Below are positions 1 through 32,455 of a stretch of DNA of 32,455 nt, one piece after another. The stretch covers positions 1 to 32,455 of IMG/VR virus record IMGVR_UViG_3300032893_000213. One strand, 5' to 3'. The DNA is from a virus. Position 1 is the first letter of the stretch. The number at the start of each line of letters is the position of its first letter. The notes under the pieces are model-generated. The model searched no databases. It was given only the letters and a program-made list of their open reading frames with translations, and had not been told where the DNA came from. The position numbers were made by a program, and so were the translations under genes.

Positions 1-33
1 TGTTCTTATATAAATAACACTATCAGGACTCAT
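1..33 (-). CDS. Start of a leftward gene cut by the window edge
   Basis: Only the first 11 codons are visible (MSPDSVIYIRT). The ATG overlaps the TAA stop of the gene before it by one base (TAATG), the same tight coupling used throughout this leftward operon. No function can be given from so short a piece. Confidence 0.55.
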   Translation of the reverse strand, partial: MSPDSVIYIRT

Positions 34-281
34 TAGTCTGCTCCAATTAATCTCATTGATTGCCAATAATGTTTTGATTGTTCTTTATTAAAACAACCAC
101 AAGAAGTTGTATTACCAGAATTTAAATTTCTACCCCTAACAATTTTCTTACACCCACAATCACACTGTACTTCCCATAAAGAAGTACCTAATTTATAATT
201 TCCAGGAATAAAATTTGATCTGGCAATAACTACTAATCTTCCAAAACGCATTCCAGGATGAATAGTAGATAATCTTGCCAC
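33..281 (-). CDS. Small zinc-ribbon-like protein resembling the N-terminal domain of HNH/AP2 phage nucleases
   Basis: An 82-residue protein starting at GTG, with AAGGAGATG just upstream. Residues 10-16 read GMRFGRL and are followed by LWEVQCDCG (about residues 35-43), KKIVRGRNL and a TSCGC segment. This pattern of WxxxCxCG, then N-x-L, then SCGC is known from the amino-terminal domains of phage HNH and AP2-type homing endonucleases. No HNH or AP2 catalytic part follows, so it is either a stand-alone DNA-binding domain or a truncated endonuclease. It sits in a chain of overlapping small leftward genes. The family resemblance is from memory; the cysteines are visible. Confidence 0.6.
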   Translation of the reverse strand: MARLSTIHPGMRFGRLVVIARSNFIPGNYKLGTSLWEVQCDCGCKKIVRGRNLNSGNTTSCGCFNKEQSKHYWQSMRLIGAD

Positions 282-476
282 TTACATCTCCTTCGCTGCA
301 TGAAGAAAACCAAGTTTGATATTTTCTTCTTTCGTTAAGGGCCTTTTTAAGCGTGACAACTCAGGTTTACCCTTAATTGCTACAATAGGAATAAGCCTAC
401 CGATTGTTTTTAAACAGTGTTCATCCCACTTACTATAATCAGCAGGTTTATCACAACTACCTAGAATAATGTACAT
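282..476 (-). CDS. Small hypothetical protein
   Basis: A 64-residue ORF starting MYIILGSCDKPADYS. It contains a Cys-Asp-Lys-Pro segment and a basic stretch (KGKPELSRLKRPL) and ends in AAKEM. The ATG lies inside the last codons of the preceding gene (stop at 457-459), and its stop directly abuts the GTG of the next gene, so it is part of the same translationally coupled chain. I do not recognise a family. The overlapping start and AT-rich codon use like its neighbours support it as real. Confidence 0.55.
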   Translation of the reverse strand: MYIILGSCDKPADYSKWDEHCLKTIGRLIPIVAIKGKPELSRLKRPLTKEENIKLGFLHAAKEM

Positions 477-627
477 TTACCAAATCCTTTAAATATTTAA
501 AAGCGTCTTCATATACACGAAAAGAATTAATATAATTCCACGATAATCCTTCTTTAATTTCTATATGATAACCAGGATAGCAACCATTATAAAATTTTAT
601 CCTATATGCTGGTTGATAAAACATCAT
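457..627 (-). CDS. Small hypothetical protein, 56 residues
   Basis: It starts ATGATG just after a strong AAAGGAGAC ribosome site. The protein begins MMFYQPAYRIKFYNGCYPGYH and ends YLKDLVNVHYSR. It is rich in aromatic residues and has no membrane segment. It overlaps the preceding membrane-protein gene by four bases (ATGA) and the following gene by 20 bases. The general shape (aromatic-rich beta N-terminus, helical C-terminus) loosely resembles the small paralogs near the GluRS gene, but I cannot show homology. Confidence 0.55.
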   Translation of the reverse strand: MMFYQPAYRIKFYNGCYPGYHIEIKEGLSWNYINSFRVYEDAFKYLKDLVNVHYSR

Positions 628-752
628 TTAATGTCTCCTTTCGAGTATATCCTTTGATATACTTCATCATAGGTTGCAGGTTTTAACTTCCAAAGTAACC
701 AGAAGAGAAAACCCATAAGGATATAGATTAGGATGAATTCTATGATTTCCAT
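624..752 (-). CDS. Tiny single-pass membrane protein, 42 residues
   Basis: A CGGAGGATAA ribosome site precedes an ATG. The protein is MEIIEFILIYILMGFLFWLL followed by a short charged tail (WKLKPATYDEVYQRIYSKGDIK). One long hydrophobic helix fills residues 4-20, with a positive residue right after it, as for a small inner-membrane peptide. It overlaps the next gene by ATGA. The function is unknown; phages often carry such peptides in host-takeover or lysis regions. Confidence 0.55.
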   Translation of the reverse strand: MEIIEFILIYILMGFLFWLLWKLKPATYDEVYQRIYSKGDIK

Positions 753-782
753 TTATCCTCCGTTGCAAGAAACAAGAAAAAC

Positions 783-910
783 CTGTGGTGTCGCTATAAG
801 CGAGTTTCACCTACCAACCCAACTAGGGAACTACAAGCAAAGCGCTCTTTATTGAGCAGTTAAACGCCAGATTAACTATTCAACTATTCCTACCTTTATT
901 GGAACCACAG
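783..910 (-). ncRNA. Candidate small structured RNA next to the tRNA-like gene
   Basis: This 128-base stretch has no ORF. It is closed by a perfect 7-bp helix (CTGTGGT with ACCACAG) joining its two ends. Inside are TTCC/GGAA, a 6-bp AGTTAA/TTAACT hairpin, GCTC/GAGC, CCC/GGG and a TCGCT-TAT-AGCGA hairpin directly before the closing strand. That is a multi-helix junction, broadly like a tRNA or small structured RNA. It begins 23 bases downstream of the tRNA-like CCA end in the leftward transcript. Strand is inferred from neighbours. It matches no RNA family I know. Confidence 0.4.
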
Positions 911-933
911 TAACTTCTAGCTTTTCTAAAAAA

Positions 934-1006
934 TGGTGTCTCCACCAGAATTCGAATCTGGGTCTCTCTATTGCTAGAGCGTGCTAGGCCGCTACACCAT
1001 GGAGAC
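934..1006 (-). tRNA. tRNA-Glu-like RNA without an anticodon (GCAA tetraloop in place of the anticodon loop)
   Basis: The strand-reversed sequence folds as a cloverleaf. Acceptor is GTCTCCA/TGGAGAC (7 of 7 bp), then T8-G9, D stem GTGT/GCAC with the 9-base loop AGCGGCCTA, one base, stem CTCTA/TAGAG (5 bp), variable AGAC, T stem CCAGA/TCTGG with loop TTCGAAT, discriminator A and an encoded CCA. The D arm is almost that of E. coli tRNA-Glu, including U11-A24, U13-G22 and a 4-base variable loop, which are known GluRS identity features. The middle arm has only four loop bases, GCAA (971-974), instead of seven. There is no U33 and no anticodon, so it cannot decode. Every other stem is intact, which argues against simple decay. 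A GluRS-like gene lacking the anticodon-binding domain lies at 3591-4523. Confidence 0.85.
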
Positions 1007-1026
1007 TGATTATAAAACCAATAAGT

Positions 1027-1269
1027 TTACCACAAGGCAAACCCAAAGGAATATATGAAGGTTTGAAATTTGTGTATCATTCCAGTTCTCCTTGATTTAG
1101 GTTTGAAGCCTTGACCAAAACAAACATTACAACAATATCCTCTTGGTTCTGATCCCCATCCACAGCATGACCAGCAATACCATAAGGTATGTCCTGGAAG
1201 CTGAAAAGGATCAATTATCCAATACACTTCAAGAAGAAGTAAAAGGATAACTAAAACTAAAAGGATCAT
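1027..1269 (-). CDS. Membrane-anchored cysteine-rich (zinc-finger-like) small protein
   Basis: An 80-residue protein. Residues 2-18 are a leucine/valine-rich membrane segment. Then come paired cysteines: CWSCCGWG (about 33-40) and CCNVCFGQGF (about 46-55), a CxxC-GxG pattern like the zinc fingers of DnaJ. It may bind zinc at the membrane face. The ATG overlaps the previous stop (ATGA) and is preceded by GGAGAA. It lies directly upstream of the tRNA-like gene in the same leftward transcript. The partner and role are unknown. Confidence 0.6.
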   Translation of the reverse strand: MILLVLVILLLLLEVYWIIDPFQLPGHTLWYCWSCCGWGSEPRGYCCNVCFGQGFKPKSRRTGMIHKFQTFIYSFGFALW

Positions 1270-1487
1270 TCCAGTTCTCCTTCAGGAGGATCGATAGGTT
1301 CAAGCAGATAGTCATACACAGACTCAAACTCTAAGGTGAAATCATCAGGATCAGTTAAGCGTTTCTTTTCTAACTCGTCCTGTTGTTTCAACTTCTGTTG
1401 CATCTCGTATTCCCCCCACATGATAGTTGCTCCAAAGAAAAAACACGTAATAATTAAATTACGTGTATGTATCAATAATAAAATCAA
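1266..1487 (-). CDS. Small membrane protein with acidic tail
   Basis: A 73-residue ORF. An N-terminal hydrophobic stretch (MILLLIHTRNLIITCFFFGATIMW) is followed by a glutamine/lysine-rich helix (MQQKLKQQDELEKKR) and an acidic tail ending PPEGELE. A shorter start at an internal ATG is possible. It overlaps the upstream gene by 29 bases and the next gene by four. This suggests a single-pass membrane protein with a cytoplasmic coiled tail. No family recognised. Confidence 0.5.
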   Translation of the reverse strand: MILLLIHTRNLIITCFFFGATIMWGEYEMQQKLKQQDELEKKRLTDPDDFTLEFESVYDYLLEPIDPPEGELE

Positions 1488-1644
1488 TTATATCAATAGT
1501 TGGCTTTTCTTTCTCAACCTCAGGATCGAACTCTGACATTTCTTGCCTAATGCATCTTCCTTTATTAAAGCAAGGAGAGCAAACTTGAAGGCACTTAAAG
1601 ATTGGCATATTAGTTATTTTGCATTTCATCAGGCCCTGTTTCAT
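1459..1644 (-). CDS. Cysteine-rich small protein, first gene of a leftward operon
   Basis: I chose the ATG at 1644 because GGAAGGGAGC sits just upstream; a longer in-frame start at 1683 lies too close to the -10 element. The 61-residue protein has cysteines in the pattern CKITNMPIFKCLQVCSPCFNKGRC, so metal binding or disulfides are possible, and an acidic C-terminal half ending IIDFIIDTYT. It is the first gene behind a near-consensus promoter (1674-1702) and probably heads the transcript that includes the tRNA-like RNA. Confidence 0.55.
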   Translation of the reverse strand: MKQGLMKCKITNMPIFKCLQVCSPCFNKGRCIRQEMSEFDPEVEKEKPTIDIIDFIIDTYT

Positions 1645-1673
1645 TTGCTGCTCCCTTCCTTCATTGTAATTAT

Positions 1674-1702
1674 AGTATAGCAAATTTTGAACCTTATGTC
1701 AA
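1674..1702 (-). promoter_or_regulatory. Sigma-70-type promoter, leftward
   Basis: On the minus strand: TTGACA, exactly 17 bases, TATACT. It drives the small-gene operon that includes the anticodon-less tRNA. It is one of at least seven promoters of the same design in this window. Confidence 0.8.
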
Positions 1703-1707
1703 GTTTG

Positions 1708-1906
1708 CTAAATTGTAAATGGACTGTTACAATAGACAATCCATAATAATTTTGCACCTAATAGAGAATTACATTCCCTACATGCTCGAACCTCAATGAA
1801 AGGAAATTCATTTATTAGTCCAGAAATCAAGAGTGTAACTCCTATAGGCTTGTGGTGGGATATGATCTATAGTATCACAAAATAAACCACAATAAATACA
1901 TATATT
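1708..1906 (-). pseudogene. Broken HNH endonuclease remnant (frameshifted)
   Basis: No long ORF is present, but two neighbouring minus frames read as one HNH nuclease. The first gives ICIYCG...DTIDHIPPQAY and then hits a stop after TNK. A neighbouring frame continues SGLINEFPFIEVRACRECNSLLGAKLL and stops at 1708. CxxCG, then DHIPP, then ACRECNSLLG is the hallmark of a common phage HNH family. There is no start codon, because the upstream frame runs into the endolysin gene, and the frames are out of register near the middle. It looks like a homing nuclease decaying just after the endolysin. Confidence 0.65.
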
Positions 1907-2699
1907 ACGTATTATTATATTTAACCATTGCTGCTTCGCTTAATGGTCCCCATAATCCATCTACTTGGCCAGTATAAAATCCTTCTTTTTGAAGCTCAGT
2001 CTGTAGACTTTCAATAATAGGTTTAACATTATCTTGTAGTACAGCAGGCTGTGGCTGTGGTTCAGGAACATGTACCACGGTCTGTCCTAAAATAGCACCA
2101 CCATAATCTCCTTGAACATCATCCATATCTACACTAACCCCAAATGCTGTTGTAGGAGCATGTTGATGGATTACCCATTTGTTACTTGCAAGAAAATCTT
2201 GAGTACCATATGAAGAATTTACACCCCATAACCAACATAAAGAAACTAATCCTGCATCAAGTAATGTTTGACATACAAGACCATTACCATATACACCAAT
2301 ACGATACTTTGATTGTGCTGTATCAAATACCTTCTTTACTGCCTGGAAGTATGCATAAATACCTAATGTTACTTGAGCCTTATTAGCATCCAAATCAACA
2401 GCAAAATAAATAGCTGCATTATCCGGTACATTTAATGTTTTTGCTTGAGCTAATGCTCTAGTTGCATCTTGTGTACCTTGATCTGTAGTAAAATTGCTAT
2501 AAAGGTCTCCTCTAGCTTCCCATACAAGGACAACCTTAATATTGTTATCTGAAAGTAGTTTGAATTCATCTGCATTCAAATTCTTTTCAGGATTATTACT
2601 AAGATATCTACAAATAGCTATAATAATTTGTCCTGATTGATTAATCTTACTAATTACTTGCTGTGTAACTCTAACTGCTGCATCAAAACTATTACTCAT
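1905..2699 (-). CDS. Endolysin: DUF1906 glycoside-hydrolase-like domain plus peptidoglycan-binding domain
   Basis: A 264-residue protein. Residues 3-205 match the Rv2525c/DUF1906 fold, seen in bacterial and phage lysins and related to GH25 barrels: FDAA near the start, ICRYLS at about 29-34, KVVLVWEARGD at about 55-65, AAIYFAVDLD at about 94-103, IGVYGNG at about 133-139 and VDMDDVQGDYGG at about 191-202. A Pro/Gln linker (PEPQPQP) leads to a PG_binding_1-like module, QTELQKEGFYTGQVDGLWGP. The module ends slightly short, at AMVKYNNT, where the HNH remnant begins. It probably cuts the host cell wall at lysis. It overlaps the preceding gene by four bases. The exact bond cleaved cannot be told. 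Confidence 0.8.
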   Translation of the reverse strand: MSNSFDAAVRVTQQVISKINQSGQIIIAICRYLSNNPEKNLNADEFKLLSDNNIKVVLVWEARGDLYSNFTTDQGTQDATRALAQAKTLNVPDNAAIYFAVDLDANKAQVTLGIYAYFQAVKKVFDTAQSKYRIGVYGNGLVCQTLLDAGLVSLCWLWGVNSSYGTQDFLASNKWVIHQHAPTTAFGVSVDMDDVQGDYGGAILGQTVVHVPEPQPQPAVLQDNVKPIIESLQTELQKEGFYTGQVDGLWGPLSEAAMVKYNNT

Positions 2700-2935
2700 T
2701 TTATCTCACTTTCTAAAAATTCTTTAATATATCTCTTATCAATTTCCATATAAGAGGTTTTATAAAGTATATTATTTGTATAAACTTTTACTAATTCATT
2801 AACTGTTAATGGTTTAATTAAATCCCAATCTTTATATCTTGATATTCCTTCTTTTTGATTATCTCCTCTTAAATAATAATATCTTTTAATTTTCTTTTTC
2901 CAAATAGTATTATGTCTATAATAAAAACTACTCAT
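2696..2935 (-). CDS. Small paralog family member A (unknown function)
   Basis: A 79-residue protein, MSSFYYRHNTIWKKKI..., with IKPLTVNELVKVY (about residues 40-52) and YIKEFLESE near the end. The same two blocks appear in the next gene (LKPLTIELLLKKY ... IKKFLEEI) and in 3248-3505 (LILLTLERLL ... IKMFLEEI), so these are diverged copies of one small protein. It overlaps both neighbours by four bases and is translationally coupled to the endolysin. Very lysine/tyrosine-rich, no membrane segment. Function unknown. Confidence 0.6.
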   Translation of the reverse strand: MSSFYYRHNTIWKKKIKRYYYLRGDNQKEGISRYKDWDLIKPLTVNELVKVYTNNILYKTSYMEIDKRYIKEFLESEIK

Positions 2936-3192
2936 GGATCAATTTCTTCTAAAAATTTCTTGATCATAAATTTATGAGAATTATAATAACTAGCTATAGA
3001 ATCATTATATTTATTATGATATTTTTTTAATAATAATTCTATAGTTAAAGGTTTTAAATATTTAAATTCAAATTTCTTTATATTATATAATGTTTCCTTT
3101 TTCTTATACCATTGTTTATGATAAAATCTAATTTTCTTCTTTATAAATATTTTTATAGAAAATTTAGTATCATATAAATAATATGTATTCAT
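2932..3192 (-). CDS. Small paralog family member B (unknown function)
   Basis: An 86-residue protein starting MNTYYLYDTKFSIKIF. It is strongly basic and aromatic, with LKPLTIELLLKKYH (about residues 46-59) and MIKKFLEEIDP at the C-terminus, the two blocks shared with its neighbours. An AAAGGA site sits upstream of the ATG. It is the first gene after the promoter at 3223-3251 and overlaps member A by four bases, so A, B and the endolysin form one operon. Function unknown. Confidence 0.6.
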   Translation of the reverse strand: MNTYYLYDTKFSIKIFIKKKIRFYHKQWYKKKETLYNIKKFEFKYLKPLTIELLLKKYHNKYNDSIASYYNSHKFMIKKFLEEIDP

Positions 3193-3222
3193 AATATATC
3201 CTTTCTTATAATATATTATATA

Positions 3223-3251
3223 AGTATATCATATTTTGATCAAAAAGTCAA
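3223..3251 (-). promoter_or_regulatory. Sigma-70-type promoter, leftward, upstream of the endolysin operon
   Basis: On the minus strand: TTGACT, 17 bases, TATACT. The -35 overlaps the TGA stop of the gene at 3248-3505. It separates the GluRS operon from the endolysin operon. Confidence 0.75.
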
Positions 3252-3505
3252 GCTAAAAGTATCTCTTCAAGAAACATTTTTATTCCAAGAGAATTAGATT
3301 CATTTATATCAAATGACAAATGTAATAATCTCTCTAATGTTAATAGAATTAGAAAGCTTTTATCAAATTTTTCTAAATAAACTTGAATTTTACATTTATT
3401 AGTTTTGTAATCCATATAAGTATAATAATCCTTTTTTTCTCCTTTATCAATATAAATTAGATTTCTTGTATATTTTTTTCCATTAGATAAATAATATTTT
3501 GTCAT
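3248..3505 (-). CDS. Small paralog family member C (unknown function)
   Basis: An 85-residue protein starting MTKYYLSNGKKYTRNLIYID. It has the same architecture as members A and B: a tyrosine-rich beta-like first half, then LTLERLLHLSF and a terminal IKMFLEEILLA. The ATG overlaps the TGA of the 29-residue fragment upstream, within its GAAAGAGGA ribosome site. It belongs to the GluRS operon and its stop lies in the next promoter. Confidence 0.6.
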   Translation of the reverse strand: MTKYYLSNGKKYTRNLIYIDKGEKKDYYTYMDYKTNKCKIQVYLEKFDKSFLILLTLERLLHLSFDINESNSLGIKMFLEEILLA

Positions 3506-3591
3506 TGTGGTCCTCTTTCAAGAAATTCCTTAATGTATATCTTAAAGTTTTTCCAAGGATCGAGAATTTGATCTCCTATATAATAATTCAT
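3502..3591 (-). CDS. 29-residue mini-copy of the small paralog family
   Basis: It reads MNYYIGDQILDPWKNFKIYI followed by KEFLERGPQ. The start resembles the N-terminus of its neighbours (MNTYY/MTKYY) and the end resembles their IKEFLE block, with the whole middle missing. It is therefore probably an internally deleted copy that stays translated: it overlaps the GluRS stop (TAATG) at one end and the next ATG at the other. It may serve only to keep ribosomes moving between the two genes. Confidence 0.5.
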   Translation of the reverse strand: MNYYIGDQILDPWKNFKIYIKEFLERGPQ

Positions 3592-4523
3592 TAGGGTAAT
3601 CTTTTATTAATTTCTTTTTGTCTATTATCTAATTTATCTATATCTAAAGCGCAAGGAGAGTTTTTCAATTTACCTTCAAAAAACCACTCAATTGCTTTTT
3701 GTTTTGGAATAAATTGTGAAAATAATTTATTCATCTCTTTAGCTTCTGGTCCTCTAGGAATATTTAACGACCATCCCATTCTAATTAACCAATCTAACAT
3801 TACTTCAGCAGTATATCCTTTTTCTTTATAATCCATAAGACTAGAAGCCCCGTCTCTTTTAGAGAGTTTCTTATTATTTTGTGTAATTAACCCCAAATGT
3901 GCAAACTTAGGAAATGGTTTAGGACACTGAACATTACCATAAACCTCATTTAAGGCCATCCAGATAGCTAACTGCTTAGGAGTATTAGTAATATGATCAA
4001 CTCCACGAATGATATAATTAATCCCCATAAAATAATCGTCAATAATAGATGCCAATTGGTAAGTTGGTTTTCCCAATAATTCTGGCTTCTCTTGCTGGTA
4101 CCCTCTAAGCAATATTGTTTTACGATCAATCTGCTCTTTATTAGTTTCCGTAATAGCGATATCACCAGCAATATCATCATTAAACAATTTAGGCATACTA
4201 TAAGGATACAATAATGCAACGGCCCCATTGTCTAGCTCCACAGCTTTGTTGTGAAAGAGTAGATTCTTTGCTTCACTGATATAGAGATGTTCACGTTTAC
4301 TTTGATATTCTACTTTATCTGGCTTTAAACCTAACCATTCAAGAGATTGAAATATAATATCTGTATATTCCTTCTTATTTCGTTGTATATCAGTATCATC
4401 AATACGAAGAATGAATGTACCGCCTGAAGATTTAGCTGCTAAGTAGTTGATATAGGCTGTTCTACAAGTTCCGATATGCATCATACCGGTTGGTGAAGGA
4501 GCAATTCTAGTTATATATTTCAT
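3591..4523 (-). CDS. Minimal glutamyl-tRNA synthetase-like enzyme lacking the anticodon-binding domain
   Basis: A 310-residue class I synthetase of the GluRS/GlnRS group. The HIGH-type motif is APSPTGMMHIGT (about 8-19), followed by LRIDDTD; the usual GluRS glutamate of RIEDTD is aspartate here. Next come FNDDIAGDI, the tRNA-side PTYQLASIIDDYFMGINYIIRG and a KMSKS-type KKLSKRDGA (about 225-233). The zinc-binding insert after the first Rossmann half is largely missing. After KMSKS only the stem-contact part follows, ending at about the KLDxxN element, just where the C-terminal anticodon-binding domain of a normal GluRS (about 470 residues) begins. The active site looks intact, so glutamylation of an RNA acceptor is likely. 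The natural partner is probably the anticodon-less tRNA-Glu-like RNA at 934-1006. GluQ-RS is another truncated relative, but its cysteine cluster is absent here. A GGAG site lies in the end of the preceding gene (stop/start TAATG). Confidence 0.85.
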   Translation of the reverse strand: MKYITRIAPSPTGMMHIGTCRTAYINYLAAKSSGGTFILRIDDTDIQRNKKEYTDIIFQSLEWLGLKPDKVEYQSKREHLYISEAKNLLFHNKAVELDNGAVALLYPYSMPKLFNDDIAGDIAITETNKEQIDRKTILLRGYQQEKPELLGKPTYQLASIIDDYFMGINYIIRGVDHITNTPKQLAIWMALNEVYGNVQCPKPFPKFAHLGLITQNNKKLSKRDGASSLMDYKEKGYTAEVMLDWLIRMGWSLNIPRGPEAKEMNKLFSQFIPKQKAIEWFFEGKLKNSPCALDIDKLDNRQKEINKRLP

Positions 4524-4798
4524 TAAATCAACTCCTCAAGCATCACTTTAAGAAAAGTCTTTAAGTCTTTATGTTTATTAACTTTTTGGATAAGAAGTTC
4601 TGTATTTATAAGTCTTTGTATTACACCAATGTGATTATTTTTATATTTTGCAAGTTCTATCCAACCTCTATATTCTAATCTTCTATCAAAATAAAACTCG
4701 TTATTATGTTTATATATACCACTATAATAACTTTCAAATTTCATCTCTGTATTAACTATCCAATATGTTTCTTTACCATATTCATAAAGTAGATACAT
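4523..4798 (-). CDS. Small hypothetical protein coupled to the GluRS-like gene; distant paralog of the nearby family
   Basis: I chose the ATG at 4798 because GGAG lies six bases upstream (a longer start at 4810 lacks a site). The 91-residue protein starts MYLLYEYGKETYWIV, has a tyrosine/arginine-rich middle, then RLINTELLIQKV and a terminal TFLKVMLEELI, resembling the tail of the small paralogs on the other side of GluRS. Its TAA overlaps the GluRS ATG by one base, so expression is coupled. It may assist the synthetase or its RNA; this is inference from position only. Confidence 0.6.
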   Translation of the reverse strand: MYLLYEYGKETYWIVNTEMKFESYYSGIYKHNNEFYFDRRLEYRGWIELAKYKNNHIGVIQRLINTELLIQKVNKHKDLKTFLKVMLEELI

Positions 4799-4811
4799 TA
4801 GTTTCTCCAAT

Positions 4812-4838
4812 AAAAAAGCCCTCCGAAGAGGGCCTTTT
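4812..4838 (-). terminator. Intrinsic terminator, leftward (may work both ways)
   Basis: Perfect 6-bp stem GCCCTC/GAGGGC with a TTCG loop on the minus strand, followed by six T. The opposite strand has CTTTT after the stem. It ends the transcript of the 25-residue gene and lies only 14 bases before the next leftward gene, so the GluRS operon either depends on read-through or has a promoter I cannot see. Confidence 0.75.
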
Positions 4839-4857
4839 GTGTAGGATGTTTAGGGGT

Positions 4858-4935
4858 TTATCCTATTCTAGTCCAAATAACCTCAGACTCAACTACTTCA
4901 ATTTCTCTTACTTGTAAAGTTATTACAATGTCCAT
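4858..4935 (-). CDS. 25-residue peptide on its own transcript
   Basis: An AAGGAGAC site precedes ATG. The peptide starts MDIVITLQVREIEVVESEVI and ends WTRIG. It alternates hydrophobic and charged residues like a beta strand. It has its own strong promoter (4964-4992) and terminator (4812-4838), so the unit is a complete single-gene cassette. Function unknown; the clear expression signals are the main evidence. Confidence 0.5.
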   Translation of the reverse strand: MDIVITLQVREIEVVESEVIWTRIG

Positions 4936-4963
4936 GATTTGTCTCCTTCGTTTCAGTATTTAT

Positions 4964-4992
4964 ATTATAGCAAAAACAAAGGGTTAAGTCAA
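4964..4992 (-). promoter_or_regulatory. Strong sigma-70-type promoter, leftward
   Basis: On the minus strand: TTGACT, 17 bases, perfect TATAAT. It drives the 25-residue peptide gene. A copy of the same -35 side at about 5405 lacks the -10. Confidence 0.8.
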
Positions 4993-4994
4993 GT

Positions 4995-5153
4995 TTACTT
5001 ATTTGCCTCACAGGTTGAAATTGAAGTATTACCACCATCAACTGTTAATGGGGCTAGTAAACAAGGATCAGCAATAATACAACCGAATAAATTAAAGAGA
5101 ATTATAAGAATGATTAAGAATAAAAATACATTTAGAATTTTTAAAGAATACAT
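4995..5153 (-). CDS. Small lipoprotein
   Basis: AAAGGAGAAATAAA precedes the ATG at 5153. The 52-residue protein starts MYSLKILNVFLFLIILIILF and has a lipobox-like LFGC (residues 22-25) followed by a short exported part with two more cysteines, ending CEANK. It should be cleaved and lipid-modified at the inner membrane. Small phage lipoproteins are often outer-membrane spanins (Rz1-like), but no inner-membrane spanin partner is visible beside it. Its stop is three bases from the -35 of the next promoter. Confidence 0.6.
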   Translation of the reverse strand: MYSLKILNVFLFLIILIILFNLFGCIIADPCLLAPLTVDGGNTSISTCEANK

Positions 5154-5231
5154 TTTATTTCTCCTTTACCAAACAAAATACAAATAATTACGACTATCTA
5201 ATCCTGCGAATAGTCTCGAATTAAAATATGA

Positions 5232-5351
5232 CTAGTAGAATTTTATTAATTCTTCATCTTTGTACAACTTAAGTTTATCACCATGAGTTTTCCTTAAGGT
5301 GAATACAATGTCTTTTTCAAGTACTTCTTTCTTTTGATTTTGATCAAACAT
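5232..5351 (-). CDS. 39-residue charged protein
   Basis: It starts MFDQNQKKEVLEKDIVFTLR and ends LKLYKDEELIKFY, after an AAAGGAGAAC ribosome site six bases before the ATG. Highly charged and probably helical. It is followed 79 bases on by the lipoprotein gene in the same direction. No family recognised. Confidence 0.5.
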   Translation of the reverse strand: MFDQNQKKEVLEKDIVFTLRKTHGDKLKLYKDEELIKFY

Positions 5352-5393
5352 TTAAGTTCTCCTTTAATTCATGTTTCCCCCTTTCTTCAGTAT

Positions 5394-5495
5394 TTAATGG
5401 GTTAAGTCAAGTTCGTTAATGAATTCATACCAAAAAGGCCCTTCAACCCAAGTATTCTTGTTTCTATATTTATAGTTATAAAGAATAGTAATAAT
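5394..5495 (-). CDS. Possible 33-residue ORF with an AUU start
   Basis: Downstream of the promoter at 5523-5551 lies a good GAGGAG site, but no ATG, GTG or TTG at the right distance. An open frame starts at tandem ATT codons 4-7 bases after the site and runs 33 codons, ending NELDLTH; its last codons run through a relic promoter (-35 at 5405-5410). AUU starts are rare but known (infC). It may equally be a decayed gene that lost its start. Confidence 0.3.
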   Translation of the reverse strand: MITILYNYKYRNKNTWVEGPFWYEFINELDLTH

Positions 5496-5522
5496 GTTTC
5501 TCCTCTATTTCCGATTGTTAAT

Positions 5523-5551
5523 ATTATAACAAAAAAATAACCTTAGGTCAA
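5523..5551 (-). promoter_or_regulatory. Sigma-70-type promoter overlapping a terminator
   Basis: On the minus strand: TTGACC, 17 bases, perfect TATAAT. The -35 lies at the loop/stem border of the terminator hairpin at 5539-5564, and the terminator's T tract fills the spacer. Confidence 0.7.
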
Positions 5552-5564
5552 GTTGCCTAAGGTT
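5531..5564 (-). terminator. Intrinsic terminator merged with a promoter
   Basis: Perfect 9-bp inverted repeat AACCTTAGG/CCTAAGGTT with an 8-base loop (5539-5564), then an A and seven T on the minus strand. It ends the transcript of the gene at 5657-5821 at the same place where the next transcript starts. Confidence 0.75.
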
Positions 5565-5656
5565 TTATAAGTAGAGTTATCTTGGATTTTTACGACTAAT
5601 AGCGCTTCAGGCACATATAATGATCACACTGGATTCTTTATTATTTATTATTATTA

Positions 5657-5821
5657 TTAAATAGATACCAGCATGATGATTATAAACCATAACATGCACG
5701 ATATTGTGATACCTGTAAGGATACCATCAAATGGTCCCCAGTCAGGTTCTGTTTTAGGGTTGATTTGCTCGCACCAGTAAAAGTGCATTCCATCTAGACA
5801 CCCACAAGTTGCACACTTCAT
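5657..5821 (-). CDS. Small membrane protein with N-terminal cysteine cluster
   Basis: A GGGAGG site precedes ATG. The 54-residue protein starts MKCATCGCLDGMHFYWCEQI, giving CxxCxC plus a further cysteine, which suggests a metal site. It ends in one hydrophobic helix (about residues 35-54). It sits between two intrinsic terminators (5846-5865 and 5531-5564), so it needs read-through or a promoter I cannot see. A short TTATTA-type repeat follows the stop. Function unknown. Confidence 0.55.
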   Translation of the reverse strand: MKCATCGCLDGMHFYWCEQINPKTEPDWGPFDGILTGITISCMLWFIIIMLVSI

Positions 5822-5840
5822 TTTGCCCTCCCGGTTATAA

Positions 5841-5865
5841 CAAAACAGGGCGCTATTGCGCCCTG
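5841..5865 (-). terminator. Intrinsic terminator containing a stop codon
   Basis: Perfect 8-bp stem CAGGGCGC/GCGCCCTG with a 4-base loop (5846-5865), then TTTTG on the minus strand. The TAG of the gene at 5853-6068 falls in the loop and first stem base. Confidence 0.8.
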
Positions 5866-6068
5866 ATATATTTTCTTATTTCTTTATAACCGCAAATTTT
5901 ATCTGGTAGTTGATCCCATGTTTCTTCTGAAACAAGCATAGGAAACTCAACGAAGCGCTTTAACCATTTCTGCAATGATTTCGCTTCTTGTTCACTATTG
6001 CATTTCCATGATGTATCTTCTTTGAAATGCTCACTGAAAAGATACACATAGACTATATCCTTTTTCAT
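5853..6068 (-). CDS. Small hypothetical protein, 71 residues
   Basis: I chose the start at 6068 (MKKDIVYVYLFSEHF) because GGGAGAAAAAG lies just before it; a longer in-frame reading to 6152 lacks a ribosome site and crosses the 20-bp inverted repeat. The protein has a beta-like start, then WKCNSEQEAKSLQKWLKRF and a charged tail ending RKYIRAQ. It ends within a terminator hairpin. Its leader contains one arm of the repeat that also lies upstream of the 511-residue gene. No family recognised. Confidence 0.55.
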   Translation of the reverse strand: MKKDIVYVYLFSEHFKEDTSWKCNSEQEAKSLQKWLKRFVEFPMLVSEETWDQLPDKICGYKEIRKYIRAQ

Positions 6069-6089
6069 CACTTTTTCTCCCTTCTCTGC

Positions 6090-6109
6090 CAACATACCGC
6101 TAGAACACT
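6090..6109. repeat. Left arm of a perfect 20-bp inverted repeat
   Basis: This 20-base sequence is the exact reverse complement of 7758-7777. The pair encloses the GC-rich gene 6168-7703. Within one leftward RNA the two arms could pair over 1.65 kb. Confidence 0.85.
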
Positions 6110-6120
6110 CAAAGAGGATT

Positions 6121-6150
6121 GCTAGGGATACCCTTACGGATACCCCTAGC
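6121..6150 (-). other. 13-bp RNA hairpin with GTAA tetraloop after the 511-residue gene
   Basis: All 30 bases fold as GCTAGGGGTATCC, a GTAA loop, then GGGTATCCCTAGC, with two G-T pairs and no mismatch. No T tract follows, so it is more likely a 3' stabiliser, a processing site or a Rho-assisted stop than an intrinsic terminator. Confidence 0.65.
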
Positions 6151-6167
6151 AAGTCTGTAGTCAGATA

Positions 6168-7703
6168 CTAATCTGCAGCTTCTTTGCTTTCTTCTTCGCT
6201 AATATCTTCGTCAATGACACCCAATGGCTTACCATTTTTATCAATCCACAAGGTATCACCAGATGCTTCATCATACTTAATGTACTGGGACAGAACGCGG
6301 TAGATTTCACCAAGCGTTGAAGCAAGCCGAGTTGGTGGAACCTTCTCGGAATAGCGGGTAAGCCTGAATAGCGCCATCGCATCGAACAGGTCAGCGACAG
6401 AAATCAGACCATACTCGCTCATTGCCTTGCTATGTGTGATATCCTTTACCGATGCGGTTAGGGTATCAACAACACGCCAAGTTTCGGGCATGTTAAGCGG
6501 CCCAATCTTGCTTTCGGCAAGCCTTGTGACCTCAGCCGCATGTTGCTTTTCCATTGCAGCAATCTTTTTGTTAGCTTCGTCGAGTGATTGCGGCTTTTTG
6601 TTTGCCTCTGTTTGCGTTCCACCAGTCTCACGCTTAGCCTTGGCTTGCTTCAGCAGCATACCAGTAGGCCATTTAGAACCGGTGGAAGTTAGATCATAGG
6701 TTAGCTCTGCATCGCAGAAGTGATGTTGATATAAAGCAAACCGCCAATCTGCATTTAGATGGCGCAAGCTTATATCTTCGTTGGGAGTTTCTGGCCTGAG
6801 AACATTAGTTTTCCCACCATCGCGTTGCCCCATATTGTATTCCCAAGGGATGACTACGTTGGTAGGAATGCAGATTGTCACATGATAGTTGTCCATTGTC
6901 TCGGTTAATTGATCCGCACGCATGAATACCATGCGACGGCTAAACCGTTTGCCAGACACTTCACTCTTGCGAATGTAACCTCTGACAACACCAGTCTTAT
7001 GCTGGTAGAGCAATAAACAGGCAAGCATAGAGGCATCCTTGATTACCGAAGCATTAGCTCCCTTGTAAGGGTTTACTTCGTCAACGATAATCTTAGATCT
7101 TTCCATCCCACGAAGTTTGACCATCTCCCCGTGTGTATCTTCTATGACAAGAGTATCGCCGAAGAAGTTACGATCCTTACAGTATTTCGTAAGGGTTTCT
7201 GCCATAGCAGCATTAGGGAAGATTGAGGGAACTACATTCCCTTCTTTGTCAGTAGAAACCAAACCAGCATAACCGAAATCAGCCATATCAATGGCAATTC
7301 TGGTTATCAACGATCCGATCTCGTTGTCCAATGTCGATACATTAGCTAATGCCTCTTGAGCATCGACCTTAATATCGGCACCTGAGCGATTTGGTTTGGG
7401 ATAGTGTGCAACGATATCAAGGCGAATAGCCTCAACTTTCGTTGCTGCCTCGTTTGCTGTAGGCTTTGGTATAGTCTCAGCCTCAAGAGCAGCTTTGTTC
7501 TGCTCTTCTTGATAGCGAACCATATTGTCCCCGTCTTTGACCGCTTGGTTAGTGGTCGCAGGGATAGGAGCAGCCTCAACACTTGCGTTAGCAAGCGTAT
7601 CATTTACCAACTTTTCCTGTTCAGGTGACAATTGACTACCGACAGGTTGGTTAACCTGTTCAGCAATCTTCGCAGACTGAGACTTAGTGTTAGACTTAGC
7701 CAT
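6168..7703 (-). CDS. GC-rich 511-residue protein of unknown function
   Basis: I chose the ATG at 7703 (MAKSNTKSQSAKIAEQ); upstream in-frame codons to 7751 lie in structured leader. Residues 1-110 are Ala/Gln/Glu-rich and probably disordered. A mixed alpha/beta core follows, with FGYAGLVST and VIPWEYNMGQRDGGK among its segments. A coiled coil covers about 375-400 (EANKKIAAMEKQHAAEVTRL), and the C-terminus is acidic (EDISEEESKEAAD). Base composition is visibly richer in G and C than flanking genes, and it is bracketed by a 20-bp inverted repeat, three hairpins upstream and a 13-bp hairpin downstream. It looks acquired as a unit with its own signals. I see no catalytic motif and no family. Confidence 0.75.
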   Translation of the reverse strand: MAKSNTKSQSAKIAEQVNQPVGSQLSPEQEKLVNDTLANASVEAAPIPATTNQAVKDGDNMVRYQEEQNKAALEAETIPKPTANEAATKVEAIRLDIVAHYPKPNRSGADIKVDAQEALANVSTLDNEIGSLITRIAIDMADFGYAGLVSTDKEGNVVPSIFPNAAMAETLTKYCKDRNFFGDTLVIEDTHGEMVKLRGMERSKIIVDEVNPYKGANASVIKDASMLACLLLYQHKTGVVRGYIRKSEVSGKRFSRRMVFMRADQLTETMDNYHVTICIPTNVVIPWEYNMGQRDGGKTNVLRPETPNEDISLRHLNADWRFALYQHHFCDAELTYDLTSTGSKWPTGMLLKQAKAKRETGGTQTEANKKPQSLDEANKKIAAMEKQHAAEVTRLAESKIGPLNMPETWRVVDTLTASVKDITHSKAMSEYGLISVADLFDAMALFRLTRYSEKVPPTRLASTLGEIYRVLSQYIKYDEASGDTLWIDKNGKPLGVIDEDISEEESKEAAD

Positions 7704-7722
7704 GATTTCGCTCCATTGCTGG

Positions 7723-7805
7723 TTGAGACAAGGATTTGTCTCAAAGAACACTTAGCAAGTGTTCTAGCGGTATGTTGATGACAGTCACTAACTAGTGGCT
7801 GTCAT
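7723..7805 (-). promoter_or_regulatory. Three stacked hairpins in the leader of the 511-residue gene
   Basis: In leftward order: 7805-7778 (ATGACAG/CTGTCAT with a further inner stem), 7764-7746 (GAACACTT/AAGTGTTC, 3-base loop) and 7744-7723 (TTGAGACAA/TTGTCTCAA, 4-base loop). They end 19 bases before the ATG. Only a weak GGAG-like site is seen. Control of translation by structure is likely. Confidence 0.6.
7758..7777. repeat. Right arm of the perfect 20-bp inverted repeat
   Basis: Exact reverse complement of 6090-6109. It overlaps one strand of the middle leader hairpin, so the long-range and local pairings would compete. Confidence 0.85.
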
Positions 7806-8938
7806 TTGTGGGAATCCAGTGTGATCTCTCAGGGAACGTTCTGTACCCCTGTAGCAAGCCGACAGCCTATTGGCTTAGATGCTTGCCTGATCGCCTGTGC
7901 ACGCTGTTGTTATTACCTGCGGCACTAACAGGGGAAGCGTTACGCGCTTACCAGTCCGGGAGAGAGATTTAGTTATTCGTCTTTAACCTCCTTACGCAAT
8001 TAGTGCCACCTACTGAGATGGGTATTAAACAAGTACCTTTCAAGGGGCAGATTTGTTTAATCTGTTTACCATTTCAGTATAGCTATTATCTCATATACGC
8101 ATAGCTAAGTCAAATCTGTAACAGTGAGTTGGCATGATTCTTGCCCAAATAGTTATTTTGACTAAAAGTTGTATTTTTAAGTACACCCTCTAGTAGGCCA
8201 TTACTGATTACAGTTAAAGATAACTGTTTAGGTAGAACTATTAAGGAGATACTGTAAGAGTTGTTATTAGTTACACAAAAAAACAAACATTAATTATCCC
8301 CCTATATATCAACCTAAGTGTAAAACCTTATAGTTATTCCTAACGATTACTTGAATGAATACTTAACGAATATTGTAGTGACTACATATAGTTAGTAGCC
8401 TTTAAGTATGACACTAGTGGTTGATTTAGGAGGGTGCTAGGACCATGTAGCCCTAATTATAATTCGTATATTTAAACATTACAAAAATTCAAAATTAAGT
8501 TTTTCAACTAAATCAATCCTTTAGGTTGATAACCAAGATCAATCTTTAAGAATATTTTCTAAAAAAAATACAGAATTAGAATATCAACCAATGTTAAGGA
8601 GAAACTTGAAGGAGAACTATAGAGGTATAAGGTGGAGAAGACATAGTTACCCCTTTACGGAATAACTATGTTTCTGAGCTATAAGTATGGAGCCAGATCA
8701 TACAGGATAGGTAAACCCAATCAGCTTTTAGCTGATCAGGGAAAGCAGGTTAGCGGTCTCTTTTTACTACCAAGTTATCATCTAACGGAGGATTGCTGCT
8801 AGCCTTCCTGTGACTAACAGTCCTTGTGGGTAATTCTCCCACTCACTTGTTAATGGGTACTTCTTTTGGCAGGTGTGCTTATGGTCTATCGTCCCACTGT
8901 GAAACACACATAGTATGGCCTTTAAAATTATACTACGT
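7806..8938 (-). ncRNA. 1.1-kb gene-free, hairpin-rich region; candidate long structured RNA
   Basis: No ORF with a ribosome site is present in any frame. Transcription would start at the leftward promoter 8939-8967. Many local helices are visible: ACATAGTTA/TAACTATGT (about 8642-8672), an 11-bp CCC(T)GATCAGCT/AGCTGATTGGG hairpin (about 8718-8742), GTGGG/CCCAC (8826-8842), CAGATT/AATCTG (about 8050-8066), AAGCG/CGCTT (about 7936-7950) and a long GCAAGC/GCTTGC arm with an inner AGCC/GGCT (about 7854-7888). Base composition shifts from GC-rich (7.8-8.0 kb) to AT-rich. Size and setting recall large phage RNAs such as GOLLD or ROOL, but I cannot match either. It could also be a long leader of the 511-residue gene. 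Confidence 0.45.
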
Positions 8939-8967
8939 ATTATATCATACTTTCACTAAAATGTCAA
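8939..8967 (-). promoter_or_regulatory. Sigma-70-type promoter, leftward half of the divergent pair
   Basis: On the minus strand: consensus TTGACA, 17 bases, consensus TATAAT. The predicted start is near 8932, so it would transcribe the hairpin-rich gene-free region toward the 511-residue gene. Confidence 0.8.
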
Positions 8968-9000
8968 GAAAAATATTTTACTAAAATGTAAATTTTTTTC

Positions 9001-9029
9001 TTGACAAATTCATCAAAATGTGGTATAAC
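9001..9029 (+). promoter_or_regulatory. Sigma-70-type promoter, rightward half of the divergent pair
   Basis: TTGACA at 9001-9006, 17 bases, TATAAC at 9024-9029. The predicted start is about 9036, the very A of the first ATG. Confidence 0.75.
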
Positions 9030-9035
9030 CAAGTT

Positions 9036-9257
9036 ATGATAAAATTTAAGGGTAAGAAATTTTCAAATTATTATGATTTATTACATTATTTAGTAAGTCA
9101 TAATTTAAAAGTAAATACTATGTATTTTCCTAACTCTCAATTATATTATTGTAGAGCAGCACTAGAAAATAAATTTAACAGAAAGTTTAAGCTTTCTGAA
9201 GTTAAAGAGTTAATCAAAGACTTACCTCAAACTTCCTCAACTTCAAATAATAATTAA
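9036..9257 (+). CDS. Small basic protein, first rightward gene, probably leaderless
   Basis: I chose the ATG at 9036 (MIKFKGKKFSNYYDLL), because the in-frame start at 9018 overlaps the -10. The 73-residue protein is basic; FKLSEVKELIKDLP near its end suggests a helical C-terminus. There is no ribosome site, and the ATG coincides with the predicted transcript start, so translation may be leaderless. Being first behind the divergent promoter it is likely early-expressed and could be a regulator, but no helix-turn-helix is certain. Confidence 0.55.
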   Translation: MIKFKGKKFSNYYDLLHYLVSHNLKVNTMYFPNSQLYYCRAALENKFNRKFKLSEVKELIKDLPQTSSTSNNN

Positions 9258-9305
9258 GTGAAGTCTTTGCAGGTTTAAGTCTTTGATTCCTATTTTAATT
9301 GATAT

Positions 9306-9560
9306 ATGGAAACAATGAAATTATCAGTATCAATAGAATTAAAATCAGGCGATGTTTATACAGCAGATACAGAAATACCTGATGAAGAGGAGTATCTAGT
9401 TTATCTTGATCCTGTTCCTATTAAGTTTGAAAATTTAAAAAAGAAACATGAATTCTATACTAAAAGAATTAAATCAGAAGAATATTTTGAAGAACAAGTA
9501 AGAAGAGTTGGAGAAAACTTACAAAACTATATGAGTAGATTAAAGAATGCTGGCAGCTAA
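9306..9560 (+). CDS. Small acidic hypothetical protein
   Basis: 84 residues if the first ATG is used; a start three codons later (9315) has a weak GGA before it. A beta-strand-like first part (KLSVSIELKSGDVYTADTEI) is followed by a charged helix (ENLKKKHEFYTKRI...). It overlaps the next small gene by 14 bases in another frame. No family recognised. Confidence 0.5.
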   Translation: METMKLSVSIELKSGDVYTADTEIPDEEEYLVYLDPVPIKFENLKKKHEFYTKRIKSEEYFEEQVRRVGENLQNYMSRLKNAGS

Positions 9561-9714
9561 ATTTGTAGCTATGGAAATTAGAGAATGGGTGGACGGTCAT
9601 CCAGGATTAAATAAAGATCAGAAAGAAGTGTTTATAGAATTAGCAGAAAGAATTATTTGTTCTTATGAATTTTATAGAAAAGAAGTTTCTGCTAAACATG
9701 ATGAAAATATCTGA
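9547..9714 (+). CDS. Small helical hypothetical protein, 55 residues
   Basis: It starts MLAAKFVAMEIREWVDGHPG within the end of the previous gene and ends VSAKHDENI. Predicted mostly helical. The TGA overlaps the next ATG, typical of coupled phage genes. Function unknown. Confidence 0.5.
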   Translation: MLAAKFVAMEIREWVDGHPGLNKDQKEVFIELAERIICSYEFYRKEVSAKHDENI

Positions 9715-9857
9715 TGAGCAAGACCTTTAAGGAAAGACCTGATAAATACAAAGAGTATAAAAAACCTAAACAAAAAGATAAAAGGTTTGTTTCCTCTAAA
9801 GGTCGTACAAAAGAAAATATTAAACGAAATGTTGATGCGTATATTTATGATAATTAG
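9714..9857 (+). CDS. 47-residue strongly basic protein
   Basis: MSKTFKERPDKYKEYKKPKQ followed by more lysine and arginine, ending NVDAYIYDN. It overlaps the previous stop and, out of frame, the start of the lipoprotein gene at 9829. Such Lys-rich peptides often bind nucleic acid, but nothing more specific is visible. Confidence 0.5.
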   Translation: MSKTFKERPDKYKEYKKPKQKDKRFVSSKGRTKENIKRNVDAYIYDN

Positions 9858-9978
9858 TTTGTTAGCCTTGTCTGCCTGTATTACTGATACTGCCCAAGTA
9901 GAAGTTAATCAAGCTCAAGGAGAAGCAGGTTTTACTGCATTCTGTAATTCTCATCCTGGTGAAAGCTTATGTCCGTAA
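9829..9978 (+). CDS. Small lipoprotein
   Basis: Start at ATG 9829 (MLMRIFMII) or 9835; an upstream in-frame ATG at 9787 lies inside the previous gene. A short signal segment ends in the lipobox LSAC, followed by an exported region rich in Gln/Glu and a CNSHPGESLC ending. It is predicted to be lipid-anchored in the cell envelope. The first 29 bases overlap the preceding gene in another frame, an arrangement seen with Rz1-type spanins, although the upstream protein here has no membrane segment. An immunity or superinfection-exclusion lipoprotein is another possibility. Confidence 0.6.
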   Translation: MLMRIFMIISLLALSACITDTAQVEVNQAQGEAGFTAFCNSHPGESLCP

Positions 9979-10367
9979 GTATGGAACAGCTTCAGGCTGT
10001 TAATACAAAAATCAATCAGCAACCTTATGTGTATCCTTCAAGTACTGAACAAGAAGATTTATGGAAGGATAAACCTGATGGTGGTTCTTGGGTATGTAGA
10101 GATTATGTATTATCAAAGGCAGATGAATTAATTCTATTAGGTGTTTCTAAACTTAATATGAATATTATCCTTTGTTGGACTGAACCTTGTGTTCCTCCTA
10201 CTGATAAGAATAATGGTGGTAGGGAATATCATGCTGTTCTATTAGTTTATGGATCATATATTCTTGATAGTAGATTTGATCCTATCTATACAATGACTTC
10301 TAATCCTCATGGATATATTTGGGATAAGAAGCAAATACCTGGAACTTTGAATTTCGTACCTGCATGA
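9969..10367 (+). CDS. Bacterial transglutaminase-like cysteine peptidase (BTLCP type)
   Basis: A 132-residue protein with the COG3672/BTLCP pattern: GGSWVCRDYVLSKADEL supplies the cysteine (about residue 43), REYHAVLLVYG the histidine (about 88) and YILDSRFDP the aspartate (about 99), a papain-like triad in family order and spacing. The family includes small peptidases known from alphaproteobacteria and their phages; one characterised group (LapG-like) cuts periplasmic adhesins, but the substrate here is unknown. No signal peptide is seen. It overlaps the lipoprotein gene by ten bases. Confidence 0.7.
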   Translation: MSVSMEQLQAVNTKINQQPYVYPSSTEQEDLWKDKPDGGSWVCRDYVLSKADELILLGVSKLNMNIILCWTEPCVPPTDKNNGGREYHAVLLVYGSYILDSRFDPIYTMTSNPHGYIWDKKQIPGTLNFVPA

Positions 10368-10564
10368 AATATTCAATTGAAGAATTAGATAAAATGAGAG
10401 AATCTATTGGATGGATATTAAAATGTAAAGGATTTAGTGGTAAACCTATAGATTACTTTAAAACTAAAGAAGAATTATTAAGAACTTATATGATTAATGG
10501 TACTACAGTAGAAGAATTAAAAGCAAAAGAAATAGAAGCATTAAATAAATTAAGAGGCAAATGA
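10364..10564 (+). CDS. Small helical hypothetical protein
   Basis: 66 residues, MKYSIEELDKMRESIGWIL..., with a charged helical C-terminus (TVEELKAKEIEALNKLRGK). The ATGA overlap with the upstream peptidase gene and the overlap with the sulfotransferase start suggest a coupled trio. No family recognised. Confidence 0.5.
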   Translation: MKYSIEELDKMRESIGWILKCKGFSGKPIDYFKTKEELLRTYMINGTTVEELKAKEIEALNKLRGK

Positions 10565-11310
10565 TTAATTTCATTTCTGGTCTACCAAGATCAGGATCAA
10601 CTTTATTAGTAGCAATACTAAAACAAAATCCTAAATTCACAGTTAATATAAGTTCCCCTTTAGCTGATTTATTTATTGCCTGTGATGCAGGCTGCTCTAA
10701 AGAGAGTTCTGTATTTATCAATCAAGAACAAAGATTAGATATTCTTAGAGGATTGTTTAATAGTTATTATAAGAAAACTTCTAATATTATATTTGATACT
10801 CATAGATTCTGGAATTCAAGAATTCATATTTTATCTGAATTATTTCCTGAAGCAAAATTTATATCTTGTGTCAGAGAAGTTGGATGGGTAGCAGATTCTT
10901 TTGAAAAGCTTTATAGAAAAAATAATCAACAAGCATCAGCATTATATGGATGGACTACTGGTGGGAATGTATTCAATAGAACTAGACATTTATTAGAAAA
11001 AGATAATGTTATAGGATTTAGTCTTAATTCTACAATAGAGGCAGTCAATAGTAAACAAATTAAATTAATTGATTATGAGCTTCTATGTAGATTTCCTGAA
11101 GAAGTAATTAGAAGTTTATATGAATATATTGAAGAAGATTATTTTGGACATCACTTTAGTAGTATAGAATATAGCACAGACGAATTTGATTTAAAGCTAG
11201 GTAGTCCTGGATTACATAAAATCCAAGGACCGATTGAGTGGAAACCTAGACAAACTATTTTACCCCTTGAGCTTTTCAATGAAGCTAATCAAGGGAATTT
11301 TTGGAGATAA
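10561..11310 (+). CDS. Phage-encoded sulfotransferase
   Basis: A 249-residue protein with the PAPS-dependent sulfotransferase fold signature: FISGLPRSGSTLL at residues 4-16 is the 5'-phosphosulfate loop. The region CVREVGWVADSFEKLY (about 101-116) corresponds to the 3'-phosphate-binding segment (R, then S eight to ten residues on). It would move sulfate from PAPS to a hydroxyl or amino group. The acceptor may be a surface polysaccharide, lipid or small molecule; nothing here decides. The length is usual for the short bacterial family. As an accessory metabolic gene it may alter host surface or signalling. The ATG overlaps the preceding stop. Confidence 0.75.
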   Translation: MINFISGLPRSGSTLLVAILKQNPKFTVNISSPLADLFIACDAGCSKESSVFINQEQRLDILRGLFNSYYKKTSNIIFDTHRFWNSRIHILSELFPEAKFISCVREVGWVADSFEKLYRKNNQQASALYGWTTGGNVFNRTRHLLEKDNVIGFSLNSTIEAVNSKQIKLIDYELLCRFPEEVIRSLYEYIEEDYFGHHFSSIEYSTDEFDLKLGSPGLHKIQGPIEWKPRQTILPLELFNEANQGNFWR

Positions 11311-11329
11311 AATTTTGATTTTTAAAAAT

Positions 11330-11530
11330 ATGGGGAACTACTATCAAGTAGAAATGTTCCATGTTGTTAATATTAGTAAGGATCATCCAGCAGAAGCTTT
11401 TAATGAATACCTTGTGAAGCTTGCACACGAATTCAATAAGCAGCTAACTAGCACACAGTTTTCAATTCAGCATAATCTTCCTTTTGTAGATGTTACTGAT
11501 TCTCACAAGGTAGTTGAAGATGTTGCGTGA
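11330..11530 (+). CDS. Small hypothetical protein
   Basis: I chose the ATG at 11330 (MGNYYQVEMFHVVNISKDHP); a longer open frame overlaps the sulfotransferase. 66 residues, beta-alpha-like: a strand, then a helix AEAFNEYLVKLAHEFNKQL, then strands. It may be a small ferredoxin-like fold. It overlaps the next gene. Function unknown. Confidence 0.5.
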   Translation: MGNYYQVEMFHVVNISKDHPAEAFNEYLVKLAHEFNKQLTSTQFSIQHNLPFVDVTDSHKVVEDVA

Positions 11531-11855
11531 TCCTATGGAAATTAATGAGTTATATGATGCTTATATGGCTGAAGGTATGAGCCATTATGAAGCAATGCAT
11601 AAAACTTTTGAAGAAATGAATAAACCTAGAGTTCTTCCTCTAGAAGCTATGATCCAGAATATCTGTGATAAGGCTTGGAAAGAAGAAGGTAACACTACAG
11701 TAAATCAAATGATTTCATGGATTTTGCGTAAAGTGTTAGTTCAAGTAGTACCCAAGATTGAAGATGAATTAAACAGACTAAACATTGAAATAGAGGAATT
11801 AAAGAATGGCAAAGATGGGGGGCTTCCGAAGCCCAAAGGGCGTAAATCAGCCTAA
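11520..11855 (+). CDS. Helical hypothetical protein
   Basis: Start ATG 11520 (MLRDPMEINELYDAYM), with AAGG about ten bases upstream. About 111 residues, mostly helical: EGMSHYEAMHKTFEEM, then a coiled coil near the C-terminus (IEDELNRLNIEIEELKN) and a basic tail KPKGRKSA. It is the first of a run of small, probably virion-associated proteins. No family recognised. Confidence 0.55.
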   Translation: MLRDPMEINELYDAYMAEGMSHYEAMHKTFEEMNKPRVLPLEAMIQNICDKAWKEEGNTTVNQMISWILRKVLVQVVPKIEDELNRLNIEIEELKNGKDGGLPKPKGRKSA

Positions 11856-11979
11856 GATGCCTATGATGGGTAGTAAGGGTAAAGTTTCTGGTGCTAACCC
11901 TATTGGGGGTTTAAATACTGCACCCAATATGGGTTTCAAGAAGGGTGGTATGGCCTCTAAGAAGAAGGCCAAGAAGTAA
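11806..11979 (+). CDS. 57-residue Gly/Lys/Met-rich basic protein
   Basis: It starts MAKMGGFRSPKGVNQPKMPM within the end of the previous gene and ends with FKKGGMASKKKAKK. Low complexity and very basic. Similar tiny basic proteins recur at 17290, 17664 and 18386, always between structural genes. They may bind packaged DNA or be virion components; inference only. Confidence 0.55.
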   Translation: MAKMGGFRSPKGVNQPKMPMMGSKGKVSGANPIGGLNTAPNMGFKKGGMASKKKAKK

Positions 11980-12347
11980 TGCAAAATATTGGTAGATGTG
12001 ATGGCGCTTACCCAGGAAGGGTACAGTCTGATGCTATTTATATATTAGATTTAGACGGTACTAACGAAGATCATTTTAATATTCCTACTAATGCAACTGT
12101 AGCAGTTATTGCTGCTACTGGTAATTTTTATGTCTTGACCAATGGTCAGACTGCTGCTATACCTGTTGCTAGTCAAAAGACTGGTGCTAATACCAATCCA
12201 GAATTAAATCCTACAGTTTTATCTGTTGTTGCTGGTAATTTATTTTCTGCTATTGCTCCATCGGCCTGTATTGTAACTATTTCCTTTTATCAAGATACAG
12301 ATAAATTATACTCAACAAGTAATCCTAATATTAATAATCCTCCCTAA
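11979..12347 (+). CDS. Probable virion protein, 122 residues
   Basis: It starts MQNIGRCDGAYPGRVQSDAI. Mainly beta-like, with many Thr/Asn/Ala (IPTNATVAVIAATGNFYVLT), the texture of head-decoration or tail-fibre proteins. The ATG overlaps the previous stop (TAATG). No signal peptide. I cannot name a family. Confidence 0.5.
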   Translation: MQNIGRCDGAYPGRVQSDAIYILDLDGTNEDHFNIPTNATVAVIAATGNFYVLTNGQTAAIPVASQKTGANTNPELNPTVLSVVAGNLFSAIAPSACIVTISFYQDTDKLYSTSNPNINNPP

Positions 12348-12559
12348 TGATTAATATATTATTATCAGTACTTTTAGCTTCGTCTAGTTATGGGGGTTAT
12401 GGGACTGGATATGATAATTGCTATAATTTTCCTAATAGCGATTGTTATAGCACCTTTTATCCAAATACATCTGTTCCCCCAGGAAATAATTTAACAGCCG
12501 ATGATGGCTCTACCGTATTAACAGCCGATGATGGCTCTACTGCTTTAACTGCAAGGTAA
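12347..12559 (+). CDS. Small exported or membrane-linked protein with tandem repeat
   Basis: 70 residues: hydrophobic start MINILLSVLLASS, then a Tyr/Asn/Cys-rich middle (YDNCYNFPNSDCYS) and two copies of a 9-residue unit, LTADDGSTV/LTADDGSTA. The DNA repeat is at 12491-12544. It lies directly before the fibre genes. Function unknown. Confidence 0.5.
   Translation: MINILLSVLLASSSYGGYGTGYDNCYNFPNSDCYSTFYPNTSVPPGNNLTADDGSTVLTADDGSTALTAR
12491..12544 (+). repeat. 27-bp tandem repeat, two copies, in frame
   Basis: 12491-12517 and 12518-12544 differ only near their ends and encode LTADDGST plus one residue each. Recent slippage in a coding sequence. Confidence 0.8.
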
Positions 12560-12561
12560 AA

Positions 12562-13440
12562 ATGATAAAGAAAATTTCAGCTATTGTTTTAGGGCTTTTA
12601 CTGATTAATCCTGCCTATGCTACGGATTTTAAAACGTTTATTCCTGCTCAATCTACAGCTACAACTCCTGGAGCTACAGATTATTATCCTTTAGTACAAG
12701 GGGGGGCCACTAAGAAAGTTGCTGGAACTAGTTTATTATATGCTCCTAACAATCTTTCTGATTTGCCCAGTCCTTCTGCTGCAAGGAGTAATCTATTGCT
12801 TGGGGGATTTGCTGTTCTAACTCCAGGTACACTTACAAATACCAAATGGTGTATCTCTGACGGTACTACAATTAGTTGTACTCAAGATGCCCCGGTTCTG
12901 GTCAATGGCGCGCTCGGCACGCCGACTAGCGGCACGCTTACGAATGCAACTGGGCTTCCCTACAGCGGTCTTGCGAGTGGCACAAACACGACGATGGCTG
13001 CTGTCATCGGGACTGGGGGTTCGCTCACCTTCAGCGGCAGTGGTTCGATTAATGCGTCGGAGGTCAAAGGCGATGCCAATGTAACGTTTTTGGATGTGAA
13101 CCAATCCTTTACCAAGGGACAGGCGATTACGCCGAATGCCTTGGGAAGCGTGACGGGCGCGACGGCGATTGATGCCAGCACCGCCAACGATTTTACGATG
13201 TCCACGACTGGCAATATTACGCTCTCTAATCCGACCAACCTCAAGGCCGGGCAGACGCTGAATTTCTTCATCACCTACGGCGGCACACACACGGTCACGT
13301 TGGGTAGCGAGTACCAATCTGCGGGCGGGACGGGGACGTTGGCGTTCAGTTCGACCAATGCTGAGGAAGACGTGCTGACCTGCCGAACTCCCGACACGAC
13401 GCATCTTGTCTGTTCGCTGATAGCCAACGTGAGCCACTAA
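12562..13440 (+). CDS. Secreted or fibre-like chimeric protein, AT-rich head and GC-rich tail
   Basis: 292 residues. A signal-like start (MIKKISAIVLGLLLINPAYA) is followed by Thr/Ala/Gly-rich repeats. The first 110 or so codons use the phage's AT-rich style. From about 12885 the codons turn sharply GC-rich and the protein reads GALGTPTSGTLTNATGLP, a repeat-type sequence widespread in tail fibres of phages of alphaproteobacteria. The frame is continuous across the join, so this is a fusion by recombination rather than a broken gene. Tail spike or fibre is the likely role, although a signal peptide is odd for a virion protein. Confidence 0.65.
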   Translation: MIKKISAIVLGLLLINPAYATDFKTFIPAQSTATTPGATDYYPLVQGGATKKVAGTSLLYAPNNLSDLPSPSAARSNLLLGGFAVLTPGTLTNTKWCISDGTTISCTQDAPVLVNGALGTPTSGTLTNATGLPYSGLASGTNTTMAAVIGTGGSLTFSGSGSINASEVKGDANVTFLDVNQSFTKGQAITPNALGSVTGATAIDASTANDFTMSTTGNITLSNPTNLKAGQTLNFFITYGGTHTVTLGSEYQSAGGTGTLAFSSTNAEEDVLTCRTPDTTHLVCSLIANVSH

Positions 13441-16115
13441 TGCTGCGCCGTCTTCTCCTTGCGTTCGGGCTGCTATGCGTCCTTGCGACCCCCGCCCTTG
13501 CGACCACGACTTTCACGGCCGGAACTAACTGCCCCGCTGGTTTCAATGTCACAGGAGGCGGACTCACCGTAGCCAGCACGGCGAACGGGTATCAAACCTG
13601 TTTCGCCAACAATCCGAAGTGGTCCGGTCTGAAGTATTTCGAGGTCACATTTGTTACGAACGGCAATCTTTATGTTGGCTTGGCAAACAACGGCAACGGA
13701 TCGCCCTTCGCGGGAGTCCCAAGCGCTAACGGCGGCTGGTCGACTAACACAAACAACTACATAGGGGTCAATTATACTTCCATCAGCTATCTCCACACTG
13801 TAAGCAGCGGCGCGATCTATTGGGGAAACAATGCGCTCAAGACATCAATCGGCACGACATCAGCCAGTCAAGTCGTCGCTATCGCAGCAGACTTCAACAG
13901 CAATCCACCGCAGTTTTGGGTAGCGCCAAACGCTACCAATCTGGTCTGCAATGGCAGCGGCGGGTCTGGCAGCTCCGCTCCGCAATACAACGGGAACTGC
14001 ACCAGTGATCCGAGCATTCCGGGTTCTGGGGCTGGGAACACGGGCGGCACTGGCGTTAATTTCTTTCTACAGGGATTTGCCTATTTTCCTGTGTTCCAAA
14101 CCAATGGCACGGGGCAATCGGCTACCTATAACTTTGGAGGATCAGGCTTCGCTGGGGTGCTGCCAACTGGCTACAGCTCGTGGGATGATAATTCCGACAG
14201 CAGCAGCAACGCACCAAATCCGGGGCCGACGAATGCGGTAAGCCTCAATATTGCAAATGCTCCGGGCTGGGCTGCGAGCACGTCGTATGCCGCCGGGAAG
14301 CGGGTCGTCGCAGGACCGGGTTGGGCGCCAGGTTCTCCAGGTTCCTTTACAAGCGGCTCGGCGCTCTATCTGTGGGCCATTCAAGGGGCTGGCGGCACGT
14401 CGGGCGGAAGCCCGCCTGCCGGCTTCTCTTCCTGCCCGACTCCGGCAGCATATGGCGGCGGATTTACGGGATCGACCCCTTCGCAGTGGTCGGGCGCAAC
14501 GACAGTCAGTGACAATGGCCTGACGTGGGTGTGTTTGACGAAAGTCGATAACGTCACTCTGACGGGGGCATTTTTCGACACGAGCACGGCATGGTCAGCG
14601 GGAGCCACTTTCTACTACGGGCAACGTGTAACCAATACGGCTGGGCAGGTCTTCAAGATGACCGCTGCACGCAGCTCGCCCTTTACTTGCACGACGGGCG
14701 GTTCCGCGCCGTCTTGGGTTACAACCACGCTCTACGTATCTACCACGAGCGACAATACCTGCACCTGGACCTACGTTGCATCGACGCTGGTTTATTCGTC
14801 GCAGACAGGATATTTCCCGCCCCAGGTCAATTACGCTGGGTCTTCCACCTATCCCAATGCCGGGTTCAATTGGCCTCTTACCATAAATGTTTGGTACGGG
14901 GGCTCGGCACAACAGCTTTATCAGCCAGGGCAGAACAACGAGAACATCCCGCTGTTGATGACCGATCACGGCACGTTGACCGATGGCGCCGGCACGATTG
15001 CTGAGTGCAAAAATGCTTATTTTTTCAGTGCCTACGTCCTATTCAGCCCATCAAGCGCGAATGGTGGGTTGAATGCTTGCGCTGGACTGTACTCAGTAAC
15101 TGGGCTAAATTTCACCGTGGCTCCTGGCGACAGTATAGTGGACAATGTTGCAAATCGATTGGGGGTGGACTCGACAAAAGGTGTTGAGATTTACAACAAC
15201 GCGACGCCGACTGGATCGTGGCAATATTACTATACCGAAGGCGAGTCCATCGCGATCGACGACACGGGAATGAACATCTCGCGGTTCCAGTTCGTCTCGA
15301 CGCAGGGGGGATGCCTTACCGGCGGGAAGTTCGGTGGTCCGGGGCTTGGCATCACCAACAACGACAATTTCTTTGACAACATAATGGATTGCGGCGGCAC
15401 CGCGTCTGGAGCGCGTGGTGCTTTTGCGATTGACGCGGGAGGATACGAAGCTAACAATCTAATAATCTATCGGGGCACGCAGGCAGGCAGCTTTGGCACT
15501 TTCTGTTTCTATCCCTGCGCCATCTTCAACAATACTATCGTCGGTAATAGTGCGACTAACGGCACAGCCATTCAGAATGACGCGCCAGCCGCGGGATTTT
15601 GGGCATCAGGGGGCTCATTCTTCCCGGCGCCCTTTAACAACAACGTCTTCATCGGATTTCCGAATTGCTGGGCTGTGAATACGACGAACTGGACATCGGG
15701 TAACATTTCCGCACAGACTGGAGCTAATAACGCCACTGATCGGGCAAGCTGTCCTACAGGCGGAACCTTTACCTCTACAGTAGGCAGGACATACACCCAA
15801 GAACTTCTGCCAGGGATAAGTGGCAGTGGGTGTAACGGGAGTGCCTCGTGCTATGGGTTAACGCCATCGACCGAATTTGTTAACCCGACTATTGGGTCTT
15901 CGGAGAATTTCAAGGTCAAGTCCACTTCGTCGTTGATATACAGCGGAGGAGGCGCTTTTAGCAAATCGACTGGTGGGTCGTGGATGGGAACCTTGGTTCC
16001 TGGGCCAGATATTTTCGGGACTGTACGTCCGGTAAGCGGTCGGTACGACATCGGGGCGGAGATGTTCGTTCCGGCTGCCGCTAACGGTTTGCCGCTGATC
16101 TTCGGGGTGCCGTGA
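12885..16115 (+). mobile_element. GC-rich foreign segment (fibre module swap)
   Basis: Base composition jumps from about one-third GC to well over half within a few codons at about 12885. It drops back just after the stop of the 891-residue gene at 16115. The segment holds the tail of one gene and all of the next. No transposase or repeat marks the ends, so recombination-driven module exchange is likely. Confidence 0.75.
13440..16115 (+). CDS. Large fibre or adhesin-like protein: SPRY-like, carbohydrate-binding-like and beta-helix regions
   Basis: 891 residues beginning with a signal-like MLRRLLLAFGLLCVLATPALA. Residues about 60-130 resemble SPRY domains (LKYFEVTF...NLYVGLANNGN). Around 275-310 and 385-415 are WxAxxxYxxGxxV segments (WAASTSYAAGKRVV, WSAGATFYYGQRV), the look of CBM5/12-type carbohydrate-binding repeats. 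The rest is Asn/Gly/Ser-rich with paired cysteines, like a right-handed beta-helix of a polysaccharide-binding or cleaving tail protein, ending with a YDIGAEMF segment as seen in secreted beta-helix proteins. Strongly GC-rich throughout. The ATG overlaps the previous stop. Domain names are by eye. Confidence 0.6.
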   Translation: MLRRLLLAFGLLCVLATPALATTTFTAGTNCPAGFNVTGGGLTVASTANGYQTCFANNPKWSGLKYFEVTFVTNGNLYVGLANNGNGSPFAGVPSANGGWSTNTNNYIGVNYTSISYLHTVSSGAIYWGNNALKTSIGTTSASQVVAIAADFNSNPPQFWVAPNATNLVCNGSGGSGSSAPQYNGNCTSDPSIPGSGAGNTGGTGVNFFLQGFAYFPVFQTNGTGQSATYNFGGSGFAGVLPTGYSSWDDNSDSSSNAPNPGPTNAVSLNIANAPGWAASTSYAAGKRVVAGPGWAPGSPGSFTSGSALYLWAIQGAGGTSGGSPPAGFSSCPTPAAYGGGFTGSTPSQWSGATTVSDNGLTWVCLTKVDNVTLTGAFFDTSTAWSAGATFYYGQRVTNTAGQVFKMTAARSSPFTCTTGGSAPSWVTTTLYVSTTSDNTCTWTYVASTLVYSSQTGYFPPQVNYAGSSTYPNAGFNWPLTINVWYGGSAQQLYQPGQNNENIPLLMTDHGTLTDGAGTIAECKNAYFFSAYVLFSPSSANGGLNACAGLYSVTGLNFTVAPGDSIVDNVANRLGVDSTKGVEIYNNATPTGSWQYYYTEGESIAIDDTGMNISRFQFVSTQGGCLTGGKFGGPGLGITNNDNFFDNIMDCGGTASGARGAFAIDAGGYEANNLIIYRGTQAGSFGTFCFYPCAIFNNTIVGNSATNGTAIQNDAPAAGFWASGGSFFPAPFNNNVFIGFPNCWAVNTTNWTSGNISAQTGANNATDRASCPTGGTFTSTVGRTYTQELLPGISGSGCNGSASCYGLTPSTEFVNPTIGSSENFKVKSTSSLIYSGGGAFSKSTGGSWMGTLVPGPDIFGTVRPVSGRYDIGAEMFVPAAANGLPLIFGVP

Positions 16116-16202
16116 GCCAATACATTCAAAATCAAAACTTATCTATTAAACAAAGAGTAAAATACACTTTCTATAATTTTTTCAATCAGGAGACTAAAAT
16201 AA

Positions 16203-17111
16203 ATGGCTATTAGCACATCTCAAACTATTGTTGATGTATCACATATTGTAGAACCCAATGCTCGCACAGCAGTAGATTATCTAGCGGATGTGTTAGCGAC
16301 AGCAGGTCTTGATGGGACTGGTACATTAACTATTGGCGGTACTAATACCGCTGCAATTACTGGTACTACTATTACTGCTAATACTGCCTTCTCAGGCCCA
16401 ACTACAGGCGTTGTAGCAGGTACTAATGCTGCTGCTGGTAAGGTTGGTGAAGTTATCGGTGGTCAGTTATTTGGTACTGCCACCACAGCTACAGTAACTA
16501 TTACTATTGCTGCTCCTGGTGTTGTCACTTGGACTGCTCATGGCTTCTCTACTGTAATCCCTCAGCCAGTTGTATTCACTACAACTATTGCCCTACCAAC
16601 CGGTATTACTTCTGGTACAGTTTATTACACTGTCCCTTCCTTTGTTACTACCAATACTTTCCAGATTGCTACCTCAATTGCTAATGCTATTGCTGGTACT
16701 TCTATCACCACTTCTGGCTCACAGTCAGGTGTACAGACTGGTACTGCCGGTTGTGCAATGGCAAATACTACTGTAATTGATGTTACTGGTATGGCCCTTA
16801 CTGCCGGTGATTGGGATGTGTGGGGAAGTATTTCTTGGAACCTTGGTACTACTACTACATGGACTAAGCTTGAAGCTTCAATTAGCCAGACTACTGCTAC
16901 TCTAGCAACTTCTGGTGCTGTTGTAGGTTCTTCCTATAGTTTACTTGCTCAGATTTCTGCTGCTGCTACCAATGGTGTGTCAACACTTGCTATTCCAATG
17001 TGTCAAGTTAATGTCAGCGGCACAACTAATATTTTTATGCCAGTGAAGGGTACATTTGCTATCTCTACTGCTGGCGCTTATGGCTTTTTATTTGCTAGAC
17101 GGAGACGATAA
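16203..17111 (+). CDS. Virion protein with shared N-terminal attachment domain
   Basis: 302 residues after a clear AGGAG site. The first 40 residues (IVDVSHIVEPNARTAVDYLA) resemble the start of the protein at 31229 (LVDVSQIDNRIIAQRIDYLA), which suggests a common docking domain. The remainder is Thr/Ala/Gly-rich beta repeat ending in FARRRR. Probably a tail fibre, head fibre or decoration protein. AT-rich again, right after the GC-rich island. Confidence 0.6.
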   Translation: MAISTSQTIVDVSHIVEPNARTAVDYLADVLATAGLDGTGTLTIGGTNTAAITGTTITANTAFSGPTTGVVAGTNAAAGKVGEVIGGQLFGTATTATVTITIAAPGVVTWTAHGFSTVIPQPVVFTTTIALPTGITSGTVYYTVPSFVTTNTFQIATSIANAIAGTSITTSGSQSGVQTGTAGCAMANTTVIDVTGMALTAGDWDVWGSISWNLGTTTTWTKLEASISQTTATLATSGAVVGSSYSLLAQISAAATNGVSTLAIPMCQVNVSGTTNIFMPVKGTFAISTAGAYGFLFARRRR

Positions 17112-17290
17112 TGGCTACTTTTAATGATGATCATGGTAACGAATACAAGCGAGACAGTTCTCCTAAGTATTTAAATTGGGAACGTAAGCCTCCCACTCAT
17201 CCTACTTGTGGTAAGGGAGTAGATGCTCCTAAGATTGGTAAGATTGTTGATGTTACTAATCGTGATATGACCTGTAAAGGAAATTACTAG
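17111..17290 (+). CDS. 59-residue hypothetical protein
   Basis: It starts MATFNDDHGNEYKRDSSPKY with the ATG overlapping the previous stop (TAATG). Polar, basic, with two cysteines (PTCGKG, MTCKG). Possibly a minor virion component. Ends five bases after a GGAAA that serves the next gene. Confidence 0.5.
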   Translation: MATFNDDHGNEYKRDSSPKYLNWERKPPTHPTCGKGVDAPKIGKIVDVTNRDMTCKGNY

Positions 17291-17415
17291 TGGCTAAGTC
17301 TGAAATTAATATGAAGGCTTTTATGAAGGCTGACAAAAAGCAAGATAAGAAAATGATGGCTGCTGATGAAAAGGCAGACAAGAAACTTGCGAAGAAGTTT
17401 CTCAAGAAGAAGTAA
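17290..17415 (+). CDS. 41-residue Lys-rich protein, GTG start
   Basis: GTG at 17290, with AAAGGA ten bases upstream and a one-base overlap with the previous TAG. The peptide is nearly all Lys, Asp, Ala and Met (MKAFMKADKKQDKKMMAADE) and ends FLKKK. Charged helix; one of four tiny basic proteins in this structural region. Confidence 0.5.
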   Translation: MAKSEINMKAFMKADKKQDKKMMAADEKADKKLAKKFLKKK

Positions 17416-17467
17416 TTTGTTTTATAAAAGAACATTATCAAAAATTTTAACATTATTGGAGGTACAA

Positions 17468-17671
17468 ATGAGTGCAATTGATGATCTGAATACTGCTGTT
17501 GGAACTATGACTAAGGCTGTTAATGATGCTGTAGCTGATCTACAGGCTGTTGCTGCTGCACTAGCTGCTGCGGTTGCTGCTAATGATCCTGCAGCCATTG
17601 AGGCTGCTGTTCAGAGTCTTAATACTTTAGCTGGCACCCTAGAGGCTGCTGTAGCTGCTAACCATGTCTAA
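17468..17671 (+). CDS. Alanine-rich coiled-coil protein
   Basis: A perfect GGAGG lies five bases before the ATG at 17468, so the longer open frame from 17366 is not used. 67 residues, MSAIDDLNTAVGTMTKAVND... with heptad-like Ala/Leu/Val spacing throughout, so a long amphipathic helix that likely oligomerises. Small coiled-coil proteins like this occur in fibres or as chaperones. No name possible. Confidence 0.6.
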   Translation: MSAIDDLNTAVGTMTKAVNDAVADLQAVAAALAAAVAANDPAAIEAAVQSLNTLAGTLEAAVAANHV

Positions 17672-17822
17672 AGCCCATCCAGGTTTTAAGGCTGTCCAAT
17701 CTAAGATTGAGGGGGAGGGTTACTCTGCTAAAACAGCAGGGGCAATCCTCGCCTCTAAAACTAGAGGCGCATCTAAAGCAGCTAAGAAAGCTAATCCAAG
17801 ATTAAAGAAAGTTCGTGGCTAA
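17664..17822 (+). CDS. 52-residue basic protein
   Basis: MSKAHPGFKAVQSKIEGEGY... ending ANPRLKKVRG. The GFKAVQSKIEGEGYS and GAILASKTRGASKAAKK blocks are of a type seen repeatedly as short conserved basic proteins in podovirus structural regions. It overlaps both neighbours by eight bases. Probable virion or DNA-binding protein. Confidence 0.55.
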   Translation: MSKAHPGFKAVQSKIEGEGYSAKTAGAILASKTRGASKAAKKANPRLKKVRG

Positions 17823-18000
17823 TACATTTAATTATTCAGTATTACTTGATCCTATAATTTATCCATATGAAGAAATAGCTAAAACAGAAGGATATTTCAT
17901 ATTACGTAACAAAGCCGAACAAGTAGGATGGAAAAACTTTAAATTTGGTTTTATTAAAGATGAACCTACAAAAATGTGGCGTGCTTATATATGGCAATAG
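17815..18000 (+). CDS. Small hypothetical protein, GTG start
   Basis: 61 residues from GTG 17815 within the end of the previous gene. MANTFNYSVLLDPIIYPYEE is followed by a helix and FGFIKDEPTKMWRAYIWQ. Mixed alpha/beta; no family recognised. Confidence 0.5.
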   Translation: MANTFNYSVLLDPIIYPYEEIAKTEGYFILRNKAEQVGWKNFKFGFIKDEPTKMWRAYIWQ

Positions 18001-18395
18001 ATTTTTACTGTTTAGGTTATTGGGAGCCTGAAGAATACACTAAAGATTGTTGGATAGATCATCTACGAAAGCTATTTAAGTTTGTAGATTATATAGATGA
18101 TATATCTATAATCACTAGAGCAGCAGATTTTCGTAGTCCTGAGGATCATATTCAGGGGGCATTAGCTAGTGCTGCTACATACTGGCATCAAGATTTAAAT
18201 GGTGAAGATGTATGGATGATAGTATGGGCTAATATATTTCCTACTAAAGTAAAAAATCAAGAACTAAAATCTAAATATATTTACATGTTTAAAAATGCTA
18301 ATTATGAACATATGGCACCATTAGAGTGTATTGATACAAAACGATGGTTTGCTAAATGTCACCTATCAGACGAGTATGCTAAGCGATGCCTTTAA
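17991..18395 (+). CDS. Hypothetical protein, about 134 residues
   Basis: Likely start ATG 17991 (MAIDFYCLGYWEPEEY); an upstream in-frame start exists. Aromatic- and acid-rich, with CWIDHLRKLFKFVDYIDDI and a C-terminal CIDTKRWFAKCHLSDEYAKRCL bearing cysteines. It overlaps the upstream gene by 10 bases and the downstream one by 10. Compact soluble fold likely; no family recognised. Confidence 0.5.
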   Translation: MAIDFYCLGYWEPEEYTKDCWIDHLRKLFKFVDYIDDISIITRAADFRSPEDHIQGALASAATYWHQDLNGEDVWMIVWANIFPTKVKNQELKSKYIYMFKNANYEHMAPLECIDTKRWFAKCHLSDEYAKRCL

Positions 18396-18559
18396 GAACA
18401 CCTTCAGGTAAGAAGACCAAATTGGGGGATGTAGAACCAAAACTTAAGAAAGAGTATAAGAACAATAAGGGTGCTATATATGGAACTCTTAATAAGATTG
18501 GCCTAATGAGGGGCAATAAGGCTACAGCTAAAGGGGCTAGTGCAGCAAAAAAGAAATGA
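18386..18559 (+). CDS. 57-residue basic protein before the small terminase
   Basis: MPLRTPSGKKTKLGDVEPKL ... ending KGASAAKKK. Rich in Lys/Gly/Ala. It overlaps the terminase small subunit start by four bases (ATGA). Its place just before the packaging genes fits a DNA-associated role, but this is positional only. Confidence 0.55.
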   Translation: MPLRTPSGKKTKLGDVEPKLKKEYKNNKGAIYGTLNKIGLMRGNKATAKGASAAKKK

Positions 18560-18939
18560 GTAGTAATGAACTAACCACAAGAGAAGATGCATTTATACAT
18601 AATCTTATAAGAGGTATGCCTGTTAAAGATGCAGCTATTGAAGCAGGTTTTTCTGATGGGATGTATGGTTATGCTTTAAGGAAGAGATTAGCTAAACAAA
18701 TCATTGATGCTGCTCAAGATTATCTTTCAATGCATTCTGTTAAAGCTGCCCTTAAGATAGTAGAATCAGTAGATACTACAGAACCTATTAATCCTTTACA
18801 GCTTCAAGCAGCAAATTCTCTATTAGATAGAGTAGGCATTATCAAGAAAGAACCTAATACAGGTATTGCAATTAAAGCAAATATTTTTATTTTACCAGAA
18901 AAGAAACCATCAGAAATTATTATTGAAAATGAATCTTAA
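18556..18939 (+). CDS. terS: Terminase small subunit
   Basis: 127 residues with an N-terminal helix-turn-helix: LTTREDAFIHNLIRGMPVKDAAIEAGFSDG, the typical start of phage small terminases (LTxKQxxFVxxyxxGxxxxxAAxxAGYS), then a helical oligomerisation region and an extended tail. It recognises the packaging site and hands DNA to the large subunit encoded shortly downstream. Assignment rests on the N-terminal pattern plus position. Confidence 0.75.
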   Translation: MSSNELTTREDAFIHNLIRGMPVKDAAIEAGFSDGMYGYALRKRLAKQIIDAAQDYLSMHSVKAALKIVESVDTTEPINPLQLQAANSLLDRVGIIKKEPNTGIAIKANIFILPEKKPSEIIIENES

Positions 18940-19159
18940 TTCACCAACTCGTTCTAATTGTTTATTTTGGGCAATAAACACTTGGTTACACTATGGTGGG
19001 TATATAAGATGTAGACGATCACATAATATTAGACTGTTACCACATTTCATATGGTCTATTGATAAAATTGAATGGTATGGATATAGCCCTATAAAACCTA
19101 CTAGGAAATGGTGGCGTCTATATTGGATACTGTTTAAAGGTTATATTGAAAAAGAATAA
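18929..19159 (+). CDS. Conserved small phage protein between terminase genes
   Basis: ATG 18929 (MNLNSPTRSNCLFWAINTWLHYGGYIRCRRS), 76 residues, overlapping the small terminase end. NCLFWA-x-GGY-x-RxS and PHFIWS are reminiscent of short tryptophan-rich proteins common in phages and prophages of Rhizobiales. Function unknown. Its stop overlaps the next ATG (TAATG). Confidence 0.55.
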   Translation: MNLNSPTRSNCLFWAINTWLHYGGYIRCRRSHNIRLLPHFIWSIDKIEWYGYSPIKPTRKWWRLYWILFKGYIEKE

Positions 19160-19413
19160 TGAGTAGACACGAACCCTTCGGCTATTACAAAGATGAAGAT
19201 GGAAACAAACTTGTAAACGAAGACGAATTAAAAGCTTTAAAACAAGCACAATATTATATCAATCAGGGTTGTTCTATGCAATCTGTTAGAGATTGGCTAG
19301 TAAAAAAAACAGGTAGAACTATTTCTGTTCAAGGACTATTAAAATCAATTAAATATAATGGCAGATTCCCTAAAGAAACGATACATCAACTCTCCGAAGA
19401 ATCAGCGCCTTAA
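19159..19413 (+). CDS. Small protein with HTH-like segment
   Basis: 84 residues, MSRHEPFGYYKDEDGNKLVN, then ELKALKQAQYYINQGCSMQSVRDWLVKKTGRTISVQGLLKSI. The QSVRDWLVKKTG-x-SVQGLLK part reads like the helix-turn-helix of recombinase-type DNA-binding domains and may help terminase choose DNA. It overlaps the large terminase start by 56 bases. Confidence 0.5.
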   Translation: MSRHEPFGYYKDEDGNKLVNEDELKALKQAQYYINQGCSMQSVRDWLVKKTGRTISVQGLLKSIKYNGRFPKETIHQLSEESAP

Positions 19414-20935
19414 GCTTCTCAAAGAAACTAAAACTAGAGCAGCAAGGAAAATAGAAGAAAAGATTACCGGAGAATTTAAAAGTACATCTAAGCATAATAA
19501 TATCATTACAGATGAAGAAATTAATTCTCTTCCTGAAGAAATAAAAGATGATCTTATTGATGAAGATGTAAACGTTGTATTTAAGCCTAATCCAGGACCA
19601 CAAACAGAATTCTTAGCATCATCTGAAAAAGAAGTATTTTATGGTGGTGCTCGTGGTGGAGGTAAAAGTTACAGTCTATTAGTTGATCCTCTACGGCATT
19701 GTAATAAGCAAGCCCATAGAGCACTAATATTAAGACGTACAATGCCTGAACTAAGAGACCTAATTAATCACTCTCAACGATTATACGATAAATGCTTTCC
19801 GGGTGCCAAATGGAATGAACAAGCAAAAGAATGGAAGTTTCCTTCTGGTGCTAGAATTGAATTTGGTTATGCTGAGAACATGCAGGATGCTTTAAGATAT
19901 CAAGGACAATCATATAGTTGGATTGGTATTGATGAGCTTCCACAATTTCCTACTCCCGATATCTGGAATGAATTACGAGGATCATTACGTTCCGTTGATC
20001 CAAATATTCCAGAGTTTATGAGAGCTACAGGTAATCCTGGAAACGTAGGATCACTTTGGGTAAAAGAAATGTTTATTGATCCTGCACCAGCAGGTAAACC
20101 ATTTCTAGTTGAAGTAACAGATGGATTTATTAAGAAGTCTTTTACTCGTAGATTTATCCCCGCTAAACTTAGTGATAATCCTTATCTAACACAGACAGAT
20201 AGTTATCATACTATGCTTCTCTCTCTTCCTGAGAATAAACGTAAGCAATGGTTAGAAGGTAATTGGGAAGTATTTGAAGGTGCAGCATTTGCTGAGTTTG
20301 ATAGAAATGTTCATATAATTGAACCATTTCATATTCCTTCAAATTGGCCTAGATTTAGAGCATGTGATTGGGGATTTTCTACACCATTCTGTGTACTCTG
20401 GTTTACTGTAGATTATGATAACATTCTTTATGTTTATAGAGAGTTTTATAATAAAGGTTTAACTGCTGATATATTTGCCCAGAGAGTTCGTCAAATGGAA
20501 ATTGGAGAGAATATATCATATGGGGTGATGGATAGTTCTGTATGGGCAAGACGAGGAGATACTGGTCCTCCTGTACCAGAAGTAATGAAGAATAATGGTT
20601 GTTCATGGAGACCATCAGATAGAAGTCCAGGTAGCCGTAAAGCTAACAAAATGGAGCTTCATCGTAGATTAAGAATTTTTGAAGATATGCATGGCAATCC
20701 TTCAGCCAAATTAAAAATCTTCAATACTTGTAGAAATCTTCTAAGAACATTACCGATGTTACCATTAGATGATAACGATCCAGAAGATGTTGATACTCGT
20801 AGTGAAGATCACGCATATGATGCACTTAGATATGGTTGTGCTAGTAGACCATTAGACCCAATTGCATTAGATTTTCGTCAGCAAATTGCTAGAAATGATT
20901 ATTGGAGACCGGCTAATGCACGGGTGGGATATTAG
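19358..20935 (+). CDS. terL: Terminase large subunit (packaging ATPase/nuclease)
   Basis: 525 residues. Walker A is FYGGARGGGKSYSLL (about residue 95), Walker B is WIGIDELPQF, and the coupling motif is RATGNPG. The C-terminal RNase H-like nuclease has its acidic residues in RACDWGFSTP, YGVMDSSVW and SEDHAYDALRYG. It drives DNA into the prohead through the portal encoded downstream and cuts the concatemer. The N-terminal 80 residues are a charged extension. Start ATG 19358 lies inside the previous gene; the next candidate start is much further in. Confidence 0.93.
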   Translation: MADSLKKRYINSPKNQRLKLLKETKTRAARKIEEKITGEFKSTSKHNNIITDEEINSLPEEIKDDLIDEDVNVVFKPNPGPQTEFLASSEKEVFYGGARGGGKSYSLLVDPLRHCNKQAHRALILRRTMPELRDLINHSQRLYDKCFPGAKWNEQAKEWKFPSGARIEFGYAENMQDALRYQGQSYSWIGIDELPQFPTPDIWNELRGSLRSVDPNIPEFMRATGNPGNVGSLWVKEMFIDPAPAGKPFLVEVTDGFIKKSFTRRFIPAKLSDNPYLTQTDSYHTMLLSLPENKRKQWLEGNWEVFEGAAFAEFDRNVHIIEPFHIPSNWPRFRACDWGFSTPFCVLWFTVDYDNILYVYREFYNKGLTADIFAQRVRQMEIGENISYGVMDSSVWARRGDTGPPVPEVMKNNGCSWRPSDRSPGSRKANKMELHRRLRIFEDMHGNPSAKLKIFNTCRNLLRTLPMLPLDDNDPEDVDTRSEDHAYDALRYGCASRPLDPIALDFRQQIARNDYWRPANARVGY

Positions 20936-20986
20936 AAAATTAGATATAGAAATAAAGAAATAAGAAAACAAGCACAAGAACAAAGA

Positions 20987-21394
20987 TTGATAATATTTAT
21001 TGGTGTTATTCCTTGTAATAGATGTGGCTCAATGCAAAGATATGTATCATATAATATTTGCCCAGATTGTATAAGTAAACATTTAAAAGAAAATAGAGAA
21101 GTAAACAATAAAGCCAAAAAAAATTGGGCCGATAAAAACAAAGATAAAATACGATCACATAGACGTAATAGAAAAAAGAGAATTAGAGAACGCACCCCAA
21201 TGTGGGCTAACATAGCGGAAATAAATTCATTTTATACATTAAGGGATTATTTAGAATTTATCTTGGATGAAGAATTTCATGTAGATCATATCATACCTTT
21301 GCAGGGTAAGTATGTGACAGGACTACATGTAGAAAATAATTTACAAATATTACCTGCAAAAGAAAATATTTCAAAAGGAAATAAATATGGGTAG
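20987..21394 (+). CDS. Free-standing HNH homing-type endonuclease
   Basis: 135 residues from a TTG codon; no ATG and no ribosome site exist, and the open frame reaches back to a stop at about 20932. An N-terminal zinc ribbon CNRCGS...CPDC is followed by a basic helix, then [36 protein letters not shown], a classic phage HNH motif (H-V-D-H, N-N-L-Q, N-x-x-K). It sits directly behind terL, a usual site for intergenic homing nucleases. The N-terminus may be truncated by insertion. Confidence 0.75.
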
Positions 21395-21674
21395 ACCAGA
21401 ATTAGATAATAGAATCATGAAGCAGATGGGAAGTTGGGGAAATAATTTTAATTCTATGGAGGGTTGCGATCATAACTCTGAAGCTGATAAAATAGATAAG
21501 AAAATTGACGGTAAAGATATCACTTTAAATAAGATGAATCTTATGGACGCATCACATGCTAAGCCTAGCAGTGATAATCCCGGAGTGGATAAGAGTTTCT
21601 GGGCTAAGGCTGATCCTCAGACAGACACTACAGGACACGGTAAGCTTACTCGTTCATTAAAAGATAAGGGTTAA
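21387..21674 (+). CDS. Hypothetical polar protein
   Basis: 95 residues, [20 protein letters not shown], low in hydrophobics, with [20 protein letters not shown]; probably disordered. An AAAGGAAAT ribosome site lies inside the end of the HNH gene, which suggests that the nuclease inserted upstream without loss of this gene's signals. Possibly a virion component. Confidence 0.55.
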
Positions 21675-21676
21675 AT

Positions 21677-21970
21677 ATGTATTTTAAGATTACTAGATGG
21701 ATCGAAGATAGTGATAATAATAAGTACTATGAAGAATCTTTTTATGGTACTTTATCTACAGCTATTAGCTGCTTAACAAAAGGTCTAGATAGTAATATAG
21801 AAAATACTAATGAATATATTAATGTAAAAGAAGCAATTGATAGAAGGGGGGGAATCTCGCCCTATCGTACATTTTATAACGTATCTCTAGAAGATGGAGA
21901 AATTACAATTAGGAGTCCTACAAATTTCACAGATATATTATTAACAACTAAGAAGTGTAGAGATAATTAA
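21677..21970 (+). CDS. Hypothetical protein, 97 residues
   Basis: MYFKITRWIEDSDNNKYYEE, alternating strands and one helix (TLSTAISCLTKGL). Preceded by AAGGG seven bases upstream and followed directly by the portal gene. No family recognised. Confidence 0.5.
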   Translation: MYFKITRWIEDSDNNKYYEESFYGTLSTAISCLTKGLDSNIENTNEYINVKEAIDRRGGISPYRTFYNVSLEDGEITIRSPTNFTDILLTTKKCRDN

Positions 21971-21972
21971 TC

Positions 21973-24171
21973 ATGGCTGATTATTCTACTAGGCCATTTC
22001 AGAGTTCGTATATTGATAATACTGGACCTTCTTTTAATAGAGAAGAGATGCAGAAATATGAAGATAATCAGAAGTCTGGACAAGGTACGAAAACTCTAAA
22101 AACATTAGCAGATTCTCCAAAGGATGCTCCTGATGATGAGATTTCTATTACCGGCCTAGTTGCGGATATTCTAGCCAAATATGAACGTGCAAAGACTGAA
22201 CGTTTACCTCATGAGCAACGATGGTTAAGACAATATCATAACTATCGTGGCTTATACCAAGCAGATACTCAATTTAGAGATACAGAACAATCTAAAGCAT
22301 TCGTTAAAGTAACTAAAACTAAGGTTATGGCAGCTTATGCACAGATACTTGATGTACTCTTTCAGGGTGATAAATTTCCATTATCTGTAGAGCCTACTAA
22401 AAAACCTCAAGGCATTGAAGAAAAAGTACATTTAGAGCCTAATAATCCCAATCCAGAGCCACCAGAAGACAATGATGATGATGTTATTGGCTGGTATGGG
22501 GATGGTAAAGAGATTGCTCCTGGTGCAACTTATCATGATTTACTCAGTGTAAAGTATGAGAATCTAGATAAAGCACCATTTGTACCTGGACCATCCCCAG
22601 ATAATGCTCATATGCCTCAAATTGATCCGGCTAAAATAGCTGCTGAGAACATGGAAAAGACCATTCTTGATCAAATTGATGAAACAAATGGTCATATTTG
22701 GCTTAGAAAGACACTTTTTGAGATTTGTTTACTAGGTCATGGTGTTCTAAAGGGTCCATTTACTACTCAAAAGACAATTCATGACTGGAAATTAGACGAA
22801 ACCACTAGTGAACGCACATATAGTCCTGTTTATCAGGACATGCCTGCTATGTCTCATGTCTCTACATGGAATTTTTACCCTGATCCTGATGCTAGGATCA
22901 TGAAAGAGGCAGAATGGACCATTGAAAGGCATCGTTTAAGTCGCTCTGAGCTAAAAGCTTTGGCAAAACGTCCATTTTTTCGTAAAAATGCTATTGATGC
23001 AGTTTGTGATAACGTTCCTAACTATGTAGATCAATGGTGGGAGTACCAATTACGTGATGCTCCTGTTAATGTTAGTCGTAGACGCTATGAAGTAATTGAA
23101 TATTGGGGATTAGTAGATAAACAGTTAATAGAATCTACTGGTTTAGACATAGGTTTAGGCCTTGAACCTCTAGAAGAAGTTCAAGTCAATGTTTGGATAT
23201 GTAATCATGAAATTTTAAGGTGTGTTCTTAATCCATTTACTCCTGCTTTCCTACCGTATCATTCATGTCCGTATGAAGAGCATGAATATCAGATGTGGGG
23301 GGTAGGTGTAGCGGAGAATATGGAAGATTCTCAAGAGATTATGAACGCATTTGCTCGTCTTGCTATTGATAATGCTGTTTTATCTAGTAATTTAGTATTC
23401 GATGTTGACGAAACTTCACTAGTTCCTGGACAAGATTTTAAAGTTTATCCTGGAAAAGTATTTCGTAGGCAAGCAGGAACACCAGGACAAGCGGTGTTTG
23501 GATTAAAGTTTCCTAATACCTTTCCTGATGCAATGAACGTATTCGATAAATTTAGACAATTTGCAGATGAGAGTACAGGTATTCCATCCGTTATGCATGG
23601 ACAAACTGGTGTAACAGGTACAGGACGTACTTCTTCAGGGCTATCAATGATCCTAGGAGGAGCAGATAAGAATATTAAAGCTGTAATTCGTAATATTGAT
23701 GATTATCTATTACAACCTTTAGGGGAATCTTATTATAACTGGAATATGCAGTTTAATAGCGATCCTAGTATTATTGGTGATTTAAGTATTAAGGCTCGTG
23801 GTACTTCTGGTTTAATGGCTAGAGAAATCAAATCACAGAGACTTATGCAATTCTTACAAATTTGTTCTAATCCAATGCTAGCTCCGTTTACTAAATTTGA
23901 AAAGATTATTCAAGATATTGCACAAAGTCTTGAACTTGATCCAGAAGAATACACTAATGATCCTACTATGGCAGCTATCTATGCATCTATTATTGGTGCT
24001 GCTGGTGGCCTTGGTGGTGGATCATCAGGTAGTCCCCCTAATATGGATATGAGTGGTGTTGGAGGAGGTAACATTGGTACTGGCTCTTCACCACAACCAG
24101 GAATGAGTGGATTTACTGGATCACAAAATGGGGGTGGTACTTCTGCTAGTGCTGAAAGTGCTAATGCATAA
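21973..24171 (+). CDS. Portal protein
   Basis: 732 residues, in the place and size of large podovirus portals. Features: an N-terminal arm, a helical segment LPHEQRWLRQYHNYRGLYQA, KVTKTKVMAAYAQILDVLF, WTIERHRLSRSELKALA, YEVIEYWGLVDK (stem region), a wing with PYHSCPYEEHEYQMWGVGVAENMEDSQEIMNA, then SSGLSMILGGADKNIKAVIRNID and a Gly/Ser-rich tail. The motif WGVGVAENMEDSQ and the nearby TSSGLSMILG are typical of this portal class. It forms the dodecameric channel for DNA and binds terminase. Between TerL and scaffold/capsid, as expected. Confidence 0.85.
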   Translation: MADYSTRPFQSSYIDNTGPSFNREEMQKYEDNQKSGQGTKTLKTLADSPKDAPDDEISITGLVADILAKYERAKTERLPHEQRWLRQYHNYRGLYQADTQFRDTEQSKAFVKVTKTKVMAAYAQILDVLFQGDKFPLSVEPTKKPQGIEEKVHLEPNNPNPEPPEDNDDDVIGWYGDGKEIAPGATYHDLLSVKYENLDKAPFVPGPSPDNAHMPQIDPAKIAAENMEKTILDQIDETNGHIWLRKTLFEICLLGHGVLKGPFTTQKTIHDWKLDETTSERTYSPVYQDMPAMSHVSTWNFYPDPDARIMKEAEWTIERHRLSRSELKALAKRPFFRKNAIDAVCDNVPNYVDQWWEYQLRDAPVNVSRRRYEVIEYWGLVDKQLIESTGLDIGLGLEPLEEVQVNVWICNHEILRCVLNPFTPAFLPYHSCPYEEHEYQMWGVGVAENMEDSQEIMNAFARLAIDNAVLSSNLVFDVDETSLVPGQDFKVYPGKVFRRQAGTPGQAVFGLKFPNTFPDAMNVFDKFRQFADESTGIPSVMHGQTGVTGTGRTSSGLSMILGGADKNIKAVIRNIDDYLLQPLGESYYNWNMQFNSDPSIIGDLSIKARGTSGLMAREIKSQRLMQFLQICSNPMLAPFTKFEKIIQDIAQSLELDPEEYTNDPTMAAIYASIIGAAGGLGGGSSGSPPNMDMSGVGGGNIGTGSSPQPGMSGFTGSQNGGGTSASAESANA

Positions 24172-24410
24172 TGAGCCATTTATTTATGGATAAGATGTAC
24201 TTTAATGCTGTTGCCCCACTAGTTAAAAACATGGAGGCATGGAAAGCCTTTTTAGTACTACTTGAACATCAAAAGAGTTTAGTTCTAAAGCAGCTTATTG
24301 GAAAGCCTAATGCAGAAGAAGCCTTACGTTTAAGTGCAGAATATTCAATGCTTGAGAGATTAAGCAGACAACAAGATATAATCATCAATGCGGAGAAAAT
24401 GGATGTTTGA
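24171..24410 (+). CDS. Small helical protein after portal
   Basis: 79 residues (or 74 from a second Met), MSHLFMDKMYFNAVAPLVKN, nearly all helix with Leu/Glu/Lys periodicity. The TAATG overlap with the portal stop couples its translation. It could be a head-completion or portal-associated factor; inference from position. Confidence 0.5.
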   Translation: MSHLFMDKMYFNAVAPLVKNMEAWKAFLVLLEHQKSLVLKQLIGKPNAEEALRLSAEYSMLERLSRQQDIIINAEKMDV

Positions 24411-25863
24411 TCAAGCAGCTACCCCTAGTAACCTTCAACCAGGTACAATGGCAAATACAGCTAATGGTACTTCTGGTGAGTTTGGTACTACCAATCCTAG
24501 TACAGCTACTACTCCTCAACCTGCTGTAACTCCTATTCAATATCCAGGTTCATTTCTTAATAATCAAGGATTAGGTAATGCTATTGGAAGTAGTATTGCT
24601 AAGAGTGCTGGAAGTGGTGGAGGAGGAGGTTTACCTATTGGTAGTATCCTAGGTGGTATAGGTAGCTTGTTTAGCGCTATTTTTGCTCAAGGAGGGCTAG
24701 TAGGTGATGGTGCCAATGGATTTGCTCAAGGTGGTTCTGTAGATGATGATGGTCCAGCATCTACTAAAAGTGCTATGATAAATGCTATTAAAATCGGCAG
24801 AGAACAGAATCCTTATACTGGTATTACTCATGGTGCAGGAGAAACAAAAAATAATACTTTAGATTTAAGAGATGAACTTAAGCAAAAAGGCCTAAATGGA
24901 TTTGCTCAAGGGGGTTCTGTAAATAAAGACCCAAAACATGCAGCAGATATGACTATTGGTTATCTTGTAGGTGCCCATCATCAGCAAAATTATGGTGGCA
25001 CTCCTGATACATTACAGAAGGCTGCTCAAGAAATCAAACAAATGCTCATGGATAAAATGTCAGGAGGACAGCAGTCTCAAGGATTTGCTTCTGGTGGTTC
25101 AGCTTCTAATACAGATAATCCTGATGCATCAAATCAACAGCTAGTTATGCAAGCTATTGCCCAAGCTTTAGGTACATCTCCTGATCAAACACAATCAAGC
25201 TCTAATGATAGGATACAGGCACAGCAACCCAATCCTAATCCTAATGAAGCTGTAACACAGCCTCCTACACAAACACCACAAATTCCTTCACAGTCAACTC
25301 AGTCACCAACTGATCAGCAAAATCAAAGCGATCAGTTAATGGCTAATAGTCCTGCCTTACAAAATATGGCTGCACAGCAGCAAGGATTTGCCCCTGGTGG
25401 ATATATGCAGAAGTTAGCTGTTGGTGGACCACCAATTGAACAAGGAGCACCTATGCAGGCCCCTCCTGGTGATCAGCAACAAGGTAATCCTCCTTTACAA
25501 CTAGGACAGACATTTCAAGGAGACGGTTCTGTAAAAGGTCCAGGTGGACCTACAGATGATGCTATTCCTGCTAAGCTTAGTAATGGAGAGTTTGTATTCT
25601 CACAACCTGCTGTACAGTTCTTTGGTGTAGATAAACTCACTAAAATGAATGAACAAGGCAAGCAAGGCTTTATGCAGGCAATTAATCAAGTTCAACAAAA
25701 TCAACAGCAGCCTCCCGGTGGTCAGCCTCCTATGGGTCCACCACAAGGACAACCTGCTCCACAATCGATGATGCCCCCGCAAGGAGCATCTCAACAGCCA
25801 CCAATGATGCAATCTAAAGGTGGTATTACCATGAAACAAAATAATGGCTTCATGGGAATGTAA
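24403..25863 (+). CDS. Gln/Pro/Gly-rich structural protein with repeated FAQGG motifs
   Basis: Start ATG 24403 (MFDQAATPSNLQ) with GGAG seven bases upstream, giving 486 residues. Low complexity. The motif GFAQGGSV/GFASGGSA/GFAPGGYM occurs repeatedly (two DNA copies at 24715-24741 and 24895-24921 differ by one base). Near residues 380-425 lies a compact segment, DAIPAKLSNGEFVFSQPAVQFFGVDKL, that I associate with phage structural proteins whose repeats lead to this block. The tail is Pro/Gln repeats. Internal virion or ejection-type protein is likely; the exact role is unclear. Confidence 0.55.
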   Translation: MFDQAATPSNLQPGTMANTANGTSGEFGTTNPSTATTPQPAVTPIQYPGSFLNNQGLGNAIGSSIAKSAGSGGGGGLPIGSILGGIGSLFSAIFAQGGLVGDGANGFAQGGSVDDDGPASTKSAMINAIKIGREQNPYTGITHGAGETKNNTLDLRDELKQKGLNGFAQGGSVNKDPKHAADMTIGYLVGAHHQQNYGGTPDTLQKAAQEIKQMLMDKMSGGQQSQGFASGGSASNTDNPDASNQQLVMQAIAQALGTSPDQTQSSSNDRIQAQQPNPNPNEAVTQPPTQTPQIPSQSTQSPTDQQNQSDQLMANSPALQNMAAQQQGFAPGGYMQKLAVGGPPIEQGAPMQAPPGDQQQGNPPLQLGQTFQGDGSVKGPGGPTDDAIPAKLSNGEFVFSQPAVQFFGVDKLTKMNEQGKQGFMQAINQVQQNQQQPPGGQPPMGPPQGQPAPQSMMPPQGASQQPPMMQSKGGITMKQNNGFMGM

Positions 25864-25923
25864 TCGGAGACGACCGAGCCATCGCCCTCCGTTAGCTACT
25901 CTCTATGAAAGGAGACCCTAATT

Positions 25924-26700
25924 ATGGCAGAAAATCAGAGACGGCTTTATCAAGCCTCTTATCGTACAGACCAAGAAGAAGATAACACTTCAGAAACTTC
26001 TCCCACCAATGATGGTGCTACAGAAGATCAGAACCTATCCCCTGTTGATCTTACATGGAAACAACGTTATAGCGATTTACGTCGCTTTAATACAAATTTA
26101 ACAGATCGCGTTAAGGAATTAGAGACCCAACTGCGAGCTACTCAAAATAAAGAAATCAAACTACCTTCCACTAAAGAAGAATTGGAAGCCTTTGGTCAAA
26201 AGTATCCTGATGTTTTTCGTAATATTCGATCAATCGTACTTACTGAATTAATGCAGGAACGTGAACACATTGCAAATGAAACTCAACTCGTAAAAGATGA
26301 TCTTGAAAAGGTTAAACGAGAACGAGGAGTTCAGAAAATCTTAATGGCTCATCCTGATTTTGAAGATATCAATATGTCTGAAGAATTTCATGATTGGGCG
26401 AAAATGCAGAAGCAAGAGATACAGAACTGGCTATTTGAAGAGAATGATCCAGACTTATGTATTCGTGGACTTGATCTATACAAGGCTGATATGGCTACCC
26501 GTAAGAGAACGGCCCCAAGAGAAGCCAGAGCAGATCGTCAAGTTGCACCTAGAAGCACTGTAAATCCATCTGATATGCAAGATAATAAGCGTATCTGGAA
26601 GGCAAGTGAAATTCAGTCTATGCATCCTAAGATGTTTGAAAAATTTGAAAATGATATTGAGCGTGCTCGATTAGAAGGGAGGATTGACCTTACCGCCTAA
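25924..26700 (+). CDS. Putative scaffolding protein
   Basis: 258 residues after AAAGGAGA. An acidic disordered start (TDQEEDNTSETSPTN) leads to a coiled coil (WKQRYSDLRRFNTNLTDRVKELETQLR, about residues 43-70), a second helical region (about 85-145) and a basic C-terminus. Acidic plus coiled-coil, located between portal and capsid, is the standard profile of podovirus capsid assembly (scaffold) proteins. No protease motif. Confidence 0.7.
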   Translation: MAENQRRLYQASYRTDQEEDNTSETSPTNDGATEDQNLSPVDLTWKQRYSDLRRFNTNLTDRVKELETQLRATQNKEIKLPSTKEELEAFGQKYPDVFRNIRSIVLTELMQEREHIANETQLVKDDLEKVKRERGVQKILMAHPDFEDINMSEEFHDWAKMQKQEIQNWLFEENDPDLCIRGLDLYKADMATRKRTAPREARADRQVAPRSTVNPSDMQDNKRIWKASEIQSMHPKMFEKFENDIERARLEGRIDLTA

Positions 26701-26724
26701 ATCTCTTAGCTCAAACTAAGAGAT
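26701..26724 (+). other. Hairpin between scaffold and capsid genes
   Basis: Perfect 9-bp stem ATCTCTTAG/CTAAGAGAT with a 6-base loop; no T tract. It probably tunes or protects the capsid mRNA rather than ending transcription. The capsid ribosome site AGGAGATAAC follows. Confidence 0.6.
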
Positions 26725-26745
26725 AATTTCAGGAGATAACTGAAA

Positions 26746-29618
26746 ATGGCATTCCAAGTTGCTGCCGGTTGGCAGAATTTGCCGAATGGTTAGAAAATAG
26801 CCTATTATAAGAGTAATCTTATATTTAGCCACAGCAGGTTAATTGCTGGAAACTCCTTATTAAGGACAATCAGCAGCTAAGCATTAAATTTTTGCAAATA
26901 TGCTATAGCATTTAATAAACGATTTTCATTATCTTTAAATCTACCTAATCCTATATTACAATCATGACACAATAAAGCTCTAATTTGTCCAGTTGTATGA
27001 GAGTGATCTACACAAGGTTCATCTTTAGGAAACGGTTCTTTACAGATTTCACAAACAGGATATAAATCTAGAAGTTGTTTATATTGTTCTTTAGATACTC
27101 CGTATTTATACTTAACTATATTAAATCTACGAATTTCTTTAGAAGAATTTTTTTTACTGCGTAATTTGAAACAATAAATACATTCAGTAGCATAACCATT
27201 TCTTGGTTTACCGTTTCTAATTCCATTTTTATAATATTCTGTTTCTTCGTTTTTAAATTCTTTACAAGTTCTACATTGTTTAAGCATTAATTGTACAAAT
27301 CCTTTCTTTTTTATTTTGTCCAATTATATCATATTTTTGATAATTTGTCAAGTAATTTTTTGAAAGTTCAACGACTATCTCGTAAGAGAGTACATCTAAG
27401 TAGATGGAAATGCCTGCCATCCTAATAGGATGAAGATATAGTCTGGTCTTTATGGTAACATAAAGCAGCGAAAGCGGTCTTAGATTAACGAACTAAGACG
27501 AACAAAACGAATTTCGTTCCTCAGATTTTTAGCCAAAAAGTACAAAAATTCTTTCGGCGAGAATCAGTAGTAGAAGCAATTACAAATACTGACTACTATG
27601 GAGAAATTTCAGAATTCGGTGATACCGTATTTATCATCAAGGAACCAGTAATCACTGTTGCTCCATATGCTCGTGGCACCACTGTATTACCACAGGCTTT
27701 AGCAGATGATGAATTAACACTAGTCGTCGATCAGGCCAATTATTTTGGCTTTAAGGTTAATCATAGCCCTGTACATTAGGAATAATGTAATTGAAATTAG
27801 GAGAATTGCTGGAAAGTGCTAATAAGAACCAAAAATCTTATTCAAAAAGATTATAGGTTAACAGTTAAAGGAAGATTAGTATCTATTTATAATAGTGCTA
27901 AGAAAAGATCAAAACTAAAGGATATAGAATTTACTATTATTCCAGAAGATTTAGTAGAGATTTATTATAAGCAAAATGGAAAGTGTGCAATATCTGGCTT
28001 AGAAATGAGTTTAGAATCTAGTTCACGACATAAAGCAAATACTTTTATTGTATCCATAGATCGAATTGATTCAGATAAAGGTTATACAAAAGATAATATT
28101 CAATTCTTATGTTGGCAAATAAATAAAATGAAAAGCAATCTAACAGAAGATGAATTTAAATTTTGGATTAGGATAATCAGCAGCCGAGTCCTCTAAAAAG
28201 GAAAGGTTCAACGGCCATCCCTGAAATGGGAGTACACTTTAAGTAAAGTGGAAGTACCTAACATCCAGAACGGATGAAGATATGGTCTGATCTATATGGT
28301 AACATATAGTAGCTTAAGAAGCAGCTAAGAGTAACGAACTTAGTGAACACAAATGCGATGATATCGAAAACAAACAATCACACGTAAACTGGGAAGAGCT
28401 AGCAACTAGCTCTGGTGCATATTCTCTAAAGGATACTTTCGATAAGGAAGTCCTTTATTATATGACCACTCAGGTTTCTACTTCAAATCCAAACATGGTT
28501 CTCGGCTCTGCCGGTGCTCCATTAACTGTTGGCTTTGCTAGTGGTAATACTTCCCCTCTTTATGTGCTTAATAGGCTTTCTCGTTTCTTAGATGAACAAA
28601 ATATTCCTTCAGATAATCGTTGGTGTGTCGCACCACCTGTTAATACAGATAGCAGGGCTTAAAAGTAATTTTAAGAAAGAATTCTAGGTGAATTGCTGGA
28701 AAATCCTTAAAAGGACAATCAGCAGCTAAGCTAATAAAATATGAAAAAGTGTAGAATTTGTAATATTGTTAAATCAATCCAAGAATTTCGTCCATATGGG
28801 GGAAATAGAAAAGGAGTAAGAACTCTTTGTAGAAAATGTGAACTGGACATAAGAAGAAAATATGAATATCCTTATCGTGCTGAAAAAGCAAAATATTATA
28901 AAATAAAAGATCGATATGGATTGACAAAAGAAGAATATGATTCTCTAATAGAGAATAATCCAGTTTGTAAAAGCTGTAAAGAAGAATTTACAAATACTCC
29001 ACATGTAGATCATGATCATAAAACAGGAATAGTTCGTGGTCTATTATGTAATAAATGTAACAAAGCATTAGGACTTTTAAATGATGATCCTATTAAGATT
29101 GTAAATTTACTACAATATTTATTAGAAAGTTCAGAGACTATCTCGAAAGAGAGTACACTCAAGCGAGTGGAAGTGCCTAGCCCCTAAATAGGGTGAAGAT
29201 ATAGTCCGATCCTTATGGTAACATAAGGCAGCTTGAATAAAGCGGCATTAAAATAGCAATTTAATGTGAACATAAATGTTTCTGGGAAAAAGTTCAAGAT
29301 GAATCAAGCAAGCTAATTGGTATCGATTGGCAGTCAAGTGCTAGCGATCAGTCAATTCTACGTAACGGTCGTGTTCTAAACGGCAAGATTCGTGGTTTTG
29401 ATTCTTATCGTAGCAACAACATTCCTCTCGATAGCTCAAGCAATTATCAGCTTATGGTTGGTCATATGAGTTCAACTGCATCTGCCTCACAGATTGCTAA
29501 GGTTGAAAAGTTCCGTGATCCAACTTCATTTGCAGATGTTGTCCGTGGTCTTCATATGTTTGGTCGTAAGGTTCTCCGTACGACTGCTATGGGCCTCTGC
29601 CACTTCCTCGTCAGCTAA
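26746..29618 (+). CDS. Major capsid protein, split into four exons by three group I introns
   Basis: Exons 26746-26790, 27510-27757, 28356-28640 and 29279-29618 join to 306 codons (305 residues) in one frame; no exon is a gene alone. The joined protein starts MAFQVAAGWQNLPNG|NFVPQIF, runs through NYFGFKV|DDIENKQ and CVAPPV|FWEKVQ, and ends LCHFLVS, a typical major capsid protein of this phage type by sequence flavour, length and position. Each 5' splice site follows a T and each intron ends in G, as group I introns require. Without splicing, translation stops after codon 15. Codons here are richer in G/C-ending forms than neighbours, as for highly expressed capsid genes. Confidence 0.88.
26877..27287 (-). 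CDS. Intron 1 endonuclease, endonuclease VII/HNH type, antisense to the capsid gene
   Basis: Start chosen at ATG 27287 (MLKQCRTCKEFKNEETEYY), with GAAAGGA upstream; the longer frame begins in the promoter. 136 residues with an N-terminal zinc ribbon CRTC...CIYC, then CEICKEPFP...CVDHSHTTGQIRALLCHDCNIGLGRFKDN. C-x2-C, D-H-x-H, G-x-(I/V)-R-x-LLC-x2-CN-x-x-LG is the endonuclease VII (T4 gp49-like) fold used by many homing nucleases. It has its own sigma-70 promoter (27323-27351), so it can be made when the late strand is silent. Confidence 0.8.
   Translation of the reverse strand: MLKQCRTCKEFKNEETEYYKNGIRNGKPRNGYATECIYCFKLRSKKNSSKEIRRFNIVKYKYGVSKEQYKQLLDLYPVCEICKEPFPKDEPCVDHSHTTGQIRALLCHDCNIGLGRFKDNENRLLNAIAYLQKFNA
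27323..27351 (-). promoter_or_regulatory. Sigma-70-type promoter inside intron 1 for the antisense endonuclease
   Basis: On the minus strand: consensus TTGACA, 17 bases, consensus TATAAT, about 30 bases from the start codon. Same design as the leftward-region promoters. Confidence 0.8.
27758..28355 (+). ncRNA. Group I intron 2 in the capsid gene
   Basis: 598 bases. Same td-like core: GAATTGCTGGAAA, then after the ORF AATCAGCAGC; P7 is GGCCAT with ATGGTC (compensating changes relative to introns 1 and 3); P9 is CTATATG-GTAA-CATATAG; the 3' end is GAACACAAATG. The 5' site splits a GTC valine codon (GT|C). Its ORF lies in the P5 arm. Confidence 0.85.
27816..28196 (+). CDS. Intron 2 HNH endonuclease, embedded in the ribozyme P5 arm
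   Basis: 126 residues from GTG 27816, just after the 5' strand of P4. It reads NSAKKRSKLKDIEFTI..., YYKQNGKCAISGLEMSLE..., FIVSIDRIDSDKGYTKDNIQFLCWQINKMKSN. C-x-I-S-G, then S-x-D-R-I-D-x-x-x-G-Y-x-x-x-N-(I/V)-Q, then (N)-x-K-x-x is a well-known HNH nuclease pattern. The last codons (ATC AGC AGC) lie in the P4 3' strand, so protein and ribozyme share bases. A GGAGAA precedes by 12-16 bases, so initiation may be weak. Confidence 0.75.
   Translation: MLIRTKNLIQKDYRLTVKGRLVSIYNSAKKRSKLKDIEFTIIPEDLVEIYYKQNGKCAISGLEMSLESSSRHKANTFIVSIDRIDSDKGYTKDNIQFLCWQINKMKSNLTEDEFKFWIRIISSRVL
28641..29278 (+). ncRNA. Group I intron 3 in the capsid gene
   Basis: 638 bases. GAATTGCTGGAAA ... ACAATCAGCAGC core; P7 is GACTAT with ATAGTC; P9 is CCTTATG-GTAA-CATAAGG; the 3' end is GAACATAAATG. 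P1 is clear: exon CCTGT pairs with intron GCAGG, including the splice-site U-G pair. The 5' site splits a valine codon (GT|T). The ORF starts in the P6 region. Confidence 0.87.
28741..29187 (+). CDS. Intron 3 endonuclease, endonuclease VII/HNH type
   Basis: 148 residues, MKKCRICNIVKSIQEFRPYG. An N-terminal CRIC...CRKC ribbon is followed by CKSCKEEFTNTPHVDHDHKTGIVRGLLCNKCNKALGLLNDD, the same family as the intron 1 enzyme but clearly diverged. About the last 17 codons (from SETISKEST) run through the P7 5' strand and the P3/P8 region of the ribozyme, so the C-terminus is dictated by RNA structure. No good ribosome site precedes the ATG. Confidence 0.8.
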   Translation: MKKCRICNIVKSIQEFRPYGGNRKGVRTLCRKCELDIRRKYEYPYRAEKAKYYKIKDRYGLTKEEYDSLIENNPVCKSCKEEFTNTPHVDHDHKTGIVRGLLCNKCNKALGLLNDDPIKIVNLLQYLLESSETISKESTLKRVEVPSP

Positions 29619-29633
29619 TAGGAGTATTTAAAT

Positions 29634-30140
29634 ATGGCTTCTTATTATCCTAAATACTACTATCATGATGCTGTCGGTATAGGCACAAGTGATGTTAAGC
29701 CTGTATACCATTCTCGTTTAATCGACTTTGCTGTACAGAATGTTACCTCAAGTGATACTATGTATTGTCTTGCAATTCCTGCTTATACAGCAGTTCTACT
29801 TTGCAATTATCAGACTATCACTACTGTAACTGGTGGTAACATCACTATTGCATCTAAGACGGATGCTGTAACTTATGTTGCTGCTGCGTCTCCTGTAGCT
29901 GCTGGTTCCTATGGTACACCTGCTACTATTAGTGCAAGTACTGCACAGCATTGGTTTACTGCGGATGATGATATTGTCCTTACAGAGTCTAGTACTACTC
30001 TATCTGCTGGTCAGATACGAGTATTTGCTCAGATGTTATATCCTCAGCCTTATAAGTACACTGATGTTGATGGTCAGGCCCATACTTATACTTTCACTGA
30101 TCGTAACAATTGGGTTACCACAGCACCTACAATCCCCTAA
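29634..30140 (+). CDS. Probable head decoration or minor structural protein
   Basis: 168 residues after a TAGGAG site 15 bases behind the capsid stop. MASYYPKYYYHDAVGIGTSD, then beta-rich Thr/Ala/Ser sequence (TTVTGGNITIASKTDAV) and a C-terminal YTDVDGQAHTYTFTDRNNW. Position right after the capsid gene and the beta-rich texture fit a decoration protein. It is followed by a terminator. Confidence 0.6.
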   Translation: MASYYPKYYYHDAVGIGTSDVKPVYHSRLIDFAVQNVTSSDTMYCLAIPAYTAVLLCNYQTITTVTGGNITIASKTDAVTYVAAASPVAAGSYGTPATISASTAQHWFTADDDIVLTESSTTLSAGQIRVFAQMLYPQPYKYTDVDGQAHTYTFTDRNNWVTTAPTIP

Positions 30141-30148
30141 TATAAATT

Positions 30149-30180
30149 GAGAGTGTTCCTTAGGGGACACTCTCTCTTTC
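30149..30180 (+). terminator. Intrinsic terminator after the capsid/decoration genes
   Basis: 8-bp stem GAGAGTGT/ACACTCTC enclosing a smaller CC/GG hairpin, followed by TCTTTCC. It would cap the highly expressed capsid transcript while letting some through to tail genes. Confidence 0.65.
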
Positions 30181-30196
30181 CTTATAGGTATACTTA

Positions 30197-31225
30197 ATGG
30201 CATATTCTAAATATATTGATCTGGTAAATGCTCTTCGTAATAGATTTAATGAGCCTGTATTAACCACAGGAACATGGTCTTCTGTAGTAGGCTTTGATCA
30301 ATTCACTAAGGATGCCATTAATTATGCCTATCATGATATACTTAATGCCGAAATGGAGTGGCCATTTTTGCATCAAAATGCTAGTTTTCTGACTATTCCT
30401 GGTCAAAATTCTTATACAGCCTCTTTATCTGTGCCCGCTGGATTTACTAGTCCTATTGAAATTAAAGAGTGTGATTGGGATCAATTTTTAATTACTAATA
30501 ATAGAACAAGTACAACAATTGCATCAGAAATACATACTATTCCTGCTACTTCTCCTTATACTGTAGCTGTATCTCAAGCAGTAAATTGGGGATATGATTT
30601 AGGAGTTACATATTCTGGTGGTACAGCTTTCACTCCTGTAACAGGTGATCCTATTGCTGCTGGGCAATATACTATTACTCCTACTAATGGTCCTCTAGGC
30701 ACATATGTATTTAATTCTGCTGATGCAGGGCAATCAATTAAAATAAGCTATATTACTTATGTATCAGCACAAACAGCCCAAATTGAGACCCCTACAGCAT
30801 TACGTAGAATTGATTACGATTTCTGGGTTCAGAATTTTTTTGAAACAGATAGTTCTAATAATCCTTCTACATATGCTACACCAATGTTTGTATTTAAGCA
30901 GCAATTTATTGGCGGTATAGGATTATCTCCTGTACCAGATAAAGTATACAGAGTTGTTTATCAAATGTGGGTTGATGGTTCTGATTTATCAGCTACTACA
31001 GATACTCCTTTAATCCCTACACATTTCAATCAAGTAATTCTTGATGGTGCTTCTAAGTATTGTTATGAATTCAGAGAAGACCCACAAATGGCACAATTGG
31101 CAGATGCTAGATTTAAAGCTGGTATCACTCGTATGCGTATTGAATTGATTAATAGAGATTATACTATGAATGCTGGTGTAAATTGGACAAGAGGGACGGG
31201 ATATGCTTCTCCGTTTGTATTTTAA
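30197..31225 (+). CDS. Putative head-tail adaptor protein (SU10-like)
   Basis: 342 residues. The start YIDLVNALRNRFNEPVLTTGTWSSVVGFDQFTKDAINYAYHDILNAEMEWPFL matches the helical beginning of podovirus adaptors of the phiEco32/SU10 kind. A beta-rich insertion follows (about residues 65-195), then helices with IPTHFNQVILDGASKYCYEFREDPQMAQLADARFKAGI. It likely sits under the portal and connects it to the tail tube. The family call is from memory; position after capsid and decoration supports it. Confidence 0.65.
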   Translation: MAYSKYIDLVNALRNRFNEPVLTTGTWSSVVGFDQFTKDAINYAYHDILNAEMEWPFLHQNASFLTIPGQNSYTASLSVPAGFTSPIEIKECDWDQFLITNNRTSTTIASEIHTIPATSPYTVAVSQAVNWGYDLGVTYSGGTAFTPVTGDPIAAGQYTITPTNGPLGTYVFNSADAGQSIKISYITYVSAQTAQIETPTALRRIDYDFWVQNFFETDSSNNPSTYATPMFVFKQQFIGGIGLSPVPDKVYRVVYQMWVDGSDLSATTDTPLIPTHFNQVILDGASKYCYEFREDPQMAQLADARFKAGITRMRIELINRDYTMNAGVNWTRGTGYASPFVF

Positions 31226-31228
31226 ATA

Positions 31229-31804
31229 ATGGCACAAGCTTTAGTAGATGTATCACAAATTGATAATAGAATTATTGCTCAGAGAATAGATTATTTAGCT
31301 ACTCTTTTAGGTAATATTGCTGGCAATGGAACTACTACAGGAACAGGCTCAGTTGTGTTAAATAATGGTCCTATGTTATTAAATCCTGTAGTTGCAAGTA
31401 CTAATTTATTAATTGCTGGTGATCCTGGTAATACAGGGCCAAATTATGCAAATGGTCTTTTATTGCAAAATACTCATGGGGCTTCTAATTTTAAAAGCTT
31501 TATTAGTTTTAAAGATGCCACATCTGCTAGATTTCAAATGGGTATTGATCCCAATGGTGCCGGAGAACAAATTTTTTATTTAGATGATGTTACTAACACC
31601 TTAGTATTTTTTCAATATACTGCTGGTACTGGTACAGTTATTAATAGTGCTCTCAAGTTGGGATCAGCAAGTACATGGACAGCTAATGGTTCAACAGCAA
31701 TATCACTAACTAATATAGCTCCATCAGGAGCACATGCAACCGTTCAAGAATGGCTTACCATTCAAGATAATAATGGTACAACTAGATATATTCCTTGTTT
31801 TTAA
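31229..31804 (+). CDS. Virion protein sharing the N-terminal docking domain of 16203-17111
   Basis: 191 residues. LVDVSQIDNRIIAQRIDYLATLLGN resembles IVDVSHIVEPNARTAVDYLADVLAT of the other protein. The rest (ASNFKSFISFKDATSARFQMGIDPNG...) reads like a beta-type fibre or decoration module. Likely a tail or head fibre. Confidence 0.6.
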   Translation: MAQALVDVSQIDNRIIAQRIDYLATLLGNIAGNGTTTGTGSVVLNNGPMLLNPVVASTNLLIAGDPGNTGPNYANGLLLQNTHGASNFKSFISFKDATSARFQMGIDPNGAGEQIFYLDDVTNTLVFFQYTAGTGTVINSALKLGSASTWTANGSTAISLTNIAPSGAHATVQEWLTIQDNNGTTRYIPCF

Positions 31805-31805
31805 T

Positions 31806-31937
31806 ATGACTAAAGAAATAATTACAGCTATTCTACAATTCTTAACTAGAGTTAATTTGACCGGTACAGAGGCACCTTCATTTATGAAATGTGTATATGA
31901 ATTGAATAAACTTTTAGAAGAAGAGAAAAAAGAATAA
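31806..31937 (+). CDS. 43-residue helical protein
   Basis: Start ATG 31806, directly after the previous stop: MTKEIITAILQFLTRVNLTG, ending ELNKLLEEEKKE. Amphipathic helices. Its stop overlaps the next ATG (TAATG). A longer frame upstream overlaps the fibre gene and is not needed. Resembles short chaperone-like or assembly peptides only in general shape. Confidence 0.5.
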   Translation: MTKEIITAILQFLTRVNLTGTEAPSFMKCVYELNKLLEEEKKE

Positions 31938-32362
31938 TGACAGGTCAAGACATTTATAATAATATGCTTAGTTTAGCCCAAACAGTTAAACTTGATTGCA
32001 ATATTATTAATACAGATGGAAATACAATTCCATCAACACATATATTAAATCTTTTATCATCTTCAATTGCCCTTATTAATTATATTACTCAAGTTGTAAA
32101 TACACCAGATTTATTAGCGGCTCTAAATATTTATGTAAGTACGGTTGTATTTTTTAATTTTAGAGATGTATTTACACAAGCTGTTACTTATATGGAGCAA
32201 TTAGTACAAGCAATTATTACAGACTATCCTAAAGATGTTTCTGGCAATCTTCTAGATAGACATTTAGATAATTCTGGTAATATTGTTATTAACACTTTTA
32301 ATCTATCTCAATTTCCTAATACGGTAGCAGCTATTGCAAATTTAGCCACAATTGTTCATTAA
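31937..32362 (+). CDS. Hypothetical helical protein, 141 residues
   Basis: MTGQDIYNNMLSLAQTVKLD..., with Leu/Ile/Asn-rich helices throughout, including TPDLLAALNIYVSTVVFFNF and a C-terminal FPNTVAAIANLATIVH. It overlaps both neighbours by one base (TAATG). Probably part of the virion assembly set; no family recognised. Confidence 0.5.
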   Translation: MTGQDIYNNMLSLAQTVKLDCNIINTDGNTIPSTHILNLLSSSIALINYITQVVNTPDLLAALNIYVSTVVFFNFRDVFTQAVTYMEQLVQAIITDYPKDVSGNLLDRHLDNSGNIVINTFNLSQFPNTVAAIANLATIVH

Positions 32363-32455
32363 TGCCAACTGCTAGATCAATCCTTTGTGTAGATACTAAT
32401 GGTAATCTTTTCGAGAATACTAATTTTGTCCCTGTAACTGGAACATGGACACCTA
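32362..32455 (+). CDS. Start of a rightward gene cut by the window edge
   Basis: 31 codons visible: MPTARSILCVDTNGNLFENT, then NFVPVTGTWTP. The ATG overlaps the previous stop. The texture suggests another fibre or structural protein, but too little is present to say. Confidence 0.5.
   Translation, partial: MPTARSILCVDTNGNLFENTNFVPVTGTWTP

Follow-up and report, generated by a model that had tools for sequence, protein, structure and literature searches.

The transfer-messenger RNA (tmRNA) charged by AlaRS is tRNA-like and is aminoacylated without having an anticodon, and in most known cases in which aminoacyl-RNAs are used beyond translation, ordinary tRNAs are borrowed for the purpose. The GNAT-like tRNA-dependent transferases Aat, Fem and ATE1 use aminoacyl-RNA away from the ribosome. 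A further described relative is GluQRS (YadB, TIGR03838), a GluRS paralogue of about 300 amino acids that is devoid of the anticodon-binding domain and transfers glutamate to RNA, its known substrate being the anticodon base of tRNA-Asp. Here we describe a phage locus in which a GluRS without both anticodon-binding domains (mini-GluRS) occurs with a tRNA-Glu-like RNA that has no anticodon; our literature searches turned up no account of a system of this kind. Both genes lie on the minus strand of the window (the whole stretch of DNA analysed, 32,455 nucleotides of IMG/VR virus record IMGVR_UViG_3300032893_000213).

The RNA (positions 934–1006, minus strand, as are the elements below) is 73 nucleotides long including an encoded CCA end. 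The Rfam tRNA model RF00005 matches positions 937–1006 at 45.1 bits (E = 1.2e-8), above its gathering score of 29; an ARAGORN scan did not detect the RNA. All 7 pairs of the acceptor stem are formed (3′ strand TGGAGAC at 938–944, paired to 1000–1006), as are all 4 of the D stem and all 5 of the T stem, and the variable loop AGAC (962–965) contains A46 and lacks residue 47. The anticodon arm (966–979) is a 5-bp stem, CTCTA/TAGAG, capped by GCAA, a GNRA tetraloop. Outside the anticodon, every tRNA-Glu determinant given in PMC9976931 is kept (U11–A24, U13–G22:A46, no residue 47, G1–C72 and U2–A71), whereas the 7-nucleotide loop of a decoding tRNA-Glu, with U34, U35, C36 and A37, is replaced; one more RNA element is listed at 981–997 from the sequence and these determinants. 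The fold has a z score of −2.30, with equal stability reached in 4 of 200 shuffles, and our own model, R1, scores the RNA at 77.3 bits, with the RNA itself among its seed members. Neither ARAGORN nor Rfam found a tmRNA. The hallmarks that a preliminary description had picked out by eye (the stems, U11–A24, U13–G22, the four-base variable loop, the CCA end and GCAA) are thus confirmed.

The partner protein (3591–4523, minus strand; 310 amino acids) is, with confidence, the catalytic half of a GluRS. Pfam tRNA-synt_1c is its sole domain (E = 6.3e-51), and profiles and an AF2 model (pLDDT 92.8) assign it catalytic, acceptor-binding and stem-contact parts. It scores 231.5 bits against the GluRS profile TIGR00464 (GltX) and 134.9 bits against the GluQRS profile, below the respective curated cut-offs of 289.95 and 276.7. 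Residues 1–310 of the model align with residues 1–323 of Thermus thermophilus GluRS and 5–336 of M. tuberculosis GluRS at a Z of about 32 (32.6), the best structural matches, so the protein stops where the anticodon-binding domains begin; homologues likewise end at the equivalent of T. thermophilus residue 323. The class I motifs are present as HIGT (for HIGH) and KLSKR (3855–3869, minus strand; KMSKS-type), and the Arg of IIRG is retained. At 4389–4406 (minus strand) the protein reads RIDDTD, with Asp at the second-position Glu of the RIEDTD of GluRS and GluQRS, a replacement that is invariant across the mini-GluRS clade. Pfam, TIGR00464 and the model alignment therefore bear out the earlier view of a GluRS-like protein with an active site that ends at the anticodon-binding domain.

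With the window protein as a single query, searches returned no viral relatives; these were found with a two-sequence alignment as the query. The 28 phage homologues (252–325 amino acids) form a single clade with 100/100 support, separate from GluQRS, and by this phylogeny the window protein belongs to a monophyletic, divergent phage family and is not a fragment. In one branch the acceptor-binding insertion is also shortened. No longer or frameshifted GluRS was found among the close relatives. The LR745206 protein was left out of the structural work.

Scanning three phage relatives (G004, G013 and G028) for tRNA bodies of every type yielded solely Glu-type RNAs with replaced anticodon arms. 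These arms are mutually unrelated and the Glu body that carries them is conserved; each genome has several copies that differ from one another, and a normal 7-base loop was not seen at these RNAs in the related phages. Arms in relatives span 14 to 93 nucleotides, and the D loop may hold hairpins. G1–C72 and U2–A71, which were not part of the search pattern, are kept in the RNAs of G004 and G013, and the CCA end is encoded in the copies of all three phages as it is in the window. The copies in G021, G031 and G120 are orthologous; they retain the replacement stem and carry a compensatory change in a D-loop hairpin. Other searches gave little: no exact match to the core of the window RNA was found, its D-arm pattern recurs in eight stretches of which few are tRNA-like, and blastn of the RNA against named phages returned a weak tRNA-Glu stretch only. 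In G001, a 62-kb relative, a weak R1 match was rejected because it falls in a coding stretch, and an Rfam match because it resembles a tRNA-Tyr gene instead.

As a held-out case, we located through its mini-GluRS (WP_207183840.1; 47% identity) a phage-plasmid of cultured Methylobacterium indicum VL1, pVL1_2, which has three Glu-type RNAs (38259–38339, 38344–38481 and 56510–56659) with encoded CCA ends and arms of 25–93 nucleotides; in the part read, no ordinary Glu-type tRNA was found. The mini-GluRS persists with the RNA in unrelated replicons.

Across 17 records with a mini-GluRS, non-standard arms occur on 12 of 24 Glu-type bodies versus 24 of 142 others (p = 8e-4, computed after five parses were corrected by hand). 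At the level of records, the association of RNA and mini-GluRS is modest: 10 of about 97 records versus 0 of 50 control records with short-arm RNAs on another tRNA body (p = 0.013; p = 0.055 by lineage). In most of the approximately 96 viral records whose Glu-type RNAs have non-standard arms, no GluRS is recognizable, so the RNA can occur without the mini enzyme. We rejected the idea that anticodon loss is specific to Glu across phages, because the control body has at least as many short-arm genes. The pairing is therefore strong in these lineages and not universal across phages. Accordingly, the proposal that the two losses fit each other is only partly right, being weakened by RNAs without a GluRS, by short arms on other bodies and by ordinary tRNA-Glu alongside some mini-GluRSs; the suggested search for co-occurrence recovered the pair in relatives and pVL1_2, with most RNA-bearing records lacking a recognizable GluRS.

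In relatives, the RNA and synthetase cluster with a protein of approximately 550 amino acids that carries an SCM motif (SCM protein) and with a metallopeptidase. The block is present in G004, G013, G028 and G001 (the RNA was not seen in the last), and pVL1_2 has three copies of the SCM protein and two of the peptidase within 13 kb of the synthetase. Isolated relatives without the RNA and synthetase also lack both neighbours in the parts read. The peptidase family is widespread in phages. Searches of Pfam, PHROGs and solved structures named no function for the SCM protein; its model (pLDDT 55) gives a best Z of 7.5 and a best Foldseek E of 0.011, and nearly all of the listed fold matches are GNAT proteins, Aat (2dpt) among them, which weakly suggests a GNAT-like acyltransferase core (residues 90–330). 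Such a protein would, like Aat, Fem and ATE1, use aminoacyl-RNA off the ribosome, but it has no detectable sequence relation to them. Comparison of the window-family SCM protein with a 566-aa protein of G026 is suggestive only (P = 0.067), and a 775-aa protein of G025 was rejected as a relative after a negative sequence comparison. Both neighbours are absent from the window, which lacks the left part of its phage. The preliminary description had recognized no transferase in the window; that statement holds, and the weak GNAT-like candidate adjoins the pair in relatives.

We give about an even chance to an aminoacylation pair uncoupled from decoding, which supplies glutamate to another reaction through the SCM protein and peptidase. 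The mini-GluRS would place glutamate on the RNA, recognizing the acceptor stem and an augmented D helix (U11–A24, U13–G22, A46 and no residue 47) and making no use of an anticodon. As the product could not read a codon, it would be a dedicated glutamate donor; the SCM protein would be the likely acceptor step, and the adjacent metallopeptidase may trim or remove the product. More tentatively, the genes may form a self-contained glutamylation system off the genetic code, with a private minimal GluRS and private anticodon-less RNAs, in which the arm would be a variable specificity or docking element, a GNAT-like transferase would modify a protein, peptide or nucleic acid, and the metallopeptidase would reverse or finish the reaction.

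Alternatively, the mini-GluRS may be an anticodon-blind enzyme that charges phage tRNA-Glu for translation, the anticodon-less RNA being a functionless degenerate copy. Seven mini-GluRS records (G002, G009, G010, G011, G016, G025 and G026) do contain an ordinary tRNA-Glu with a 7-nucleotide loop, and short-anticodon-arm genes on other bodies are common in phages; other mini-GluRS phages have no tRNA-Glu at all, and the window's relatives, like pVL1_2 in the part read, offer no ordinary Glu-type tRNA as a substrate. Pairing is maintained in the acceptor, D and T arms as the anticodon arms diverge, and the retained stem and compensatory change in the orthologues argue in the same direction, which makes this reading improbable, if the best placed of the alternatives. 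The earlier preference for selection over decay is well supported by the monophyletic truncated family, the unrelated arms on a kept Glu body, the lack of a longer or frameshifted GluRS among close relatives, and pVL1_2. Slightly less probable still is an uncharged decoy for host GluRS, EF-Tu, RNase P or a tRNA-targeting nuclease, with the mini-GluRS incidental. This would suit the many GluRS-less phages with Glu-type RNAs lacking normal loops, several of which are tandem dimers within one acceptor stem, odd for an ordinary substrate; yet an anticodon nuclease would find no site in these RNAs, the copies of the window, G004, G013, G028 and pVL1_2 have encoded CCA ends, and unrelated replicons retain the enzyme alongside them.

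We regard two other readings as very unlikely. GluQRS structures align with the model at Z of 25–27, and the domain loss and size are comparable, as expected if the protein glutamylated a modified base of host tRNA-Asp and the RNA were unrelated; however, the GluRS score exceeds the GluQRS score, the tree splits the two clades at 100/100, and the motif is KLSKR rather than KLSKQ. Nor does entry of the charged RNA into the ribosome for rescue or termination, for which tmRNA provides the precedent, match RNAs that show neither an mRNA-like part nor a tag reading frame and have highly variable arms; they also differ from tmRNA in amino acid, in having their own phage synthetase and in their several unlike copies.

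Putative charging without decoding fits these observations, and the earlier interpretation as a whole is partly supported. Given a shortened synthetase and an anticodon that is removed or replaced, some phages probably make a glutamate-bearing RNA that is unfit for ordinary protein synthesis and serves another purpose. The pair may also be a natural orthogonal pair for engineering, and it makes testable both how minimal a synthetase and tRNA can be for specific natural charging and what role the charged RNA plays. If true, nature would here have released an aminoacylation pair from decoding, with enzyme and RNA kept together across unrelated phages and a cultured Methylobacterium phage-plasmid.

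The window is a virus record of 32,455 bases. The RNA at 934–1006 on the minus strand folds as a tRNA (−24.3 kcal/mol, z = −2.30) and matches RF00005 over 937–1006 of that strand (45.1 bits, E = 1.2e-8); ARAGORN, run on the window, reported no tRNA at 934–1006. The determinants of Escherichia coli tRNA-Glu outside the anticodon are U11–A24, U13–G22:A46 and the absence of 47, with G1–C72 and U2–A71 as weak ones; those inside the anticodon loop are U34, U35, C36 and A37 (PMC9976931). The window RNA, in which a GCAA loop caps a 5-bp anticodon stem, keeps every determinant of the first set and lacks all of the second. The preliminary description of tRNA-Glu hallmarks with GCAA in place of the anticodon loop is borne out.

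The product of 3591–4523 (minus strand, 310 amino acids) is the catalytic half of a GluRS. Its AlphaFold model (mean pLDDT 92.8) aligns over its whole length with residues 1–323 of Thermus thermophilus GluRS (Z 31.9) and 5–336 of Mycobacterium tuberculosis GluRS (Z 32.6), and with GluQRS structures at Z 25–27. Both full enzymes have anticodon-binding domains beyond these residues, whereas the modelled window protein stops where those domains start, as had been proposed. A homologue scan of viral contigs, seeded with the proteins of the window and of LR745206, turned up short homologues at about 40 loci, with a shared end point. The 28 mini-GluRSs included in a 43-sequence tree form one clade (support 100/100), separate from GluQRS; judged by sequence, mini-GluRS is a family and not a fragment. 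At the variable position of the RIxDTD motif mini-GluRSs carry Asp, whereas the residue is Glu in full GluRS and in GluQRS; the motif was built into one of the two scan patterns, and several members matched only by the other share the Asp. In one branch, much of the acceptor-binding insertion is missing too. Small open reading frames of 79–95 amino acids, similar in composition and ends, flank the window gene on both sides (2696–2935, 2932–3192, 3248–3505 and 4523–4810); the two that were tested have no PHROG match.

Glu-type RNAs (tRNA-Glu-like bodies) with non-standard anticodon arms occur in the mini-GluRS records of the window, G004, G013 (three), G018, G021, G025, G026, G028, G031, G055, G120 and LR745206. 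Replacement loops include GCAA, UGCG and CUUG, and other replacement arms are up to several tens of bases long. An extra D-loop hairpin is present in the G018/G021/G031/G120 and LR745206 groups; such hairpins, often with UUCG-type loops, lie at L082 1010–1114, L083 1290–1394 and L086 397–491. The replacement stem is conserved among the orthologous RNAs of G021, G031 and G120, whose D-loop hairpin shows a compensatory change (TATTAC/GTAATA to TATCAC/GTGATA). In a structure-fitted alignment of 32 model matches, ordinary tRNAs included, pairing holds in 98.5% of cells, and the alignment scores 0.925 for covariation where shuffles give 0.26. Some Glu-type genes are tandem dimers, in which two anticodon-less D/anticodon/T-arm units sit inside one shared acceptor stem, the first 5′ strand pairing with the second 3′ strand, in some with an inter-unit hairpin (L104 784–923, L139 4240–4379, L146 7593–7717 and L150 6047–6188).

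Whether arm loss is tied to the synthetase has to be weighed against a more general tendency of phage tRNA-like genes. A general tRNA scan over 17 mini-GluRS records (a single match in the reversed-sequence control) did not pick up the window RNA, owing to the A–T pair that closes the T stem of that RNA. Non-standard arms were found on 12 of 24 Glu-type bodies and 24 of 142 others (p = 8e-4), after reassignment of five parses misled by D-loop hairpins. In G004, G013 and G028 the sole tRNA-like genes are Glu-type with replaced arms; among the other mini-GluRS records, G009, G010, G011, G014 and G016 have ordinary Glu-type tRNAs. Pattern scans found about 100 records with Glu-type arms shorter or longer than normal, only about 10 of which have a mini-GluRS; some of the 18-nt arms retain CTC or TTC and, from their sequence, may decode. 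On a matched control, another common tRNA body, short-arm genes were at least as many, which makes anticodon-arm loss a broader phenomenon, but GluRS occurred in 0 of 50 control-body records. The association of Glu-form arm loss with mini-GluRS is modest: p = 0.013 when records are counted and p = 0.055 when lineages are. tRNA-like genes with the common TAGCTCA/AGAGC body and 10–16-nt anticodon arms are frequent in viral contigs (at least 120; L233–L312).

A held-out case came from a plasmid search, the RNA model having been fixed long before this plasmid was scanned. The 128-kb pVL1_2 of Methylobacterium indicum VL1, which carries phage terminase, tail sheath and tape-measure genes, encodes a 310-amino-acid mini-GluRS (47% identical). 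The model finds three Glu-type RNAs, each with a GCCA end, at 38259–38339, 38344–38481 and 56510–56659 (arms of about 25, 82 and 93 nt; the first is a tRNA-Pro according to ARAGORN). The 118 kb scanned contain no ordinary Glu-type tRNA. Within 13 kb of the synthetase are three matches (E = 7.5e-14 to 1.3e-5) to the SCM protein, a neighbour of mini-GluRS in relatives of the window, and two peptidases (E = 6e-93 and 1e-91), these repeated genes lying at L463 2747–12148. On a Variovorax plasmid (L464 8702–12792), a 263-amino-acid mini-GluRS is cut short beside an IS element, with a tRNA gene cluster upstream.

By terminase and portal the window groups with G001, G004 and G013, and it belongs with HMO-2011-like phages (terminase 59% to HTVC033P). 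We did not find mini-GluRS in HTVC033P, HMO-2011, CRP-1 or phiM6, nor a convincing Glu-type RNA, SCM protein or peptidase in 50 kb of each. In G001, G004, G013 and G028, mini-GluRS lies near a 530–620-amino-acid protein with the conserved SCM motif, directly followed by a PHROG 4191 metallopeptidase. G026 has, in a row, mini-GluRS, RNA, a 566-amino-acid protein and peptidase; the sequence of the 566-amino-acid protein is only suggestive of homology to the SCM protein. The window has a cut end at base 1, near its RNA, and therefore SCM protein and peptidase cannot be looked for in it. G103, G106 and G113 have SCM protein, peptidase and Glu-type RNAs and no GluRS. Directly behind SCM protein and peptidase, phages without GluRS have Glu-type RNAs in pairs, in which the anticodon stem is 6 bp long and the loop is the 6-nt CCCTCA (L443–L452, including G103 31153–31312 and G106 30356–30527; L154, L178 and L202). 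The window also encodes a sulfotransferase-like protein (10561–11310; PF13469, E = 1.2e-14) with a relative in G106, and G001 has a group I intron-like match (L396 15997–16674; 49.9 bits, just below the gathering score).

The preliminary observation is confirmed, and its interpretation is supported in part and extended. A literature search that covered few subscription journals and preprints found no published description of the mini-GluRS and anticodon-less RNA system, which appears to be undescribed. Charging without decoding would be its simplest reading. The SCM protein model is of low confidence (pLDDT 55); its Foldseek matches start at E = 0.011 and include Aat, and for residues 203–320 nearly all the matches listed are GNAT folds (Z up to 7.5). 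Because GNAT-like folds include known aminoacyl-tRNA transferases, glutamate transfer by the SCM protein is a sensible conjecture rather than a finding. Sinorhizobium phage phiM6 shares the terminase family, and its annotation lists genes for an amidoligase, an ATP-grasp protein, a class-II amidotransferase, a gamma-glutamyl cyclotransferase and a gamma-glutamyl hydrolase (L462 26168–33361). The first four are a glutamate-conjugation set different from mini-GluRS and its RNA, and their presence makes glutamate conjugates plausible in the phage group of the window.

Follow-up and report, generated by a model that had tools for sequence, protein, structure and literature searches.

Can an RNA with the body of a tRNA-Glu be of use to a phage if it carries no anticodon? 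This question is raised by a short element in the IMG/VR virus record IMGVR_UViG_3300032893_000213, analysed here over a stretch of 32,455 nucleotides (hereafter the window). The original prediction had centred on the loop at the anticodon position, GCAA, as a GNRA loop. The interesting object is not that loop, however, but an anticodon-less tRNA-Glu together with a GluRS that has no anticodon-binding domains, which sequence comparison and statistics suggest may form a pair.

The RNA at positions 934–1006

The element and its parts lie on the minus strand:

934..1006 (−): tRNA-Glu-like RNA gene without anticodon, 73 nt including CCA; RF00005 match of 45.1 bits
981..997 (−): D arm GTGT-AGCGGCCTA-GCAC, with U11-A24 and U13.G22 retained
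966..979 (−): arm replacing the anticodon arm, CTCTA-GCAA-TAGAG, GCAA loop at 971–974; from sequence and fold
962..965 (−): variable loop AGAC, 4 bases, with A46 present and base 47 absent
934..937 (−): discriminator A73 and encoded CCA end (CCA at 936..934)

Read on the minus strand from 1006 to 934, the sequence is GTCTCCA TG GTGT AGCGGCCTA GCAC G CTCTA GCAA TAGAG AGAC CCAGA TTCGAAT TCTGG TGGAGAC A CCA. Using cmscan with permissive filters on a 701-base region, I obtained a match to RF00005 (tRNA) at 937–1006 (−), with 45.1 bits (E = 2.4e-8; the gathering score is 29 bits). The alignment spans model positions 1 to 71 with all arms in register, and its sole collapsed part is the anticodon loop, reduced from 7 to 4 bases. 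In place of a readable 7-base loop, the RNA has the 4-base GCAA, and therefore has no anticodon. Direct reading of the sequence found no alternative register of the 966–979 arm that restores one: with the stem opened, the loop would read AGCAAU or UAGCAAUA, and neither is a U33-type loop. ARAGORN called no tRNA for the element, and a fast Rfam scan of the whole window missed it. The predicted fold is a cloverleaf of −24.1 kcal/mol, with a z of only −1.9 relative to shuffled sequences, and the case for tRNA identity is therefore made by the covariance-model score rather than by folding energy. The clean 5-bp CTCTA/TAGAG arm closed by GCAA, as originally described, is confirmed by the sequence, this score and the encoded CCA.

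Apart from its anticodon, tRNA-Glu of E. coli is marked by U11-A24, the U13-G22:A46 triple and a missing base 47 as major determinants, and by G1-C72 and U2-A71 as weak ones (PMC9976931; PMC6523644). The RNA at 934–1006 possesses this full non-anticodon set (G1-C72, U2-A71, U11-A24 and U13.G22..A46, with base 47 absent), but the positions of the anticodon determinants U34, U35, C36 and A37 are missing. It therefore keeps all that a GluRS sees, save the target of the anticodon-binding domains. The identity positions and the cmscan register bear out the earlier view of a tRNA-Glu scaffold that kept its other arms and is unable to decode.

Could this simply be a tRNA-Glu in decay, a functionless pseudo-tRNA that recently suffered a deletion in its anticodon loop, with the nearby GluRS serving a normal tRNA-Glu, be it in relatives of this phage or in another part of its genome? 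I consider this rather unlikely. The arms are all perfectly paired and the CCA is encoded. Further, the D stem differs from the common GTCT/GGAC of related tRNA-Glu-like RNAs solely at pair 12-23, G-C instead of C-G, a double change that leaves the pairing and both identity pairs intact. Other evidence on this account, some of it favourable, is described below.

Directly downstream on the same strand, about 16 bases away, positions 768–918 (−) show a multi-branched fold with CTGTGGT/ACCACAG as its closing stem and GTTTTTC after it (z = −1.5, no convincing Rfam match). The tRNA-like element might then belong to a longer transcript, where it would serve RNase P or RNase Z as a processing point or lend 3' stability to this 151-nt structured RNA. 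The closed terminal stem fits such an arrangement, but given the poor z and the lack of a convincing family, and since the glutamate determinants are left unexplained, I regard it as very improbable.

The mini-GluRS gene and its family

The window encodes a second component, unmentioned in the original prediction, which is more telling evidence than the GNRA loop:

3591..4523 (−): mini-GluRS, 310 aa; PF00749 (6e-51), with Rossmann, CP1 and stem-contact regions and the HIG and KLSKR motifs; anticodon-binding domains absent

This gene is located 2.6 kb from the RNA, on the same strand. Its product corresponds to the catalytic portion of class I GluRS/GlnRS enzymes, and has the HIGH-type and KLSKR motifs of gltX. 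Its top match is bacterial gltX, at 231.5 bits (under the curated cut-off of 289.95). GluQRS (YadB), the glutamyl-queuosine tRNA-Asp synthetase, is likewise a GluRS catalytic core without an anticodon-binding domain. However, the window protein falls under every GluQRS cut-off (134.9 bits for the curated model, cut-off 276.7) and scores higher against gltX; on these scores a GluQRS activity was rejected. In addition, GluQRS modifies an anticodon base, and the RNA at 934–1006 has none. An AlphaFold2 model generated from an alignment of 27 homologues has a pLDDT of 93 and a pTM of 0.91, and superposes on M. tuberculosis GluRS with a Z of 32.6 and on residues 1–323 of Thermus GluRS with a Z of 31.8, compared to 27.0 on GluQRS. 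In Thermus GluRS, the anticodon-binding domains comprise the residues from about 323 onward; as the match extends only up to residue 323, the protein therefore stops where anticodon recognition starts.

I then gathered homologues from IMG/VR. A first-pass protein scan with the single window sequence as query found no loci, and a two-row alignment, combining it with a 285-aa homologue (37% identity) from the huge phage LR745206, yielded 62 (L-numbers below are labels for the loci compared in this analysis). About 40 of the 62, in 29 lineages including the window, encode enzymes of ∼260–325 aa, and the remainder are mostly full-length. The mini enzymes constitute one side of a branch in the tree, with support of 100/99. 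KLSKR and HIG are nearly invariant in this family, and no variation is seen at the positions matching Arg5, Ser9, Tyr187 and Arg205 of Thermus GluRS. Two mini-GluRS (L068:724-1551 and L070:1475-2257) read MQIG where the HIGH motif has its histidine.

One position of the glutamate pocket separates the two groups. The equivalent of Thermus Glu41, a residue in contact with the glutamate amino group, is D in 27 of 28 mini enzymes and in none of the 19 full-length ones, all of which have E; the loci were fetched without selecting for D, and the lone mini exception is an ORF cut by a contig end. Because of this E-to-D change, glutamate is the likely, though not certain, specificity of the family.

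About a dozen mini-GluRS phages encode an ordinary tRNA-Glu, and mini-GluRS can therefore have ordinary substrates. LR745206 (634 kb) was considered as a second case of the pair and rejected: it possesses a mini-GluRS, but its tRNA-Glu genes are ordinary, and its tRNA clusters contain no anticodon-less Glu-type RNA. The nearest mini-GluRS relative, L044, has no anticodon-less tRNA-Glu-like RNA within 62 kb. Close relatives of the window phage identified through the terminase are fragments no longer than 66 kb and lack a mini-GluRS, and phage GenBank records contain no DNA similar to the window.

Anticodon loss in other viral tRNA-like RNAs

Fetched mini-GluRS loci were searched with a covariance model (R1) and a cloverleaf parser. 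This identified tRNA-Glu-like RNAs without a usable anticodon in 8 of the 29 lineages, the window included, in all eight on the strand of the enzyme and 0.5 to 8.4 kb from its gene:

Window: GCAA loop at the anticodon position
L059: array, with CUUG in one copy and long hairpins in the others
L082: UGCG loop; a second copy has a 45-nt middle region
L081: GCGUA loop
L068: UUUA loop
L047 and L104: 38–41 nt from D arm to T arm; CCA encoded
L071/L078/L089: four to five copies per array, their D loops carrying hairpin inserts

The arrays at L071:15706-16582, L078:13929-14813 and L089:17449-18591 have a common acceptor stem, differing hairpins at the anticodon position and the D-loop inserts. Whole-record searches added a ninth lineage, L049/L054, with a 6-base loop. 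These two phages also share a conserved tRNA-like RNA (L049:9485-9587 and L054:8220-8322) whose D and T arms are 54 nt apart, separated by what may be an intron or a hairpin. ARAGORN missed most anticodon-less tRNA-likes of this class or labelled them tRNA-???, and the class is therefore easily overlooked.

The original prediction had proposed that the GNRA loop is special and a docking element, to be judged by comparing the arm across relatives. In that comparison, pairing is indeed kept while the sequence changes completely, but the GNRA is not: the relatives carry the various loops listed above or long hairpins. A conserved GNRA docking element is rejected on the relatives found. The three-base deletion fared similarly; the loop does fall 3 bases short of the normal length, as was noted, but an exact deletion of this size is not special, as will be seen below.

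No anticodon-less tRNA-Glu-like RNA was found in 87 control loci (1.06 Mb), comprising full-length GluRS loci, terminase relatives and loci picked for anticodon-altered elongator-type tRNAs; the best matches checked all had ordinary loops. The enrichment, 8/29 versus 0/87, corresponds to a Fisher p of 7e-6, to 0.002 after dropping the four rows on which R1 was trained, and to 0.015 relative to full-length GluRS loci alone, values that are indicative since the controls are unmatched for genome size or host.

A few compensatory double changes were observed in the D-insert and anticodon-side hairpins of the L071/L078/L089/L068 arrays. In L071/L078/L089, a U-A pair of the D-insert hairpin became C-G, and two pairs of the consensus predicted in the L068 comparison are altered on both sides. 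In one L078 copy (14246-14342), the D-stem pair 10-25 changed from G-C to A-U, with U11-A24 and U13.G22 unchanged. This covariation points to selection on the arrayed RNAs, but is only suggestive because 3 to 7 sequences are compared.

To place these RNAs in a wider context, I searched IMG/VR for a tRNA-Glu D arm with abnormal spacing to the T loop, which gave 26 short and 109 long candidates (the best 80 of the 109 long are listed). Among the matches listed, some dozens have an altered anticodon arm yet intact acceptor, D and T arms. A mini-GluRS was found in 0 of 38 IMG/VR records with such other anticodon-altered tRNA-Glu-likes, and a full-length GluRS in 1 of 40 comparison records. Anticodon loss therefore does not require the mini-GluRS, and an obligatory partnership of this enzyme with each anticodon-less tRNA-Glu-like RNA is rejected. 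The short Glu pattern gave only 10 raw matches across 84,980 cellular genomes.

A parallel pattern with the common GCTCAG D arm returned at least 120 raw matches in IMG/VR, and 61 of 80 parse as cloverleaves among the matches listed. These elongator-type tRNA-likes (L293-L372) have shortened or missing anticodon arms, and many have odd first bases but perfect acceptor stems. Among the IMG/VR matches listed, the outer pairs of the short arms are kept in 80%, versus 41% with shuffled partners, and GNRA accounts for 2 of 20 elongator-type tetraloops. The smallest deletion permitted by the pattern is the commonest, and frequency falls from there. Anticodon loss is thus recurrent in viral tRNAs, and is therefore not by itself a mark of the mini-GluRS/RNA system.

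These counts favour the decay account: anticodon-shortened tRNA-likes are not rare, the deletion sizes fall off from the smallest allowed, the mini-GluRS is absent from the 38 records, and many mini-GluRS phages keep a normal tRNA-Glu. Against it stand the enrichment beside mini-GluRS genes, and the lengthened hairpins and covarying arrays of the relatives, which go beyond what deletion alone yields.

An uncharged role is another alternative, in which a stable tRNA-shaped RNA binds a host factor (a tRNA nuclease, a modification enzyme, EF-Tu or GluRS) as a decoy, or displays a hairpin as engineered tRNA scaffolds do. The wide variation in length and loop of the anticodon-position arms in relatives is consistent with this, as is the occurrence of such RNAs without any mini-GluRS. 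There are precedents: tRNA-Other, a pseudo-tRNA of Bacillus cereus, has a role outside translation (PMC3399842), and mascRNA is bound by GlnRS in the absence of a conserved anticodon loop and is not aminoacylated (PMC9976931). Both are tRNA-like RNAs outside translation like the one proposed here; no dedicated synthetase has been described for them. A decoy, however, needs neither the full charging determinants, nor a CCA end, nor a dedicated synthetase nearby, and I find this alternative distinctly unlikely.

Possible charging without decoding, and known systems

The explanation I favour, at about even chances, is that the RNA at 934–1006 is a tRNA-Glu that lost its anticodon and is charged by the phage's own mini-GluRS. 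The RNA would have kept its acceptor end, augmented D helix, short variable loop and CCA; the enzyme, without anticodon-reading domains, would most likely recognise the acceptor and D-arm side and charge it, and the 4-base GCAA loop would merely cap a disused stem. The product would be a Glu-tRNA-like RNA incapable of decoding, its glutamate going to a non-ribosomal use unless the charged RNA itself acts as an effector; one or the other would follow from the lack of an anticodon. Transcription, charging and amino acid identity are all inferred here from sequence.

A likely history is that an anticodon-independent mini-GluRS eased the constraint acting on its tRNA, after which some lineages lost or replaced the anticodon, given that about a dozen mini-GluRS phages retain an ordinary tRNA-Glu. 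The altered RNAs are scattered over the mini-GluRS tree, and several changes are needed.

Several points weigh against the pair. The window is a 32-kb fragment, and a normal tRNA-Glu may lie elsewhere in the genome. The 38 records without a mini-GluRS, the mini-GluRS phages with ordinary tRNA-Glu, and L044 without such an RNA count in the same direction, as do the viral anticodon-less tRNA-likes, also common, that have a different type of D arm. No consumer of glutamate was recognised in the window, and the E-to-D pocket change makes the amino acid itself less certain.

It is possible, although I lean against it, that these phages represent a lineage with a codon-free aminoacyl-tRNA system, in which mini-GluRS and anticodon-less RNAs would feed activated glutamate, or a related amino acid, to a non-ribosomal reaction of infection. 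Some phages would then hold several parallel RNAs with different hairpins; the mention of a related amino acid is prompted by the E-to-D pocket change.

A conserved gene pair adjoins the mini-GluRS in five loci (L104:5326-9007, L059:6387-9701, L047:2621-5865, L044:11966-15378 and L082:11551-14529). It encodes a ∼550-aa zinc-finger-like protein of unknown function, that bears SCM and CxxC motifs, together with a metallopeptidase of M28/M42 type in which the probable metal ligands are conserved. This pair was rejected as a glutamate consumer: the window and most records with anticodon-less tRNAs lack the peptidase, and its proximity to mini-GluRS is attributed to a shared phage lineage.

Searches of the literature for phage GluRS and for tRNAs lacking an anticodon turned up no account of such a pair, but related systems are known. 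tmRNA is charged with alanine, lacks a D stem and includes an mRNA part, whereas the RNA of the window stands alone as a 73-nt cloverleaf, its D arm complete and its determinants those for glutamate. What tmRNA offers as a parallel is a tRNA-like RNA that can be charged yet has no anticodon (PMC2481249). In Desulfobacterales, CysRS* is a synthetase without an anticodon-binding domain, dedicated to an unusual tRNA, SelC* (PMC9437257). SelC* retains its anticodon and decodes UGA; the window RNA has no anticodon, is of Glu type and belongs to a phage. PEARL and lantibiotic-dehydratase systems use ordinary tRNAs, and no such ligase was recognised in the window, where unknown proteins of 891, 292 and 302 aa, considered as PEARL-like ligases, read as secreted or structural. 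Such aminoacyl-tRNA-dependent biosynthesis would nevertheless be a precedent for the non-ribosomal use of aminoacyl-tRNA (PMC11962472).

Decoding normally keeps the shape of a tRNA; the pair, if true, would be a natural separation of charging from decoding, and would raise the question of other phage uses for aminoacyl-tRNA. It would also supply small, anticodon-independent GluRS/tRNA pairs.

On the plus strand of the window, positions 10561–11310 encode a sulfotransferase-family protein (PF13469, 1.2e-14), and the phage also has SU10-like portal and adaptor proteins.

Follow-up and report, generated by a model that had tools for sequence, protein, structure and literature searches.

The pRNA of phage phi29 is an early phage RNA of about 170 nt, made from a strong host-type promoter, that serves a packaging motor of a different kind from that of the phages discussed here. 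The RNA discussed below would resemble it in its strong host-type promoter and presumed early timing, whereas the terminase of the phages that carry it consists of the usual small and large subunits. Much larger phage and prophage RNAs are known as GOLLD and ROOL, which assemble into homo-oligomeric cages and are frequently found close to tRNA islands, with many GOLLD members exceeding 800 nt (PMC12286853). We analyzed a linear fragment from IMG/VR with a length of 32,455 bases (hereafter the window), for which a preliminary description had proposed that a hairpin-dense, gene-free stretch of more than 1 kb behind a consensus promoter could be a large ornate RNA of the GOLLD/ROOL kind, an origin or packaging signal, or an extremely long leader. 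Like GOLLD, the presumed window RNA is large, structured and set in a phage genome, and with ROOL, which also occurs in prophages, it shares the character of a large structured phage RNA; it has, however, no sequence or covariance match to GOLLD and no covariance match to ROOL, and does not lie beside tRNA islands. An Rfam covariance search of the gap returned zero matches at gathering thresholds and none relevant at E<=10, so that the RNA is not GOLLD, ROOL, OLE, HEARO or another Rfam family. Sub-gathering matches (MIR828 on the plus strand, FTHFS and others) were implausible and were taken as chance. A giant cage-building RNA would fit the size, the phage context and the dense structure at both ends of the gap, but given the empty Rfam result, the length of only about 400 nt of the RNAs in related phages and the lack of an adjoining tRNA array (a tRNA-like sequence is located at a distance of 6.7 kb) we regard this reading as extremely improbable. 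What stands of the earlier proposal is its more general part: a large structured RNA behind a promoter is the best reading of the locus, and comparative data support an RNA at the same site in related phages.

The terminase of the window shares 59% identity with its counterpart in Pelagibacter phage HTVC033P, the next-best matches are other HMO-2011-type phages, and the portal protein falls into the SU10 family. The contig is an HMO-2011-type podophage. Gene orientation changes at about 9 kb, from leftward on the left side to rightward on the right side. At this divergence, no open reading frame of at least 60 aa exists on either strand between positions 7752 and 9017 (1266 nt), which confirms the gene-free stretch of more than 1 kb. 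No other gap of this kind in the window is as long (the next one measures 665 nt), and the longest stop-free run within the 1266 nt, 59 codons, is the lowest value among all 1.2-kb stretches of the window. Readthrough of single stops opened at most 136 codons (plus strand), and none of the resulting hidden proteins was convincing. Two aspects of the initial claim had to be adjusted. The left edge, placed at 7806, extends to the ATG of a leftward 511-aa gene at 7703, and the length, described as striking, is so within this genome but ordinary for the phage group: gaps in 17 relatives range from 354 to 1341 nt and the window gap is thus not exceptional.

The consensus promoter announced for the start of the gap was found on the minus strand at 8967-8939. 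It is a sigma70-type promoter (TTGACA-17-TATAAT, extended -10) that matches 12/12 consensus positions and reads into the gap, with an expected transcription start at about 8932. An opposing promoter (TTGACA-17-TATAAC, 9003-9031, plus strand) would drive the rightward genes. Three same-direction copies of the repeat TTYAYYAAAATGT (at 8952, 8977 and 9010, spanning 8951-9022 on the plus strand) lie in or between both promoters and are possible operator sites. A weaker promoter-like sequence (TTGACT-17-GATAAT, 8113-8085, minus strand) matches 10/12 positions; the regional count of such sites is near chance, and it could provide the 511-aa gene with its own start. The promoter scan as a whole yielded 11 sites compared with 9.6 in shuffled sequence, which is no excess, and the site at 8967-8939 is distinguished by its perfect score. 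The presumed noncoding transcript or leader would accordingly span 8932-7703 on the minus strand and end at the ATG of the 511-aa gene.

Folding of the minus strand over 1213 nt gave a minimum free energy of -330.9 compared with -278.0 +/- 9.3 for dinucleotide shuffles (z -5.7), a global value that is inflated by uneven composition; the plus strand folded over the same length reached z -6.2, and values of up to -5.4 occurred elsewhere in the window. In 140-nt windows, the mean minus-strand z was -1.79 inside the gap vs. -0.56 outside, while the neighboring coding sequence folds at least as strongly as the gap (mean z -2.4). Structure is found in a 5' domain at 8916-8611, with z values of -1.9 to -5.2 on the minus and -1.4 to -1.8 on the plus strand; in the local scores it extends over 8890-8611 and is stronger on the minus strand. 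At the other end, 7910-7701 is structured alike on both strands (z -3 to -5), and three tandem, near-perfect hairpins (7805-7778, 7765-7745 and 7744-7723; minus strand) stand immediately 5' of the ATG, which are not clear terminators because they lack a U-run. The middle of the gap (about 8610-8261) is AU-rich and mostly shows z values near zero, so that the reported hairpin density holds for both ends but not for the center. A helix closing the entire 1.1 kb (8916-8890 with 7838-7814) was no better than in shuffles (p about 0.09). The AU-rich, weakly structured middle and the lack of a close homolog would be expected of a decayed gene or functionless spacer; we consider this improbable in view of the perfect promoter, the strand-specific structure and the RNAs found at the same site in relatives. 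A similarly low probability, if anything slightly lower, is given to a replication origin or packaging site whose hairpins act as DNA. The cumulative GC skew turns at 7-8 kb with its minimum in the region, the hairpins at 7910-7701 are equally strong on both strands, AT-rich repeats lie between the promoters, and the record ends of several cultured relatives fall in the gap. The skew, however, tracks gene direction, and this switches at the same place; the structure of the 5' domain is found chiefly on the RNA strand, and in relatives a directional RNA motif is retained on one strand, behind a promoter.

The equivalent site in relatives is recognizable as a gap without genes, set between divergent promoters and located several kb upstream of the terminase, and in most relatives examined a structured RNA is encoded within it on the strand opposite to the terminase. 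Scanning about 100 related loci for divergent promoter pairs showed that many share this architecture, with divergent promoters followed by a gene-free minus-strand stretch. Common to related loci are the short motifs GGTTWACA, then ATTTT, and then a C-run with CTGCAT about 55 nt later; searching these loci against Rfam gave no convincing match. An 11-12/12 promoter is positioned 29-117 nt ahead of the core in 21 of 27 tabulated relatives. The gene that follows is convergent in most relatives. In HTVC033P, the RNA of about 400 nt closes with a GGGGCTAT...ATAGCCCC hairpin directly before the convergent gene gp84, and is thus a stand-alone transcription unit in this phage. HMO-2011 and locus G006 (terminase 61%) instead have a co-directional next gene, like the window. 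In G006, divergent perfect promoters are followed by a gene-free, hairpin-rich leftward stretch and then by a leftward gene, which has its own promoter-like site (TTGACG-17-TAGAAT).

Three covariance models were used, built from nine cores (R1), from 23 cores (R2), and with more distant members added and the window left out (R3). R1 found further loci as well as HTVC033P (30.7 bits, E 1.5e-6). Outside its training set, R2 matched CRP-1 (39.1 bits), CRP-345 (36.7), the spring phage MW202701 (29.5), CRP-603 (23.2) and HMO-2011 (20.8), in every case within the gap and opposite to the terminase. Modeling on metagenomic phages thereby located the core, at the expected position and strand, in the cultured phages HTVC033P, CRP-1, CRP-345, CRP-603 and HMO-2011. 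CRP-3 and HTVC115P gave no model match, and CRP-235 and HTVC104P only weak ones. The first helix, P1, is short and AU-rich; 70% of its structure cells are paired compared with 65.7% in shuffles (0/500 as high) and at most 57% in slid registers, and among 31 sequences one of its pairs is an A-U in 13 and a G-C in 10. The second helix of the model, P3, is poorly conserved (46% of cells). Both helices were set by hand and the alignments fitted by covariance model, and covariation counts thus lean toward P1 and P3; on the nine-sequence seed alignment neither helix showed covariation in excess of shuffles. RNAalifold predicted no pairs on a plain MAFFT alignment of the core, and a candidate G-run/C-run helix in relatives was dropped for lack of covariation (p 0.73). 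Comparative folding, suggested by the preliminary description as a check on the RNA, thus revealed paired changes in P1 of relatives beyond those of shuffles and slid registers, but none on the nine-sequence seed.

The window gap itself is gene-free, lies between divergent promoters and would encode its RNA on the strand opposite to the terminase, and it is the positional counterpart of the gaps in relatives. Whether its RNA also belongs to the family was addressed with the same models. There was no convincing blastn, nhmmer or R1 match between the window RNA and relatives, with R1 giving no match in the gap at all. The best R2 match in the gap (8529-8418, minus strand) scored 7.1 bits, and R3 tentatively placed its best match at 8529-8417 (17.9 bits, E 0.0014), on the correct strand in the gap. 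This match tops the whole window, eight bits above the next, and the maximum in a control of 90 kb of AT-rich related phage DNA without the RNA was 11.8 bits. The match is AU-rich, and in the R3 alignment 4/7 pairs of P1 are kept while 3/7 are broken. Compared with the RNAs of relatives, with which it shares site, strand and gene-free, structured character, the window version shows a borderline core match, is longer and has a half-broken P1; its core lies 404 nt from the start vs. 29-117 nt in relatives with strong promoters. It also does not appear to stand alone as in relatives, since the co-directional 511-aa gene comes next and no terminator was seen. Owing to the half-broken P1, the abnormal spacing and the co-directional gene without a terminator, we hold membership in the family to be possible and unproven, the region being by this modeling a potential diverged member.

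The 511-aa gene (7703-6168, minus strand) has no homolog in the collections searched and a strongly structured coding sequence with a G+C content of 46%, above most other genes of the phage. Structure prediction for its protein gave no confident fold (pLDDT 39). A terminator-like hairpin, GCTAGGGGTATCC-gtaa-GGGTATCCCTAGC with a T-rich tail (6150-6111, minus strand), is located 3' of the gene. An exact 20-bp inverted repeat flanks the gene (6090-6109 and 7758-7777), and a second shared 15-mer, GAATCCAGTGTGATC, occurs near 7812 (plus strand) and near 5635 (minus strand). The arrangement bears on the suggestion of an extremely long leader, in which the whole gap would be one structured 1.2-kb 5' leader controlling translation or stability of the 511-aa mRNA. 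This is in line with the co-directional gene without an intervening terminator, the three tandem hairpins ahead of its start codon, its structured coding sequence and the terminator-like hairpin behind it. On the other hand, most relatives have a convergent next gene, for which their RNA cannot serve as a leader, the weaker promoter at 8113-8085 could serve the 511-aa gene separately, and the co-directional gene of G006 has its own promoter-like site. We therefore judge a leader spanning the whole gap to be unlikely, while a leader role is quite plausible for its last part, as there is no terminator between the gap and the 511-aa gene.

The explanation we favor, and consider reasonably probable, is that positions 7703-9017 form the divergence gap of an HMO-2011-type phage, with a structured noncoding RNA that acts early and in trans and is probably a diverged relative of the family RNA. 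The gene-free gap, the promoters, the structure, the conserved site and the core in relatives are established; transcription, early timing and function of this divergence-gap RNA we infer along the following lines. Two back-to-back host-type promoters would start the rightward structural arm and the leftward noncoding RNA, the latter being made by host polymerase once the DNA enters. Starting at about 8932, the window RNA would comprise the strongly folded 5' domain (8916-8611) and, probably, the diverged family core (8529-8417). As no terminator follows the RNA, transcription would most likely reach the 511-aa gene by way of a leader rich in hairpins (about 8330-7703), where the three tandem hairpins may set message processing or stability. 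The RNA would most likely contribute to early takeover by acting in trans, either as folded RNA or within an RNP; a switch for the neighboring gene is not favored because the next gene is convergent in most relatives. We lean against, but would still entertain, the more specific proposal that HMO-2011-type phages share an undescribed early trans-acting RNA that has here grown to one RNA of about 1.1 kb, which might cooperate with the 511-aa protein encoded directly behind it.

Neither the RNA nor the 511-aa protein had a homolog in blastn searches of phages and plasmids, tblastn searches of phages, a search of genome contigs, 44 related IMG/VR records, or IMG/VR protein and DNA-pattern scans. 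The DNA-pattern matches were chance, and the handle-based protein searches carry little weight because they returned nothing anywhere. The literature searched on HMO-2011-type phages, which included few subscription journals, describes abundance and genome order; the one paper examined for a noncoding RNA does not mention any, and literature searches for such an RNA gave nothing relevant. The divergence-gap RNA, found neither in Rfam nor in this literature, is apparently undescribed. If our reading is correct, it would be an overlooked early product, at a fixed genome position, of an abundant phage group. The occurrence of its core in cultured phages such as HTVC033P and CRP-1 makes it directly testable in infections.

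Several features elsewhere in the genome deserve mention. A G+C island of about 50-58% at 12500-16500, in a genome otherwise mostly at about 30-40%, contains long glycine- and serine-rich open reading frames and is probably an acquired tail-fiber region. A phage-encoded sulfotransferase-family protein (Pfam PF13469) lies at 10561-11310 on the plus strand. The major capsid gene (27507-29615, plus strand) is divided among three exons with 91-92% identity to an uninterrupted relative; its insertions show group I intron scores just under the Rfam cut-off and encode HNH/endonuclease VII-type genes. At 1006-930 (minus strand), a tRNA-like sequence whose acceptor and T arms are good and whose CCA is encoded scores 45.1 bits with the Rfam tRNA model (gathering 29). 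It was missed by ARAGORN and by the whole-window Rfam scan, and lacks an anticodon since the anticodon loop consists of the four nucleotides GCAA. A glutamyl-tRNA synthetase-like protein of 310 aa is encoded at 4523-3591 (minus strand) and lacks the anticodon-binding domain, as it matches the bacterial GluRS model (470 positions) only over the first ~309. The anticodon-less tRNA and the truncated synthetase-like protein together suggest a dedicated pair.

Follow-up and report, generated by a model that had tools for sequence, protein, structure and literature searches.

An endonuclease VII-type nuclease gene on the antisense strand of a group I intron in a phage coat gene, with a consensus promoter of its own

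Homing endonuclease genes (HEGs) residing in late genes face a problem of timing: the nuclease is needed when the genome of an intronless competitor is present, and a sense HEG without a promoter of its own depends on the late transcript to be read. In the first intron of the phage coat gene described here, the nuclease gene lies on the strand opposite the capsid gene. The locus raises the question of how such a gene would be expressed, and whether its orientation serves homing, regulation or nothing at all.

The coat gene and its introns

The window, i.e. the whole stretch of DNA that was analysed, is a 32,455-b phage contig from IMG/VR and probably an incomplete genome, since phages with related coat genes measure 52-68 kb. 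Its rightward gene set includes a terminase, an SU10-like portal and an adaptor. The P22-like major coat protein gene (26746-29640) is interrupted by three group I introns and carries three nuclease genes, two of the endonuclease VII (EndoVII) type and one of another HNH type. Precise removal of the introns yields an uninterrupted 305-aa coat protein, matching the PHROG major head protein (E=5e-56) and akin to the coat proteins of Pelagibacter/Roseobacter/HMO-2011-type phages. In a distant capsid search, almost all matches are uninterrupted genes. The features of the locus are as follows.

26746..26790, plus strand: coat exon 1, 15 codons, with a start identical in the relatives L003 and L008
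26791..27509, plus strand: group I intron 1, 719 nt, IA2-like, HEG in the P6 loop (from splicing, RF00028 and a covariance model)
26877..27287, minus strand: ORF of the antisense homing-type nuclease (136 aa), assigned to the Endonuclease VII (F-CphI-like) family from PF02945 and active-site residues
27300..27306, minus strand: Shine-Dalgarno-like GAAAGGA, located 12 nt 5' of the ATG at 27287
27323..27351, minus strand: predicted promoter TTGACA-17-TATAAT, 12/12, with an extended -10 (TGA before TATAAT) and a predicted transcription start at ~27316
27367..27471, plus strand: 3' part of the ribozyme core of intron 1 (P7-P3-P8-P7-P9), just outside the HEG and its promoter
27510..27757, plus strand: coat exon 2, placed by exact splicing
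27758..28355, plus strand: group I intron 2 with a sense HNH-type ORF (27816-28196) that lacks an upstream consensus promoter
28641..29278, plus strand: group I intron 3 with a sense Endonuclease VII ORF (28741-29187), likewise in the P6 loop and lacking an upstream consensus promoter

All three introns match Rfam family RF00028 with E-values from 6e-10 to 2e-7, each slightly under the gathering score; for intron 1 the match covers 27330-27465 (E=6e-10) and reaches 46.2 bits against a gathering score of 50 bits. A covariance model (R1) trained on 35 IMG/VR phage intron cores, among them those of introns 1 and 2 but not that of intron 3, scores the three introns at 92-105 bits. The highest value, 105 bits at 27367-27471, belongs to intron 1, whose core is thus part of the training set. 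Intron 1 shows the features of an IA2-like group I intron; (i) a P3-P9 core; (ii) a U at the end of the 5' exon, the splice site following GGU; (iii) G as the last intron base; (iv) a coat reading frame restored by splicing. Among related introns, P3 covaries as judged by eye (GCAGG/CCUGC, CUAGG/CCUAG, UCGGG/CCCGA, UUAGG/CCUAA). By these characters intron 1 is a group I intron, predicted to be self-splicing.

The antisense nuclease and its promoter

The ORF lister placed the minus-strand reading frame of intron 1 at 26877-27323 with a TTG start, which was rejected because it overlaps the -10 box; the usable start codon is the ATG at 27287-27285 (-), with the stop at 26877. The resulting protein of 136 aa matches Pfam PF02945, Endonuclease_7 (E=6e-18), and PHROG 2633, endonuclease VII (E=2e-32). 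It contains the CX2-4C ... DHxH ... R ... CX2C-N motif of the F-CphI family, and the zinc-binding cysteines C79, C82, C107 and C110, together with the catalytic residues D94, H95, H97, R103 and N111, occupy invariant columns of alignment A1. The same zinc-binding and catalytic residues have been listed for T4 Endo VII and F-CphI (PMC6083498). Judged by these residues, the ORF encodes a putative homing nuclease of the EndoVII type, and the description of a nuclease antisense to the capsid gene within intron 1, given in an earlier note on this DNA, is borne out, the host intron being of group I.

A single-sequence search found no close homologue of this nuclease. Among 80 EndoVII loci, only one is close to a group I core; it is sense and F-CphI-like. 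Derivation of the gene as an inverted copy of the intron 3 HEG is unsupported: the two share 36% identity, no higher than the identity to free-standing phage homologues, and they do not group in a poorly resolved EndoVII tree.

The promoter of the nuclease, described in the same note as a consensus element just upstream, was recovered as a perfect match at 27351..27323 (-), with TG one base 5' of the -10 hexamer. The window contains one other perfect 12/12 match, at 8967..8939 (-), against an expectation of ~0.07 per window (first-order Markov simulation, spacer 16-18, both strands). A stricter class was defined as TTGAC-N15-TGnTATAnT. It has six exact matches in the window, all on the minus strand, and none in 100 shuffles; five belong to the leftward gene cluster and the sixth is the intron 1 promoter. 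The promoters of this class outside the intron are listed below.

8939..8967, minus strand: second 12/12 promoter, an exact match to the class, at the head of the leftward cluster
1702, 3251, 4992 and 5551, minus strand: further class promoters in the leftward cluster, with a near-match at 8113 (pattern scan)
9001..9029, plus strand: divergent rightward promoter with one mismatch to the class (pattern scan)

The spacer of the promoter at 9001 (+), TTGACAAATTCATCAAAATGTGGTATAAC, is similar to that of the intron 1 promoter, TTGACAAATTATCAAAAATATGATATAAT. The noted likeness to the promoters of the leftward genes thus holds, and on this pattern the intron 1 HEG and the leftward genes are served by one host-polymerase-type promoter class.

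The leftward cluster encodes an Rv2525c-like glycoside hydrolase (1905-2699, minus strand) that also shows a weak peptidoglycan-binding match. Since this gene is endolysin-like, the cluster is not purely early, so that the promoter class preceding it may act constitutively instead of at early times alone, and the term 'early' may be wrong for it. The same strand encodes, at 3591-4523, a 310-aa class I Glu/Gln-tRNA synthetase catalytic domain (PF00749, E=6e-51), short and resembling GluQ-type enzymes without an anticodon-binding domain.

Related alleles, recurrence and known systems

Close relatives of the phage provide further states of the intron 1 site. In L003, with a coat identity of 92%, a HEG-less intron of ~272 nt occupies the identical codon, and the coat genes of L004-L006 are intronless. 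The site is therefore known as occupied (window), HEG-less (L003) and empty (L004-L006), a series that fits homing as far as allele comparison can indicate it.

In a further relative, L008, the intron 2 site is likewise occupied; the HEG there is sense, 47% identical to that of the window and preceded by a 12/12 promoter of the TTGAC-N15-TGnTATAnT class. A different intron of L008 lies ~11 codons downstream of the intron 1 site and holds in P6 a decayed antisense EndoVII copy, N-terminally truncated and lacking the DHxH motif, with an antisense promoter of the class in the P8 loop. HEGs of both orientations in the introns of this lineage thus appear, by pattern match, to carry promoters of this class.

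Two side observations concern the same relatives. A coat exon of L008 contains, at 3177-3189, a 10-nt insertion (AATAAATCGA) relative to all relatives, which creates an in-frame TAA and a frameshift; a sequencing error, a byp-like element and a broken gene are candidate explanations. In L004, a leftward promoter of the class (5975-6165, minus strand) separates rightward structural genes, sitting in a gap of 200 nt, and reads a small leftward ORF (MFIISMQFFNHLKEFRDL...). Leftward mini-cassettes within the structural cluster may be a wider theme in the lineage.

The frequency of the antisense layout was assessed in two IMG/VR surveys of group I introns, both blind to promoters, which covered 129 cores and 102 P4-P5 hits, the latter including the introns of the window. 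Sense HEGs numbered roughly 20 and 18, respectively, and in neither survey was an antisense HEG found inside an intron outside the window. A scan of the 150 nt upstream of 27 sense intron HEGs found no promoter of at least 11/12. Two candidates for in-intron antisense HEGs, L076 (LAGLIDADG_2) and L127 (GIY-YIG), were discarded, since each is located 5' of coat exon 1. They represent antisense nucleases (4733-5743 in L076, 4222-5337 in L127) located directly upstream of intron-containing coat genes, an arrangement like that of segD.

Searching specifically for antisense TTGAC-N15-TGnTATAnT promoters just 5' of P7 gave four loci. Three of them (L423-L425, all rumen contigs) are genuine: a group I intron of another capsid gene bears in P6 an antisense nuclease of phrog_559 (E=2e-64), a family unrelated to EndoVII, behind TTGACT-17-TATAAT with an extended -10 and a ribosome-binding site (RBS). 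L426 and 12 other promoter-plus-P7 matches were rejected, since no group I core follows; every match with a group I core (3/3) carried an antisense HEG. A relaxed pattern applied to viral and bacterial collections added only matches without such a core. The three loci, of which L423 ends at a contig edge, are closely alike in layout and were counted as one independent recurrence. Having been found through the promoter, they are evidence of a recurring layout but give no measure of how frequently antisense HEGs bear promoters. The antisense HEG with its own promoter is rare but recurrent. No report of a phage intron with an antisense HEG was found in the searchable open-access literature, whose coverage is incomplete.

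The earlier remark that the orientation departs from that of T4 agrees with the literature, in which all T4 HEGs are co-oriented except the free-standing segD, and the known endonuclease-specific promoters are middle or late, with no early one (PMC2988022). I-TevI, I-TevII and I-TevIII, of the T4 td, nrdD and nrdB introns, are likewise intron-encoded nucleases with dedicated intron-internal promoters, but they are sense, use middle/late T4 promoters and belong to GIY-YIG or other HNH families (PMC2988022). The intron 1 HEG has neither the orientation nor the promoter of the T4 type, being antisense behind a sigma70 consensus promoter. T4 segD, between genes 23 and 24, is also antisense to the major capsid region; however, it is a free-standing GIY-YIG gene with no recognisable promoter (PMC2988022). 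F-CphI of cyanophage S-PM2 shares the EndoVII family but is free-standing and co-oriented with psbA, whereas the intron 1 nuclease is intron-encoded, on the opposite strand and has its own consensus promoter (PMC6083498).

A similar layout is known from myxomycete nuclear rDNA, where HEGs (Dir.S956-2; I-DsqI, Dsq.L2066) occupy the opposite strand of a group I intron and are transcribed separately, counted here as a likeness to intron 1 (PMC9548176). These systems differ in being eukaryotic, with His-Cys box nucleases, proposed RNA pol II transcription, an rRNA host gene and spliceosomal introns (PMC9548176). The intron 1 HEG likewise lies opposite the ribozyme strand but combines an EndoVII nuclease with a bacterial promoter, so that it would work like the myxomycete antisense intron HEGs without being a member of that group. 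In Tuc2009 (orf38), a group I intron interrupts the major head protein gene, again a capsid gene, and its nuclease shares 46% identity with the antisense phrog_559 HEG of L425. Unlike the intron 1 nuclease, it is sense, and its best upstream promoter match is 9/12 plus TG.

Origin and possible role of the antisense cassette

We consider it likely that intron 1 is a mobile intron with a reverse-oriented homing cassette, in which nuclease expression is uncoupled from capsid transcription and which homes into intronless alleles. The HEG would have been acquired in reverse orientation in the P6 loop as a self-contained cassette of an extended -10 sigma70-type consensus promoter, an RBS and an EndoVII nuclease. 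Transcription by host RNA polymerase would then free nuclease production from the rightward capsid transcript, and probably let it begin ahead of capsid synthesis. When relatives co-infect, the enzyme would cleave their intronless coat alleles, and repair would copy the intron into the cut allele. Independent expression is not needed for intron persistence, because introns 2 and 3 have sense HEGs without such promoters.

The minus-strand RNA itself might be the functional product, repressing or delaying coat expression or intron splicing, with the nuclease as a passenger or by-product; this is considered unlikely. The earlier note had proposed that the RNA would be antisense to the intron and could disturb its folding. 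The antisense overlap fails for P7-P9, since the predicted transcript starts in the P6 loop, and for P1-P5 and exon 1 it applies only by read-through past the HEG stop. Such read-through past 26877 is possible, because no strong minus-strand terminator was found between the stop and the gene upstream, and its RNA would oppose P1-P5, exon 1 and the coat RBS. There is a parallel in S-PM2, where the CfrI antisense RNA links psbA and F-CphI, a nuclease of the same family (PMC2984593), and in L008 the antisense promoter is intact despite the truncated HEG. However, the cassette includes an RBS and encodes a nuclease with its active site complete, and the same promoter class before the sense intron 2 HEG of L008 argues that the promoter serves the nuclease. 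As an accompaniment to homing, interference of the antisense RNA with coat expression or splicing is possible.

It is also rather improbable that the cassette landed by accident in either orientation, bringing or capturing a promoter, so that orientation and timing have no selected role. EndoVII relatives are mostly free-standing, and since the gene does not group with the intron 3 nuclease in the poorly resolved tree, it does not have to derive from a local copy by inversion. Against an accident, an unrelated nuclease recurs in other phages with the same loop, orientation and promoter type, and the antisense promoter is present in L008. This explanation overlaps with the mobile-cassette reading, and for the orientation alone the two are hard to tell apart. 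Finally, a decaying or non-homing EndoVII-type protein merely located in the intron is very improbable: PF02945 also includes resolvases and L008 demonstrates that decay occurs, but all catalytic and zinc residues, the RBS and the promoter are intact, the size is close to that of F-CphI (142 aa), and the P6 location is that of the intron 3 sense HEG.

Under the reading of a mobile intron with a reverse-oriented cassette, the antisense gene with its host-type promoter solves the timing problem of late-gene HEGs in a way visible in the sequence, and the reappearance of the layout with an unrelated nuclease suggests selection. A more general proposal can be put forward only tentatively: that a two-strand architecture recurs in group I introns of phage late genes, with the ribozyme on the late strand and the nuclease opposite, read from a host-polymerase promoter. 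Homing and capsid production would then be separated in time, and the antisense RNA may restrain capsid mRNA or splicing until the switch. The locus offers a testable model of how phage HEGs are captured and timed and of what the antisense orientation costs, questions previously discussed mainly for the sense HEGs of T4 and the antisense HEGs of myxomycete rDNA.
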